From assembly GCA_956465555.1 (NCBI GenBank), contig OY101124.1, forward strand, positions 992,001-1,056,000: DNA of 64,000 bases. Direction: 5' to 3'. Positions 1-64,000 of the stretch are shown here, one piece after another. Under the pieces are notes generated by a model. It worked only from the letters and a program-made list of their open reading frames with translations. It had not been told where the DNA came from and did not search any database. Every line of letters starts with the position of its first letter. The stretch's first letter is position 1. The stretch is from Nitzschia sp. pyKryTriq1. Its lineage: Eukaryota > Bacillariophyta > Bacillariophyceae > Bacillariales > Bacillariaceae. Both the position numbers and the translations under genes were made by a program.

Positions 1-930
1 AAGTGGGATGAGCGGGAGCGAATTTCAACGCCCGATGGTGACTTTTTTGACGTGGACTGGAAATACGTCAACTCCAACGCGGAAGATAGGCCGTTGGTTT
101 TGATTTGTCACGGTCTTCAGTCAGATTCAAGCTCCCCGCTCGCACAAGACATGGCACAAGCATTCAATGACATTGGTATGGATGCTGGGTGTGTCAACTT
201 TCGCGGCTGTAGTGGAGAAATCAACAAGACGCCGGTGGGTTATCACTTGGGCTTCACCGAAGACTTGTTGCAGATTATTGATCGCGTCAACAAGAAATAC
301 CCCCATCGGCGCATCTATCTTTCTGGATTCTCTTTGGGTGCCAATGTTGTCACGCACTGTCTGACCGAACTGGGTGAACGTGCATACGACCACAACATTT
401 ATGGCGCGGCAGTCAACGCGGTCCCATTTGATATGCCAAAGGCTCAACTGAATTTAAACCAAGATGGACTCACAAAAAGCCTCTACGGCGGGCGATTGCT
501 TGCCTCCATGATTGACCGAGTGGAAGCATCGTACGATCGTATGGAATTCCAATTTCCAAAAGAAGAAGCTCGCAAGTGTCGTACCATCATGGACATGGAA
601 AACCTTGTCATCGCACCTATATTTGGCTTCAAGGATGCTTACGACTACTACGCGGAGACTAGCACTCTCAGAAAAGTTGACCAAGTGGCAGTGCCCCAAC
701 TCGTTATCCAAGCCAAGGATGACCCTTTCTTCGCTGGGCAATCGGTTCCAGAGGAAGACGCTAATCGCCCTCTTCGAGTTCAAATGACCAACAATGGTGG
801 GCACTGTGGGTATGTTTTCCACGCCAAATTAGAAGACAGCAACAGAACTTCTTGGATGCCCACGGAGCTGGCTCGCTTTCTGGCTCATCTAGAGGAAACG
901 TTTTCCTCCTCAGAGGTTGTTGAAAGCTAA
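1..930 (+). CDS. Alpha/beta hydrolase, EMB8/YheT family (5' end missing)
   Basis: The frame is open from base 1, so the gene enters from outside the window. The first residues (a TPDGDFFDVDW-like stretch) already match the strand before the hydrolase core in the EMB8/YheT family, so only a short N-terminal part is missing. Visible core: an oxyanion-type CHG near base 110, an NFRGCSG motif near 198, the nucleophile elbow GFSLGAN with Ser at 330-332, a candidate acid in QAKDDPF near 715-730, and the catalytic His in GGHCGY near 797-805. The Ser-Asp-His triad is therefore complete. The family contains esterase or lipase-like enzymes of plants, yeast and bacteria whose natural substrates are mostly unsettled. 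The first internal start-like codon is a GTG at 52, which is not the real start. Family assignment is firm; substrate and location are unknown. Confidence 0.9.
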   Translation, partial: KWDERERISTPDGDFFDVDWKYVNSNAEDRPLVLICHGLQSDSSSPLAQDMAQAFNDIGMDAGCVNFRGCSGEINKTPVGYHLGFTEDLLQIIDRVNKKYPHRRIYLSGFSLGANVVTHCLTELGERAYDHNIYGAAVNAVPFDMPKAQLNLNQDGLTKSLYGGRLLASMIDRVEASYDRMEFQFPKEEARKCRTIMDMENLVIAPIFGFKDAYDYYAETSTLRKVDQVAVPQLVIQAKDDPFFAGQSVPEEDANRPLRVQMTNNGGHCGYVFHAKLEDSNRTSWMPTELARFLAHLEETFSSSEVVES

Positions 931-1199
931 TGCGACGATTATATGTTCGTCTCCGACGTATGTAGTCCTATCCTGATCAACAATTACTGTTGTTCCTGCC
1001 AACATGATTGAGATGTGTCCTTTTAAAATCTTACTCTACCATTCATTTTCCACTTGCGCAACAACTCGACCCTTTTTGCGAATATCACGATTGCGAGCAA
1101 ACGCCTTTTCCATCTCTCGTGCAGGGAAGGATGGAATCAATATCAACTTGCAAACCATCTTCCAACCAACATCCTACCACTTCCAAGTCACCTTTTTGG

Positions 1200-2931
1200 G
1201 ATTGCACTTCGAGAAATACCACCTTCTTGCGACTAAGTGCAAGTACCACCCGTACTGGTACCGTGGACGCCATGATGGCATCGATATCCCCGGCCCTTCT
1301 CGCCCAAGCATGGACTCCCGAGATCCTCCAGTGGAATGATAGACCAGAGAATAGCGATTCCAAACTCGTTGCCCAGGCTGTCGCGCGGACGTTGCCTCTG
1401 TCGGGCGAGGGAGCCGAGAGCCGACTCGGTTCCGTTTGTGTGCCGATACCGCACCAAAATTGTCCATCCCTTGTCGACCAAACAGGTCCACTTGTTACAG
1501 TCGCTAATCACACAACACTCTGCACTCTCATCACTCCGATCCAAGCTCTCGCAAGTCTTGCCTACTGAGAACCCGCCGCCCTCACAAGTTTTGACTTCGA
1601 CTTCCAAAGCCGAGTTGGAAGATTGGTACGCTCCTTACAAGCCGCCGCCGAAATGGTCGTTTTTGCAACGGATTCAAACCGAATACCCTCAGCTTGTACA
1701 GGCAGTAGAATATTTGTGGTGGGGCAAGTCCGAGAAAGTGCCCTTTTCGTCCGGTCCGAAGGACGCCTTGGTCGATCTCTTGAGCTCCAAAATTGCAGCC
1801 GACCCTCGGATTGTCTCGGTCGTGACGGAAGAACTTCAAAAACATTGTCGCATCCATACTAAACTTGTCAAACCAAAAGAAGAAGAAGAAAATAACAGCA
1901 ACAATAACAAAAAACGAAACAAGTCAAATATTAATGGGCAACAACAGAAACAGCAACAGCAACAACAAGCGGAAAAGTATACGCATTATGACGACTATGG
2001 AGGGCATTTTGATGTATTTGAAAGACCACCTGGTACTCGCCATTCGACGGGGAGGAGTCGATCAAAAGCAACTGAGTAGTAGCTATGACATTGATGGTTG
2101 CTACGGCGGGAGTCGAAGTGAATTCGTGCAGTTTGGAAATCTTGGAAGAGGTGCCCGGTGTACAAAAGTTGGCACCGAAAATTATGGCCGCCCGTCCTTT
2201 GAGTAAGCGTACCGATCTACTACGGGTGTCCGGATTGGGCCCAAAGACCCTTTGAGAACTCGGCTGCGTTCTTGCGTTTGACCCCCGCGGTGGTGGAGCC
2301 ACTCGATGCGACGACGCTAGTCCATCCCGAGTCCTACGATTTGGCGCGATGGCTTTTGAAGAAATTATCATGGAAACTAGATCAGCCGATTTCAGATCTT
2401 CCACCGAGATCTGAATGGCGTCAAGTGTGGGATCCGCTTCTACGGGAGGCGTCCGCCAGATTCCAAGTCAGTCAAGACCGTGTCCTGACAGTACTTGGCA
2501 ATCTTGTTGATTCAATCAACCTCATGGATCCTCGCATCAAAGATTTAGAAACGAGCTCCACAGATCCGTGTGAAGCATCAACCGAAGGCTGTTCCATGCT
2601 CCCTTCCGATTTGGCTGAATCGTCTAAGGTACTTGCATCCGTTGCCCGCAAAAGGGGCATTCTCGGCGTGGTTCGAAATATTTTGGATTTTGGCGCTTTC
2701 ATTGACTTTGGCGGACCCAACGATGGACTATTGCACAAATCCTATCTTGGATCCAATCTACGCTTGGAAAATTTATTGATAGGTCAGTCGATCGGTGTGG
2801 ATATTCTAAGTGTACGGGGCGACAAGGTTTCGTTGGGAGTTCATGGGATGCGGTCCGAACCACTACAAGAGGCAGTGCCCCGTCAGTGGGGACAGGCAGT
2901 GTCCTCACGGAAGCGAAAGCGACAAAGATAG
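1200..2931 (+). pseudogene. Degraded Tex-like (S1 RNA-binding) gene lacking its YqgF domain
   Basis: Three reading frames together spell a Tex-type transcription accessory protein. The N-terminal Tex domain runs from about 1280 to 2020, with SVPFVCRYRTK near 1424 and ELEDWYAPYKPP near 1612. A HLVLAIRRGG block sits near 2027 in another frame. The helix-hairpin-helix part (EVPGVQKLAPKI, then SGLGPKT) lies near 2136-2248. LDATTLVHPESYDLA follows near 2303, and a C-terminal S1 domain (VVRNILDFGAFIDFGG) at about 2668-2860. Breaks are seen near 1410-1425, near 2020, and at 2248-2252, where an extra base in AAGACCCTTTGAG makes a stop. The roughly 300-residue block that should lie between the RRGG and EVPGV parts, including the YqgF/RuvC-like fold, is absent around 2075-2095. 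Codon pattern and conservation outside the breaks are good, so decay is recent or the assembly is faulty here. A spliced functional product is unlikely because no intron signals bridge the breaks. Confidence 0.75.
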
Positions 2932-4680
2932 AGAGCTAGTTGGACTAGACTCTATAGTAAAGCAGTGCTTGCAGACTATCTAAGCTGCTATACGAAGTAC
3001 CGGTAGAGACTGTTTATTTCTCGGCTATATCAGGAGTATGATGAACCCATCGGTTCATGCACTGTTTACAACCAAGCACTTTGAACTTGTTTGGCTTTCT
3101 ACGGCGAACGACTATGAGTTCAGCGAGTCCGCTAGAAGGGAGCGATATGCACTTGCGAGCCTTTTCATTTTGGCACAGAAGGGGCGAGTCATGGGCTCAG
3201 TCGGACAACTGGCTTTCAGAAGAATCGTATGTGTGCAGTTGATTCGGAGTCACGTGCATCGCATCCAAGACCAACGGGACTCTTGCGACAAAGACCAGCA
3301 AAACTAATACTTGTGCTGTGCTGTACTGTACTGTACGAATACTTGACGAAGGAGGCTACGATAGCAATCGCACCGCCGACGACGAAACGAACAATGACGA
3401 AGAAAGAGGATACGATAGCAACAAACGACCACATCGTTCACGGAAGACAGTGAAACATCATACTCCGGTAGCAATCAAATACTACTATTAGAAGAATAGA
3501 GCTATATTTCTATCATTGTTCCATCGCTGCGTCAAACACTCTCGACACCCCCGCTAGTATAGAAAGTTGCACACCGCCAAACCAACTTACCCGCGTGATG
3601 ATCAAGTCCATGGTCAAGCGCCTCTTCCATCGCAAGTGTTTGTCAGTAGATTTTTTTAATTGTGGCTGCACGGAACCGCACCATTTCTGATGCGGGTCCA
3701 TGGGGGGACGTAAAGTAGCATGTCATACGAGCTGTTCGGACGGGGCTGTGGGCAACCCAAAACTGTCCGGCTCTCAACGCGCTTTCTCCGGAACCCCAAA
3801 CCGGCTCCTCCCACATCAAACGACCTGACAAAGTCGCTCGACGCTTACGGGAATCTTTCAACTTTACCACAATTTCTACTATACACAGCACGGAAGGGAG
3901 GCTCACACTCAGAGACGCGATCAACACGCGGGTGGGCTGGTCCAGCGGCGCGGCAACCTCAATTCCAACAGGGGTGACGAAAATGACCGAAGTCAAAATA
4001 ATGATCGCAAAATGAGCGGAAAAGTGACGACGATGCAAGGGCTTTCTGTCGAGTTCGGATCGATCCAAGATCAACTGTAACGGTATTTTGTCTACTGCGG
4101 AGCGTAGGATTGAACGAAGGTGGTGATCGTTTCTCGTCGAGATTGCAAACGACCGAGGCAACGGTGTTCGGGCGGCCAAGTGTACGGACGGACGTAGAAA
4201 GTGAACGGTGTCGCCAGTCGTTTTTCTTCAAATTCGGACATCTCGCACATGATTCAATGCAACGGTGAGAGGGTGTATGTAGCACTTTTACCGCTACTGC
4301 ATCATATGTGCCAAGGAAGAAACCGATGCTTTTGAGATGCTTTTGAGTTCGAAACGGATCAGTTCGTCGGCGATTTTGAAAAATCGGTCGATGCTTCTTC
4401 TTCTCTGGTTCTGTTTTGTATATTCGGCGCTTGTGCTCCTCGCGCTCATCGGAATCATCGCACCCGACTGTCTGCTGCTGCGACCTGCGCGACTCATTAT
4501 TCATTCGATGGTGCGTTCTGTTGATAGACACTGTCTGTACTTGGTACGTACCAGCTATGCATTCGATGATGATGAATAATCTGGACGATGGCGAGAGCCG
4601 AGATGCCGGCAATGGTATTGTCGTGATTCTTCCTGCGGTTGCCTCTTTGGTACTTGTACAATTTACTCTCATTCTCAACC
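2932..4680. other. Long gap, no supported gene
   Basis: This gap of about 1.7 kb lies between the broken Tex gene and the TFIIH gene. I see no conserved protein on either strand; the open frames present are arginine- and serine-rich and look like chance frames. A run CTGTACTGTACTGTAC lies near 3319-3337 and a GGTACGTACC palindrome near 4543-4552, about 130 bp before the TFIIH start, so the right end probably contains that promoter. Confidence 0.5.
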
Positions 4681-6144
4681 ATGGCGACTTCAGCCGCTAC
4701 CTCTGCCGCTACTAAAGGAGGAGCCGACGGCGCCGATGGCGGAACTTCTCATGTCTGGGAAGACACAGGAGGGCACACGTGGGAGACGGAGGTTCGCGAA
4801 GATGAAGACGGTCGAATCATCGTGCAAGGAGGCGATTCCGTGGCTGATTTGATTCGACGGCGTCGGAAACGACTGGAGCAGAATGACTACGCCCAGCGCA
4901 ATCGACGAGTAGTTCGTGACATGATTCGATACGTCTATGTGTTGATCGACTGTTCTCGTTGGGTCCGCGACAAAGATCCTGTCTTGCCGCCGGGCTCGAG
5001 AATAGAAGCCGTGATAGGAGTATTGCATGACTTTGTCCAAGAATACTACGATCAGAACCCCCTTTCACATCTGGGGTTTGTCTTGATGAAGAACGGAGAA
5101 GCTGAGATTCTCACACAACTGTCGAGCAGCTCCAAGACGCACAAATTGGCTCTCTCGAGTATTTTGGAAATGGTGTCCAGTGAAGGCCCCAAAGGCGGCG
5201 GGGAATTTAGCTTGCAAAATGGACTCGAAGTAGCAGGCCGCTCGCTGGGTCATCAACCCCGACACGGGAGTCGAGAGGTAGTCGTTGTCTGCGGGGCGCT
5301 TTCCACTTGCGACCCGGGGAATGTCTTGACAGAAACCTTGCCGAGGCTCAAGACGGCGAACATTCGAGTTTCGACCATTGCATTGGCGGCCGAAATGCAC
5401 GTGTGCCGCAAGATTGCCGAAGAGTCGGGGGGCTCGCTCGGGGTATGCTTGGAAAAGGCGCACTTTCGTGATTGGATGCTGGGTCAGTGTGTTCCTCCCC
5501 CTGCGCTCAAACATCAACACGAGTCCAACAATACTTGCGAGATGGTACCCATGGGATTTCCCACACGTACCAAAGCGGATGTCCCCACCCTGGTCCATGC
5601 ATCGCGAGATACGAAATTATTGGCTCGAACTTCCTTTACTTGTCCCCAGTGTCACGCGAAAGTGTCAGAGCTTCCTACCGATTGCGTGGTGTGTGGCATG
5701 AAGTTAGTGTTGTCGCCTCATCTAGCCCGATCCTTTCACCACTTGTTCCCCGTGGCACCCTTTCATGAAATCCCTCCCGACGCACCCGCCGGCACAACCC
5801 CAACCCCAACACCGAAAACACTATCGCACGCATTGCGCTTGTCTGATCCCAAGGAAAGCAACAGCTGCTTCACCTGTCTTCGATACTTGGGTCCTGGTGG
5901 GAAAACGAAAATACCAGCATCATCATCATCATCATCATCGTCACCAGCCAAGACAACAAGTGGAAAAGTATCATCGCCTCCCGGCATGGCGTCAAGTAGT
6001 TGTATGAGTGGTGGTGCCGATGATGATATCGAAGAAATATTGCGATTTGAATGTCCCGAATGCAAGAATACGTTTTGCGTCGATTGTGACACGTTTCTTC
6101 ATGAAACCTTGCATAACTGCCCCGGTTGTCTACAGCGTCAATGA
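4681..6144 (+). CDS. SSL1: TFIIH core subunit p44/Ssl1 (GTF2H2 homologue)
   Basis: This 487-residue intronless protein is the p44/Ssl1 subunit of TFIIH, which stimulates the XPD helicase in transcription initiation and nucleotide excision repair in the nucleus. A von Willebrand A-like domain starts near residue 84 (RYVYVLIDCSRWV, base ~4930) and extends to about residue 270, with REVVVVCGALSTCDPG and the MLGQCVPPP segment typical of Ssl1. A first zinc finger (CPQC..CVVC) lies at about 5641-5700. A C-terminal RING-like cluster (CFTC, CPEC..C..C..H..CPGC) covers about 5866-6140. A serine-rich insertion coded by a CAT/TCA repeat near 5918-5942 interrupts the last zinc region. The start at 4681 has a strong context (ACCATGG); in-frame TTG codons upstream are not plausible starts. 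Length is slightly above the roughly 400 residues of human p44, explained by the N-terminal tail and the insert. Confidence 0.95.
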   Translation: MATSAATSAATKGGADGADGGTSHVWEDTGGHTWETEVREDEDGRIIVQGGDSVADLIRRRRKRLEQNDYAQRNRRVVRDMIRYVYVLIDCSRWVRDKDPVLPPGSRIEAVIGVLHDFVQEYYDQNPLSHLGFVLMKNGEAEILTQLSSSSKTHKLALSSILEMVSSEGPKGGGEFSLQNGLEVAGRSLGHQPRHGSREVVVVCGALSTCDPGNVLTETLPRLKTANIRVSTIALAAEMHVCRKIAEESGGSLGVCLEKAHFRDWMLGQCVPPPALKHQHESNNTCEMVPMGFPTRTKADVPTLVHASRDTKLLARTSFTCPQCHAKVSELPTDCVVCGMKLVLSPHLARSFHHLFPVAPFHEIPPDAPAGTTPTPTPKTLSHALRLSDPKESNSCFTCLRYLGPGGKTKIPASSSSSSSSPAKTTSGKVSSPPGMASSSCMSGGADDDIEEILRFECPECKNTFCVDCDTFLHETLHNCPGCLQRQ

Positions 6145-6285
6145 TGATGATGATGATGATGCCGAGATGACAACGTGATGAACACGAAGGAGGAGGAGGA
6201 GGAGGAGCTCATTGATTTTAAGAACTATCAGCGCTTGTACCATTATAATGCTACTGTATTGCAGGACTACTAGTCTAGACCCAGT
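6145..6285. repeat. Short convergent gap with (GAT)n and (GAG)n runs
   Basis: This gap between two converging 3' ends contains a GATGAT run near 6143-6163 and a GGAGGA run near 6188-6208. It has no GTAC palindrome cluster, unlike the gaps that contain promoters. Confidence 0.7.
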
Positions 6286-7806
6286 TTACGCAATTCCTAT
6301 ACATGATCGTTGTGCCGCATCGGCACACTGCACCTTTTCGAGCTGGGAGGATTTACTGCTTCGGTACATGGCATGGATCACTTGGACCGTCTTCAATCCC
6401 AGCAGACTGCCGGCACCGTCATAGTAGTCCTCGCCCAGGCACGCGGAGATGAAGCTCTGCAGACTCTCTGGTCCATCTCCATCCTGCTTTGTATTCTCAA
6501 AGTAAAAGCCATCTCCGGCCGGGTACTCAATTTCCCCACCCGTCGCAACAAGACGGACCTCCATGTGCCCTGACTCTTCTTGGCTATCATTTCCAGCGTA
6601 AAGTAAGGCGCCCTTGTGTCCATAAATTTGGACCCGAGCCTGTTTCCCGACACCCTGCGTTTCTCCACCTGGAACCAAGGCTGTCCCCGACAAGGAAATA
6701 ATTACATTTTCTTCACCGCAATCACGACAGATAATGGTGGCCGAATGGGCGATATCGGCACCTGTTTTGTCGGAATAGCTCATTTGGCAAAATACTTTTT
6801 GTGGATCGAGATCAGGACAGACGTGAAACAAGTACCCAAGCATGTGGGCAATTTGTCCCCAAGCAAAACCATTGCCAATCATCTTGTCCGAATTGGCCTC
6901 ATTCCAACCTTTCATTTCAGGGTCGTCAAAGATCTCCATGAGTGGAGACGCGAAAAACGCCGAAATATGTTGTAGGCGACCCAACTGACCTTTGTCAGCG
7001 ACGACCTGTCGAGCGATCTTGGCTTTCTCTCGATAGTTGGCCAAATGATTGACCAAGAAACAACCCGTGCCTCCTTTTTCTCGATACTCTGTGACCATGT
7101 CGTGAATTTCCTTGGCTTCCTCCACGTCTGTCGTCATTGGCTTTTCCATCAAGATATTCAAGGGTTTTTCGCCTGCCCGTCTACGACGGTGTGCCTCGGC
7201 AAAGAGCGTTCGAGCAATGTCGTAGTGGGTAGAGTGCGGTGTTGCCACTAGGACCCCATCGATTGGTTCTAGATTATCGGCATCTTGGAAAACTTCTGAA
7301 ATATCCTCGTACCAGGGTGCATGATACATTTCCGAGAGTTGCGCCCGCGACTTCAAGTCGGCCAGCTTGGAAGATGGATGCTCCGAGTGCTGGACAATGG
7401 CAGCAATCTCGGCCCGTTCATTCCGATGTAATTGAGGTAAGTGCCAGCCTTGCGACCACCAGCCCGCTCCAATGACGGCAATTCGTGCCTTCTTTTTGGT
7501 TTCGTTCGGAGTAGAACGAGTAGTGAAAGGAAAAAACGAAGCGTCTCCATTTTTTGATGGCGAAGCCCCCAATAACGAAGACGACAACATGGCTGCGCCG
7601 GCAGACTTGAGAGCCTGACGGCGGTCCATGGACAGTTCGTCGATGCTTTGTTCTCCTCCTCGCAGAGTAGTGGCGGCAGCCTTTGCATAATAATACTTGC
7701 GTGTTACCGACAGAAAGGCGCAGCAGCCCTGTTTTGGTACTGCATAGAGCAGTACAAGTAGAGCCACATAAAACGTCTGCCAGGGGCAGCGGTGGAAAAT
7801 CTTCAT
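6286..7806 (-). CDS. Gfo/Idh/MocA-family oxidoreductase with stacked plastid and Tat-like targeting
   Basis: This 506-residue intronless protein is an NAD(P)-dependent sugar-dehydrogenase-like enzyme. After the leader, a Rossmann fold begins near residue 108 (RIAVIGAGWW), followed by VATPHSTHYDIA and the family EKP motif (ILMEKPMTTD), then the C-terminal alpha/beta domain. The N terminus is notable. A hydrophobic signal peptide (residues 10-22) ends at GCC|AFLS near residue 30, resembling the ASAFAP-type motif that leads diatom proteins through the ER into the plastid. A basic transit-like stretch with LRGG follows. A twin-arginine segment DRRQALKSAGAAML at residues 61-74 then resembles a thylakoid or bacterial Tat signal. 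Substrate is unknown. It converges with the TFIIH gene. The family call is firm; location in the plastid, perhaps the thylakoid lumen, is inferred. Confidence 0.9.
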   Translation of the reverse strand: MKIFHRCPWQTFYVALLVLLYAVPKQGCCAFLSVTRKYYYAKAAATTLRGGEQSIDELSMDRRQALKSAGAAMLSSSLLGASPSKNGDASFFPFTTRSTPNETKKKARIAVIGAGWWSQGWHLPQLHRNERAEIAAIVQHSEHPSSKLADLKSRAQLSEMYHAPWYEDISEVFQDADNLEPIDGVLVATPHSTHYDIARTLFAEAHRRRRAGEKPLNILMEKPMTTDVEEAKEIHDMVTEYREKGGTGCFLVNHLANYREKAKIARQVVADKGQLGRLQHISAFFASPLMEIFDDPEMKGWNEANSDKMIGNGFAWGQIAHMLGYLFHVCPDLDPQKVFCQMSYSDKTGADIAHSATIICRDCGEENVIISLSGTALVPGGETQGVGKQARVQIYGHKGALLYAGNDSQEESGHMEVRLVATGGEIEYPAGDGFYFENTKQDGDGPESLQSFISACLGEDYYDGAGSLLGLKTVQVIHAMYRSSKSSQLEKVQCADAAQRSCIGIA

Positions 7807-8616
7807 CTTTGGATGGTTGGAGGAACGAATGAAATCAAAATAATGTATTTATGCTGTTTCGTTGATCAAATTGTATGGGATCGGCGGCGACCTTTTTGCT
7901 CAATGACTCCTCTCCACTCTCCCCACATCACCGTCGTCTTCTCGCGGGATGCCACGCACGTGCCACAATCAGAAAGCAGCGAAGAAGTATCATCGTGCAG
8001 TACCGGCACGACTTTCTTGCAGTAGTCACACGCACTCTCGTTGTGGTCAATCGTTTTCAAGAGATCAACTTTGGTGAGTTCTCCTCTGTTCTCGGCCTCT
8101 TATATGTGTGTGCATTGAGGACAAATACGATAGGGCTCCATCATTGTCGTCGAAGGTCGAAGGTCGAAGCAAAGAAAGCCCAGTGTCGCTTGCCTTCCAA
8201 AAAATGATACGTACAAAAATGAGCGAGAAGCGGGCGAAACAAGAAATGGATCTTTGACCTATTCGACTCTATTGTTGCCCTATCTGATTTTCTCGCGCCG
8301 TCGCGGCGCGCGTACACTTGTACTGGGTAACAATAAGTAACAAAAAAACATCTCGTTTTATTGCTCTCTCGTTATTGCGTTATTGCGCCTGCGCTGCATC
8401 GCTCTCCTCGTCCTCCTGCTCATCTTCATGTTGAAATATTGCGCCGTCCTCGCTCTAGTTACCTGTTGCGTTGTGCTTTGAATGAACCTCCTTGTGTAGC
8501 AGACGAGCACGTACCTGGTACCGTATCCCACTGTTGAGGTTGAGATCGCATTACCTCAGAAGAAATCCTGCTTCTCGCCATACATCAACATACGTTAACG
8601 CAACACTCGTATCCTC
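7807..8616. promoter_or_regulatory. Divergent promoter gap (oxidoreductase and LAMTOR2)
   Basis: Both flanking genes start at this gap. No coding sequence is supported. It holds GCGTACACTTGTACTG near 8310 and a compact palindrome cluster ACGTACCTGGTACC at 8510-8522, about 90 bp upstream of the LAMTOR2 start. Confidence 0.5.
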
Positions 8617-9066
8617 ATGATTCGCTCCGCCCGCATTCCGAATATTTTGAGCCGCATCGCCTCCGATCATGTCATCCAAACGGCGGTGTTGGTCACTGGG
8701 GACGGAGAATTGCTCGGCGCCACCTCCAATACCTTTGTTAGTCCGGACGGGAGCACCAAAGAGTCCATGGAAAGTTTGGGGACCTTGATTGCTGACATTG
8801 CAGTCGATTACCAGCGACTCGGAGAAGAGTACGCGCACTTGGAGCCGTCCAGTACGCCCGCACCGAAAAAGAGTCACTTGCAATGTTTGCTCTTGGAATT
8901 TGATCATGGATTGGTAGCAGTGTCATCCTGTGTGGGTGTGGATTGTCTCGTGATTGGAATTGCGGCGCCGAATGCGCCCATGGGGATGATTAAAGCGCGG
9001 CTGCAAGCCATTACAGAGCATGTGCAGGAAGCATTAGCACCCTTGACAGAGGCCATGTATCGATAG
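8617..9066 (+). CDS. LAMTOR2: Ragulator subunit LAMTOR2 (p14), Roadblock/LC7 fold
   Basis: This 149-residue protein matches LAMTOR2, the Roadblock-fold scaffold that pairs with LAMTOR3 in the Ragulator complex. Ragulator anchors Rag GTPases and TORC1 on the lysosome or vacuole. The start MIRSARIPNILSRI parallels the conserved N terminus of the family. A central strand HVIQTAVLVTGDGELLGA is followed by a loop of about 20 residues more than in animals (containing SSTPAPKKS). The end, GMIKARLQAITEHVQEALAPL, matches the closing helix. The start codon at 8617 is the only ATG preserving the conserved start. The gene is intronless and converges with the endonuclease V gene. General MglB/Roadblock proteins are an alternative, but the N-terminal match favours LAMTOR2. 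Confidence 0.85.
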   Translation: MIRSARIPNILSRIASDHVIQTAVLVTGDGELLGATSNTFVSPDGSTKESMESLGTLIADIAVDYQRLGEEYAHLEPSSTPAPKKSHLQCLLLEFDHGLVAVSSCVGVDCLVIGIAAPNAPMGMIKARLQAITEHVQEALAPLTEAMYR

Positions 9067-9325
9067 AATGAATACACATAGAACATGGAATATTTTGACT
9101 GACTCGCGGCATCATTTGGCTATGAAGGAGAATCTCGCAAAATTGAAGAATCCGCGTTCGTGTGACTGCTCCAGTAGATTACCCCTACTACCAGTAGTTG
9201 GTATTATGCACTATGCACTTGAGTAGAAACGTCTATACTGCGGAGAAGACTTCCAAGATCTTTGAATATATGCTAGACTATTGTACTCGTAGTTTCTATA
9301 TTATAATCCACACTCTGCGTAGTTG

Positions 9326-10783
9326 TTACGAAGAGGATTTCGTGTTAGCAGCAGCTGCAGCTCGTTGTCGCATGATTTCTCGACCATACAAATCCGCTTG
9401 TCGGACGGGTTCAGGAATCCGAGTCAAGCTCAACGAGGCTGCCACTTGCACCGATTCTTGCGAGGACATGTTGTGGCCGACGCTGACAAAAATGGGCTTG
9501 CTACTACCTCCTCTGGGTGCCGAGTTGGTCGTGGCGGCAATCTGTCCGCCGTGCCCAACCAAGGCGCACCCTAGAACTGGAAAGCGGGTAGCCTCACTGT
9601 ACTCATCTATCATGGTTTTTAGTTTGGAATCATGATCCGAGACTGCCAATGGTATGGCCAATCCATTACAAAAGGGCGCCAGATCTTGAAGCGCCTTCTT
9701 TCGGTCAAAGGTTTCGGCGCTTGAAGCTGTACTCGAAAAAGGATGGTGCATAGCCACATCCCCGTCATCCTGCATGGCGGGGTCGTCGCTGTTACCGGTA
9801 CCGGCAGTGGAAGGAGGAGGAGTAGTCCTCTTCACAATCAATCCACGGTAGCGAGAAAGTTGACTCGCCAGAGTCTGGTTCTGTCCGACAGTGGCATGCA
9901 TGTGTTTGACAAAGTCATCGACAGTCTCATCCACAGATTCTCTAGTCCAGCCCCCCTCATACAACAACGATTTTCCAATTCCAATGGTGGGAATATCCGT
10001 CCGGGTGCCCAGAAAACAGGCGATCCCGGCATGGCGAGGGTGCAATATCCCATTGCCGTCCACCAGAATCGCTTGAGGAGTAACATCGGGGTGGTTTTGG
10101 ATCTGCTGCTGCACTAGTTGTTCCAGTGGCGCGATTTCTCGAAAGGCAAGGTAGGTAGGAATGTACGGGACATCCAGATCGAAAAAGATATGGTCATGAT
10201 AGACGACCTTCATGGTGCGTCGATCGACGATAACATAGACGGCAACTGCCTGCTGCTCATCATCACCGGTCTCGTCACCCGCTGCTACTACTGGTTGGTG
10301 GGTATCAGCTGCATTGCTCATTATTTTGTCATCGTCATAGTCATGGTCATCATCGTCACCCCTGTCGTTAGTGGAAGGAGTAGAGATGGGGAAGCTCACA
10401 TCCACGCCGCCGTAGAGTTCGGGGGCCGTAGAAAAAGAAAAGATATCGCGATGATCATCTCTCACGAGGTGAAATAGAGGAGGATTGTTGTGCTCGCCGC
10501 CGTCCACAACAGAATTATCCACGGGTGGATCTGGTTTGACGCGAACCAACGCAGCAATGACTTCTTGCTCCAGCTTCCAAATTTCCTTTTGTGCCGCCAT
10601 ACCAAGGCCACGTGATGCCTTCTTCTTGCGACATGGTCTCTTGGAAGTAGGGGACACCGTCGCCGTTGCCGTTGTCAGTGGGGCAGATGTGGTGACCGGA
10701 GAAGTACCTGCATTAGAAGTCGTAGCTGATGGATGGGAAGTAGTAGCTGCCATCGTCGAGACTCTTTTGTCTGTCAATGTCAT
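9326..10783 (-). CDS. Endonuclease V (inosine-specific nuclease)
   Basis: This 485-residue protein carries the endonuclease V core. Motifs in order: GGVDVSF (first metal-binding Asp), PYIPTYLAFRE with the substrate-wedge PYIP, LVDGNGILHPR (second acidic metal ligand and DGNG), IGIGKSLL, and near the end SVGHNMSSQESV with the conserved SxGxxxS, then RIPEPVRQADLYGR. The enzyme cleaves next to inosine in RNA or deaminated DNA. It is about twice the usual length. The additions are a low-complexity T/S/A N-terminal tail with a basic patch (KRPCRKKK), a D-rich insert of about 45 residues after GGVDVSF, and an insert of about 60 residues before GCALVGHGG. A second in-frame ATG at 10753 could also be the start. 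All catalytic motifs are present, so activity is expected. Confidence 0.93.
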   Translation of the reverse strand: MTLTDKRVSTMAATTSHPSATTSNAGTSPVTTSAPLTTATATVSPTSKRPCRKKKASRGLGMAAQKEIWKLEQEVIAALVRVKPDPPVDNSVVDGGEHNNPPLFHLVRDDHRDIFSFSTAPELYGGVDVSFPISTPSTNDRGDDDDHDYDDDKIMSNAADTHQPVVAAGDETGDDEQQAVAVYVIVDRRTMKVVYHDHIFFDLDVPYIPTYLAFREIAPLEQLVQQQIQNHPDVTPQAILVDGNGILHPRHAGIACFLGTRTDIPTIGIGKSLLYEGGWTRESVDETVDDFVKHMHATVGQNQTLASQLSRYRGLIVKRTTPPPSTAGTGNSDDPAMQDDGDVAMHHPFSSTASSAETFDRKKALQDLAPFCNGLAIPLAVSDHDSKLKTMIDEYSEATRFPVLGCALVGHGGQIAATTNSAPRGGSSKPIFVSVGHNMSSQESVQVAASLSLTRIPEPVRQADLYGREIMRQRAAAAANTKSSS

Positions 10784-11714
10784 ATGCTTGGGAGTATGAT
10801 CACAACAACAATCCGCTGCGAGAAGGCCAACTCAAAAACGCTAGGTCTCAGCCACAACAAAAGAAAAGATGAATTCTTGTGCTTACGAAGCCGAAGCAAA
10901 ACGCGAAGCAGGTGGCTATCTTCGAAGTAGCGTGAAAGGATGGCTCCTCCAAACACAACACTCTTCAATCTTCGTGCGAGAGGCTGATGATGATTTTTTG
11001 AGATTGATGATCGATGTTAGTACGAAACCGAACCGAAGCCCGATCTCATCGTCGTAGTCATAGAATCATCGGCGGGAAAATCCCAGATCTCGTCTACAAT
11101 AATATGTAGTCAACTGAATCGAATCATCATCTTGGCGTCCGTCCGGTGTCCGAGGTTCCCATTACTTTTTGTTCGAAGTTGTCGATGATGATGATTCTTC
11201 ATTTCGTGCATCATCGGCTTGGCTTGCGATCACCTTATCGGACTTCATAGTACCGGTACTAGTTCGTACAGGTCTACGAGTCAAGAGAATTATTTGAAGA
11301 CTATAGTGAGAGCTCCTTCGTATATTAGTTTTTGCAAATTTTGGAGAGGAGGAGTCGTCGATATAAAGCGATTTGCTGATCATGTTGTAGTAATAGCCCG
11401 CTTCGGCGAGTTCTGCTTTGCCACTTTCACCTGCGCGCGGCAAGAAGGGGGTAAAGATTGTTAGAGAAGTCGGCTTTCAAATTATCTTGATCATCGTCTA
11501 GCAACAATACTACTGGTACATTGCCAGCATCACCGATCCGAGTTTACCCTTACGTCCACTGGCTTATGGGACGGGCCTTTCTAGTCGTCTGCATCCATCG
11601 ATCTGACGGGGAAAGAATAGTATTCTTCACTTCGGTGTGAATGTACGTGTGGGGTGCAAGCTAGTTGCTTTCCAAACAAGTAGTTTAAGATTGACTCACC
11701 TGTTCTGTGCACTT
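10784..11714. promoter_or_regulatory. Gap with a GTAC cluster; one doubtful small frame
   Basis: This gap lies upstream of the endonuclease V gene and downstream of the next minus-strand gene. A cluster AGTACCGGTACTAG with a nearby GTAC lies at 11249-11272. A minus-strand frame of 93 codons at 11162-11443 has no recognisable features and I do not call it. Confidence 0.4.
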
Positions 11715-12596
11715 TTAGTCATTCAAGGAGGACAAAAAATTGAAGAGTTGGCTCTTGTTATTATTGTTGTTGTTGTTGTTGCCGCCACCCTTCTTATTCC
11801 TCTTGCCCTTTTTCGGATTCTGAAGCGTCAGTGGAGACGGTCTCGCCTTTCCATGACGTGCTTTTGTATCCATAAAAGCAGCTTTCTTGGGTGCTGCTGG
11901 TGGGAGCTCCAAGAAGTCGACTGGTCCATCGACACTCGATGGGTCACTGGTATCGCAGTGAGATCCGACGGGCTGCTTCCTCTCGTCGCTTTTCACATTC
12001 ACACCCACGCGAGTACCTTTACTCATTTGTTTCCGTCGAATGTTTTGTTTAGTGGGCGGAACTTCACGTTTGAGACCCTTGAGGCGAACTTTCGCTTGAC
12101 AACGTCCACACTGGATCACCATGTGATGGCGATCGAACACAAGATCGGGGTCGTCTCGCAACAGAAGAATCGTCCTTTCCAAGGCAGTTATGGCACTGGA
12201 CTCGTTTTTTGAAGCATGCTTTTTTGTGTTAGTGTCTCTCGCTTGTTTCTGTTGGGATAAGAATGCCCGCCGTTGCTTTCGTTGCAACCGTCGCCGACGG
12301 GTACGAGCAGCCTTTGTCAAAGAAAGTCGCGCCACTCGGAGACTAGTCCCTTCCCATCCTGGATACACGACTGCCCCACATTGGGGGCATGAATAAGCGA
12401 TGGAGACGACGACATTGTTGTGTGGACTATTTGAAGACAATGATTCTTCGTCAACCCAACATTGATCTAGCAAGTGTTGCGCGGTTCTCCAGGCGTCCGG
12501 TGTTTTGGAGTTCTGGCAGAGTTGCAACGCCTCTCGTCGGAACCGTTTCGTCAAGGTCTCCACTTCATGAATGCGGCCTTCGATTTCCTGCTGCAT
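11715..12596 (-). CDS. C18orf21/RMP24-like zinc protein, putative RNase MRP subunit
   Basis: This 293-residue protein resembles the UPF0711 (human C18orf21) family, recently linked to RNase MRP. Points of match are an N-terminal helical segment with RREALQLC, the helix AWRTAQHLLDQCW, and a split zinc site (CPQCG near residue 74 and CGRC near 163) separated by a basic segment (RTRRRRLQRKQRRAF). The tail is basic and disordered and ends in LFNFLSSL, the small C-terminal motif of the family. A run of asparagines near the end comes from a GTT/ATT repeat at about 11756-11785. RNase MRP processes pre-rRNA in the nucleolus, so a nucleolar role is inferred. An Rpp21/Rpr2-type subunit of RNase P is the main alternative, but the C-terminal LSSL motif favours RMP24. 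Confidence 0.65.
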   Translation of the reverse strand: MQQEIEGRIHEVETLTKRFRREALQLCQNSKTPDAWRTAQHLLDQCWVDEESLSSNSPHNNVVVSIAYSCPQCGAVVYPGWEGTSLRVARLSLTKAARTRRRRLQRKQRRAFLSQQKQARDTNTKKHASKNESSAITALERTILLLRDDPDLVFDRHHMVIQCGRCQAKVRLKGLKREVPPTKQNIRRKQMSKGTRVGVNVKSDERKQPVGSHCDTSDPSSVDGPVDFLELPPAAPKKAAFMDTKARHGKARPSPLTLQNPKKGKRNKKGGGNNNNNNNNKSQLFNFLSSLND

Positions 12597-13524
12597 AGAA
12601 TGCTATTTGACTAGTCACGGCTTGTTTGACATGCAGACTGCAGCTGTTGCAACATTCACAGTTCGTGTAAAGTAGTGACAGCGACGAGGAAAGATATCTT
12701 GTCTTCGATGAACTTTTTTTGGTGGCGAGAGAAGAAGTGAAGGGTTTTTCTGGTGTTTACTGCGTACGAATGTATTAGACCGTTAGTATATTTTGCAACT
12801 ATTTATATGAAAAAAGATTCTAGATTCCAGATTCTTACTTTCGACCGGTTCGAACAGTAAGACCAGCAAAAGCTAATACAGTACCGAGTGCGAATAAAGT
12901 AGTTTTTATGTATTGACTTACGATGCGTTCCAAAAAGTAGTTTAAAGTAGTAGTAGGAAGGGATGATAAGAGATGTATTGAAAGTTGTGTCTCTATTATC
13001 GATCGTCATTCTACACATGACACACACTATTCCCCTCGTACGTACGTGTACGTGTACAATAATCGACTGAGGACTAGTTCGCGACACGACCTACTTCGTA
13101 GTCTACTTGGTCCCCTCGAATCGACGACAATCGAAGATCCGATCTAGATTGTTGGTTCGACCCACGAAAGCTCAATAGGTCCAGTTCCCGAATAGGTAGT
13201 CTCTCACCTACTACTCTAAGAGAGGGAGGGAGGGAGGGAGGGAGAGTAGACCTATGTATCCATACAATACAAGTACTGTAGCATAGCATTAGACCTACCG
13301 GAATTAATACTCCGCTCGACGAACGTTCTCTCTCTAAAAGTACTGCTTGCACAGCAAGTTAGCGCCTACTCCGGGGTACTGCTTAGAGATATAGTGCATA
13401 TCGTCTGTAGACACTCTAGTAGAACAAGACACTTTCAGTTGAACCAAACATGGCTACTGCTTAGAAACTTTGACTTTGGTTAACAGCATGGTGCCGGTTG
13501 CGTGCTGGGAACACATTCACAGCA
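12597..13524. promoter_or_regulatory. Gap of about 930 bp with GTAC palindromes and a (GGGA)n run
   Basis: This gap is upstream of the RMP24-like gene and downstream of the LtrA-PAS gene. It has a dense CGTACGTACGTGTACGTGTAC run at about 13036-13057, AAGTACTGTAG near 13272, and a GGGA repeat at about 13213-13245. No coding sequence is supported. Confidence 0.5.
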
Positions 13525-16500
13525 TCACATATCCGACGTGTTACTTATGTAACCAATCAAATAGTCCGAATCTGGCAATCTCTTAATACCAACGATACAC
13601 GAGAACTCTGTGGCATCCTTCCGTTTGGCAAAAAGTCGGCGGCGTTTACCAATCGCAGAATCGGTTCGGTCCGGCTGCTTCTCGAAGTTGGCCAGGTACT
13701 GGTCATGATTCTCGGCTTGTCCGCCACCAACAAGGGCGGAAATGTTGAGCGACACCATTTCCTCCTTCCTATCATAACCAAATTCGCCAACTGCTGTTGC
13801 ATTAACTTGCACAATGGACCCGTCCTTATGGATGACGACGATGGAATCAAATGACGTGTCGTCAACATGTTTCAAGATGTCCAAGTGTTGCATCGACTTC
13901 TTTTTGTCGTGTATGGAAAGACCGGTCATGTTCTTGATATGACCAACTAGATAGTCGGTATCTGGGATCTGGCGGATGCCAATAATCGCTGGGAATTCCG
14001 TGCCGTCTTTCCTTTTCGAATATAAAATGCGTTGCTTGCCAATGGTTGACGATGAGTCTCCGCGTTCTCGGAATCTTTTCAATAGATTGTCATGCTTGTC
14101 AGCCATTCCACCACCGACAAGAATGGATACGTTCTTGCCTTCCAATTCATCCTTTGAGTCGTATCCAAATTCTTTGACCGCTGTTGCATTCACCCGCTTC
14201 ATGACTCCAGTGGAGTCGATTACGATGATCGCATCAAACGAGTCATCGTCTACGAGACGCTCGACGGGATCCAAGATATTCAGATTGGTGATATTAACAG
14301 AATTGCGAACACTTTCCAGTTCAGAAACGTCTCGAATGTAACCAACCAAAAGATGAGTGTTTCGCATCACCTTGATTCCGATGATGCACTTGAACTCGCT
14401 TCCATCCTTACGTAGGGCTTTCAATACTCGCTGTTGACCTATTGTTGATTCTGACTTTCCGCTTTCAGCAAAACGCTTCAGGAACATGTCATGCTTTTCC
14501 GCCATGTCCCCACCCACCAGGATAGATAAGTTTTGGCCGACAAGTTCGTCTTTCCTATCGTAGCGGAACATTTCCAATGCAGTCAGATTTACGCGCTGGA
14601 TAATACCCTTTTCATTTGCCACAATAATGGAATCGAACGACTCGTCAATAAGATCATCTTCTTGCATGGAACTTCTGCTCATAGCTGACATCTCCTCTGC
14701 ATGAAGCTTTCTTTGCTTCTTGGAAACTCCGGCAATGTTTCGAATGTAACCAACCAACAAACCATCTGTGTCAGGGATGGTGTTGATACGGATGAGGCAG
14801 TCGAATTCACTTTCGTCGTGACGGCGAGCACGCAAGACCCGTTGCTTTCCCAATATGGTCTCGGACTTGTTCTTTTTCTGAAATCGATCCATGTACTTGC
14901 CATGTTTGGTAGCATGAGGTCCACCGACCAGGGTGGAAATGTTCTCACCGATGAGATCATCCTTGTGATAATATCCGAATTCCGAAAGCGTTGTCATATT
15001 ACAAGCAATAATCTCTCCATCTTTGGTCGTAGCCAAAATAGAGTCAAAAGATGTATCATCCATCAATTGTTGGACGGGGTCCAAAATCTTCGCCTCCTTC
15101 GTATACTCTTTATCGAGGCCGACAGTATTCCGAATGTAACCAATCAAATCGTCAGAACCAGGCATATGTTTGATACCTACAATGCAAGGGAACTCCGACC
15201 CGTCCTTGCGACGAGAGAACAGAACGCGCTGTTTCCCGATAGTGGATGATGTTTTCTTGCTCTTTCGAAAGTCTTCAAGGTAATTTGAGTGATTCTCGGC
15301 TTCTCCGCCGCCAACGAGGGCTGAAATGTTGTGCCCTATGAGTTCATTTGCATCTTCGTAACCGAAAACCTAGTAAGGGGGAGAGATCAACAAGCATCAA
15401 CGTACGGATTCGACAGGGATTCGCATGTGAAGGTAAACTCGTCGACCCGCAACTTACCATGAGACAAGTGTGATTGACATGACGGATGATACCTGTGGGA
15501 TCAGTGACAACGATAGCATCGAACGAGGAATCCCAAACCGCCCGATCGTAATCCGTTATGCTTGCCGCTTCGGAATGTCTGGATGACGCAATGGAGGCTG
15601 CTACCTTACTGGTCGCCCTTTTGACGGCTTGGGCTGCACCTTTCGTGCTTACTTTTGCGCGCTCTTTTGCGATAGACATCAAACGCTTAAGTTGCTCCTT
15701 CCTATGAACCAAACCCCAGCAAACAACTCGAGAAACTGCGAGGGCTGACACGATTATGAACCCAAAAATTGTTAAGGAGGTTGGATCTATCTCCCATTGA
15801 CTGATTGTGGCAGTGAACAGGATAATCAGCACTTTGGCACTACCGATAAACAATAACGGTAAATCGATGTGCTTCCCTTCACTGTTGTCCGTCATTTTGA
15901 AGATACGCTTGTAGTTCTTTGCAAACCCAGCGTGCGACAGTAGCATAAATTCCAAAGAGATCACCACAATGGCAAGAGAACCACAAAAAAGTGCTGCAGT
16001 GGCTTGGCCAGTGATCGTGGGAACTGCTGCCAGCAGCCTGTGGCCTTTGCCATCCTCAGGACATAATTCTGCGCCGCCAAGTATGCGGTGATAGTCATCG
16101 TCGTACACAGTATCCCCACATGCCGAACCACCATAGTCGCTATCCGTGCTTACCTGTGTCGCGATCGTTGTCAACATGACTTTGTATGACACACCGAAAG
16201 CGATTAATCCCATGCTCAAAATCTGGACTAACACACTAAAACAGACAGCCGCTTCCATGCTTCTCCACAGTGCATGTCCATCAGAATGACTTGGTTCGGA
16301 CTCGAATTTCAAGATCTGCAAGATGATCACAGTGAGTGCTCCCAAATAGGCCGTTATATAGTAGTCTCGAGAATCCACAGTTTCAACGATAAGAAGCGAC
16401 AAAACAGACTCGCCAATCATCAGCATTGTCCACTCGCCGTATCTTTTGACCAGATAGAACAAAAACGATGAGACTTAAACATGCAGTCAGAAGAAGGTCA

Positions 16501-18218
16501 ACCACGTTCTTTACAACATACCTGTGAATCAAATAGTCAATGTTGTTCGGGACGAAGTAATCACGGATGTCTTTTGCTTTGTCTCGGGCAAACATAAGTT
16601 TTCGAACCGATGTGAACAAGACATTCAAAACATAGTAACAAAAGCAAAGCAAGTAGGGAATGTCCGCTGTGCTCCATTCGGCTCCCTCGTCAGCGTAGCT
16701 AGAGTCGTCTTCCGCTGCAGCTAGTCCACGATGACCCCCCTCCAAAGCACCTGTCGTATTGTAGATATCATAATCCACCGCATATGTGGTATTCTTTTCT
16801 TTCCCATACTCCGTCTTGTTGCTGTTGTAGTCACTACCATCATCATAGTCGCCGTAGCCATCGTTGGAACTTCCGTACCCATGATCCGTTTCACCGTCAA
16901 GGCTTTGGGCGTAGTAGACAGCTGCCACAATCGTTGTTATCAGGTACACCATTACCATTGGTATATATTGGAACTGAATCTTGCGGGTCGTGTGGTTGAT
17001 GATAGCAGTGCGGTCGCCGACGGCATACAAAACTAGCTCCACGTTCTGCAGCAATGTCATAATAGCTTCCAGTGTAAATGATGCCATCAGTGCTAGCGTC
17101 TCTCTAGAACCCGCGTCTGAAAGTGCGTCGAAAGTTTTGATGTGCAAAACCACAGATGCTACCAACAGGAAACGGAAAACATCAAATAGTCGATGAAAAT
17201 GATCCACCACTGTATATCGGGAAGAGTAATACAAGTCATTCTCCCATGCCTGATACAGAGGACCGAAAATGCCAATGAAGTACACTGAGGAATTTTCCGG
17301 GCAAGTAAAATAAGTCAGGAGGTTAAGGTCGTTGCGTCAAAGCATCATACGAGTACCAAGACCGCACTACGAGGACCAGGTACCACCAGGAAGGGTGGAG
17401 AACTTACCGACTCCTCGCGACCAGTCCTCCTCGTTCATGGCCGAAATCAACAAGACGCCCAAGTTGTACGCTGCGGCGACGTAAAAAAGATCGAAAAAGA
17501 TGTCGCCCCAATTGATGTGGGGAAGCATTTGATCATCTCCCCATCGTTGTCGTTGCACGGGCACGCAATAGAAGGGGATGGTGGCATTGCCATGACGATG
17601 GTGATCATCACCACCACTTTGTTTGCCATCATCAGTATCACCATCCTCTTCTCCCTCGTCGGACATGTCGCTTTCTTCTACTTCTTTAAGGAAAGACTGC
17701 CATGCTGCACCGTCTTGCATCATAGAATGGCGCTTTCCTACTATAGAAATCGCACGTTTCTGTTTCTCATGTGCCTCGTCCTCAGGGGCAACCAGATTTC
17801 GAGAAGGTTTTGAATAGCTTAAGTGTCGCATACCTTTCATTTTTAAGGAGCGTTGCGCCGCCAAATAGTCCTGGTAGTTCGCTTTGTGACCCGTTGGTGA
17901 TGCGGGGTGGTCGTTTTTTCCATCGCCGTCGTCGCTTCTTTTCGAGTCGTCCAATTGAAAGCGAATCTGCATAGACTCATTCAAACCACCACCCCCGTGA
18001 CGTCTGCCTCCTTCTCCTCCATGATCATGGTTCCCAAACATGCTGCTGGGGCGATGATTCATGAAGTGATTGCCGGCATGGTGCTGCGCTTGCTCTTTGC
18101 CTTCCTCCACGATGGCTGCAGCAAGCTCGGCAACATCTCCCGGCGCGGTTAATTCCGGCCGGTTCTTCACGTCATCGATACGAAGCGAGTCGTCGTCACT
18201 CGAGTCTTTGTCAGACAT
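13525..18218 (-). CDS. LtrA-domain membrane protein with five tandem FixL-like PAS domains
   Basis: Four exons on the minus strand: 18218-17408, 17284-16522, 16442-15458 and 15369-13525. Introns of 123, 79 and 88 bp are all GT-AG with matching phases (1, 2, 0), giving 1467 residues. Residues 1-240 are acidic and histidine-rich, probably disordered and cytosolic. An LtrA (low temperature requirement A) domain begins at WGDIFFDLFYVAAA near residue 245 and has many membrane segments up to about 720. Five PAS domains follow, starting near residues 827, 955, 1092, 1226 and 1355. Each has an FDxI-start, a VNxTxLxxFGY-like helix, an NIS.LVGG turn and an IGKQR-like strand. All five keep a His at the place of the FixL haem ligand (codons 15289-15291, 14902-14904, 14491-14493, 14092-14094, 13705-13707) and an Arg in the IGxxR strand. 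No kinase, cyclase or other output domain is visible. Role as a membrane gas or redox sensor is inferred. Confidence 0.9.
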
Positions 18219-19108
18219 GGTCGATGAATGATAGCTCTCTTCTTCTTCTCCGCCGTCGTCGTCGCCTTCTTCTTCTTTGCTGGGTGTTGGATCGATCCAA
18301 AAAGTGTATTGTGTGTTTGCTGGTGCCTGGTGCGCTTGTATTATTTCTTGATTGTTGATCCTGCACCGCGGTTACCGGTATGGATGTGCAAAGGTCAATT
18401 ACTCCGACAACCGACAACAAAAGAAAAAAAGAGAATAAAAGCGTCCACCATTTACCCCTGGCTCCGCTAAGCCAAGATAGGATCGAACAACTCATGCCGC
18501 GCGACAAGATGAAACGGGCACGTCGAACTTAAAAGCCTCGCCGTGATTTGGCGAACCCCATCGCCCATCGGGCCATTCTCGTCTTGCATTCCGTCAGTCA
18601 GGCGGAAGCCTGACAGGCGGGGTCACTAATGTCTCCGTCCGTCCGCAGGTACGATGAGTAGTAAGTACCAGGTACTGTACCGGTACCAGGTACTGCACCA
18701 GGCATGTACTCGTCTCAAGGATGTCAGAGCCAGAATGCAAAGCAGGATTTTCTCTCATTGCCGCTCTACTGTAGACTACCCGCAGTAGTTACACACTGTA
18801 CTGTACGCGACGCGGCCAAGAGCTCTGGAATGCCAGATGCACACACGGCATCAACAGTACGAGTACGTGTACGAAGTCTACTTGTAGCATTTTGCATTTT
18901 ACATTTACATTTACAGCTACAGTACTCTCTCTAGAGCCGTAGTCTATTCTTTCGCAGTCGGGATAGACTTCATAGAACTAGAACCATCTCCCTCAAACCT
19001 GTCAAGTTTGTAGTCTGAGCATGGAGATTGACGGACATAACCTCTGAACGTGCCCACTGCATATCGACGTCAAGAGTTCCATCATTCATTCATTCATTTG
19101 ATTGCACC
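18219..19108. promoter_or_regulatory. Divergent promoter with dense GTAC palindromes and a perfect hairpin
   Basis: This gap separates the starts of two long genes on opposite strands. A cluster at about 18656-18706 (AGTACCAGGTACTGTACC, then GGTACCAGGTACTG) is followed by CTGTACTGTAC near 18799 and AGTACGAGTACGTGTACG near 18859. A perfect 7-bp stem with a GGAA loop lies at 18597-18614 (GTCAGGC/GCCTGAC). A CTTCTTCTT and CGTCGTCG tract occupies about 18237-18275. Confidence 0.6.
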
Positions 19109-22100
19109 ATGAGTGGAGGAGGCCGCATCGGTTCTACCGCCTGGGAGTATCCACGACGAGACGATGATTCATCAAGTGATGACAGCAGTTCTTCTTCGTC
19201 CTCCTCGTCAGAAGATTTTGTGACTGCCTTGTCGACAAATACTAATACAAGTCCAAATACAACTCTCGGTCATTTCATTCGCAGACATAAATTTGATGCA
19301 GCCTTGAAACGTGTGCGAAGCTGCCCAGAGGACGCGAAAGTTTGGCTCGAGATCCCCGGGGCGAAAAGTCGTCCATCAGCACCGTCTTCTTCGCGCGCCT
19401 CTTGTACTTGCTATAATGATTCCCTTTCGCGGCAGGATTCTTGGCCACAGTTTGGCCGAGCCCACCAGAAGCGACAGCGATTGCTGAGAAGGCGACGGCA
19501 GCAGGATGAGACAAATGTCCCACCTACTACTACTACGATTCGACAGCTTCCCCTCCATTTGGCGTGTCATCATTTATCCATGTCGAAGAATGCCAAGCAG
19601 ACTTCCATGATACAAACATCCATGTTGGGGTCTTCAAAACAGTTGGAAGGGTTGATACGAGAATTGGTGGCGGCGTATGGCATGGCTTGTTCCGAACCGG
19701 ATGGGTACGGACGATTGCCTTTGCACGAAGCGATAGCATGGGGAGCTTCTATAAATGTGATTTCTCTGATACTCATGGCATGGCCGCAGGCTTTGTACCA
19801 GCGAGACTCGTCGGGATGGCTGCCCTCGGAACGAAATGCCATGCTGGAGCGTGCAGACAAAGAAAAAGTGGACCAAGTCTTGCGTCAAGGAGCCCAGGCT
19901 TACGAAGACTCTCGTAAGGAAGCCATGCTACGGTTTCAGTTGGCCATTCATAGGAACAATACTCGGACAAATAATGATATCACAGAGTCTGTTCTCAAGC
20001 TGGCGGATGTACTGGAGATGGCATCTGCGAAGGGCCCGTTCAGTCGCCGGAAAGATGAAGAACACGACGACGAAGCCGTCATTCCCTACACGACGAGAGT
20101 CCTCTCAGATGTGTATGCGCGCAACAAAATGCTAGCAGAGGCACTTGTTTCCATTTCGGCTTCACAGGAGAATGCTCAATCACCTGCCGAGGCCGTCAGC
20201 AGTCAGCGCATGTATGATCTGGAAGATGAGAATGTCGATCTGAAGCGGAGGTTGCATCAACAAGAGTTGGTCTTCCACGATTATGGCTTCGATGCGTCTG
20301 GAAATCCCTTATCAATGGATCGTTCGGGCGGAGAACAAGCCATGTCCATGATGAGTATGGATCCTGAGCCACCCACAGTACTCACTAAGTATCTGGAGAC
20401 CAAGGTCAGCGAGCTTGCCGAAGAAAATGACAATTTGGAATCAGAAAACGAGGACCAGCGCCTTCAAATTGAAGGCTTACAGCAGACGATTATGAAACTA
20501 GAAAGGGACAAGCAGTCAACCAAAGAAGCTGCCGCTGACAAAATCCCCAGTGGCCCGTCCGAACAAGAGCTATTGCTTTCCCAACGCGTCGCCTTACTCG
20601 AGCAGCAGCTCTCGGAAGCCCAAGCAGAATGTGCGCTGTTAAGAGACGAGGTTGCCGAAATAACAAGCAAGGTAGAAGACGAAGAGCTTTCAGATTCCCA
20701 CGCTGACGATGAGGATGACGTCGTCCCTTCTATGCCACAGACGAAGCCTGACCCGAGACGGGAAATTCTCAGGAAAAGCTCGCACTCGTTAGAAGACCAA
20801 TTGAAGATAGTTGATCGAATTTCGGCTCACGGAAATAGCGAACCATTACTTGCGACTAATATTGTCCGCACCCCCCACAGTGAGACAAGAATGAAAAGAC
20901 GAATGTCGTTGGGGGACCAGTTGAAAGAGATTAACCGTCGGTCCGAACATGGTATTGAGCCCTTGGTGGTCGAGAGGGAAGAAAAGGAACGACATTCGGG
21001 GAATCTCCAGGGTCGACCCCTCGCCCGAGAGACTTTCCCTGAAAATCGAGATCATAATGAGGCGGAGTTGTTAAAACGGAAGGATGTATTGGAAATGGAT
21101 CAACCGCCCGATGATAACGACGACGGTGAAGCGTCCTTTTTTGAAGGGCACGAATCCTTCCAGACGGGGGTCGGGTCTCATGCAACTGGGGTTGCGTCTC
21201 ATGCAACTGGTAAAGCAAGTCACAGCTCCAGGGTTTCCTCGACAAGCTGGGGGATGTTGAGTCTTGCGCAAAAGTCCCCGCGAAAAACCGTGCGGTCAAA
21301 ATGGTCGACACCAACTCCACTTGCGACGCTCCCGCAAGGCAATGACTCGAAAGATTCATTTGCCTCCTTTCAAACGGAAGCGTTTCATGATTCATTCGAC
21401 ACCTTCATTGGAGACAAAGAGCTGGAAGTGGATGTCCTCGAAGATCTTTACAAGTCAGCAACCGATATCTTTAACAATGCCAAGGAAGGGAAGATTGCTT
21501 TTGACGGGCATCAGTCACTTTCTGTGTTCAACACCGGTAGACCCAACAAAAAGAATCGTAAGAAGAAACCGAGGCGGAATTCTGACGGTGGTGCCTCACC
21601 TGCAGTTTCCAAAATCAGGAAGCAAACTTCACGAAAACCGAAGAGGGAATCGGAGACACTTGTGGAGACCGCGAGATTGCTTGCTGCCGAGGAGGAAATC
21701 ATCGACATCATCAAGTGTACAGAGGATAATTTGCACATTCAACTTTCGGATGAACTTGTAGCAGTGTTACGGGAGGCGTCGTTGGATAGAGTATTGGCCG
21801 AAAGGCAGCTGGAGTCTGGAACCCCCCACGCGAAAACGCAAAGTCCTCACCCCGTGGCAGAAGCAATCATAGAATACAAACTAATTGACGAGGCCGAGAA
21901 AAGATATGGGAAGACTATTCCTTCTGATGTCGTGTTTGCTCTCCGGGCAGCGGCTATTTCCTGTGTCGAAACATCACGCCAAGAAATCGAGGCCATGGAG
22001 CTTACGAAGAGAAGACTTGAAAAGGAATTGTTGGACGCTTTAATCGAGACTTCGGAAAGGCAGCTACACAAGTCTTTGCCATTTGAAATCACGCTTGCTC

Positions 22101-25100
22101 TTCGAGGTGCGGCTACATCTTTCCAATCTCTCCTGCAGGAACGCTTTGACAAGGACGGTCATCTTACGTCTATTAATTTGAATTTCAAGGAGCTGGACCG
22201 AATGTTTGACAAAGCACAAAAAGCACTTGGGGAACCCTTCTCAAAAGAATTGATTGTCGCTCTGCGACGGAGTTCGTTTGTTCTCCAGTCTAGATTGGAG
22301 GGCACAGACTTCAGCGCCGCGCAGGAATCTAGTGAGAGGTCAAAACACACTACACCAGAATCTCCATCACAATCTGGGTCTGATCGTCGAAGTGTCTCGG
22401 CGGTCGCGATCTCCAGTCACATCAGCGAGAAGCCTGCAAGTACTATCCATTATTCGCCTAGAGCAACGGTACCTCACTACGCTCCAAGATACCAGAATGG
22501 AATTATGGATAGTCCAAGCGTTGCAGAAAGTAGAACCGATGTCTCGTTGCAGCTCACATCGCTCTTCCCAACTTTAGAGCCACCTTTGAAGAGTGGTGGG
22601 CGTTCTGAGAACAAGGACAACCATCAACGCGTGCATCACCGCAACGACGGATCGCCTATAAACCATCCCAGCTCGGAGAAACCGAGGTTGTCATCCTCTC
22701 AAACTGGCCTTGTTGTCCCGATCACGTCTCCCGCCGGTGAAATCAGGACGTTGGGACCAGCGAAGTCGCCGAGCAACAATGTATCATCGAAATCACAAGA
22801 ATTCGACAGCATTGTAAAAGCCGCCAAAGACGTATTGGGTCACGATATAACTCCAGAACTGCTTGAGGCCTTGAAACTCTTGTCGGAAGCATCGTCTAAT
22901 TCTCACAACAGCGGGAAAGTACCGTTGTCCAGGCAACTCAATCGAGCTAGAGCCTCGAAAAGCAATGCAGATGACTATGATGAGACAAGAAGTACTGACA
23001 TGTCAAGGCAAAGTGACACTGCTTCCTTGGACCTTTCGGCTGTTTTCGATCCGGAAGGTTCGAGTGACCTGGAACGAAAGCTGAGAAATCTTGGTCGGCC
23101 GCAGGAACAGAAGACTTCGCGCATTCAAGCCCAAAAGAAAAATGTATCTACAGGCTCAAGGGCCTCAAAAGGTGGAAGTGGCACAGCGCCGTTTGGTTTG
23201 CGAGGGATCCCGACAAACGACAAGAAGATGCTTGGTCGCGGTCGGTCTCCCACTCGCGGTGTGAAAAAAGCCAAGAGTGGAGATATTGATTTGCTTGCCA
23301 GCGCCGCGAAGGTGGTTCCAAGAGCTCGAAGAGCGAAAAGCGCTGAATCTCTTGCGAAATTACCAGAGAAAGTGGGCTCCGACGACCTCGATCAGCTCTA
23401 CAAGCACGCCGTCAATAAAGTTGAGGGTGACGCAACTCTGCTTTCGTCCACGTACCATCTTCAAGATACACAGGGTGACTCAGCTTTTGAAACAATCTTT
23501 TCGGATACAGAAGAAACGTATGGAATCGAAATTCCGCGTGATATCGTTGAAGCACTTAAAAGCACTATATTGGATGCTCTCGAGAGTCCAGGAGATGCTT
23601 CTTTCATCGTTGTGATGAGGTCTTTGCACGATGAAAGTATCATAATGGAAGCAGAACGGCGAGTGGGCAGGGAAATTCCGACAGATCTCGTTGCTGCGAT
23701 CCGCTCAACATCTTTGCCACCAGGCGTTTCCGTGGAGACCCTTCGTCCTCTTGAAGGGTCGTCACGTTTTGTAACTTCGAAGAAGTACAATAGCTCTGCT
23801 GGATCGTTGGCCCTGTCCCTTGCTCTCACCGACTCGTCGAGACGCTCATACACAAATTCGACCCGCTCAACGTTTCTCCGAGGGTCAACGTCTAACCGCG
23901 GTTCTTCGTTAGGAGTTCAGGCCATGGGGATGGGCGATGCTGCAGCACAGAATGGTGCCTCAATGTCAAGCATTTTTTCCATGGGAGATCCATTGGTAGG
24001 CATCCCGGAATCGGATACATCCAAGAATGGACTTGACGCATCCTCGACGCATTCCAACAACAGTTGGGGTGTATTGAGCCTTTCGAAATCGCCATCGAAC
24101 ACAAAGCGGAAAAGGAAAGCGACCAAGAAGTACAAGAAAGGCACGAAAGACGCCATGTTTGAGCGAGCCCAGAAGCGGAAAGAAAAAGTTTCGCAATTCA
24201 TGAACAGTCTTGTTGACTTTGGAAATGAGACAGACGACCTCAAAGACATATTCAAACAAGCCAAGGAGACGCTAGAGGCCGACTCTCCTGTGATTCAGAA
24301 TAGTCGAAAGCAACCTTATGGCACTCGCCCTACGCAAGGACAAGGAAAAGCATCGAATAATGGAAAGTTGCAGGCTGTCATGGAAGGAGAAGGAAGTTCC
24401 GGTTCGATCTTACCAGTCGATACTTATGTCCCCATTCGGGACGGGTCTGTTTCCTGTATAGCTACTTCCCCACAAGAGGCTGAACTGGACATGCTTCTGG
24501 CTAGATTCGAGGAGATCGCTGGAAGACGAGTACCGCAGGAAATCGATACAGCACTTCGCAAAGCTTCGCGGTCGATGGACGAATCGTTGGATATGGTTGC
24601 CCCGCTTACCGCCCTTGCTGAGAATCACAAGTTTGGTTCTGAACTGACAGTTGAGAAACTGCAATTTATATATGGTGAAGCAGAGATTTTCTTAGGGAAG
24701 GGCATTGATCAGGGCATTCTGACAACTTTGATCAGCGCAGCGGAGGACCTGCTTGAACACGAATTGAAGCTAGGTGCTAGCTACGCGTCTATAATGTCGA
24801 CTGAGGACGTTCTTGTTGCACCAATTGAGCCATCTGACAAGAAGCCGACTGATAATTTGGTTGGAGTAACGAACGGAGCTGTGGATGACCTGGGGGCTTT
24901 GTATAAAGCAGCTTACGCCCAGGCCCCCCGCAAGGCACCCATATCTTCCGCAAAGAAACAGTCTGATGCAATCACTCCAAGTTTCCGCGTCCCTGCAAAG
25001 AGTGCCGCTACAAGCTTCAGAGGAGACGAAATCGCAGTTGTTGATGGCAAACAGACTCGGTCAAAGAATCACCCCCCTCCCCTCCTTTCTCCGAAAACAC

Positions 25101-28100
25101 CATCCTTCCAACGTCTGGTACACCCCGTGAGACAGGTTCCCGAGCATCACGATGAGGACATGACCGAGAGTGGAAGGTTCCTCTATGCCGTCTCTCCCAT
25201 GACGGAAGCATCACACTACGCAAACGACAGCTTGGGAGACATGTCTGAAATGATTGATAGTGCGAGGGTCGGTCCCCGGAAATTGAGTAAGGTTCCAATA
25301 CTTGACGACTCTGACGACCAATTGGATTATGAGGAAGATCTATTTGAACCTTCGAATGGAAGTGACGCTGCATCTGAGACGTCAGCAAGCCTCATGGACG
25401 ACGACGAGGATGAAGACGAGGATGAGGATGAGGATGAAGACGAGGATGAAGACGAGGATGAGGACGAATACGAGGATGAGGATGAGCACGAAGATGAGGA
25501 CGAATACGAGGATGGAGCCGAGGCATCGCAGTCTTCAACGAGTCTAGTGGCCGAAGACGAGGATGAGCAAGAAAAAATCCAGAATCAGTATTCTTCCCAC
25601 ACATCTTTGGAATTGGATGCCATTCTCTCAGAAGTTCAAGCGGAGTACGGGATGGAGTTGCCCCCAGAGCTAGTCGAGGCTCTTAAGACTGCGTCTGCTG
25701 GAAGTCTTGATGATTTTGAGGCAAGCGGATCTCACGTATCGTCTCTTATCTCTAAGCACATCGGAGTCGAGGACGACAAATCTTCATCCGAATCGTCACG
25801 CCTTCACGATCTAGTCATGGGAGTACGCGGAAAGCTCAATGATTCCTTTGACGATAATCTTGCAAAGTCAGTTACAGGACGCCTCAGGGTAAATAATTAT
25901 GTGGAAGCTTTGATCAAGACCACCGAAGCTTATTACGGGGAACCGGTCCCTGAGGATGTTTCCAAAGGACTCTGGTACTCCATTCCTCTGTTTTGTATTG
26001 AACACAATTGCCTGGCTCCATCACCGAAAGAGGTTAAAGACATCCTGTCTTCTTTTCCAGAAGAAGTGCAAACGAGCATGCATCCATCGTTGATGGCGTC
26101 AATCGAAAGGGCGTCCCAGGATCTGGTAGTGCCCAGCCATGCAAGTGGTTATTTCAGTGCGGCCAGCACTGAACCAAGCGAGAACGAAGATGGCTCGATG
26201 AAATTCAACGACTTTGTCGTCTCAAGCTTAATCATGGATAGAAATACTGCCCAAGAGTCTCAGAAGGTCGACCGTTACGTCTCGAAAGAATTAATCCACA
26301 AGGTTGATTCAAAAGGAACGCGTGCTATTGGTGAATCAGAACACTCTGCCTTGGCTGGGGCTCGTTTCTCAGGATCAGCTGCACTCGAATATTCTACCGA
26401 ACTTGAGTATTCCCAGTCGACGTTTGCTTCGCTCCCTTTTGGCTCTTCCCACGGCCACGGCAAAACTCCAATGATCCCCGCTGGGCGCAGTCAGTCGCTG
26501 GGAAATGTTAGACTTGAAGAGAGCCTCGGCAGCATCGGCGAAGACACAATACTACAAGGCCTTGACATTTTCCTTGCCGAAGCCGAAAACGAATATGGAC
26601 AACCACTGCCTGATGATCTGATCATTGCATTGAAACAAATGTCAGTGTCATCAGGACTAACTCTTGACCCGGCATTGGTAGATAGCAAGATGCTTGAATC
26701 TGGTGCACTTGGAATTCGGTTATCCCCCAAAATGGCTGGAGCACTTGAACGAGCAGCTTCAAAAACATCCACATCTTTTCCGAAACCTTTTTCCAAATCT
26801 CTTTCACAGGTCCGACAGAACTCGACCATTTCAGCCTTGTCGGGATTTTCGAAGATGTCTGCTTCGGCCGAGAGCCTGAACACTAGCGCCTCATCAGGGT
26901 GGACAACTGCACACGAAGAATCGAAGATAAGCGGTGACGACTCAACCGCTATTAACAGCTTTGCATCGGAAGGCGCATCGGTCCTTAATACTGTAACGGT
27001 GTCTCAATCGCCACCTCCTCCACCCCCGCCACCTCCTCCTCCACCCCCGCCGCCGCCAGCTGAATACGATACATCATCACCGTCCACAAATGCCAGCGCT
27101 GTATCAAGCAAGCCTTTGAACAAGAATCTAGGCCTGAATTTGCTGAAGGAAGTCAAAAAGGTGTACAAGAAGAAGATTCCACTGGAACTCTCCTATGTAC
27201 TTAGCCGTAACCAGGCATTGTCGAATGCAATGAATACGGATGAAGAGATCCAGATCATACTAGAAGAATGTGAAGATATGAGTGGAAAGCGTCTTTCTGC
27301 CGACCTGGTCTTGGCACTCCGAGAAGCGTCCGTGAATGTCCGGGCGCCACCACCTACCTCGAAGTCAAAGAGATCGAAGATGACCAAGCAAGGCTCTGCC
27401 TCTTCGTTCCGTTCCGCTTCAAGGTCTTCCGGAATGCCTAGTATCCAAGAATGGGCAGCAAGTACGGTGACAGATATGAAATCCATGGAAGACGAGAAAC
27501 GCTTCGAAGTAGACCGAGTGCCGTCGTCCTTCGGTCCACTCTCGATTCCTGCGGAAATTGCAGCTGAGGAGCGATCCAACATGGACATTTCGACGCTTAG
27601 GGACAGCCAGCATACTGATGGAACGTCCATTAAGCCTACGAAACAAATCAAATACCGCGACATCACGCCCTCGATCCCACCTGTTGATTATCCAGAACCG
27701 CAGCGGAAGGACAGTGTACATAGCATCGGAGTTGATGATGAACTATTCCAAAGCAGTGGAAATCCTATGAGCCCAACAGGAAAGAGTGGATTTAATGCCA
27801 GTGCCTCTACTATGCTCATATCCAATACTCAGGACCTTCACGGCTCGAAGAATAGGAATCGCCTGCCGAATATTGATCCTATCGTGGACCAAGAAGAACT
27901 TACAGACAGCAACGAGGGTTTGAGCCCATTACGTTCGGAATCCTACGCTAGTCGAAGCAGTTCACAAATATCCGTATCCACCGAAGTTAACACCAACAAT
28001 TCTACCACTGTTTCGGCCGTGGAGGAAGTTTCTCGAGCGTCCACATTACAATCAAGTCGACTGCCTATTGGCGTCAACCCGAGCCCACCTTTGGATGGAG

Positions 28101-28159
28101 TCGAATCCGACGATCTGAGTGCAATTTTCAAGGAAGCCGCGAAACGATTTGCTCATTAA
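19109..28159 (+). CDS. Giant serine-rich protein with 14 copies of an unassigned helical repeat
   Basis: One exon codes 3016 residues. The first ATG is at 19109 (CACCATG); the open frame upstream lacks an ATG. Residues about 145-240 contain ankyrin-like units (QLPLHLACHHL, GRLPLHEAIAWG), and coiled coil is likely at about 370-390 and 430-528. The rest is mostly disordered, broken by at least 14 copies of a 30-35-residue unit: an acidic/hydrophobic helix, Gly, two variable residues, hydrophobic-Pro-x-acidic, then a second helix x-A-L-R/K-x-A/S-S. Copies begin near 21695, 21862, 22024, 22183, 22799, 23480, 23637, 24479, 24659, 25606, 25897, 26551, 27138 and 27243. A second motif, DDLxxLYKxA, lies near 21432, 23378, 24233, 24882 and 28106; the last copy ends the protein. 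An acidic Asp/Glu tract is coded at 25399-25530 and a 16-proline run at 27013-27060. I know no described family covering the repeat. A scaffold or cytoskeletal role is only a guess. Confidence 0.88.
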   Translation: MSGGGRIGSTAWEYPRRDDDSSSDDSSSSSSSSSEDFVTALSTNTNTSPNTTLGHFIRRHKFDAALKRVRSCPEDAKVWLEIPGAKSRPSAPSSSRASCTCYNDSLSRQDSWPQFGRAHQKRQRLLRRRRQQDETNVPPTTTTIRQLPLHLACHHLSMSKNAKQTSMIQTSMLGSSKQLEGLIRELVAAYGMACSEPDGYGRLPLHEAIAWGASINVISLILMAWPQALYQRDSSGWLPSERNAMLERADKEKVDQVLRQGAQAYEDSRKEAMLRFQLAIHRNNTRTNNDITESVLKLADVLEMASAKGPFSRRKDEEHDDEAVIPYTTRVLSDVYARNKMLAEALVSISASQENAQSPAEAVSSQRMYDLEDENVDLKRRLHQQELVFHDYGFDASGNPLSMDRSGGEQAMSMMSMDPEPPTVLTKYLETKVSELAEENDNLESENEDQRLQIEGLQQTIMKLERDKQSTKEAAADKIPSGPSEQELLLSQRVALLEQQLSEAQAECALLRDEVAEITSKVEDEELSDSHADDEDDVVPSMPQTKPDPRREILRKSSHSLEDQLKIVDRISAHGNSEPLLATNIVRTPHSETRMKRRMSLGDQLKEINRRSEHGIEPLVVEREEKERHSGNLQGRPLARETFPENRDHNEAELLKRKDVLEMDQPPDDNDDGEASFFEGHESFQTGVGSHATGVASHATGKASHSSRVSSTSWGMLSLAQKSPRKTVRSKWSTPTPLATLPQGNDSKDSFASFQTEAFHDSFDTFIGDKELEVDVLEDLYKSATDIFNNAKEGKIAFDGHQSLSVFNTGRPNKKNRKKKPRRNSDGGASPAVSKIRKQTSRKPKRESETLVETARLLAAEEEIIDIIKCTEDNLHIQLSDELVAVLREASLDRVLAERQLESGTPHAKTQSPHPVAEAIIEYKLIDEAEKRYGKTIPSDVVFALRAAAISCVETSRQEIEAMELTKRRLEKELLDALIETSERQLHKSLPFEITLALRGAATSFQSLLQERFDKDGHLTSINLNFKELDRMFDKAQKALGEPFSKELIVALRRSSFVLQSRLEGTDFSAAQESSERSKHTTPESPSQSGSDRRSVSAVAISSHISEKPASTIHYSPRATVPHYAPRYQNGIMDSPSVAESRTDVSLQLTSLFPTLEPPLKSGGRSENKDNHQRVHHRNDGSPINHPSSEKPRLSSSQTGLVVPITSPAGEIRTLGPAKSPSNNVSSKSQEFDSIVKAAKDVLGHDITPELLEALKLLSEASSNSHNSGKVPLSRQLNRARASKSNADDYDETRSTDMSRQSDTASLDLSAVFDPEGSSDLERKLRNLGRPQEQKTSRIQAQKKNVSTGSRASKGGSGTAPFGLRGIPTNDKKMLGRGRSPTRGVKKAKSGDIDLLASAAKVVPRARRAKSAESLAKLPEKVGSDDLDQLYKHAVNKVEGDATLLSSTYHLQDTQGDSAFETIFSDTEETYGIEIPRDIVEALKSTILDALESPGDASFIVVMRSLHDESIIMEAERRVGREIPTDLVAAIRSTSLPPGVSVETLRPLEGSSRFVTSKKYNSSAGSLALSLALTDSSRRSYTNSTRSTFLRGSTSNRGSSLGVQAMGMGDAAAQNGASMSSIFSMGDPLVGIPESDTSKNGLDASSTHSNNSWGVLSLSKSPSNTKRKRKATKKYKKGTKDAMFERAQKRKEKVSQFMNSLVDFGNETDDLKDIFKQAKETLEADSPVIQNSRKQPYGTRPTQGQGKASNNGKLQAVMEGEGSSGSILPVDTYVPIRDGSVSCIATSPQEAELDMLLARFEEIAGRRVPQEIDTALRKASRSMDESLDMVAPLTALAENHKFGSELTVEKLQFIYGEAEIFLGKGIDQGILTTLISAAEDLLEHELKLGASYASIMSTEDVLVAPIEPSDKKPTDNLVGVTNGAVDDLGALYKAAYAQAPRKAPISSAKKQSDAITPSFRVPAKSAATSFRGDEIAVVDGKQTRSKNHPPPLLSPKTPSFQRLVHPVRQVPEHHDEDMTESGRFLYAVSPMTEASHYANDSLGDMSEMIDSARVGPRKLSKVPILDDSDDQLDYEEDLFEPSNGSDAASETSASLMDDDEDEDEDEDEDEDEDEDEDEDEYEDEDEHEDEDEYEDGAEASQSSTSLVAEDEDEQEKIQNQYSSHTSLELDAILSEVQAEYGMELPPELVEALKTASAGSLDDFEASGSHVSSLISKHIGVEDDKSSSESSRLHDLVMGVRGKLNDSFDDNLAKSVTGRLRVNNYVEALIKTTEAYYGEPVPEDVSKGLWYSIPLFCIEHNCLAPSPKEVKDILSSFPEEVQTSMHPSLMASIERASQDLVVPSHASGYFSAASTEPSENEDGSMKFNDFVVSSLIMDRNTAQESQKVDRYVSKELIHKVDSKGTRAIGESEHSALAGARFSGSAALEYSTELEYSQSTFASLPFGSSHGHGKTPMIPAGRSQSLGNVRLEESLGSIGEDTILQGLDIFLAEAENEYGQPLPDDLIIALKQMSVSSGLTLDPALVDSKMLESGALGIRLSPKMAGALERAASKTSTSFPKPFSKSLSQVRQNSTISALSGFSKMSASAESLNTSASSGWTTAHEESKISGDDSTAINSFASEGASVLNTVTVSQSPPPPPPPPPPPPPPPPAEYDTSSPSTNASAVSSKPLNKNLGLNLLKEVKKVYKKKIPLELSYVLSRNQALSNAMNTDEEIQIILEECEDMSGKRLSADLVLALREASVNVRAPPPTSKSKRSKMTKQGSASSFRSASRSSGMPSIQEWAASTVTDMKSMEDEKRFEVDRVPSSFGPLSIPAEIAAEERSNMDISTLRDSQHTDGTSIKPTKQIKYRDITPSIPPVDYPEPQRKDSVHSIGVDDELFQSSGNPMSPTGKSGFNASASTMLISNTQDLHGSKNRNRLPNIDPIVDQEELTDSNEGLSPLRSESYASRSSSQISVSTEVNTNNSTTVSAVEEVSRASTLQSSRLPIGVNPSPPLDGVESDDLSAIFKEAAKRFAH
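25399..25530 (+). repeat. Coding GA(C/T)GA(G/A) repeat giving an Asp/Glu tract
   Basis: A near-perfect alternation of GAC or GAT with GAG or GAA codes about 40 residues of DEDEDE, with scattered Tyr and His in the second half. The tract stays in frame and is a likely site of length polymorphism. Confidence 0.85.
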
Positions 28160-28241
28160 AACGGGAAATGATAGAGACACTCTAAAGATAAAAATATGGG
28201 CACAGAAAAGAGGTTGCATTCATAACCATGCACATTTTAAT
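28160..28241. other. Short convergent gap
   Basis: This gap of 82 bp separates the ends of the giant protein gene and the PRPP synthetase gene. It contains no GTAC palindrome. Confidence 0.6.
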
Positions 28242-30034
28242 TTACCCATCGTAGCGTTCGACGTGCGTCTCTTCCTCCAAGTTGAGAATTCCCGAAATAG
28301 ACTGGTCATGCAGGGATCTCGCAATAGCTTCGGCCAACAGTGGGGCCACATTTAGCTGACGAATCTTTTCTGGAAGCTGTTTTTGATTCATGATCGAATT
28401 TGAAATGAGCAAGTAATCCAATGCTTGTATTTCCTGAATGATCTCTGGGGCATCCGATGTGGGACCAAAGACTCCATGGGTGGACCATGCGAAAATTGAA
28501 GCTGCCCCTAATTCATGGAGCTTATTAACATTGCTTTTCAGCGTTGTACCCGTATTGACAATGTCGTCAACAATAATACAGTGATGGCCCTTCACCGTTC
28601 CAATTAGGTCTGCGTTGTAGAGACCTTCTTTATCCCGGACTCGGTTTTTCGAGATGAAGGCAAAATCAATGTCCTTCCCGCTCAAACGCTGCAAGACCGT
28701 CCGGAAATGCTCCGCACGACCGACTTGACCCTCATGCCCTGCAACAATCGTCACTTTTGGATAATATACGTCTGTATCCGATGTTGGTTTCCACTCAGGC
28801 GGTGGCTCGGCAAGACACAATTCTTCATGAAAATATGCCGCTGCCACTGGAACGGGCATCAAGTGCTGGGATACGAATAGTAAAAAAGTTGAGGTTGAGG
28901 TTGTAAGCAACTGCCATTTGCCATTATTTCTGATTCCTCTGATACTGCTGGTATGCTACTACTTACCTCCACAGGGATGTGCGGGGCAAAGAATCCCCGA
29001 AGGGAGTCGTTGTGAAGATCCATGCACATGACGCGATCCACGCCCATTTCTTCCAACAACAAAGCAATATCCGCTGCAGCGATAGACTCTCGTTTGACTT
29101 TACGATCTTGACGACTGTATCCATAATAGGGAATTACAGCCGTTATATGCTTGGCTGAAGCTCTTCTTAGCGTCGATACGAGCAGCATGAGTTCCATCAA
29201 GGAATCATCGCCCGAAGTCGAACACAGAACGTAACAGTATTTAGCACGGACATGGTCCTTGATCTCGATGCGACTTTCTCCATCGGCAAAGTGACCCACA
29301 TTTAAGCCACTCAGATCCACGCCCAGTAAATGGGCAATATCTGCTCCAAGCTCCGTCGAGCTGGGAGCTGCAAACAACATGAATTTCTTGGCCATACGGC
29401 TTTGGATTTCGGGTGTTCGATAAAAGTACATCTTGCGCGTCGTGACAGTGTCGGCATTGCTCCCTTCTGCGTTGGTCGGCAACGACTCGACTCGTTCATT
29501 GTTTGTTTTGTTACGTGTGTGCTTCCTGGACGTCGAGAGGACACCTTGCCCCGAGGGACCTTCTAGAGCGTTCGCGCTTTGCACCTCTGTTTCGTCAGAG
29601 GAGTCAATGAAAGTTTGTAAGGCACGGATACCCTTATTGATGGGAGAGGAAGCGTCTTTTAGATCTTCTGCGGTCCGCTCATTTTGAACCCGTGACACGT
29701 ATACTTGCTCAGCGGCGTCCTCCGTGGAAGATGAGTCGCCTCCGAACCAAATCGAGTCGGAACTACTGGCAAACACCGGAAGATCCCCTGCCAGCTGCTG
29801 CTCGCAATTCGCCGTAGAAGTCGCAGTGGCAATGACTGCTCCCGAAAGCACGAGCCCGGCCACCCCCGCTGCCACCACCGACCACTCCATCACATCGTCG
29901 TGCCTCGCCGCTATCGATCTGCCTATCGAGTATGAGAAGGATACTCGCCCCAAACTATTTGTACTACCGTTTCGTGTAGCTGCTTTCCGCCGCAGCCCGA
30001 AGAACGTACTGCGGAGGAGAGACGCCCTCGACAT
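28242..30034 (-). CDS. Ribose-phosphate pyrophosphokinase with organelle leader
   Basis: Two exons, 30034-28967 and 28865-28242, with a 101-bp GT-AG intron in phase 0, give 563 residues. PRPP synthetase makes phosphoribosyl pyrophosphate from ribose-5-phosphate and ATP for nucleotide, histidine and tryptophan synthesis. Core motifs: [23 protein letters not shown] with the MDLHND metal and substrate site, the dimer-interface region IPVEHLMPV across the intron, and the PRPP loop [10 protein letters not shown]. The segment [14 protein letters not shown] replaces the usual flexible-loop start of class I enzymes. About 215 residues precede the catalytic core. They start with an Arg/Ser-rich presequence ([17 protein letters not shown]), then a hydrophobic stretch [18 protein letters not shown] near residue 52, then a disordered linker. 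This suggests mitochondrial import with possible membrane anchoring. The start at 30034 is the first ATG of the frame. Confidence 0.92.
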
Positions 30035-30893
30035 GGTGAAAGATGTACTGCCGTAGTCAAATAGAGCGCTGTTTCAATTGCAAGTCTCTCTGTCGGGACT
30101 GCGGTACGAGTACGTACTGGTACTTGCAACCATCGATCTCATCATGACAACAGCAAACAACAAAAGAAGCCAACGACACAAACTGAACACAGCAACCAAC
30201 CACCCAATAATCCATCGCCTGGCCATCGTCCCACCGAGCGATGACAATAAAAGAGAAATAAGGTGTTTTGCGATTTGTCCAGGGGCTGAAGGACAGACAG
30301 AAAGACAGACAAACAGACAAACAGACAGGCCCAAAGAACAAAGCTAATAATAAAGAGTAAAAAGAGGTGGTTGTTTCGAGTTGTACCGGCATACCTGGTA
30401 CTGTACATACAGTACGACTCAACTCAGAGAACCATACCAATATGGGTCTCTGACTCAACTGGCCAAACTTTTACCACCATACTAAAACGCTCGCTAAAAA
30501 ATTAGTGGTTGCGACGAAGGGCACGTGGCGGCGAACCCAAAACTGGCACAAGGCATTATTTGAGACATTCACGGACGTCCACAAAAAATTAACGAGTGGA
30601 AGTCGAGGTGTTCTCTCATGAACAACGTCGCCACTCTGTTGAACTCATCGAAAAAACTGGCCAATCATTCGCGAGAAGAACAAGAAGCCGGCTGAAACGT
30701 GTCTCTCGTTGGGCCAGCGACATCATGACTCACCAAACGTCGTCCTCCTTGCTTGTCCACAAACTCGAGAATAAAATAGACCCAGCTTCCTGCCTGTTGG
30801 CTACTCCTACTCTATAGAGAGGTACCGGTATCAAACAACCGTTTCCTTCTCATAAACTTTTTTATCTTTCGATGAAACGGTGGTACACTAGCC
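30035..30893. promoter_or_regulatory. Divergent promoter gap with GTAC clusters and a CAGA-rich run
   Basis: GTAC-rich clusters lie at 30102-30125 (GGTACGAGTACGTACTGGTAC), 30382-30417 (with CTGGTACTGTAC) and 30821-30832 (GAGGTACCGGTA). They stand about 70 bp upstream of the PRPP synthetase start and about 60 bp upstream of the next plus-strand start. A run of GACAGACA and CAAACAGA units lies at about 30291-30331. No gene is supported. Confidence 0.55.
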
Positions 30894-31448
30894 ATGAACA
30901 AATCACCGGCCAAAAACAACATGTCATCCATATCTCTGCTATCAGCATACTTGTCGAGTACGACCGAAATGCCCAAGGAATCGACATCACGTCGACTCCC
31001 TCAACGGCGGTTGGACAGTACCGGTACCGGTGTCGATGATCGAGGGTGTCATCCCAGCAAGGCTTCGGAACCACCCAGATCTCTGGGAAACTCGGGAAAT
31101 GTTATCCCCGGACTCAAGATTTCTACTACAAGAGGAACAAGAAATCAAAGAGCGACCGCGTTGTCACCATCGCACGATTTGGCATCCTCACCTCTCTCGT
31201 CTCGACCCTTTCAGACGCTGACAAAGGAATATGACATGGACACCTGGAGGATGTACCAGCGGATACAAGCAGCTCGAAATCACTCGGACAAAGATTTTCT
31301 CTCCCTAGTGCAACAGACGGTGGATCGGATCACATATTATGACTCGTCGGGAGGCTACGATGATTCGGAATGCCCAATCAGCAACATAGACGTTGTAGGT
31401 TTCGCAACAGACCGGGAGGCCGAAGAGATATTCGAACTGGATCTATAG
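30894..31448 (+). CDS. Small diatom-type protein with W-x-M-Y-x-R-I motif
   Basis: This 184-residue protein has no recognised enzymatic domain. It has a Ser/Arg-rich disordered N-terminal half, then a block YDMDTWRMYQRIQAAR near residue 113 and an acidic end closing in EEIFELDL. Short proteins with a W-x-M-Y-x-R-I block and an acidic IFxLxL end are common in diatoms, which is why I call it a gene; their function is unknown. The start at 30894 (GCCATGAA) follows a GTAC palindrome. Unusually, a GTACCGGTACCGG palindrome also lies inside the frame at about 31018-31030, so the true start could be downstream, for example at an internal Met. Confidence 0.6.
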   Translation: MNKSPAKNNMSSISLLSAYLSSTTEMPKESTSRRLPQRRLDSTGTGVDDRGCHPSKASEPPRSLGNSGNVIPGLKISTTRGTRNQRATALSPSHDLASSPLSSRPFQTLTKEYDMDTWRMYQRIQAARNHSDKDFLSLVQQTVDRITYYDSSGGYDDSECPISNIDVVGFATDREAEEIFELDL

Positions 31449-32044
31449 CCGGCTACTAAGGAAATGCTACAAATTCTAAACAGCTACAATAGAAAAGCAA
31501 ATGATATAATGCAGTACTGATACTGAAAGTACTTTGTCGCATCGCAGAAGAATGGGCTCTGCGCTTTTACACTGTTCTGTACGTACATAGTCTCTTTCCT
31601 ATCCACCGGCACTAGTTCTCTACCTGTAGTAGATGAAAGGAGCTCACCGGTTAGGCCACTGCGTTCCAATGCCTCCCACGGAATCGGCCGCAGGGAAGAC
31701 AGTCTGAGGTCGTCTCAAGCGTTCGAAGAAGACCACTGGTGGGGGTTCAGTGAGCCGTGATCGACAGTTGGGCAGAAGCAGTAGCTCAAAATGTTGCTGC
31801 CGTAGTCCTCCCACTCCTTGTTCTTCGAAAGGGGTATAGTGAATGGCTGGTCTCCGAGAATTACGTTCTTGGAGTAGGAACTCCATTCGAGCTTGTTGAG
31901 GAATTGGGGGTTTGAAGAATCCCAGCACCACCTCTAGTACTCCTTGTGGTAGCAGAAGGGACTACCAGTACTAGCGCGACAAGTGGCAATGCAACTACAA
32001 ACAAAACTTTATAGTGTAACTTCGTCACCCCTGAGATGGTCCGT
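31449..32044. other. Convergent gap, no supported gene
   Basis: This gap of about 600 bp between two converging genes has a few single GTAC sites (near 31515, 31578 and 31967) but no dense cluster. No coding sequence was recognised. Confidence 0.5.
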
Positions 32045-32902
32045 TCAAAAATATACTTCCAAGAGCTTCTCAGCCGCAATTTTGCCCATTTCTTGGCAAG
32101 CCTTCGGACTGGCACCAGACAAAAGCTTACGGTCCACACAAGTTGTGTCATCTGCCGCAGTGTTGACGATGGTCAGTCCCTTTTCAAGGAGCTTTTCGCC
32201 AACAAACCAAGTCATTTTCCCCGGGAGATATCCAATCATTGGCGTCTGCTTGTCGACAGAGTCAGGAAAGCAAGCGATCTTGTAGCCCTTGAAAGGATGG
32301 GGGTCGCTCTTGACGGCCATAAGGGGAGCCGGACCATGGCACACAGCAATGACGTATTTATCTTCCTCCACCATATACATGATCGCCTTCTCCACATTTG
32401 AATCTTCGGGAAGCCCCAACATGGCCCCATGACCTCCCGGAATGAAGAGACTGGCGTAGGAGTCAAGCTTGGAACGATTGGCTACAGTATCAGCCAAAGA
32501 CAAGGGTTTATCTGCTTTCAACTTGAAATCGTTGTTGAAGAATTCCATGAACACCTCATCCTTTTGAGGAAGAGCCCACATTTCGATGCATGCCGGGTTC
32601 CCTTTGGGCGTTACCACGTCAAAGTCAAACCCTGCGTTTTTCAAGTGCATCAGCGGCAAGCACGTCTCGACTGGATGGTTACCAGTGGAAAATTTCGTTC
32701 CATTTTCCATAGTCATGTATCTTTGCTCCGTACAGATGACCAAGATCCTTTTGTCGCCAGAATACTTCGTCTCAAAGTCGATAGGCCTATAATCAGTTTT
32801 CGAGTCGACAGCGAGCATTCGAGCGAAGCGCGATGGCTCGAATCCATCTCCGCTCTCATCAGGAGTCGCTGCAATACCGATGAATTTCCAAATAGCATCC
32901 AT
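32045..32902 (-). CDS. Hsp31/HchA-like DJ-1 superfamily protein (glyoxalase III type)
   Basis: This 285-residue intronless protein resembles bacterial HchA (Hsp31) along its whole length. HchA-type proteins convert methylglyoxal to lactate and act as holding chaperones or deglycases. Matches include ILVICTEQRYMTMENG, FSTGNHPVETCLPL, KGNPACIEMWALPQKDE, IPGGHGAMLGLPE, the nucleophile-elbow AVCHGPAPL with the catalytic Cys, and IGYLPGKMTWFVGE. The Glu of NHPVE is a likely catalytic acid. There is no clear targeting leader, so it is probably cytosolic. The start ATG at 32902 gives the family length. The upstream gap has a CCGGTACGAG cluster near 32986-33008. Assignment to the HchA branch rather than small DJ-1 is secure because the P-domain region is present. 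Confidence 0.92.
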   Translation of the reverse strand: MDAIWKFIGIAATPDESGDGFEPSRFARMLAVDSKTDYRPIDFETKYSGDKRILVICTEQRYMTMENGTKFSTGNHPVETCLPLMHLKNAGFDFDVVTPKGNPACIEMWALPQKDEVFMEFFNNDFKLKADKPLSLADTVANRSKLDSYASLFIPGGHGAMLGLPEDSNVEKAIMYMVEEDKYVIAVCHGPAPLMAVKSDPHPFKGYKIACFPDSVDKQTPMIGYLPGKMTWFVGEKLLEKGLTIVNTAADDTTCVDRKLLSGASPKACQEMGKIAAEKLLEVYF

Positions 32903-33913
32903 GTTGGCAGTATGCCTTAGGTGTGTGCTTTGTTGCGTGTTTGAAAGGTTAAAGAGACTACTATTATTAATACTCTATCAGATCTACCGGTACGAGTAGT
33001 TGCGTACAGAAAGATTTTTTGAGACCAGAAAATTCTTCCACCCAGCACACGTTCACGTTCCGCGCCCGCGGTTCTCTTCTTTCTTCTTCTCGCGTTTCTC
33101 GGGTCGTCGTATTTAGCGCCACTTTACAGTAGCGCCCACATACCGGTACGAGTACACGCGCGCGGCCGTTGCGCAGGAATCAAAAAATCCGTCCGTTAGT
33201 GTTCGTGTGAACGACTGCCCGCATACCGTACACAGTGTATGCCCGCCTGACCGCCGCGCGAGGATGTCCAGAAAACGTGGCCGTGCTCTGAAAGTTCGTA
33301 TCATACGTGTACTGCAGCCAGACCCAAAATTACAAGTTTAAAAAATAGTCTACGAACTATCTACTCCAGATAGATAGATAGATAGATAGAGATAGATAGA
33401 AGTTGTCAGGGACGTTACTTTGCTGGAGTAGAGAGAGTAGGAAATATGTGTTTTGAGTGTAGGACCAGGTACCGTTAGTAGTGAAGCATTCATATCCAGA
33501 GTCTTATCCGATTGACGAATTGACGTTATTGGTAGATGATGACATATCAACGAAGAGAAGAGCTAGAGAGAGATAGCCGGGAATGGTGACATCGGTTGGT
33601 TGTCTCTCCCTAAAAATAAAAGCACGGGACTGTACATCGATACTACTAACTACGTACCGGTATAACTCTAACTGACTGTAGATTGGCCGGCCGACGCGTA
33701 CGTTGGGCGGGCATCGTGCCAAAACAAAATCGTGGAACGAGTCCACGCCGGCAGCAGACTCGACTGGTATTCTTTCTCCTGCTGGCAAGTACTACTTCTG
33801 CATCGACCATACAAATCTCAAAATATTCACCTCATTGAGAAACATTCACATCGGTTTCGGTCGATCTTCGTTTTGTTGTCACCAGGAGTCTCGTTTATTA
33901 CTTCTTCGTGACG
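32903..33913. promoter_or_regulatory. Divergent promoter gap with GTAC sites and a (GATA)n run
   Basis: Two genes start outward from this gap of about 1 kb. GTAC palindromes occur near 32988 (CCGGTACGAG), 33141 (ACCGGTACGAGTAC), 33464 (CAGGTACCG) and 33652 (ACGTACCGGTA). A GATA repeat lies at about 33368-33388. A pyrimidine-rich stretch ending in CACCAG near 33884 could be an acceptor for an upstream exon of the next gene. Confidence 0.5.
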
Positions 33914-36877
33914 ATGATCATCGTTTCGAGTGTAAGCCTCGCCACAGGAAAAATGAACCCAGAAACGTCCGAAACTGATCTGCTGCAAAGAACATCTAAA
34001 AGAAAAGGTCTACGTGGGTCACGCAACTTAGTCCAATCAGAGGATTTTGATGTCCCTCTCTTCCTTGAGCTTCAATTTCTGAATGCCACGACGGTGCAAC
34101 AGCTCGAACTCCACAATGAGGAATCGGAACCACTTAGTCAACTTTGTGCTTGTGTCGAAGAGCAGGTGCGACATCTCTGCTAAAACGGGAGCGCATCTGC
34201 AAACATCCCTCGTCCGACTAACCATACGATCGCCCTCTCTTATTTACAGACAAACGGAGGAATCGTGGCTCAAGCTGCTGCTAGCAAGAATGTTTTGGTT
34301 TCCGTCATTCAAGACTCTGGGTGCACACTTCTCGAAACATCCCGACTCTATGATCCTGAGGCAGTGAATGTTTTTGGTCCTGGGTATTTGTCGTTGCAGG
34401 TTCACGTGCTGCAGAGTATCAATGCCATATCAGAAGAAGCCATGCAGCAGGAAACTGTAGCTGGAATCTTAGCCAGCGGGTACGCCATCACAACGGGCGG
34501 ACATCGTATTTTTCTCAACTGCCTAAACAAGTACGAAAGTTTCGAAACCGTGCTTTCGGTCGAATTGAGACGGGGCTTGTCGGCCGAGGAGGCATCGCCT
34601 ACACCGAATCCTTCGAGAGCTAGTCCTCATCCAACAAGGAAGCCCACCCCCGTTCCGACGGACCCTCCTGTAGCCATCAAAACAGAAAGTCCATCCATAG
34701 CTCCGACCGATGCTCCTTCCTTGCCACCGACATTTGCTCCATCAATCTCGCCCACGATGTCGCCATCCGAATGGCCGTCGGGACGTCCTTCGTTTCCTCC
34801 GACCCGGATTCCAGCAACTGCACCAACCCGTCATGATTGGAACTCAATTCCCATTGGTGTCTCTCCGCCGGTCCAGGCTCCAAGAAATGATTCAATGGCA
34901 CCAACCCAGATGCGCAATCCAGTCACTTCAGATCCCCTGGTGATTGCAGCAATCGCTGGTGCAACTGCCACTGTTGTAGTTTCATGCATTTTTGCGTGCT
35001 GTATTTGGTGGCGACGGCGAAGGTCGATCCCAAAGCGACGCTCCCGGGCAAAGTATGCACTTAGCGGTCAGTTGGAGAAAGGCGATCCGAAAGATATGAT
35101 ACCTGGTTTTGTCGAGCTAGACCAAAGATCTCTCGCCGACACAACGCTTGGTGAACGGACAGCCGGCTGGCCTAGACCAAAGAGTACGAAGAAGGTGCCA
35201 CCAAAACCATTGCGTCCAGCGGAAAGCTTTGACGAGAACTCGTTGTATACAACCCCGTTTTCAGTGAATCGTGACGATGTTGTCTCGTATCACCAATCGT
35301 ACAATGGGCCCTCGGTACTCGCAAGCCAAATTATCAGGCCACAAGAGTACAATCGAAACATTCTCGTACCACTCTCTGATAGCGCTACGACCTCAAGTGA
35401 TGGCGTCTCTTCCTTTGGTCCGGCATCAGGGAGGATTTCCACCGATGGAAGCCAAGCCGAATCTAGTTCTGGCATAAGGAGCACCGACATCTCGCAGACC
35501 AAGGGACCAGTTGACTTGGACTCCCACGAGCCATACCGACAGAAGGGTAGGCCCTTGGACTTGGCGTTGACTCGGTCGAATGAGAGGGCAAGAGCACGTA
35601 TGGTGTCTCAAGCCATTGATGAGGGAAGCGCGGCGTATGATATTGACACGTGGTCGTATGACTTTGAGGACTTTGACAGAGGATCAGATTTCTACGAGGC
35701 AGAGGCTCGATCTAGGTCGCCTTCACACTCATCAAGAAGCACAACCAAGATGAAGAATCTCTCGTCTGTCCTTGGCAGTGTACATCGCAATGGCAATGAA
35801 GCAATCAATCGTTCGAGGAGCCAAGCCAGTGCTGGGGGTGAATCTTCAGAGCCGTACGAGAATGAAAATAGGCGGCCAGAGAACGAGATGACTTCCTCTA
35901 ATAAGTCACCAGAGTCGAAGGATTATGGAAGCTCATGGTCGTCGTGGAGCGCAAGGATGCTTCAAGACAGCGGAACCTTAGGAACAGACGACAATAGACT
36001 GGGAAAACCCGATGAGCGCGGGGAATATCGAAGTCCTCTATCCAAGTTATTGGATTCAGTCACGCAGGTCGTCTCGCCTCTCCATTCGAATCGTTCCATA
36101 CCCGCAGTTACGCCGGAAGAAACGGAGTCCGACGTCGATCAGCCTACCGACACAAGTCTGAGCAGAGAGGATGACAGCACTCTTCTCGGTCTTCAGTTCA
36201 GAGACGAAGCTTCGGCGTCCTCTAATTCGACCAGTATGTCGGCAAACCCCTGGTTATTTGAGAAGGTAGAGGAAAGCCTGGGACCGAGATCAGTAACAGC
36301 CGATATGGAGTCATTGAGTGGAAAATCCAATCTTTCGATGAAATCACCCGGCAACCGCTCCAAGACCGGGAGCATGGCTAGTTATGGTAGCCGGAAATCG
36401 TTCCGGTCTGCTAGCTTCTCGCACAGCGAGATCTCCTTCGCTCCACGCACTCTGGAGCACGACCTGAAACGACTCGAGAAGCAACTGGCGGCCTTGGACA
36501 GTGACGTTGTCTCTACTTCCTCCGCTGGCATCTCAAGTATCACGGGCGCAAGTCTTGCGAAGGCATCTGTATCCTCCAGAAGTCGAGGTGGACCCAAAGT
36601 CAGCCGGAAAAAGAGGATTGTGGTTGTTGTGCCCCCAGGTAAACTTGGAGTCATTCTGGCCAATCGTCACGATGGAAAGGGCACCGTTGTTTCGGAGATC
36701 CGAGAATCCAGCCCACTCTTTCGAATGCTCTCCCCAGGCGACAAGCTCATTGGAGTCGACGATGCCGATGTCACCAACATGGTCGTTAGTCAAATCACTT
36801 CACTCATGGCCTCAAGGGCCGATCGGGAACGACGGCTGACTATCATCACTTCGGTCGCCCAGCAATACAGCAAGTGA
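33914..36877 (+). CDS. Single-pass membrane protein with PSxxP stalk and C-terminal PDZ domain
   Basis: Two exons, 33914-34165 and 34250-36877, with an 84-bp GT-AG intron in phase 0, give about 959 residues. The N-terminal part (about residues 1-200) is probably extracellular and has no known domain. Then comes a Pro/Thr/Ser stalk of SxAPTxAPS-like units (34590-34830), typical of diatom surface proteins. A membrane span lies at about 34936-35016 (IAAIAGATATVVVSCIFACCIWW), followed by RRRR, which orients the long disordered tail to the cytosol. The tail ends in a PDZ domain (about 36616-36850) with the carboxylate-binding-like PPGKLGVIL and LSPGDKLIGVDD. The N terminus is uncertain. The first ATG of the frame leaves only a short hydrophobic start, while the in-frame sequence just upstream is strongly hydrophobic, so an extra 5' exon may supply the signal peptide. 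Ligand and partners are unknown. Confidence 0.82.
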
Positions 36878-37487
36878 AGAAAACGATTCGGTCCATTGTC
36901 CCAACAATTTGAATACGGTATTGTGAGTTGTGATGGTGCTTTGTGGTGAATGGTGAATGCTGAAGCAAGGTTGCTGCGGTGATGCGATGATGCGAACAAA
37001 AGAGCCATTGTTTTCGTTTCTGTTGGCCGTCGGCGTACCGACGTTACAAGGTCCATTTAGTCGTTTTCACTATTTGATCTAGAACCGTATGTATTGTCGT
37101 AGTTTGAATGTTCCGCTCCGTCCAAGTACAAGTACTAAGTACTGCACCATAGCCTCTCTCCTCTCACTCTACCGGTACCAGTAGTAGAGGAGTCGTCGCC
37201 GTCGTGTCGGCAAAGTGGCTGCTGTGAAACCAGAAAGGAGTCCGGAGGACGGCAGCAAATTCTGCAATTGAGAAACTGGAGCAAGTTTTGTCTGCTGCAC
37301 TCGGTACTGTAGACATTTTTTAGGAAGTGCTCTCATATTATATTCAAAGTCAAATTTGTATCCTGCGATCGACCTAATACGTGTGTTACTCGTACCGTAC
37401 GAATAGTATTACTGCACCGAAAGTCCAAATGATACTGACAAAATTCATTATACTTTTAATGTACTGCATAATTTGATATTTGCTGTT
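36878..37487. other. Convergent gap of 610 bp with promoter-like GTAC motifs
   Basis: Two genes end here, yet the gap holds AAGTACAAGTACTAAGTACTG at 37123-37143, ACCGGTACCAGTAG at 37171-37184, CGGTACTGTAG near 37301 and CTCGTACCGTACGAAT near 37389. No protein is supported on either strand. These motifs are otherwise seen in gaps that contain gene starts, so an unseen transcript is possible. Confidence 0.45.
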
Positions 37488-39323
37488 TTAGAACATTCCT
37501 ACAGAGTTGCCGTCAATGTTCAAGACAGTCTTTTCGTTGTTACCCCCGATGACGGCAGAGTGAGACTGGTGGCGCAAAACACCACGCTTCGGCGTGTGAA
37601 GACTATTGGAGAGCACATCCCTTTGGATACGATGTTTAGAGTCTTGAACGCGACGAACTGGCAGCTCGGCGCCAGCTTCGCCCGTGGGTTGTCGCCCCGA
37701 GGCGGTCCGCTGGAGTGACCGACCTGAGTTAGCCCTAGAGACCTGTTTCCTGATGACTCCACCAGAATTTTGCCTGGAAAGACTGCGCCCCGAATGCGTT
37801 TTCGTCAATCCCCGGCCTGAGTTGCCTCTGGACAACGAACGCCCCGATAGCTGTTTCACAAGACTTCGACTCATCGCAGATCTTCGCATGCTTTCACACA
37901 GCTTCTCCATGGACACGGGTGATTGACCCGGTTGTCCCATTTGCCCTTGCATAGAACCTGCTGGACCAGGAATCAAGCCCTGAGCCTGGAAGGCTCGCTG
38001 CATTTGGGCCAGATCAAAGTTTGTTGGACCCAACAGATCGTTTTGCATCATGGCAATGTTGGACGAATTCGCGTGAGGCAATGAATTTTGGCGTATTGCC
38101 TGGCCATCTCCGCCGAATGCCATATTGCCCATGGCTTGCTGCTGCATCATGAACATAGTTGGATCCATACCCATGTTGCCTGGCATGGATCTTACGGAAT
38201 TATCCAAATTGAAGCCCGGTTGCATGTTGCTCATAGAACCCTGCTGCATGTTGCTCGTAGAGCTGTTCATGGAGCCGTCCATTGATAAACTGACACCGAT
38301 ATTGAGGCCTTGCATATTATTCATAGCACTAGTGACAGAAATGTCACCCGCTGGGCCCATCATTGCTTGTTGTTGTTCCATTGACGGCATCTGAACAAAG
38401 TTCTGCATATTTCTCATAGGACTGTTGCCAGAACCATCGACGACATTGCCCATCATCAAATGCTGCTGATCCACAGATGGACCCTGCTGATGGTTAAAGC
38501 CTTGCATATTGTTCATGCCATTCTGCCCCCCACTACCTTGCGAGTTTCCCATCAATGCCTGTTGGCGCTGTAACTCTTGCATGGGCTGTTGCATCATAAA
38601 CATTGGTTGATTTAACGAAGAACCTTGCATGTGGTTCCTCCGGATCGGCATCGACACAGATCGTCCTGGTGGATTTCTGGTCGCGACCGATGCTTGGTTC
38701 ATCATAGCCTGCATGTCAAAATTGTCCTGGATCCCCTGCGGTGGTTGTTGCTGCTGTGGGGACGAGAGGCCGTTCGGATGAATTTGACCCTGCATTCCAG
38801 GATTCGATGACTCGAGCTGGACTCTTTCAATCTGCTGCTGTACTTGCTGAATCTTTCGCTGAACTTCTTGCACCTTGAGTGCAATGGTCTCTTCCGCCGA
38901 CAGAGCACGATTTAATGATTCCACAGGTTCGGGCGATCCAGCATCACTACTAGCGGAGGAGTAGAAGTTCATCTGGTCCTGGATGGGCTGGTTAGAAGAC
39001 TGATTGACCGTATTTTGATCGTAGGACGAGAAATTATTGTTCTGCTGCTGTTGCTGTTGTTGTCGAAAATTGGCTTGCAGCAGGTTCATGTCACCCGAGG
39101 AGGCATCATTATGTGCCCGAGAAGCTTCGATATCTGCAAACTCGGACTCGTTCACATTGAGATCCCCGTTACTATCATCGAAGAAGGGCTGACTTAACAA
39201 GGCAGAAGCATCAAATTCATCCGAATCGTTGAAACTAGGTCGGTGCGGCTCATCGTCCGCTTCGAGGATATCATCCAGCGAATCCCCAGGAAGATCGTCT
39301 GAGTCGGTACGCGACCGGGACAT
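37488..39323 (-). CDS. Q/N/M-rich low-complexity protein with C-terminal SGR repeats
   Basis: This 611-residue protein has no recognised domain. It starts at ATG 39323 (MSRSRTDSDDLPG); the open frame upstream is not conserved in style. An acidic Ser/Asp N terminus contains FDASALLSQPFFDD. A Gln-rich helix-prone stretch (ALKVQEVQRKIQQVQQQIERVQLE) lies near 38835-38900. A long Met/Gln/Asn-rich middle is built from NNMQGxN and MMQQQ-like units. A compact segment MEKLCESMRRSAMSRSL follows near 37865-37915. The end has five SGRSLxRxxSGR-like basic repeats at about 37690-37870. The composition is prion-like and suggests condensate or transcription-coactivator behaviour, but that is inference. An 8-codon CAA/CAG run lies near 39035-39062. 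No introns are evident. Confidence 0.75.
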   Translation of the reverse strand: MSRSRTDSDDLPGDSLDDILEADDEPHRPSFNDSDEFDASALLSQPFFDDSNGDLNVNESEFADIEASRAHNDASSGDMNLLQANFRQQQQQQQNNNFSSYDQNTVNQSSNQPIQDQMNFYSSASSDAGSPEPVESLNRALSAEETIALKVQEVQRKIQQVQQQIERVQLESSNPGMQGQIHPNGLSSPQQQQPPQGIQDNFDMQAMMNQASVATRNPPGRSVSMPIRRNHMQGSSLNQPMFMMQQPMQELQRQQALMGNSQGSGGQNGMNNMQGFNHQQGPSVDQQHLMMGNVVDGSGNSPMRNMQNFVQMPSMEQQQAMMGPAGDISVTSAMNNMQGLNIGVSLSMDGSMNSSTSNMQQGSMSNMQPGFNLDNSVRSMPGNMGMDPTMFMMQQQAMGNMAFGGDGQAIRQNSLPHANSSNIAMMQNDLLGPTNFDLAQMQRAFQAQGLIPGPAGSMQGQMGQPGQSPVSMEKLCESMRRSAMSRSLVKQLSGRSLSRGNSGRGLTKTHSGRSLSRQNSGGVIRKQVSRANSGRSLQRTASGRQPTGEAGAELPVRRVQDSKHRIQRDVLSNSLHTPKRGVLRHQSHSAVIGGNNEKTVLNIDGNSVGMF

Positions 39324-40705
39324 TCTACTAGTCAAGTTTTCCACCCAAAATTTGACCTCTTCACTCAACCGGTCGACGACGACTCTCAGATTAATTGAAA
39401 GGGTGGTGGGTTCCAAAAGGATGCAAGCAGATGTCCTCCTCTCGATCGACAAACACAAATTACTTCTTCAGTATGTATGATTGATGATGATAAAGGAGGA
39501 AGGCCCAACAAATACTGTACCAGTCTACTTGTACCTGTGGTAGGAACATGCGAACATAACAAGGGCATTCTGAGAAGCGAGCCCCTTGGCTACGTAGCGG
39601 TACCGCGGAAGGGGCGTGTGGGGAAAATACCCAGTAAGGATTTTTTGTAGAGCTCTCTACTACGGATGTACCGGTACAAGCAACGGGTAGTACTGGTACC
39701 AGGTACAGGTACTGTAGAGCACGCACGATTTCCCTCGCTTGCTCTTCTCCGCGCAGCGGGTGCTTGTGCGGCCGGCCGGCTGGCGGCAGCGCGGGGCTAG
39801 AACACAGAACACCGGGAAACACGGCATTTAGCACGTAAAATGTGACTTATTTTCATGAGCTCTCAATTGTCGTTGCTTTGGTCATGGAATATTGATTCTG
39901 GAATTAAGAAGTACGCTATTTTACGTTCACGTTCACAGTACGTCCTCATAGTTAGTGGGACCGGGACGCACGCACGGACCGCTGCAAGCTACAGGTAGCT
40001 GCAACTGCAACCAAAATTCGGCCACGTTTGTAGTGCCCCATTATTCATGCCTAAAATAAATAATAAGCCCTTCCGCAAAAGAGATTTATACGCATGCAAA
40101 ACATTCGAATGAGTCCATTCGTGAAGTGCTAACGCCTGTATGTACGAATATTTTTGCACATGGCGCGGTACAAGAAGTATACATCCAGTACAAAGGATGG
40201 TGGTCGCGCGAGCAGCAGTGTCCGGCCAAAAGCTAGCGGTACCTGGTACCTGGTACCGGTACGAGTACTGGTACCGCCCTCTGAACATTGTACCAGGCGT
40301 ACTGTTGTGGTACTGTACACTAGCTAGAGTGCAGAACTTGCACACAGCGTAGACGTACCGGTATGTAGGTACCGGTATTAAAATAATATGATACCGGGAG
40401 CTTGTGTCGAGGAACGCAGACCGACGCAGCAACAAGCAACACAGCAAAGAACGAGCGACGAGCGCAACGCACGAAGCACATACAAGTATGATACTGTACG
40501 TACAAAGTACAAAGAGTACATGGCATTGCAAACAAAAACAAAGTTAGACTTCAAAGTCTAGAGATTACTGTGCCATGCACCCCACGGTGTACTGGTGATC
40601 GGAAGAATGGAAGGGGTTGGTGCATCATACGGACGGTACAAGTAGTGGGGAAAACCTGTTCACTAGACGTAATTTTGCTTCAATTTTTGTAATTAATTAT
40701 CAATA
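39324..40705. promoter_or_regulatory. Divergent promoter gap with very dense GTAC palindromes
   Basis: This 1.4-kb gap between two outward starts carries clusters at 39667-39715 (ATGTACCGGTACAAG ... GTACTGGTACCAGGTACAGG), 40237-40274 (three ACCTGGT-type units followed by GGTACCGGTACGAGTACTGG) and 40353-40380 (two ACCGGTA units). No coding sequence is recognised on either strand. Confidence 0.6.
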
Positions 40706-41872
40706 ATGGGCAAAGGCAAAGGCCGGCAGTCGGGCGGATTCGGCTCCAAGAGTCAACGGGCGGCCCATAACTCCGAATGGCGAGAACAAGTGCACCAGGT
40801 GGTTGGCTGGACAAAGCAAAAGAGCAATTCTTCGTCTGCTCCTTCTTCGCTTAATGCGGTTGAGCCTGCGCAGCGGCCCAGGTTGACGAGGCTGGGACAG
40901 CTTAGGGGAATTCTACGGGAACGACGCTTGGAAGAATCCCACGAATTATTGGAACGACGGCGGCGAGCAGGATTTGTTCCGGCCCGAGCACGTAATGAGG
41001 TCCCCACATCTACCCCTCAAGTCGAAGCTCATCCGCCGGGTTGGATACTTCACTACGGAAAACAAAAGTTATGCGAAAGTGCGAGCATTCTTCATTCACA
41101 GGTGGAATCTTTGGAATCAAAATGTCTCAAAGTCTTGAGCCAGTATATTTCGGAGTATCTTGAAGCGATGGGGAGAGAAGAATTACATGCCACACTTTCC
41201 TTGTTGCCACCAGAAACACTAGCAGCCCTGTCGGAAGTCATATCGAGAGGAAAGGGGGTTTCGGACGATTTGGCTTATGTCGTCGGCAAGCATGCGCATG
41301 TGAATGAATTGTGCTTCAAATCCACCACAAACCTCGGAGATGGTAACATGCTAACGGACAAGGGTCTCATAGAACTAGTCCCTCGGCTACCAGCGACAAT
41401 TGAACGAGGTGATGACTATGAAGAAACATGGGAAGAGGCTTACGGCGACGAGAGCGACGGCGAAGACAACTTTAAAAAACGACAAGGGCTAGTAGTGGAC
41501 TCACTACAGCTAGACGGGGTGAATGTTGCCCTGAAGCGCTTGGAGCTGGTGGATTGTCTCTATATTTCTGCCGACGCTGTCTTGGCATTGTTAGAAAAGT
41601 GCGCCTGCATCACGCACTTGTCTCTGGCGGGCTCGATACAGGTGGTCGAAGACGGAGTCCAGGTACTGCTAGCGCTTCCAGAGCTACTGCCCACACTACA
41701 AGTTTTGGATGTGACTCGATGTGGATGGATGAGTGCTTCCGCTCTCCGGCAGCTGCAATCCTCGTATACGATGAAATATTCCTTTCGTCGGCCTCCCGTT
41801 ATCCACTGCCAAGGATGCTTTTTACCTGAAGAATTTCAAGAAGGTACGATCGTCAGCGTTCCGGACTGGTGA
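40706..41872 (+). CDS. Leucine-rich-repeat-like protein with basic N terminus
   Basis: This 388-residue intronless protein has a basic, Gly/Ser-rich start (MGKGKGRQSGGFGSKSQR), a charged helical segment with RGILRERRLEESHELLERRRR near residues 70-95, then a helical region (VLSQYISEYLEAMGREELHATLSLLPPETLAALSEVISRG) of the kind that precedes LRRs in F-box-like proteins. Degenerate leucine-rich repeats follow: VNELCFKSTTNLGDGNMLTD, LQLDGVNVALKRLELVDC, ITHLSLAGSIQVVEDG and LQVLDVTRCGWMSASAL. An acidic insert EETWEEAYGDESDGED separates the first repeats. The end (PPVIHCQGCFLPEEFQ) is not assigned. Function is unknown; an adaptor role is plausible. The start at 40706 lies after an AT-rich leader (AATAATGG). 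Confidence 0.75.
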   Translation: MGKGKGRQSGGFGSKSQRAAHNSEWREQVHQVVGWTKQKSNSSSAPSSLNAVEPAQRPRLTRLGQLRGILRERRLEESHELLERRRRAGFVPARARNEVPTSTPQVEAHPPGWILHYGKQKLCESASILHSQVESLESKCLKVLSQYISEYLEAMGREELHATLSLLPPETLAALSEVISRGKGVSDDLAYVVGKHAHVNELCFKSTTNLGDGNMLTDKGLIELVPRLPATIERGDDYEETWEEAYGDESDGEDNFKKRQGLVVDSLQLDGVNVALKRLELVDCLYISADAVLALLEKCACITHLSLAGSIQVVEDGVQVLLALPELLPTLQVLDVTRCGWMSASALRQLQSSYTMKYSFRRPPVIHCQGCFLPEEFQEGTIVSVPDW

Positions 41873-42987
41873 AGCGAACAAGACATCATACTGTACTCAG
41901 TACTACTTGGGAAGGTACTACCACACATGGAAGAGATTACTCTGTCTGTCAGCAGGAGTCACGATGAATGAAGCCGGAGTTGGCCAGCGACAGATCAATC
42001 AGAAAGCCTCCTAATGGCAATGATCCTCTCACTTCTAGCTCTCCGATGAATAAATGAATCATCCGAGACAAACGTGAAGGTAGACTACCGACGACCTCTG
42101 GAGAGGCTTTGCTTCGTAAGGCAATGCCTACGAAGTACAGGCATTCCCATTACTAGCTACGAGTATATCATGATATCCTTTGGAACGCATATTCGAGATG
42201 CTACAAAGTAAATGTTTAACCTTCACTAGTAGTCTACCGGTTTGTGCCACCCAAACTTTTAGCAAAGATCTCCTACTACTCCGGCGTACATACTTCATAC
42301 TTGTACTGTACAGTAGACGTCGTCCTCTCCCTATCGATACGAGTATGGATACCGGTACCAGTACTGTACAAGTACGGCAGGGACCTACGATTTGGGGGTT
42401 GATCTTGGTAGGCGAGGACTTATTCGACTGGTCTAGTAGCTTTCTGAGGGAATCCGGAATGTCAAATATGAATGCATCGTTATTTTTAACACATGGTCGC
42501 AGTCGTGCGTGTCGGAGCAGACCTCGCGAAAATTGAAGTGCCAACGGCGGCACGGGGCGAACGTCGTGGTTGTCGCGTGGTGTGTGTGGGGGAGAAATCG
42601 AAAAGAACGATCGAAAATGGTGGACAAAATAAATTCGTGTTGTCTCGCCGCATGCATGCGTGACACGCCGCTCGCTGCTAGCTGTGTACAGTAGGTGTGT
42701 ACTGTGTAAAAAGGAACAAGAAGAAAGACATTCTTGTAGAGCATCTCTTTATCTCGTCTGTTCATCATTCAAGAAGCAATTTCAGATTTCAGATTTCAGA
42801 TATCTCGTGTCACCCGTGCAGATCTCCCGCCTCCGGATAGTGACCTACGAGTACATTACAGTATAGGTTACTCGTAGTCAGTAGTTGATATCACTGACTG
42901 ACTGTTGTCTGTATTTGCGTATCGAGGCAGGTTTTCAAGAAACACGACAACAACCGAATCATCGCACAATCCTAAACAAGGAGCATC
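41873..42987. promoter_or_regulatory. Tandem gap with GTAC clusters and a bulged hairpin
   Basis: Between two plus-strand genes. A hairpin at about 42112-42135 (CTTCGTAAGGC/GCCTACGAAG, one bulged A) lies after the first gene. GTAC clusters are at about 42300-42312 (CTTGTACTGTACAG) and 42347-42374 (TGGATACCGGTACCAGTACT then GTACAAGTACGG). GTGTACAGTAGG occurs near 42684. No gene is supported. Confidence 0.5.
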
Positions 42988-45205
42988 ATGCGGACCTCTT
43001 GTAGATTCACAGCGCTATCATGGTTGGCGGTGATTAACCTGATGACGCCAGTCCTTGCCTCGATTACGATTATTGACGACAATAGTAATGGGAAAGTCTT
43101 TCCGAGTCGCCCGGAAAAGAAACTCGGTCACCAGCTGTGGAAAGGAAGCGAATATATGGGACGTCTGCAATTTGTTCATGGGAATTTACAACTCTGTAAG
43201 AGTGCCCAAGATCCGCACCGACGATTCCCCATTGCAGAGTCTATGGATGGGTTACCTGGTACGTGGTTGATTCATTCGTTCATTCCACTCTAGTGGGAGA
43301 GATTTCCTGTTGTTCTTGTTCTTGTTGTTGATCCTATTCTCACCACAGACCCTGCTTGGGATCCATGATTCATTCCTTCCTTTGCTTGTGTTAGTTGCCA
43401 TTTACGCCAAGGCTGGAGGCTGTACCTTGGAAGAAAAGGCACTTGTAGCTTCGACGCTTCTGGACCCACCGAACATTGTAGGTTATTTGATTGTGGACGA
43501 TGATCGGCGTGGCCGCAAAAAGAAGAAAAAGGGACCCTCGTTAACGTCCTTCTTTCAAGGAGGAGGAGAACTCGATTATGACCAAGAGGAGGAGGAGGAC
43601 GACTCTATCATCGATGATTTTATTGAGAATCCTTTTTGGGCCGAAGTGGGTGATACAGATGAAGACTTGGGATCCCTGTGGGAAGAGCTCATGGTACAGG
43701 TTCAAAAGCAACCGCGGCTGCCTTTTGAAATGAAGACACTTGCACCGCTGCAAATGGAGGCTGATGTGGGCGAGGAGGAAACTGGTTTTCTACTGGAGGA
43801 ACAGTGGATCAATGATGACGAAACTGCGCCACCAATGTTCTTGGTTGAACTACGAGATGGATCCGATGGTTCAGTGGATACTGACGATGCTTCTTCTTCT
43901 AGTAGTAGTGACAATGAGATGGTTGCTGCCCTCCCACTCGAACGATTCCGTGTCAAAATGGAGGAGAATGCTTGGTGGAGCGGCGGCGATGAACTTCAAA
44001 GTGACGACGAAAATGTCTCAGGAGAAGGGCGGAAGCTGAAGCGTCACCACCAGACCAGCGAAAGCATCAATGTTGCTATCTTGCATACTTCGGATCGAGT
44101 GGGTTATGACATTTTGGATTTGTTGCTCAAGGAAAGTTCAGAAATCGGACGCTTGGGTGGCCCCAAAATATTGCTGAACAGCAAGGAACCGAATCCTTCT
44201 GCCCGCACCATTTTTGTTTGGACCATGCTCTCCATTGCCATGGCTGCATCGGTCTGCTGCTGTTTGCTGGTTTGTGTCGAGTACATGGGTGAAGAGGAAG
44301 CACATGCACCCCAGCAACCGGTTCGACGGCGACTAACCAACAATCAAGTCCGAGATAATTTCCCAGCATTTCATTACCATCCCGAGCACCATGTGGACCA
44401 GCCATTAGACGATGAGTGCGCCGTGTGCCTTGACGACTTTGAAGAAGGCATGAGACTGCGGAAGTTACCATGTGGACATGTGTTTCACTCCAACTGTATT
44501 GCAAGATGGTTGATTGAGCGATCAGCTGTGTGTCCGCTATGCAAAGCGGATTTGTACGAAGCGGAGGAGGAAGATGAAGATGAGACTGCTGAATTTGCCA
44601 ACACCACCAGACAGGCCGGCGGCGCATTGCAGTCCTTGACTAGTTGGTTGGGGCAACGAGACCAGCCAGCAGACACTACCCCTCCACCCCGCACCTGGCC
44701 TTGGTGGAGACAATCGGGTGCTACAAGTACTCCAGGCACCACAGCTGAAACTACAACAGCAGCAGCAGCAGCACCAGGAGCCGCACCAACGCCCCCTCCG
44801 GCGAGAGCGTTTCGATGGGGATTTACTGTGGTTCCTTCCACTGATACGGACCAGGAAGGGCAAGAGGGTGTAACAACTACCATTGCATCCACGTCTCCTT
44901 TGGCAGCCGCATGGCGTTCATCTGGAAATTGGTTTGGAAGAAACATGCGGAGAGGTGCCGATTCGAATAGTATGCTGACCGAATTAACAGAACCCCTAAT
45001 GAGTTCTGGGAATACCAATGAAGAAGCTACTGGTAGTACTACACCAACAACATCATCTGAGGTGGCTTCGGGGGATGCCGAGGTGACAACGATGACGACG
45101 ACGACCAATGGCACCTTGGACCATGGCGACTCCGCACCAGTAGTTTCTGAAGCAGAGTCTTCACCGGCATCTCCTCCTGCCTCGTCAACACAAGTGGAAG
45201 TATAA
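42988..45205 (+). CDS. PA-TM-RING E3 ubiquitin ligase (Goliath/RNF13 type)
   Basis: Two exons, 42988-43258 and 43395-45205, joined in phase 1 across a 136-bp intron, give 693 residues. This acceptor (TGTGTTAG) is chosen because it keeps frame and restores a protease-associated block, GLP|VAIYAKAGGCTLEEKA. A signal peptide (residues 7-25) leads into this luminal PA domain, which is split by an acidic insert of about 150 residues (EEEEDDSIIDD ...) before SINVAILHTSDRVGYDILDLLL. A membrane span (VWTMLSIAMAASVCCCLLVCVEYM) lies near 44218-44289. A cytosolic RING-H2 follows at 44419-44550 (CAVCLDD ... CGHVFHSNC ... CPLC). The tail is low-complexity Thr/Ala/Pro. PA-TM-RING ligases act in endosomes and the Golgi on membrane cargo. 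The RING ligands are complete, so ligase activity is expected; substrates are unknown. Confidence 0.88.
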
Positions 45206-45647
45206 AACTATATCGCTTCCTTTTACAGACAGTTCTTTTTCTTCTACTGAATGGACTATTATTTCTTTCGAGATGGGTTGCCCTCTCTTTCTTTCTTTTG
45301 TCAAAATACTAGTACGGTACGTATCGTACCGGTACCTGGTATGCGTACGATGCGAATATTCGCAATATTATTTCGTGTCAAGCCCAAGCTTGAGAGACAA
45401 ATCCGAACAGTCGTTCGCAAGCCTTCCCGTAGTATCTACGTAAGATTAGTACTGAAACCACCTCATCGAGGCCAATGCCGCCGACCAGCTCATTTTGGCC
45501 CTTCTTTTCTTTTTTGTTGCCGCCGCTTGATCATGTCGCTCCCATATCCCACATTTATCTCCTCTCTCGTTCTCATTGCAAAAAAATAGTTAGCTAGACT
45601 ATTCAACTTTATTCCGCTTGCATTATTTGCTGCTGTACAGTCCAACC
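45206..45647. promoter_or_regulatory. Promoter gap with a GTAC cluster
   Basis: The gap of about 440 bp between two plus-strand genes contains AGTACGGTACGTATCGTACC followed directly by GGTACCTGG at 45311-45339, about 310 bp before the next start. No gene is seen. Confidence 0.5.
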
Positions 45648-46508
45648 ATGGACCGCAAGGCCCAAAAGGAACTCCAGAGCAAAGTGCTGGACGCCACAAC
45701 CGCCAGTTTTGTCCTCGTTCTGGTGTACTATCGACCCGAGCTCTTCAACCCCTGGCAACTGAATGCGTGGCAATGGATGGCTGGAGCCGCCGGTATTCGA
45801 GCGGCCATCAGCTTTTATGACCACTTGGTCATCTTCCTCATCGATTCAGTCTTTAAGAGCCGGTTACTGCCCACCCGAACAACCGGCAAGCCCGTTCGCT
45901 ACGTGACGCTGGACACGAAATCGCTCGTGTTTCTGTCCATCAATGCCGTTCACGAATGGGTCTTTGTGCAACGGTTTTGCTACTATATTTGGCACTCCCC
46001 GAATGTCTCGCTGGAATGGAAAGACATTGGATTCCTCAATACAGTCGGGGCGTTGTGGGTCATGTTTGTGGTACTGGACATTTGCTATGCTCCCTGCCAC
46101 CACGTTTTGCATCTACCGGCCATGTACCCGCTCATTCACAAACACCATCACCGACAGCACTTCCCGACCCGGGGCTATCTGGATGCGGGAAATGAACATC
46201 CCATTGAACACGTCTTGGGAGTTATGTGCACCTGGGGTGCTTCCTTAGCGGCGGTTCATGGACCCACGGGTGTTCACGGCGTCACCTTGTTTCTCTTTTT
46301 CAATATTCATGCCGCGCTGGCCATGTTGAATCACTCTCCCTACGATGTCTCGTTCGACCTTATTCCGGGTGGGATTTTACAATATCAAGTAGCGTACCAT
46401 GAAATGCATCATCGCAAGTTCACTGTCAACTATGCGCAGTATTGCATGTGGTATGACTTTGCAATGAAGACTTTTGCCCCGTACGAAGGGCCGGCCAAAG
46501 AAATATAG
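45648..46508 (+). CDS. Fatty acid hydroxylase/sterol desaturase superfamily membrane enzyme
   Basis: This 286-residue membrane protein belongs to the di-iron hydroxylase/desaturase superfamily (ERG3, SUR2, sterol C4-methyl oxidase relatives). Histidine motifs: APCHHVLH near 46090-46113, HKHHHRQH near 46138-46161, and YHEMHH near 46398-46415, with further His in NEHPIEH and NIHAALAMLNH. At least four hydrophobic spans are visible (ASFVLVLVYY, HLVIFLIDSVF, LWVMFVVLDICY, LFLFFNIHAALAML), consistent with an ER-membrane enzyme. Substrate (sterol, sphingoid base or alkane-type lipid) cannot be fixed from the sequence. The start at 45648 is an ACCATGG context. It is intronless and converges with the next gene. 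Confidence 0.9.
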   Translation: MDRKAQKELQSKVLDATTASFVLVLVYYRPELFNPWQLNAWQWMAGAAGIRAAISFYDHLVIFLIDSVFKSRLLPTRTTGKPVRYVTLDTKSLVFLSINAVHEWVFVQRFCYYIWHSPNVSLEWKDIGFLNTVGALWVMFVVLDICYAPCHHVLHLPAMYPLIHKHHHRQHFPTRGYLDAGNEHPIEHVLGVMCTWGASLAAVHGPTGVHGVTLFLFFNIHAALAMLNHSPYDVSFDLIPGGILQYQVAYHEMHHRKFTVNYAQYCMWYDFAMKTFAPYEGPAKEI

Positions 46509-46646
46509 ATGTTGTGTAGCAACAGGCAGTCGGAACTCAATCAGAAGAAGATGATATGGGGAACCAAAAATACTGTACGAACTCTTCTGTATGTTTACTA
46601 GCCCGTTGTTATTTTTGTCTTGATCATTAATGCTTTCATGGATCAT
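46509..46646. other. Short convergent gap
   Basis: The 138-bp gap holds two gene ends. A single CTGTACGAA site is present and no palindrome cluster. Confidence 0.5.
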
Positions 46647-48389
46647 CTACTCTTTCACTACAGTAGCTTTGGTTTGGATCAGCACGACCGCAGGACCCGA
46701 TCGCCCTTCCATGGGCTGAAGATCCGGAGAATCCCGAGACGAATCCAACCATTGATAGCCTTGCAGAAAGTCAGCAAACAGGGTCAAAAAGGAATGAAGC
46801 TGCCACGCCGAGGGTTCTGACAAGAGAATCAAGCATTCCTTGTGCGGACAGTACTCTTGGAAAAAATCTCGAAAAAAGTCGATCCATTGATCTCTCGTTT
46901 CGGTCAAGAGATAGGAAACCACGATTAGATCGACAATAGTAGTCGTGTCATGGATATTATTGTCCGTCATCGTCTCGCCCTTCTTCTTGACTAAACAATT
47001 CCAGGCCTCGCAATTTCGTGCGTCTCGGGTCAATGAATATCGCACATCGCAGGCGGCCGTGTCCATTTGGGAGACCATTATCAGCGGTGTGCGAGGATCA
47101 GCAGCAGCAGCGTCAGCATCATAATTCCTTTTTTTCTTGGCCTGCGGTCTTGTTGTTGTCAGTATTGGTATCAAATGATCAATGACCAACCGTTTCCATC
47201 GAGGCATGACATAGTCCAGTAAAATGATGCGGTCCAATATCGGATGATGAGAAGGATCATCATTGTCACGCTTCTGCTGTTGTCGTCGTTGCTCCTGTTG
47301 TTGATACAAAAATGCCATTACCCCAATTGCATCACAACCCGGACCACAACCAATACTCAGTACAGAACGGACTTGCAGCAACCGTTGCCACAACTGATTT
47401 GGGAACAAGTTGTCGTTCTCAGCACCATCCCGCATGTCGACTTTTACTAGAGGACGCAATCGATCCAAAGATTTCACTGCCAACAGCGCCCGTTCCATAA
47501 ACTTTTGTCGTGTATATCCAATCAGAGCCGCATCATTTTCAAACATGGATTCAGTCTGTGTTCCCTTGGTCATGTGGTTGAGTAAACTTCGTGCTTCCGT
47601 CGTTTGTTTTTGCTTTCTGGAACGACCGCTCCCGTTCCCGTGTTCGGTTTTTGCGAGCGTAGGGGAAGACTCTGGTACCATGCGCAAAATCATTACTTGC
47701 CAGATTTCTCTAGTCATCCATTGTCGACTTTTCTCCAACGTGTCCGATGACGATGATGATGACCATGATTCAGTGATGGGACTTGCATCGTCACTACTAC
47801 CGGCACCACCAGTCGCCATAGTGCCATCGCTACTATACAAAATTGGAACTTGGTGCTTGCAGGTGGGGTCCTGTAAAAAGTCTCGATACGGGGACGGAAA
47901 ATCCGGTTGATACCACAAGCTATCAGGCTCTCGCTGGAGGAGAGCTAGATAGTCTCTCAATTCCGATTCCGCCTGGTTTGCTACCAACGTATCGTTTCGC
48001 CCACAGGCTTGACTCCATCGCATTTCGTATTTTCGAATGCGAATGCGCTGTTTCAAATGACGTTTGAGATGACGTTTCGCCAACTTTTCTTCCTTTGTCA
48101 ACTGTTGATTGGGTCGGGCTTGGGGGTGGATCATCGGTCGTCGATGATTTGGATTGTCGTGCAGGGAGTTATTGGTGGCAGAGGAGAAACTACTCGAGGA
48201 GGAGGAAGAAGGAGGCATATCCGATGATAATGCACCGTTGTTGTCGGATCGAAGAGGATCATCTGTGAGCGACGCGGAAGGATGGTCCGAAGATATTGTT
48301 TCCTGGTGCATTCTTGCCGCTGACAATCCTTCCTCTTCTTGGTGGATGGAACTCTCACGTTGTTTCATCGACCAATTTAAATTCGTCAT
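46647..48389 (-). CDS. SAM-dependent methyltransferase-like protein
   Basis: This 580-residue protein has a disordered Ser/His-rich N-terminal third and a basic segment (KRHLKRHLKQRIRIRKYEMRW). A conserved middle includes FMERALLAVKSLDRLRPLVK. A class I methyltransferase fold follows: motif I VLSIGCGPGCDA near 47325-47362, an acidic loop ILLDYVMPRWKRLV as motif II, and DLIVVSYLLTETRDQWIDFF as motif IV. The end is LILLSEPSAWQLHSFLTLF. Cofactor-binding residues look intact; the target is unknown and the divergence from named families is large. The frame extends upstream to a TTG, but the first ATG is at 48389, giving no signal peptide. Serine runs and a QQQ region reflect coding triplet repeats (near 47265-47310 and 48190-48215). 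Confidence 0.75.
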   Translation of the reverse strand: MTNLNWSMKQRESSIHQEEEGLSAARMHQETISSDHPSASLTDDPLRSDNNGALSSDMPPSSSSSSSFSSATNNSLHDNPNHRRPMIHPQARPNQQLTKEEKLAKRHLKRHLKQRIRIRKYEMRWSQACGRNDTLVANQAESELRDYLALLQREPDSLWYQPDFPSPYRDFLQDPTCKHQVPILYSSDGTMATGGAGSSDDASPITESWSSSSSSDTLEKSRQWMTREIWQVMILRMVPESSPTLAKTEHGNGSGRSRKQKQTTEARSLLNHMTKGTQTESMFENDAALIGYTRQKFMERALLAVKSLDRLRPLVKVDMRDGAENDNLFPNQLWQRLLQVRSVLSIGCGPGCDAIGVMAFLYQQQEQRRQQQKRDNDDPSHHPILDRIILLDYVMPRWKRLVIDHLIPILTTTRPQAKKKRNYDADAAAADPRTPLIMVSQMDTAACDVRYSLTRDARNCEAWNCLVKKKGETMTDNNIHDTTTIVDLIVVSYLLTETRDQWIDFFRDFFQEYCPHKECLILLSEPSAWQLHSFLTLFADFLQGYQWLDSSRDSPDLQPMEGRSGPAVVLIQTKATVVKE

Positions 48390-48998
48390 GAAGCACAGTA
48401 ACACTATGGAGCTGACGAATCGACAAGGCCCCAAATATGGTCAATCCACAGTAATATGATCAGATATCCATTGTCATCGTTGAAAGATATACTCCTATCC
48501 TTGCATCCACCATCCACTACCAACGATTTTTATGGGATGCATGACAAAACTGACAATTGTCAAAATTCATTCTTCCCGCCAGTGCGTACAGTACGTCCTT
48601 CGCTCGTATATTCAATCGCGCACATATCAGGCGCGAAAAAGAAGTCGTCGCAGTCGTCCCTCGATCTCAGTTAGTAGTTAGTAGTGCCAGTCCGGTACCG
48701 TACACGTACAGTACCAGGTACTGAGTACAGTACCCGGTACAGAGTACCTGGTACCGGTACTTGTACAGTACCAGGTACCGTACCCACCAGGTCTATTACG
48801 AGTAGTGAACGCGAGGCGCAGCGCGAGGGATGATCGGCAATTTTGGCATCGACCATGGCCGTCACACAAAAAAGCCAAACTCGCATTCATCCGTTTCATC
48901 ATTTCATTCATTGGTCTGGTGAGTCCCATTGACCCCGTCCCAGTCTACTGCTCTTGTCTGCCAGTTGTGCTGTACCAAGCAGTCAGAGCTGTGCCATC
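48390..48998. promoter_or_regulatory. Divergent promoter with the densest GTAC array
   Basis: Between two outward starts. About 95 bp at 48692-48786 is almost wholly built of overlapping GTAC palindromes: CGGTACCGTACACGTACAG, ACCAGGTACTGAGTACAG, TACCCGGTACAGAGTACCTG, GTACCGGTACTTGTACAG and ACCAGGTACCGTACCC. It stands about 210 bp before the Nup107 start and about 300 bp before the opposite gene. No coding sequence overlaps it. Confidence 0.7.
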
Positions 48999-51965
48999 AT
49001 GAGCTCTCCGTCCGCAAGAATGATGGAAGAGGACGAGGATGAAGACATGGCTGCCCGGGCCTATGCTTCCATTGCAGCGCAGTTGCAGCAATTCACGTCC
49101 CCCAAGCTAGGAAGTCTCCCACCGAAGAGTACATATGACGATTCCATCATGTCCATGGAAGACGATGACGAGGACATGGACACGGTCGACTGGATGAAAC
49201 GAGATCTTCAACACCCCAGCCCCAGGCATCCGTTTACACCGAAACGCACCACCCCAATCTTGGAGCGTGCCGATACTCCCGTCATGTCCAATTCTTCTTC
49301 GAAACGCCAAAGTCCCGATCGCAGTCCGGGAGTGAAGGAGCCCGTACAGACTCCAGGCTACCAAGTGATTCCTCGCCCCAAGGTTCACTCGCCAAGAACG
49401 GTGTCTGCTCCGGGAGTGCTCGGCACAAGATCGCACCATCCGAACCAATCACCCTTCGTGTATCGTCGCTACCACGATATACTTTGGAGCTATCTGAAAG
49501 CCAAGCGATCTCTTTCTCATAGTCTCGATCTGGAACGAAAGGGACAAGCCTTGGAAGCCATGACACTGGATGATGCGGGTCTTACCGCCTCGTCCTTGGC
49601 GTCTCGCGAGCAACGTACCGAACTGGACTATTTGTCGCAGCTTCAGCAGCTCTGCTGGTCTACACCCTCTCCAGAGACATTCTTGGAGGGCGATTGCTGG
49701 ATGTTGCTAGTGACACTTCGTCAGCTGGGCTTATCCGCCTTGGTATGGGACAATGATGCGGTCAGTGCTGCACAACATGCGCGAGCACAGACAGGCTTCT
49801 TGCAGCAGCTGGCCAATCTCATTGAGGAAACGCCCTCGCAACTATTGCAGCGATTGGCTTCGAACCAAGCTCCCTTGGCTTTGCAACGTCGGTACTCAAT
49901 TTTGCAGTGGATTCAGACATGCTTGGATCAAGTGCGGGTCCCGCCAAAGACGGTCTCAGCACTACGGGATGCCGCTGTCTCGCATCCCGATGATACTGAG
50001 ACTCCGTCTTTGGTTCCCGAAGCCTTGCAACAACAAATGCTGCTGGCTAGTTTAAGCTACATTTTGGCGGGCCGTCTCGAGGATGCCAAAGCCTTGGCAC
50101 GATCGAATGGACAACCCTGGCGGGCCGCCGCCTGGGGTGGGGGTCAAGCCTTGGGTTATGTGAAAAAACCAAACCCCGAAACCCAGACTATGGATGTTCA
50201 GCCGACTGGAAACCCCAATCGCTTCTTGTGGAAACGGCAAGTCTGGAAGAATGGACGACGTCTCGGTTCTGCTTCTAGCGGCAGCGCCACGGTCGAGGCG
50301 GCCATCTCGGCACTGCTTGCCAATGATGTGCCGACCTGTCTTGTCAATCCTCACCTGCGAACTTGGTCACAAGCATTGGGGGCTACCTTTATGGGTATGT
50401 GGGGACGATTAGAGGACGAAGTCTTGCATTTGCATAATACGCAACGACGAAATCATGCCAAATATTTGCCATTTCCGGGAACTCAGAATGCTACACAAGA
50501 ATCGGAACAACTCATGGCGACAGCTCAGTTGGCGGGCATGACCGATCTTCAAGCACTGCAGCTCTTATCCAGTAGTCCCTTTGAGGAGATTCGTGGGCAA
50601 GGCTCGTATGAAGGGGCCATCGCTGCCTTTTGTGTGGGCAAATCGACCATTTTGGACTTTTTGTATAACGAAACGGAACAAGTCTTGACGGGACAGCAGG
50701 AAAGCGATGCGGAACTGGCACAGTTGCGATTTTTGACTCACTTGGTCTTGTTCTTGGATTCATTACAAGTATCAACGACGCCCATCGTTTTGGATGGATT
50801 AACGGAACAAAAGAATCAAGTCCTCTTTCGATATGTTCAGTATCTGGAATCCCGACCGGATCTGTGGCACCTTGTCACCCTTTATGTCAGTCTCTTACCG
50901 GACGAGAAGTTATTGGAATGGTATCCAACTATGCTCGCCAAGGTACTGGAAGATACAGAACGCCAAGCCATGCTCGAATCGATGCAATCGCTCTTTCCCC
51001 ACTTGCAGGTTCTCGTACTCAGGCAGACGGTCCGTCTATGCTTGAGTTTCATGGACGCCTCGGACGATATGAAGTGTCGATCCATCCGATGGCTGTTGTA
51101 TGATGAGAATCATGCCGGGGAAGCCCTTATTTGTTCCAATATTCTGTTGAGAGAATTGTTTTTGGAGAATGATGATGAAAAGATTGAAGTGGCCATGAGT
51201 TTGGTGGAAGACAATCTCCCAGAAGATTTGGTGGATCGAGCCGAACTATCCTTGAACGAAGAGTCGAAGGAAGACAAGGCAACTAATATCATCAAGGTCA
51301 CCAATGCTCGCACCGAACACCTGGCATTTTTATCGTATTTGGATGCGTACCGAAGCTTTGGCAAATGGAAGGATACCCTTGCGGACACACCCACTATCAT
51401 TGCCGATAGCTTGGGAAAGCAGGTCGATTTCAACAATTTGAATGCTACTGAACAACAAATTGCCACCCAGCGCATGAGACGAGACTGGGCCCGCGAGAAA
51501 AACAAGCACTTTGAGACTCTCTTGGATGCCGCCGAACATGCACGAAAAGTACTCCATGGTGTTTTGACGCATCCAGGTGGGTGGTTGGCCCTAGACCAGG
51601 AGGACGGTGCTCGTATGGTCGTGGATGATGAAGAACAGAAACGTCGAAAGGATATGCAGGTAATTCGAAGTCGCTATCTCGTATTGGCTGTTAACTTGTA
51701 CCATCAAGTCTGCGAAGAAACTGCATTGTGGATGTCCCGCAGTTTGGATGATGCCATGCACATAATGACACGAGATGAAGCCTTGAAGTCGCTGCAAGAC
51801 AGGTCGTACCAACCAGATGTGTGGTATCAATATGCTCTGGAATTGGCCATTGTGATTGCCGACGATCGGTACGGAATTCAAAAGGCTCTTGGACCGAATG
51901 CTTTGAAAGATATCGTGACCAAGTTGGCAGAAACGGCGGTTTCCAAGTTGATGAGTGCTTCCTAA
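48999..51965 (+). CDS. NUP107: Nucleoporin Nup107 (Nup84 homologue)
   Basis: This 988-residue intronless protein matches Nup107/Nup84, the helical scaffold in the Y-complex of the nuclear pore. The first about 150 residues are acidic and Ser/Pro-rich, as in other Nup107 proteins. The alpha-helical region begins near FVYRRYHDILWSYL. Family signature segments follow: the AGRLEDAKALARSNGQPWRAAAWGG helix pair (about 50068-50140) and GNPNRFLWKRQVWK (about 50210-50250). Near the end are the tail-domain stretch HFETLLDAAEHARKVL and a C-terminal helix region containing LYHQVCEETALWM. ATG 48999 (ATCATGAG) precedes the acidic MMEEDEDED segment. The protein is close to the usual length of about 925 residues. 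No second domain is fused. Confidence 0.92.
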   Translation: MSSPSARMMEEDEDEDMAARAYASIAAQLQQFTSPKLGSLPPKSTYDDSIMSMEDDDEDMDTVDWMKRDLQHPSPRHPFTPKRTTPILERADTPVMSNSSSKRQSPDRSPGVKEPVQTPGYQVIPRPKVHSPRTVSAPGVLGTRSHHPNQSPFVYRRYHDILWSYLKAKRSLSHSLDLERKGQALEAMTLDDAGLTASSLASREQRTELDYLSQLQQLCWSTPSPETFLEGDCWMLLVTLRQLGLSALVWDNDAVSAAQHARAQTGFLQQLANLIEETPSQLLQRLASNQAPLALQRRYSILQWIQTCLDQVRVPPKTVSALRDAAVSHPDDTETPSLVPEALQQQMLLASLSYILAGRLEDAKALARSNGQPWRAAAWGGGQALGYVKKPNPETQTMDVQPTGNPNRFLWKRQVWKNGRRLGSASSGSATVEAAISALLANDVPTCLVNPHLRTWSQALGATFMGMWGRLEDEVLHLHNTQRRNHAKYLPFPGTQNATQESEQLMATAQLAGMTDLQALQLLSSSPFEEIRGQGSYEGAIAAFCVGKSTILDFLYNETEQVLTGQQESDAELAQLRFLTHLVLFLDSLQVSTTPIVLDGLTEQKNQVLFRYVQYLESRPDLWHLVTLYVSLLPDEKLLEWYPTMLAKVLEDTERQAMLESMQSLFPHLQVLVLRQTVRLCLSFMDASDDMKCRSIRWLLYDENHAGEALICSNILLRELFLENDDEKIEVAMSLVEDNLPEDLVDRAELSLNEESKEDKATNIIKVTNARTEHLAFLSYLDAYRSFGKWKDTLADTPTIIADSLGKQVDFNNLNATEQQIATQRMRRDWAREKNKHFETLLDAAEHARKVLHGVLTHPGGWLALDQEDGARMVVDDEEQKRRKDMQVIRSRYLVLAVNLYHQVCEETALWMSRSLDDAMHIMTRDEALKSLQDRSYQPDVWYQYALELAIVIADDRYGIQKALGPNALKDIVTKLAETAVSKLMSAS

Positions 51966-52024
51966 ACTACGAGTAATACCATAATCTAGCAATCCAAGGG
52001 GGGGCCTTATTCCGTTTAGTTGTA
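51966..52024. other. Very short convergent gap
   Basis: Only 59 bp separate the two stop codons. No GTAC palindrome is present. Confidence 0.6.
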
Positions 52025-55000
52025 TTATCTACGACTTGCAAACATGTTTGCCCGAACAAAACTTCCGACAAGCCAATCGCCGTCCTCGGGCTCGTCTTGA
52101 ACAGCCCGGAACATGACTCTCTTGGAATCGTCCACGTCCACCGACATGAGAAGACTAGCGAGCATGAACGCTTCGCGCTTGCCTTCTTCTCCCGCACTCA
52201 AGCATTCAGTGGCCAACCGCCGAACTAGTTCCACTCGGCCTTGGCTTAACAGGTATGCTGCAACACATACCACGACACTGGTCCCGGATCCAGCAGGTCC
52301 AAAGATGTTGGAAGAGACACCCCGGCTCATATCGATCGCTCGAATTCCCTTCAATCCATATAGATCCAACACTTCTTCCAATCGATCGACGTATCCATAT
52401 CTCATGGAAAAGTCAACAATGGTTTCCAATGAAATCCCGGACAGTTGCAAGGCCATCTCTGGCACACCCCGACGTTCCAAAAAGTTCGCCAAGGCTTCGT
52501 GATCCGCTGGAGGTATTGCATCAAACCATTTTTCAGCCTTTTGTGGCTGACCCGCACCCAGGAGGGTGCCAATTCGAAGCAAGGGGCTTCCTAAAGGAAT
52601 CGCCTGAACCCCGGCAACCGTGGAGATCACGAGAGCACCATTTTGATAACCCAACACAGTAGGATAATTCAAGGGCATTGGTATCGTTGGAGGTGTCAAG
52701 GACTTGTAGTCTGTCGCGACAGACTTGGAAGGGAGTGCAGAAATATCAGAAGAAGCCAACGTAAACAAGTCTACGTGACAGGTGCCTCCGTCTAAGTCGC
52801 CTAGGAAAATCACTTGGACGGCGGATCTAGTGGTAACAAAAAGTGCCCCATGGAGAAATCTTGCGCTGATGGGGGCATCAACATCGGAAGGAGTTCCAAC
52901 CTTCATCGTGCCCAGCATGATGAATTCTGGTTCCTCAGATAAGTAGACGGATACCATGGATTGGATTATCACGGCACAGACGCGACCATCATCATCCCAA
53001 ACAACCAAATCGGGACATGGGAATGCCGGACCAGAACTGACATATTCAGCTGCGCTTTCTTCTATGGCTCCCTTTTTCTTCGTGTAAAAGTAAGCCAGAC
53101 CCTCATCGTTTTCGTCGTTTTTGCTGGCAACGCAGAGTACTGGACCACCAAATAAGACGGTCGGAGGATTCCGGTTGCCACTGCGAAGGGACAGTTCCCC
53201 AAGGCCAGTGGGAGTCACGTTGCTCACACTGCCGTCTGTTCCAGTACTCTCGACGAGACTTCGCAGTTCTACCCATGGGAATTTCCGTTCCAGCTGCTCC
53301 GAAGCGAGTTTGTCGGAGTCCACGCTAGCACTAGGATCACCCCCGATGATAGCCAGGGGTGTCTGGTTCGTAGCAATGGTGTCGTCTTCGTCACCATCAG
53401 CTGTGCCCAGGGAGCTCTCTTGCTCCTTAGTTTTCTTTTTCGTTCGCAACATTCCAAAAGTAGCCGCTTTGAATCCAAGCTTTGCAACTTTGGCGCCACT
53501 TCCTACTCCCCCTGCAGCAAGTTTTGTGGTCATTTTCGTGAGTTTCCCAGTCTGCTTGGCGGTACCCATGGTGGCAGCCAAAGTAACTTTCCCCGTCATT
53601 TTGAGAGTGCCAACAGAAACCTTGCCCATTCCCTTTCCGATACCCGCAACACCTTTTACAGTGCCTTTCCCAAGCTCTTGCAAACCTATGGTACGTAGAT
53701 TGAATGATGAATGATAGCATGGGAGGTGAGAGAAGCATGCATTCCTTTTAGTATCTTTCGAGCGATGGGCGTACCTTTGAGGGATTGCAATTTCGAGACC
53801 TTTTTGCCCAGCTTTTTACCGGAAGCAATATCCTTGAGCATTTTCAAATCCTTTAGCTTGGCAATATCTGAGATTTTGCCTGCTGCACTGGCAAACTCTT
53901 TCCCCAGAGATTGCGTTGGTGCCGAAAGATCGATACCCACCTTCAAGGCCAGATCTTGTTCGGGATTGTAGAGCAAAGAGAACACGTCCTCATCCCCGAC
54001 CCAAGCGAAGGCAGCAACTTTTGAGAGACCGCAAATGAGATTATAGATGAGATGAATAAACCAGCCAAGCGAAAAGTTACCAAGAAGCCAACTTACCTCC
54101 ATTCCCGCTGGCGACCACCGGAGATTTGGTGGTCTGCGTTCGTGAGGTGACTTTATCCAACATGGAGGAAATAAGCAAGACTTCATAGCGCATTTCCTCT
54201 TTCCAAAAACAACACAAGAATTGCCGCGAGGGGCTCATCAGGAACAAAGGAGGCAGTCGAACAGGACGCTTGTGGATCTCCGGTGGCAAATGCAAGGGAG
54301 CTGGGGATTCGTACACGACTATGTTGTTTTTGGATTCCATGTATCCTATCGGATCCACAGCCAAAGGTCCACCAGCAGGTTCGAGAATGCCATAGATGAT
54401 TTCGGGTCCCTTCACTGAAAGAATAGCTTTTCCCATGCCTCCGAAGTTGGCGTTCAGATGGGCATGACGAGTTCCGGGAACCTGAACTAGATTTCCATCG
54501 ACCATTTTGACCATGAGAATTCCAAGACTGGTTCCAAAGTAAAAAATGGAAGAGTCCCGTAGCGGGGGGCAAGCGATCGATTGGACTTTCATATGCGATT
54601 CTCGATCCTCTGGTAATAACAAATCTCGCTGCACAATTTGGTGCAAGTTGACACTGAGTACCGTGAAGGCCGCGTAAGGATTTTTGACAGAGGACCCCGA
54701 ATTGTACAAGGGTGCGACAAGTATTTGAAAGTCGCCTTCCTTGGTAACGGCAGCACATACCATACTTTCCATCGGCATGGATTCGTGGAACCAACCTGGC
54801 AGAATGGTGTGTGTCGTTTCGTAGGGGAACTGCATCACCAATGTTGGAGAGCGGTCGTCGGGCTCGCTCTTTATTTTGTTAGTATCAGGTTCGGGAATGT
54901 CACCCAGATCCCATACCAGTAACTTTCCCTTGTTCTTTGATGGGTAGTTCCATAAAAGTAAATCGCGAAATCCGCAGTATTCAACAAAAATGTGTTCCAT

Positions 55001-56008
55001 GCTCGAGTGCTCGTCATCTTGAGTGGACATGCTTGTTGGAACGCTTCCTCCTTCGAATCGGGCCAAAGGAGGAGCGATGTCATGGACGATACCTTCTAAC
55101 ACGAGAATCTCCATAAGTAGTGCTGTACCCTTTTTGCTCAAGCAAACGACCCTACGTCGAGTCTTTTGAGCGTAGCGCTCAGGCGTGTCATACTTGTTGG
55201 TGGAGATGATCTCCACGATGCTGTCGTTCTTATGGTTCGTCGCGACCTTGACAGACTGAACCACTACATTGGCCTTCCAGTTGAACAACTTGACAGATCC
55301 ATCGGTCGTTCCAACAAGAACAATGTCACGGGACACAGGAACAGCGTTGGAGCTCATGAGGTCGCCCAAGGAGTCCTGCGTGATATTGGCGATGACCGGC
55401 TGGAAGACGTTCTCTTCTGTTTTCACAGAGGGTATTCCTTTGGTGATCGCCACGGACTGCTGTCGCAAATTGACAATCACAAGTCTACTCTGGAGTTGTA
55501 TAAGGAGATAACTCCATCGACTGCCAGCATCTTGCGGTCCAGAGAGAGTTCCATGGCCGCTCCAATACAAGGTGGAAGGATCGAAGAAGTCCAACCGCTG
55601 CACCTGTCCGAGGTTCTTGAGAGCTTTGTGCTGCTTCGTGGCAATCGCATCTGAATCGTCCTTGCTAACAACGTCGTAATTAAACAAAATAGACGCCAGT
55701 TCTCCCAGTGTCACGGTGTAGAGCACTTGTTTGGTTTGTACATGCTGGACGACGATAGTTTTGGGGATCTTCTTTTTATCGTTTCCCTCCGGTACGATCA
55801 GATACGTGATCAGCGGCTGGTTTGGATGCACCTTGATCAAATGCAATTTGAACGGCGATACCCGAGCAGAAGAAAAGGGCACGGATTTCGCCAAGTGCAC
55901 CGCCAGTGCTTGGGAGGTGACCAACTGAGTGGTAGGTCCCTCGATCAAATTGGAAGGCCCGATCGGCGGCGGCGTCAACACCCGCACCAGCGTAGGCTGC
56001 GATTTCAT
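52025..56008 (-). CDS. TWD40-1/TTRAY-like beta-propeller plus solenoid trafficking protein
   Basis: Three exons (56008-54097, 54017-53775, 53685-52025) with GT-AG introns of 79 and 89 bp, both phase 1, give 1271 residues. The N terminus (VSPFKLHLIKVHPNQPLITY) and the VLVGTTDGSVKLFNW unit indicate a WD40-type propeller. Together with VQRLDFFDPSTLYWSG, the layout follows plant TWD40-1, the TTRAY subunit of the TSET/TPLATE complex. The C-terminal part has solenoid-like segments, including FLERRGVPEMALQLSGISLE near 52425-52490, also similar to TWD40-1. Between them, about residues 700-800 form a Gly/Lys/Thr-rich run of roughly 11-residue units (GKGTVKGVAGIG, GKVSVGTLKMTG ...), which may form an amphipathic membrane-binding helix. 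A role in coat-mediated traffic is inferred. Coatomer or HPS-type proteins are alternatives. Confidence 0.7.
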
Positions 56009-56685
56009 CGTCCCCCTTTATCACTCCAGTTCTGACGACGAATCCTCGTGGCCAGGGAAGCGGCGCTGTATGCTTGCTGCCTTTGAAAGGACTGACAATT
56101 CTATGGGAGAAACAATAAGGGATGTGTTTCTGTGTGATAGACGACATCAGCCAGCCGCCCGCATCCTCAATCCTCATGCATTGAGTCAAAGTCAAAATCA
56201 AAATGCGTGTGTGCGAATGTAGGGACATTTTTGCCATGATGCGCGCGCCCCCGGACCGGACGCCCGCGCGCATGTCGAATAATCTGACTCACTCAGGCCG
56301 TGCTAGCGTGGTACAGTACAGGTACCGGTACCGGTACAGTACGTGGTACTCGTACTTCGTAGACGTACCAGATACGGACGGTTTCAGTGCCATGATCCCC
56401 ATGATACGATGAGGCTTCAGCATGAGTGAGTAAGTACGGTACAAGTACTCCATACTCCATCCACGATCCTTGTTACCGGTACTGTACCAGAGATAGGAGA
56501 GAATCTCCAACAACATTTGATGTGATCTACTAGTAGAGTTTACTGTACATGGCTAGAGAGTCTTAGCTTCTTGTTTATGGTTGTGTATAGTGATAGTGAT
56601 TCTTCTTGGGCTTGGTGTGGAGAGTCTATTTCGCGTCGTGGGATTATGATAGTAGCAGCATGATGTACCGTACGTACAGGCACTT
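56009..56685. promoter_or_regulatory. Promoter gap of the TWD40-1-like gene with GTAC clusters
   Basis: The gap holds the start side of the TWD40-like gene and the 3' side of the ammonium transporter. GTAC clusters lie at 56310-56344 (GTGGTACAGTACAGGTACCG, GTACCGGTACAGTACGTGG) and continue near 56347-56370. Further sites are near 56434 (ACGGTACAAGTAC), 56474 (TACCGGTACTGTACC) and 56665 (CCGTACGTACAGG). No gene is seen. Confidence 0.55.
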
Positions 56686-58470
56686 CTAATTTTCGTGAGG
56701 GAACGATTCGCTGGTGTCCAAAGCTTCCATGGCGGCAGCTTCTTGGTTGTCTTCTGGGTCCGCATCACTCATTGCCGCCGATTCCCGCACCGTGGAACCT
56801 CCCTGATTCCCGACGTTTCGCTTGCGAATGCCTCCTTTATGTTTATTGTAGGCATCCAGATATTCCTTCTTCACACCACATTCTTTGGAGTTCATTCCAC
56901 CATGATAAGAGATATCGAGGCCGACCAATTCTTCCAACGAGTCAGCACGCAGCCAACCTTGGTAGTTGAGCCAAACAAAGAATGGTAACATGGTAAAGAA
57001 AGTCCACCCAGTGATCCAGAGAGCGGCGCAAACTTGAGCTCCCAAGAGCCTGGCATCCTTGAAATTATAGAACCATCCAGAATGATCTAACGCTGTCGTT
57101 CCATAGGCAACTTCCAATTTCGATGGAGAAGCAAGCAGACCCACCGCGATAAGTCCCCACAGTCCATTGATCATGTGCACAGGAATGGCATCGACGGCGT
57201 CATCGATACACCAGCTGATCAACACGTTGTGACCCCAAATGTAGAGCCAGCCAGCCACAATGCCAATCACCAAAGCCGCCCAAGGCTCGATCAAAGCACA
57301 TGAGCCAGTAACGGCTACCAAACCCGACAAGACACCATTCATGCACATTACCAATGAGAAGCTTGGCTCCCCCGTTTTTCGTTCTTCCAACCACAAGTTT
57401 GTGAACAAGGCCGAAACTCCACCTGCGGCACCCGAAAGAGCGGTAGACACTGCTGCATTAGCAGCGTTCAGTCCGATCTCGTCCGTATGCGACAATGTCA
57501 AGGCAGAACCTCCATTGAATCCAAACCAACCAAACCACAAGATCATCGTTCCCAATAATTGGAGCGCCATAGAATGCCCCGGGAATGGCTTGGGGGTCTC
57601 GAGCAGTTCTCCCTGAGAGTCATAGAAACGTCCTCGGCGCGGGCCCAAGATAAGAGTCGCGTACAACGCGGTAGTACCTCCCGTCACATGGACAACACCC
57701 GAACCCGCGAAATCCAGGGCTCCAATGCCCAAGAATGGGTCCGCATTATTGTGACCCAGGAATCCATTGGGGGACCAGATGGAATGGGCAACGACGGGGT
57801 AGATGAGACCCGCCAGAAAGACTGAATAACAAAGGTAGGCAGCCATTTGGCAGCGCTCGGCCAAAGTACCCGCGACAATGGTGACCGAAGTAGCAGAGAA
57901 AGTGTATTGATAGAACCAGAATGCTGCTGATGGCCCAACAGTGACAAAGTCTTCAGTACCAATAAAAGTTGTCTTCGTGGATTCATCTTGACCTCCAAAG
58001 GCGAAAGCATATCCTGAGTGGTAACATCACAAGAAGAAGAAGAAGAGGACAATAGGACGTTGCAAGATGAGTACGTAATCATTCCATCAACCAACTTGAT
58101 TCCGGGGGACATCGCCTTTGACACCACCGAATCTCCGTTGGTCGCGTCCCCCCAGCAGCCAAACTACGGTCAGTCAATACTTACCAACCAAGAAGAAAGC
58201 AATGGCGGCACCGCAGGCATCCAATAGATTCTTCAGCATCGTGTTTTGTACGTTCTTAATACGAACCGCACCTGCGCAAAGTGTCGCAAAGCCGGCTTGC
58301 ATGAAGAATACCATAGCACCGGCAATCACAAAGAGGAAGTTTTTCACATTCTCCGCCTTGTTCTCGTCTACTTGCTGGAGGGCATTGCTTATGCATTCCA
58401 AGAGATCATTGCCATCCCCGTCGGGGAATTGCTGTTGGCAGTTTGCAAAGATATTAGTAGGATCCGCCAT
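56686..58470 (-). CDS. AMT: Ammonium transporter (AMT/Mep/Rh superfamily)
   Basis: Two exons, 58470-58185 and 58013-56686, with a 171-bp GT-AG intron in phase 1, give 537 residues. This is an AMT1-like plasma-membrane channel for ammonium. The membrane core starts at FLFVIAGAMVFFMQAGFA and has about 11 spans. Key residues are kept. The recruitment Asp and first pore His lie in LDFAGSGVVHVTGG (about 57695-57730). GWFGFNGGSALTLS is the usual FNxGS block. The second pore His is in DDAVDAIPVHMINGLWG (about 57165-57215). The soluble C-terminal tail is long and charged; the LDISYHGG motif (DxxxHG) is the trans-activating element that gates AMT1 trimers, and a Thr/Ser nearby may be a phosphorylation switch. 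The N-terminal about 35 residues (MADPTNIFANCQQQF) include paired Cys typical of AMT1. Transcripts of such genes usually respond to nitrogen supply. Confidence 0.95.
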
Positions 58471-59440
58471 TGTTATTTCGGTAAACAGAAATTATAAGGG
58501 CCCGTGATCCGAGATGCGGCGAAGAAGATGCGTGTTTGTACTCCCAAAGTTTGAAGTTTTAGTGGTGGGTCTTCGTTGTTGTGGTTGTGCGTGGGCTCCC
58601 GTACCCGTACCTGGTACGTACTGTGTCGTACCGGTACTGTACTGTGTGGCCGTTCGAGCAAAAGCAGTGATGATCACCGACCACCGGAATCTTGAGATTT
58701 CAAAGTCATTCTACAGCTAATGAACCCTCTGTGGTAGAATGTGTACTAAGTCCCACGTTGCAGGGCATTTTGACCCGTGTCTTTTAATCGGAGATTTTAT
58801 ATGCTAAAAAGCCTCCGGCGGTCAATAAATTATTCGTGCAAATCTATTGAGGGACGGAGCGGAGGAACACCAAGGCTCCTTCTCCGAGGCAATAGTGAAG
58901 TGGATTTCAATATGTAACCTCAGGTAGTGAGAAAACTACACTTAGCGGCAATATTCTCCATCCAATCACGTCTTTTATTTGACGGAGAATAATCCGCATC
59001 TACTCGTACGAGTACGTATGCACGCACGGTACAAGTACCTGGTACGCACGAATCTACAGTAGACCCTCCCTCCTACCTCCCCCGCCCCCGTGCGAAAATT
59101 CAAATCAGGTCCAAAGCGCGAAGGAAGCTTTTCTCGCGCCAATAAATGTGGACCCTGACGAAAATGCATGCGGTTTGCGAGGGAGTGGGAAAAAAGGAAA
59201 GAGATCCTGTGAGTCGTCGTCGTCGTCAACAAATCACGCACTCCCGGGGCGAACCAGCGCAGAGCGAGAGCGAGCTGGCTACATACGAGTACTTGTACCA
59301 AAGGACGACTCATTCATTTTTCGGCGCTTATCTTGCATCGCTCTACTGTATCTTCTCGCATCTCGTTGTCTTCTCTCCGAAGAACTTTCTCTTGCTCTTT
59401 CCTCCTCTTGTTCTTCCTTCTCCATTCTCAAGCATCTCTG
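58471..59440. promoter_or_regulatory. Divergent promoter gap (AMT and GST) with GTAC clusters
   Basis: GTAC clusters lie at 58599-58643 (CCGTACCCGTACCTGGTACG, CGTACCGGTACTGTACTG), 59005-59045 (CTCGTACGAGTACGTATG and ACGGTACAAGTACCTGGTAC) and 59285-59298. The first sits about 130-170 bp before the AMT start. No gene is supported between them. Confidence 0.55.
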
Positions 59441-60364
59441 ATGTCGAATTCGGGGATGCCGACCAAGAAAGCGAAAACACTTCAATCCGCACTGTTCGAG
59501 GGTGATGATTTGTGGGATTCATCCTGGAAAGAAACAGATGGTGAAAGAACGCTTAAGAAACGAATGAATCCATCGAACAATGATACTGGTGTCGAGTTTA
59601 CCTTGTATTCCTCGTGGTTTTGCCCGTTTGCACAGAGGGCTTGGATTGCCGCAGAGGAATCCGGTGCGAACTACCAGTGGATTGAGATCGACCCATACTA
59701 TGTGGACCCATCCCAACCTGGCGGATATACCAAGAAAGCAAAGACCTTGGAAGAAAAGAAAATGGATTTTCCAGAATTCATCCACGCGTCACCGAGAGGG
59801 CTCGTGCCCGCTCTCCAAGCCCAGGACGAGGAGAACAACAGACTGATTGTCCTGTGGGAATCTTTACCCGTGGCGGAGTACATTGATGCGGTGTATGGTG
59901 GGGGAAAACTACTGAACCGGAACGATCCCTACTCAGTAGCACGCCAACAGATTTGGTGCGCTCACTGTACCGAACGTATTCAAAAGAAATACTACCAAGC
60001 ACTGGTGGCACAAGACAAGGATGTCGAGAAATCATGCATTGATCAATTTTACAAAGAGTGTCGTTCGCTGGCAAGAGCAATGAAGGATGACGGACCATAT
60101 TTTGATGGAAATAGTTTTAGCCTGATGGATGTTACATTGGCACCATTTTGGCAGAGGATACTGACTGTTGGACCCTTCTATCTTGGACTGGCTCTTCCGG
60201 TAGAAGAGCCCGAATTCCAGCGACTTGATCAGTGGTGGAAAGCAGTTTCCAAGAGACCTTCGGTAGCAGCGACGATTGTCTGCGAGTCTCGACTTATTTC
60301 CACCTATTCTGACTATTCCCAAAGTATAGCAACGAGTGATGCTGCCCAAAATTATGTCAAATAG
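59441..60364 (+). CDS. Omega-type glutathione S-transferase
   Basis: This 307-residue protein has the thioredoxin-like N-terminal domain with active-site SSWFCPFAQRAW near 59611-59650. The catalytic Cys in CPFAQR is characteristic of omega GSTs, which act in thiol transfer and dehydroascorbate reduction. The cis-Pro of the glutathione site lies in RGLVPALQ, followed by the ESLPVAEYID segment that binds the gamma-glutamyl group. The helical C-terminal domain ends with LDQWWKAVSKRPSV. An insert of about 30 residues after the first strand (DPYYVDPSQPGGYTKKAKT) is longer than in animal GSTO. The true start is 59441 (CTGATGTC); the upstream open frame has a hydrophobic run but begins only with TTG, so it is not a supported signal peptide. 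Probably cytosolic. Confidence 0.9.
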   Translation: MSNSGMPTKKAKTLQSALFEGDDLWDSSWKETDGERTLKKRMNPSNNDTGVEFTLYSSWFCPFAQRAWIAAEESGANYQWIEIDPYYVDPSQPGGYTKKAKTLEEKKMDFPEFIHASPRGLVPALQAQDEENNRLIVLWESLPVAEYIDAVYGGGKLLNRNDPYSVARQQIWCAHCTERIQKKYYQALVAQDKDVEKSCIDQFYKECRSLARAMKDDGPYFDGNSFSLMDVTLAPFWQRILTVGPFYLGLALPVEEPEFQRLDQWWKAVSKRPSVAATIVCESRLISTYSDYSQSIATSDAAQNYVK

Positions 60365-60466
60365 CTAAATTAGAATACCGGTAGCAGACAATACAAAAAT
60401 AGTTATTACTTTCAATATCTATTCTAATGATGAGGTTGCTTGTTAGTTAGTGATCGGGGTTGGCAC
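60365..60466. other. Short convergent gap
   Basis: The 102-bp gap holds two gene ends, with one ACCGGTA half-site near 60378 and no cluster. Confidence 0.5.
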
Positions 60467-63400
60467 TTATTCTTCCTCTTCGTCGAGTAGTCTCCTCGCA
60501 GAAGGAGTTTCCCCATCGTCATCCGTGTCGTCCATCTCCTCATCGGCAATAGAAGGTGACAGGTTGCTCGTACTCTCTATCTCCATCTTGTCGGAGGTGA
60601 CACTTTCGGAATTTTCCATCATGCTACGTTTCCTCTTGCGCTCTGCTTGTTCGTCCTTCCATGCCTTCTCATCCATCTCCGCATAGGTTTCCCAACCTTC
60701 TGGTCGATCTTCGGGTTTTAGGTACTTGTAGAATCGTGGTCGCAGATAGAACATAAATGCTCTTCCAGCCGTCTTCTTTCGTTCCACGGCCGTGATACAG
60801 CCTGGTACATCCTTTGTCGTAATTTCGCCCAATTTCAAAGTTACCTGACGGACTGAGACGGTTGGATGCTCCCCCGCAAATTGATTGATCAACTTCATTC
60901 TCTCGCCAGTACCCTGCGCTCCAATGCAGCGGCAAAACTCGGGAAAGACGTCGTCCGGAATAGCCATGCGCTTGTTTCCTTGGGACGTTACACGAGGCTT
61001 GACCTGGCCATTGGCGGTCTTCATCATCTTGGGAATCTTTTTCTTCGGCGCTGGAGCCATCTTGGGCTTTTTTGGGTTCGGGAATTGGGTCATTTTGTCT
61101 GGCTTTCTTTTCTTCCCGCCTTTCTTGCCCTTGCCGTCGGCATTCATCTTGGACGTTTCTTCCTCAATAAGTCGCTTGCGAGCCGCGAGACGTTTCTCAC
61201 AAAGTTTTCTGGCCTTTGTTTTCTCGGTACAATTGCTGCATTGCCCACATTCAGGGACAGCAAGGACGCCAAGGTTGATCCGTGCTTCGATCTCACCATT
61301 TTCAAGCTGGGGAGGGACTTCGTTGTCTCCACCAGTTACCTTCAACGTGATGCTTGAATAGTTGACATACTAGAAGCAGCGAACATTAGTTTGGTGAGCA
61401 AGGCACGTCAACGTGAGCAGCAGAAAAACCCTGTATTCTTACCTGATCTCCTCGGAAGATCCCTTGGCGTGTCTCTTCAGCTACACCAAGTGCACGTGCT
61501 ACTTGAGCTTCGATCTCGCGAAGTCTTGAGACGCAAGGGTCGCGCTCAGCAAGTCTTTCGCGAACAAGATTGTAAACATCTTCATCCAATCGGTCCAGTG
61601 GTACTGGGTCTTCACCGCGGAGCTCCTTGTCCCTGGTTCGCTTCTCCCAATCCTCCATTTCGGAAATAGCTTTGATTTCCTTGAAAGCGTCGTTGAGATT
61701 TCCTTTTTTCTTCGAAGTCAGTGTTTTCTCCCGCGCTTCCAGTTCTCTTTCCATTTGGCGCATTCGATAGTCACAACGTTTTGTGATCATCGCTGTAGTC
61801 ATCCCTTGTACTGTGTGTTGGAACTTCAGTCTTTCGTCGTTGCGAATGGTCTCCCGGACGGAATCCCAGTTGCCGTACCCGGTAGAATTCACAGCACAGA
61901 GAAGCGCTCGATCTTGCTCCAGCGAAAAGTGAGTCGTGCCCTTGTTGGCAAACACCATCTCAGATCGTGCGTCGTCAAAAGTTGAGACAAACTTGGAGAG
62001 AAGCGCAGTGAGCTTCTTCTGCCTGGCTATCTTCTTCTCGCCTTTCTCGATACTTGTAACGACTCGTTCCCATTCGTCTTTCAGCTCCGTTGGTCCGTAT
62101 TCCCAAAACGCTCGACTATATGGTGCGACCTCCTGGACTGGCATATCCATGTCTGCTGCGATCGATTCGATGTCGTCCCTTCCGTACTTTGCATTGGCTT
62201 TGATAAAATGAAAGTACTGGGACCGAGTCCACTGGCCGAATCCTTCATCCAGTAGTTCAATCTTTTCTTGCCCTAGCTCATCTGGCAAGAGCGTTCTCGC
62301 CCTCTCAAGGATTTCTCGCGGCGGCAGCTTTCCTGCCTCACGAAGTGTAGCATAGGTCTCAAACTCTAGCTCGCCCAAATCCAACAAACGTTCACGGTTG
62401 TAGAAGTGATGATCCTCCATTGAAGGCAGGCGAAGATTTTTGGGCAGCTTGATACGTGTATTGTTCACGATCATCGACTTTTTGGGGTGCATGATGGGAT
62501 TGTAGCTTGTCGGAGGGGGGCGTCTCTCGCGCTTGCCGATGGAATTGGCAGCCAGTAAGCGAAGCTGATCGCGCAAGTCCTTGTCACTGTAGTCCACGCC
62601 CTCGAAGGTCTGCGCTGAAATACCACCATCCAAACGAAAATCCAATAGATCCCCTTTCTCGGCCTTCTGGATTTTCTCGGTCAATTCCTGAGTCTTGGCT
62701 TTTCCACGCTCAAGAATCACGTCAATATCTTCATCGGTGATTGTAGATTCTTCGGATCGGAAGACGGCATCGGCTCCGAAACGCACGGCTGCCATCATTT
62801 CGTCTTTGGTGATCTTATCTTTATCCTTGAGACGACCTTGTTGGACGACCATTGCGTCAAGTTTGAGTTTCTGTTGAGCACGTTCAACGATTTTCTCTTC
62901 GATGGTGTTTTCGCTAACCAAACGGTAGACACTGACGGGCTTCTTCTGGCCCAATCTGTGACATCTATCTTGTGCTTGGAGATCTTGCTGTGGATTCCAG
63001 TCACTATCATAGAGAATACATGTGTCTGCAGTTTGCAGGTTGATACCGAGACCACCAGCGCGGGTAGAGAGAATGAAGCAGAATTTCTTACTGTTTGGCG
63101 CGTTGAAGCCGTCGATTGCGCTCTCTCGGTCGTCGTAGGTCGTATTACCATCGATACGGCAGTACTACGCATGCAAAGTATTCGTTAGTTTCAGGGTTAA
63201 CTTCCTGTAAGAAGCGTGATTGCTAGGATTGACTTACCTCGTATCCCCTCATGACCATGAAGTCTTCCAGAATGTCGAGCACACGCGTCATCTGGGTGAA
63301 GATCAAAACGCGAGAGCCTCTTTCTTTCAAACGCCTCAAGAGCTTGTCAACCATGTTCAGCTTTCCGCAATTCTCCACCAAGTGCTCGCCGAGAGGATCG

Positions 63401-64000
63401 AGATTACGATCTTCGACACCTTCAAACAGATACGGGTGACCACAGCACTTTCGAAGTTGCATGACAATGTTGAGGACAGCAGTACGATTCTTTCCAGCAT
63501 TATTGCCTGTAAACGTGTCCAAGTCACGCAACAAAAGCTTCTTGTATAGTTGCTTCTGTAACTTGGACATTCCAACCATCAGGATCGTCTCTGTCTTTGG
63601 AGGTAAGCCCTTGGCAACATCAGCCTTGAGTCTCCGCAGCATAAAAGGTCTCAGAATCTTGTGCAGCGATGAAATCATACTCTTCTTTGCCTCGTCATCG
63701 TCGATTTCAAGGTTGAACCATTCATCGAACTGATCTGCTGATGCAAAAATATCTGGGAGTAAAAAGTTGAGCAATGCCCACAACTCGCGGAGATTGTTCT
63801 GAAGCGGAGTTCTGAGGGTTGCATACGGACAAAAAATAAATAAGGCGGGGGTTGCAGTATTGAAAACTTAATTCGACAAGGTCGTCACGGCGTCACTTAC
63901 CCTGTAAGCAGCAAGCGGTTTGCTGTACGGAAACTTCGAACAGTCTGGCTAAACAAGCTGGCATCGTTTTTGAGACGGTGGGCTTCGTCGATGATCAGAT
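60467..64000 (-). CDS. ISWI-type chromatin remodeller, C-terminal part (N terminus beyond window)
   Basis: Four exons are visible: 64000-63901 (continues upstream), 63811-63238, 63164-61443 and 61369-60467. Introns of 89, 73 and 73 bp are GT-AG with compatible phases. The protein enters within the Snf2 ATPase: DEAH box ([11 protein letters not shown]), the [12 protein letters not shown] motif across the intron, MLRRLKADV, the helicase C domain ([35 protein letters not shown]). After it come the HAND region ([12 protein letters not shown]), SANT ([20 protein letters not shown]) and SLIDE ([21 protein letters not shown]), which define ISWI. The last exon adds about 300 residues. It opens with [11 protein letters not shown] and a Cys cluster (CGQCSNC, then a further Cys) like half of a CXXC zinc finger. 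A lysine-rich linker follows, and then a compact domain ([19 protein letters not shown] ...) that may be winged-helix. ISWI proteins slide nucleosomes. Confidence 0.95.

Follow-up and report, generated by a model that had tools for sequence, protein, structure and literature searches.

A 3016-residue protein encoded in the window (the whole 64,000-nucleotide stretch of DNA that was analyzed) contains 14 copies of one repeat unit. The protein is encoded on the + strand by an uninterrupted ORF of 3016 codons (19109..28159), with the ATG at 19109 and the stop at 28159, and has a mass of 330 kDa and a computed pI of 5.18. Nine long homologues and one fragment were found. The genome has eight silicon-transporter loci and is probably that of a diatom. 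P0001 starts at a TTG 27 codons upstream of the ATG, and its numbers are 27 higher. The unit comprises about 30 residues and reads as a putative helix, Tyr/Leu-Gly, two residues, Ile/Leu-Pro, and a second putative helix ending ALR-x-A-S. In the unit profile, the turn position is Gly in 80%, column 19 is hydrophobic in 100%, and column 20 is Pro in 71%; across 133 units, columns 30–33 tend to be Ala, Ser, hydrophobic, variable. Identity to unit 1 among the other units ranged from 16 to 47%, and no column was invariant.

Thirteen of the units were found with a loose pattern and one was added by eye. In leave-one-out scoring the units reached 5.3 to 41.1 bits. All 14 scored higher than any position lying more than 31 residues from every unit start, where the best score was at most −0.8 in all 14 runs. 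Thirteen of the 14 also exceeded the highest score in 20 shuffled versions of the protein, the exception being unit 9 with 6.9 bits compared with 12.8 bits for the best shuffle. In every one of six homologues, the 14-unit profile found between 13 and 15 matches at i-E <0.05, and it found none in 42 shuffled or reversed controls. When per-position profiles were compared with each other by hhalign, a probability of at least 90 was obtained in 54 of 91 pairs; unit 13 is a weak member, with most of its matches to other units below 50. The original prediction had described a dispersed repeat of at least 14 copies of one pattern in a 3016-residue protein, whose units a profile should recover above background. 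The ORF, the repeat, and the recovery were all confirmed. The profile of the unit thus recovers its copies above controls, as expected for the new hairpin-repeat family proposed here.

Layout and age of the array

All units lie on the + strand. Units 1 to 4 form a cluster (21698..21787, 21872..21961, 22031..22120, and 22193..22282), followed by the single unit 5 (22802..22891; with a counterpart aligned in 6 of 10 proteins), the pair of units 6 and 7 (23486..23575 and 23630..23719), and the pair of units 8 and 9 (24485..24574 and 24659..24748). Unit 10 (25613..25702) is the highest-scoring and unit 11 (25901..25990) the least conserved of the 14. They are followed by unit 12 (26561..26650) and a last pair, in which unit 13 (27131..27220) has the most divergent profile and unit 14 (27248..27337) is the most conserved. 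The assignments draw on the profile for all units, on leave-one-out scoring for all except unit 9, and additionally on spacing for units 2, 3, and 6 to 9, on conservation for units 11 and 14, and on hhalign for unit 13. On the same strand, an acidic low-complexity run (25397..25513) and a run of 16 prolines ahead of unit 13 (27011..27058) were observed.

Three further slots in the window's protein are probably decayed units, all on the + strand. Slot 11b (26063..26125) retains only the second helix and is fuller in the homologues P0005, P0006, and P0007. Slot 11c (approximately 26225..26299) was matched in the window by eye and is fuller in P0002, P0005, P0006, P0007, and P0008, and slot 12b (26669..26764) is full in P0007 and P0008. 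Because of these three slots, the ancestral array may have comprised about 17 units.

The array is carried by nine long homologues, one of them partial. Of 128 units, 126 were most closely related to the unit at the same position in another protein. Judged from these relationships, the array is old and its copies have been held in place, which bears out the earlier proposal of old duplications with retained copies. Among seven proteins, mean pairwise identity was 0.56 in the units compared with 0.30 elsewhere in the array region. The order of the array was kept while the linkers drifted, and the connectors around units 2–4, 8–9, and 13–14 are conserved islands themselves.

Fold, spacing, and organization of the units

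Proline occupied none of the 2660 cells in the helix columns, compared with a background of 5.4%, the columns having been picked after viewing the profile. Helix 1 is amphipathic, its moment being reached by 81 of 5000 permutations; that of helix 2 was unexceptional (796 of 5000). The charge-hydropathy index exceeded 0 in 125 of 128 units compared with 135 of 434 linker 30-mers, and about a third of the linker 30-mers were not called unfolded. From the lack of proline in the helix columns and the hydrophobic pattern, we infer that the unit folds as a helical hairpin. The same turn pattern joins two helices in the solved folds of SUKH and acyl carrier proteins. When the profiles were compared with solved structures, no fold recurred beyond designed helical proteins. 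With the unit profiles, the lowest E values were 0.011 and 0.017; the quartet of units 1–4 gave 0.36 at best, and the pair 8–9 gave 0.054, to a designed protein.

Six of the 13 gaps are short, with 39–59 residues from start to start, and four of these six are nearly constant. The spacing from unit 8 to 9 was 58 residues in 10 of 10 proteins, from 13 to 14 it was 39 in 8 of 8 counted proteins, from 2 to 3 it was 53 in 8 of 9, and from 6 to 7 it was 45–48 in 10 of 10. Units rejected by the profile filter or by the alignment filter do not enter these counts; the spacing from 13 to 14 leaves aside two of the ten proteins, one of them P0005, in which unit 13 is gapped. The coefficients of variation of the short gaps 1 to 2 (0.061) and 3 to 4 (0.049) were near those of the long gaps 5 to 6 (0.068), 10 to 11 (0.071), and 11 to 12 (0.075), and fixed geometry is therefore clear for four gaps only. 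Since six gaps are short and four nearly constant, some units are probably arranged in modules. The description of the copies as separated by long disordered stretches applies to part of the array, but not to the six gaps of 39–59 residues. Among 19 comparisons of pair profiles that had no unit in common, the alignment extended across both units in 14. Whole-module duplication is one option here, but such alignments are also expected from two successive unit matches.

Our tentatively preferred reading is that the protein is a large acidic, largely disordered scaffold with an old array of helix-turn-helix hairpins, some of them bundled, which acts as a multivalent organizer. Helix 1 would be an amphipathic helix of about 12 residues with a Tyr/Leu-Gly cap, and a tight turn x-x-Ile/Leu would lead to the Pro that opens the second helix (E/D-L-V-x-A-L-R-x-A-S). 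The close hairpins (units 1–4, 6–7, 8–9, and 13–14) would pack into small helical bundles, with units 5, 10, and 12 more solitary. As the folded, sticky parts of the chain, the hairpins would bind partners or one another.

Further contacts could be supplied by the N terminus. An ankyrin-like region on the + strand (19673..19825) is a conserved island, and its Ank_5 match stayed below the Pfam cut-off (E 0.075; 13.9 bits compared with a cut-off of 27), so that its likeness to ankyrin rests on the conserved pattern and on genome matches (12 of 15 other scored places). It is followed on the same strand by a second conserved island (20345..20707) with the segment SMMSMDPEPPTVLTKYLETKV and a probable coiled coil, recognized by eye. 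The proposal of a multivalent organizer follows from binding by the hairpins together with these N-terminal contacts; the scaffold role, the partners, and the location of the protein are guesses. If the units fold as proposed, this giant protein holds a short helical repeat that has not been described and would add a scaffold architecture, with hairpin groups in a largely disordered chain, that offers a clear experimental handle. To our knowledge, large algal proteins of unknown function are little studied. Among the papers listed in a literature search, no title or abstract start was about this protein, which is a weak negative.

Alternatively, each unit could be an independent short docking motif in a disordered chain that folds only upon partner binding, the close spacing being incidental. 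This is possible, if rather unlikely. It would suit the small size of the units, the lack of a close neighbor in the window for units 5, 10, and 12, the six long gaps of 132 to 429 residues, and the observation that gaps 1–2 and 3–4 are relatively no tighter than some long gaps. However, it leaves the four nearly or fully constant gaps and the conserved connectors around units 2–4, 8–9, and 13–14 unaccounted for, and the arrangement of two helices around a capped turn hints that the unit packs on itself.

Hairpin repeats near this length build solenoids in other families, and units 1 to 4 succeed each other every 48 to 59 residues. It is nevertheless improbable that all hairpins stack in one long α-solenoid with the linkers as bulging loops: the inter-cluster linkers are 132 to 429 residues long and Ser-rich, no Pfam family exceeded its cut-off in the window's protein, and the sole weak repeat-like quartet match was to DUF3458_C ARM repeats (E 0.035, one of nine quartets).

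The protein also carries five single-helix motifs of the type DDLxxLYKxA on the + strand, at 21431..21478 (DVLEDLYKSA), 23381..23431, 24233..24283, 24884..24931, and 28109..28156; the last, the DDLSAIFKEAAKRF peptide, is the C terminus of the protein. They were assigned by pattern and conservation, the third by pattern and helix-1 scoring. With the helix-1 scoring they reached 1.9 to 14.9, where shuffled maxima had a mean of 8.5, a 95% level of 12.0, and a highest value of 14.0. That the motif is a half-unit is only suggested by these scores. In a self-assembling network of a new kind, which we regard as quite improbable, the hairpin modules would be receptors and these helices, resembling helix 1, ligands that dock through helix completion or displacement on modules of their own or another molecule, the conserved C terminus being among the ligands. 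Kinases would then be able to switch the contacts through the basic-x-x-Ser sequence that ends helix 2 in several units. The combination basic-x-x-Ser/Thr occurred in 73 of 133 units compared with 69.6 expected from independent columns; a phosphorylation motif was rejected, as there is no linkage beyond column composition.

Relation to known families

Our preferred reading of an array of hairpins in a disordered scaffold was set against described families. No Pfam family exceeded its cut-off in the window's protein, no NCBIfam match was obtained at E up to 1, and no described family was found that clearly includes the unit. The statement that no described family with this unit is recognized stands for this protein, with a caveat concerning SUKH domains: the homologue P0002 reached the SMI1_KNR4 cut-off, and some units and quartets are touched by SUKH models. 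SMI1_KNR4 (PF09346, SUKH-1) touched more units than any other Pfam family, namely 7 of 98 at E up to 1 with a best value of 0.014, and it also touched three of nine quartets (E up to 1, best 0.0085). Among six homologues scanned whole, it was seen in four, at profile positions 6–38 (P0002), 7–29 (P0008), 7–53 (P0005), and 7–35 (P0006) of 125. P0002 scored 25.4 bits, exactly the cut-off, by summed partial matches, no stretch passing alone. The longest SUKH-clan match was that of SUKH_6 to P0002 over 57 residues (positions 4–60 of 119, E 0.002). An hhalign comparison of the units with four SUKH proteins scored 20.3, with a probability of only 35; none of 100 column-permuted profiles reached this score (at most 15.9), and the reversed profile scored 10.7.

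The order and spacing of helix, Gly or equivalent, two residues, Leu/Phe-Pro, and helix appear alike in SUKH-1 and the units. SUKH proteins, however, have one full domain with N-G-G after helix 2, present in all four of the proteins aligned, whereas the units end A-L-R-x-A-S, lack N-G-G, and occur in 14 copies. The SMI1_KNR4 matches cover 23 to 47 of the 125 positions of a complete domain. Membership was rejected, the similarity being local only. That the units are SUKH (SMI1/KNR4) relics, retaining only the first two helices of the domain in many copies, would agree with the SMI1_KNR4 matches and with an hhalign score above its controls, yet it is very improbable. The window's own protein matched no SUKH model even at an E of 10, a search of this genome with PF09346 found nothing at E up to 10, and after the units there is no conserved stretch as long as a SUKH domain. 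PP-binding (PF00550) also touched units (4 of 98), and the turn pattern is therefore not special to SUKH.

The likeness to acyl carrier proteins is confined to the turn stretch E-x-x-F-G-I-x-I-P-x-E (2ehs, E 0.22). PP-binding matches span about half of the domain (positions 31–61 of 67 in P0002), and the attachment-serine position, placed by eye at unit column 1, is Ser in 21 of 133 units. With a partial match and the attachment serine not kept, acyl carrier membership was rejected. The likeness of the units to both families appears weak and local; a SUKH or carrier-protein match can arise from the shared turn pattern.

TPR and other helical-hairpin repeat families have two-helix units of about 30 residues in many copies. 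The units resemble them in length, helix number, and multiplicity, but are grouped or single with no continuous array, and none of these families matched over its cut-off. The ubiquitin-interacting motif was considered as a match to the L-x2-A-L of helix 2 and rejected; it was absent among the Pfam families listed, where HMMER filters drop most weak matches. Single-unit touches of Phi-29_GP16_7 (3 of 98), RHH_3 (2), and UBA_Rad5 (2) were taken as chance, as were the lone touches of eleven further families, including BRR2_plug, whose E of 0.0021 was the lowest in the table. Finally, that the units are unrelated amphipathic helices alike by chance or convergence, for which the absence of an invariant column, the low identity to unit 1, and the score of unit 9 could be cited, is hardly credible in view of the leave-one-out recovery, the empty shuffled controls, and the independent profile matches.

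A model for a multivalent scaffold is provided by PYCO1, the Rubisco linker of the diatom Phaeodactylum tricornutum. It is a mostly disordered diatom repeat protein with a predicted transit peptide, repeated KWSP stickers, six repeats each about 80 residues long, and a pI of 10.03 (PMC10288592). In contrast, the protein described here combines a pI of 5.18 with 30-residue units, and its 12 Trp contexts include no KWSP and one KWST. A PYCO1-type Rubisco linker was rejected on the lack of KWSP repeats and of a basic pI.

Other carriers of the unit

A search of the genome with a hand-made consensus gave 7 matches, all within this ORF, and a search with unit 2 gave 2 matches, both in this ORF. No other gene with the unit was found in the genome by these searches, a weak negative since the consensus recovered only 7 of the 14 known units. 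Out of 106 candidates, the whole-protein search of the genome scored the protein itself and 15 further places. The ankyrin-like region accounted for 12 of the 15, and no second full-length copy was found. No relative was confirmed in viral contigs with the quartet and pair queries, or in prokaryote contigs with the quartet query only, where each scan rests on two short patterns.

One of the 15 places (E 0.12) led to the locus L020, where a unit-like stretch scored 24.3 bits, compared with 6.7 bits for the next best among 168,341 translated residues that exclude the frame of this gene. None of the 128 units scores as low, the minimum being 25.3, and the stretch was picked from a genome-wide list; L020 is a lead to a further carrier of the unit.

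Recovery of the repeat and its homologues

The original prediction described at least 14 dispersed copies of a repeat in the giant protein of the window, derived from old duplications and belonging to no recognised family. The units, each of approximately 30 residues, run on the plus strand from 21698..21787 (unit 1) to 27248..27337 (unit 14). A loose pattern located 13 sites, and unit 9 was added by eye at residue 1876 of the window's protein, P0001, where residues are counted from TTG (ATG numbering + 27). In leave-one-out tests all 14 units scored 5.3 to 41.1 bits, compared with −0.8 or lower at the best position away from the units. Thirteen of them, all except unit 9, also exceeded the maximum over 20 shuffles. 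A profile built from all 14 units recovered 13 to 15 matches (i-E <0.05) per protein in six homologues; 42 shuffled or reversed controls gave no match. The predicted repeat was both borne out and extended. When separate per-position profiles were compared pairwise, the probability reached at least 90 in 54 and at least 50 in 76 of the 91 comparisons, with position 13 as the outlier.

Three protein searches, each of which scored only the roughly 8000 candidates sharing most words, yielded nine long homologues (P0002 to P0010; 2003 to 3359 residues, P0010 being partial) and one fragment. With an iterated profile, 135 units passed an i-E threshold of 0.01 in ten proteins including the window's own (14, 14, 14, 13, 15, 14, 14, 14, 14 and 9 in P0001 to P0010, respectively). 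Of these, 133 were ungapped, and 128 of the 133 aligned to a window unit within three columns. For 126 of the 128, the nearest other unit was the equivalently placed one in a different protein; for none did it lie within the same protein. The array therefore predates the split of the ten proteins, without homogenisation since, which agrees with the predicted old duplications. The remaining five ungapped units occupy two extra slots, after units 11 and 12. These slots and a third appear decayed in the window, and the ancestral number may thus have been about 17. Mean pair identity in the array region of seven proteins was 0.56 for the units versus 0.30 for their surroundings.

A unit-like stretch also ends a 543-residue open frame of low-complexity protein on the minus strand of locus L020 (G000:C3:773600-776200, in the assembly holding the window), which was picked from a genome-wide list at an E value of 0.12. 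The whole unit was fitted without gaps at 24.3 bits, the next best score outside the frame of the giant gene being 6.7; by eye, the stretch is closest to unit 2.

Shape of the unit and known families

Across the 133 ungapped units, the strongest columns of the first half are hydrophobic 7 and 8, Ala-rich 11, Glu-rich 12 and Tyr/Leu 15. The turn follows with Gly 16 (80%), a hydrophobic residue at 19 (100%) and Pro 20 (71%), and the second half with Glu/Asp 22 (78%), Leu 23, Ala 26 and Leu 27, ending in Arg/Lys 28 (78%), Ala 30 and Ser 31. Proline filled 0 of 2660 cells in columns 8–17 and 22–31, which were picked after the profile was seen; its background in these proteins is 5.4%. This is the pattern that a helix, a capped turn and a second helix would give, and we infer a hairpin fold from it. 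Helix 1 is amphipathic, its moment being reached by 81 of 5000 permutations, and the moment of helix 2 is unexceptional (796 of 5000). By the charge-hydropathy index, which was above 0 for 125 of 128 units versus 135 of 434 linker 30-mers, the units look folded. A basic-x-x-Ser/Thr sequence closing helix 2 is kept in the aligned copies of unit 5 (6/6), unit 7 (9/10), unit 8 (10/10) and unit 14 (10/10), and may be a kinase site.

The window's protein gave nothing over the cut-off in Pfam and no match in NCBIfam at E up to 1, consistent with the predicted lack of a known family. At E up to 1, SMI1_KNR4 (SUKH) matched 7 of 98 units and 3 of 9 quartets (units 1–4), and PP-binding matched 4 of 98 units. 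SMI1_KNR4 was seen in four of six homologues scanned whole; in P0002 it scored 25.4 bits, exactly the cut-off, with no single stretch passing alone. Comparison of the unit profile with four SUKH proteins gave a probability of 35 and a score of 20.3, against a maximum of 15.9 in 100 column-permuted controls. The likeness consists mainly of helix, turn and helix, and we read it as a common supersecondary pattern; it is less likely, though possible, that the units truly descend from SUKH. No consistent match emerged from searches of solved structures. Within the profile libraries (including Pfam and NCBIfam) and literature searched, the family looks undescribed.

Spacing of the units

Distances were taken start to start across homologues; counts below ten reflect proteins with one unit absent from the filtered set. 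Units 8 and 9 are 58 residues apart in 10/10 proteins, units 13 and 14 are 39 apart in 8/8 (two were left out, one of which, P0005, has a gapped unit 13), units 2 and 3 are 53 apart in 8/9 and 56 in the ninth, and units 6 and 7 are 45–48 apart in 10. The spacing is 49–58 for units 3 to 4 (9 proteins), 48–59 for 1 to 2 (9 proteins) and 89–114 for 10 to 11 (8 proteins); the remaining six gaps span 132 to 429 residues. Because the coefficients of variation for 1 to 2 (0.061) and 3 to 4 (0.049) are near those of long gaps (0.068 for 5 to 6, 0.071 for 10 to 11, 0.075 for 11 to 12), only four gaps show a clearly fixed geometry. In 14 of 19 comparisons between pair profiles without a shared unit, the alignment ran across both units; one example is 3–4 with 8–9 (91 columns, probability 97.4). 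Two consecutive unit matches would give the same result, so these alignments are no demonstration that whole modules were duplicated.

The whole protein, its putative role and its setting

The uninterrupted open reading frame extends on the plus strand from 19028 (TTG) or 19109 (ATG) to 28159; the ATG-started protein has 3016 residues, with a computed mass of 330 kDa and a computed pI of 5.18. An ankyrin-like stretch under the Pfam cut-off lies at the N terminus, and 12 of 15 other places in the genome scored by a whole-protein search match within it. The protein also contains an acidic run, a stretch of 16 prolines, and a conserved PEPPTVLTKYLETKV segment followed by a probable coiled coil, as judged by eye. 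Another motif, DDLxxLYKxA, is present in about five copies, the final one forming the C terminus; in all nine long homologues, a version of this motif lies at the C terminus or within a few residues of it. The motif resembles helix 1 of the unit in score, yet stays inside the range of shuffled maxima. Residues 1899–2007 of P0004 hold three close copies of this type (DDLDALYKKA, DNLDEIYKAA and DDLGAMYRAA), versus one at the corresponding place in the window. A short island, SWGxLSL, occurs at 21245–21265 and 24062–24082, both places being conserved in homologues.

The protein could act as a multivalent scaffold, because its architecture is the one expected of such a protein: it is long and mostly disordered, bears conserved hairpins that are probably folded, and has an ankyrin-like/coiled-coil end. 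Both hairpin fold and scaffold role are putative; partners, location and any condensate behaviour would be guesses. Multivalent sticker logic exists in diatoms, as illustrated by PYCO1, a diatom Rubisco linker whose stickers are repeated (PMC10288592). An acidic pI and the lack of the KWSP motif set the window's protein apart from PYCO1, and on present evidence it is not a relative.

Ten adjoining frames were scanned (window 4639–45205). Three had no match; the domains found were an Ssl1-like TFIIH subunit, a GFO/IDH/MocA oxidoreductase, endonuclease V, a multi-PAS protein, a ribose-phosphate pyrophosphokinase N-domain and a RING-finger protein, and one frame had a PDZ match slightly below the cut-off. 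The same 40.65 Mb assembly contains eight loci for the silicon transporter PF03842, seven with E values <1e-261 and the eighth with 2.4e-134; one of 14 prokaryotic controls gave a match, below the cut-off. The host is probably a diatom; these loci are a strong sign of one, not a final one, because silicon transporters are also known from a few other eukaryotes. Contig C1 carries five of the eight at 79892–317295, and a stretch of about 42 kb holds four of these.
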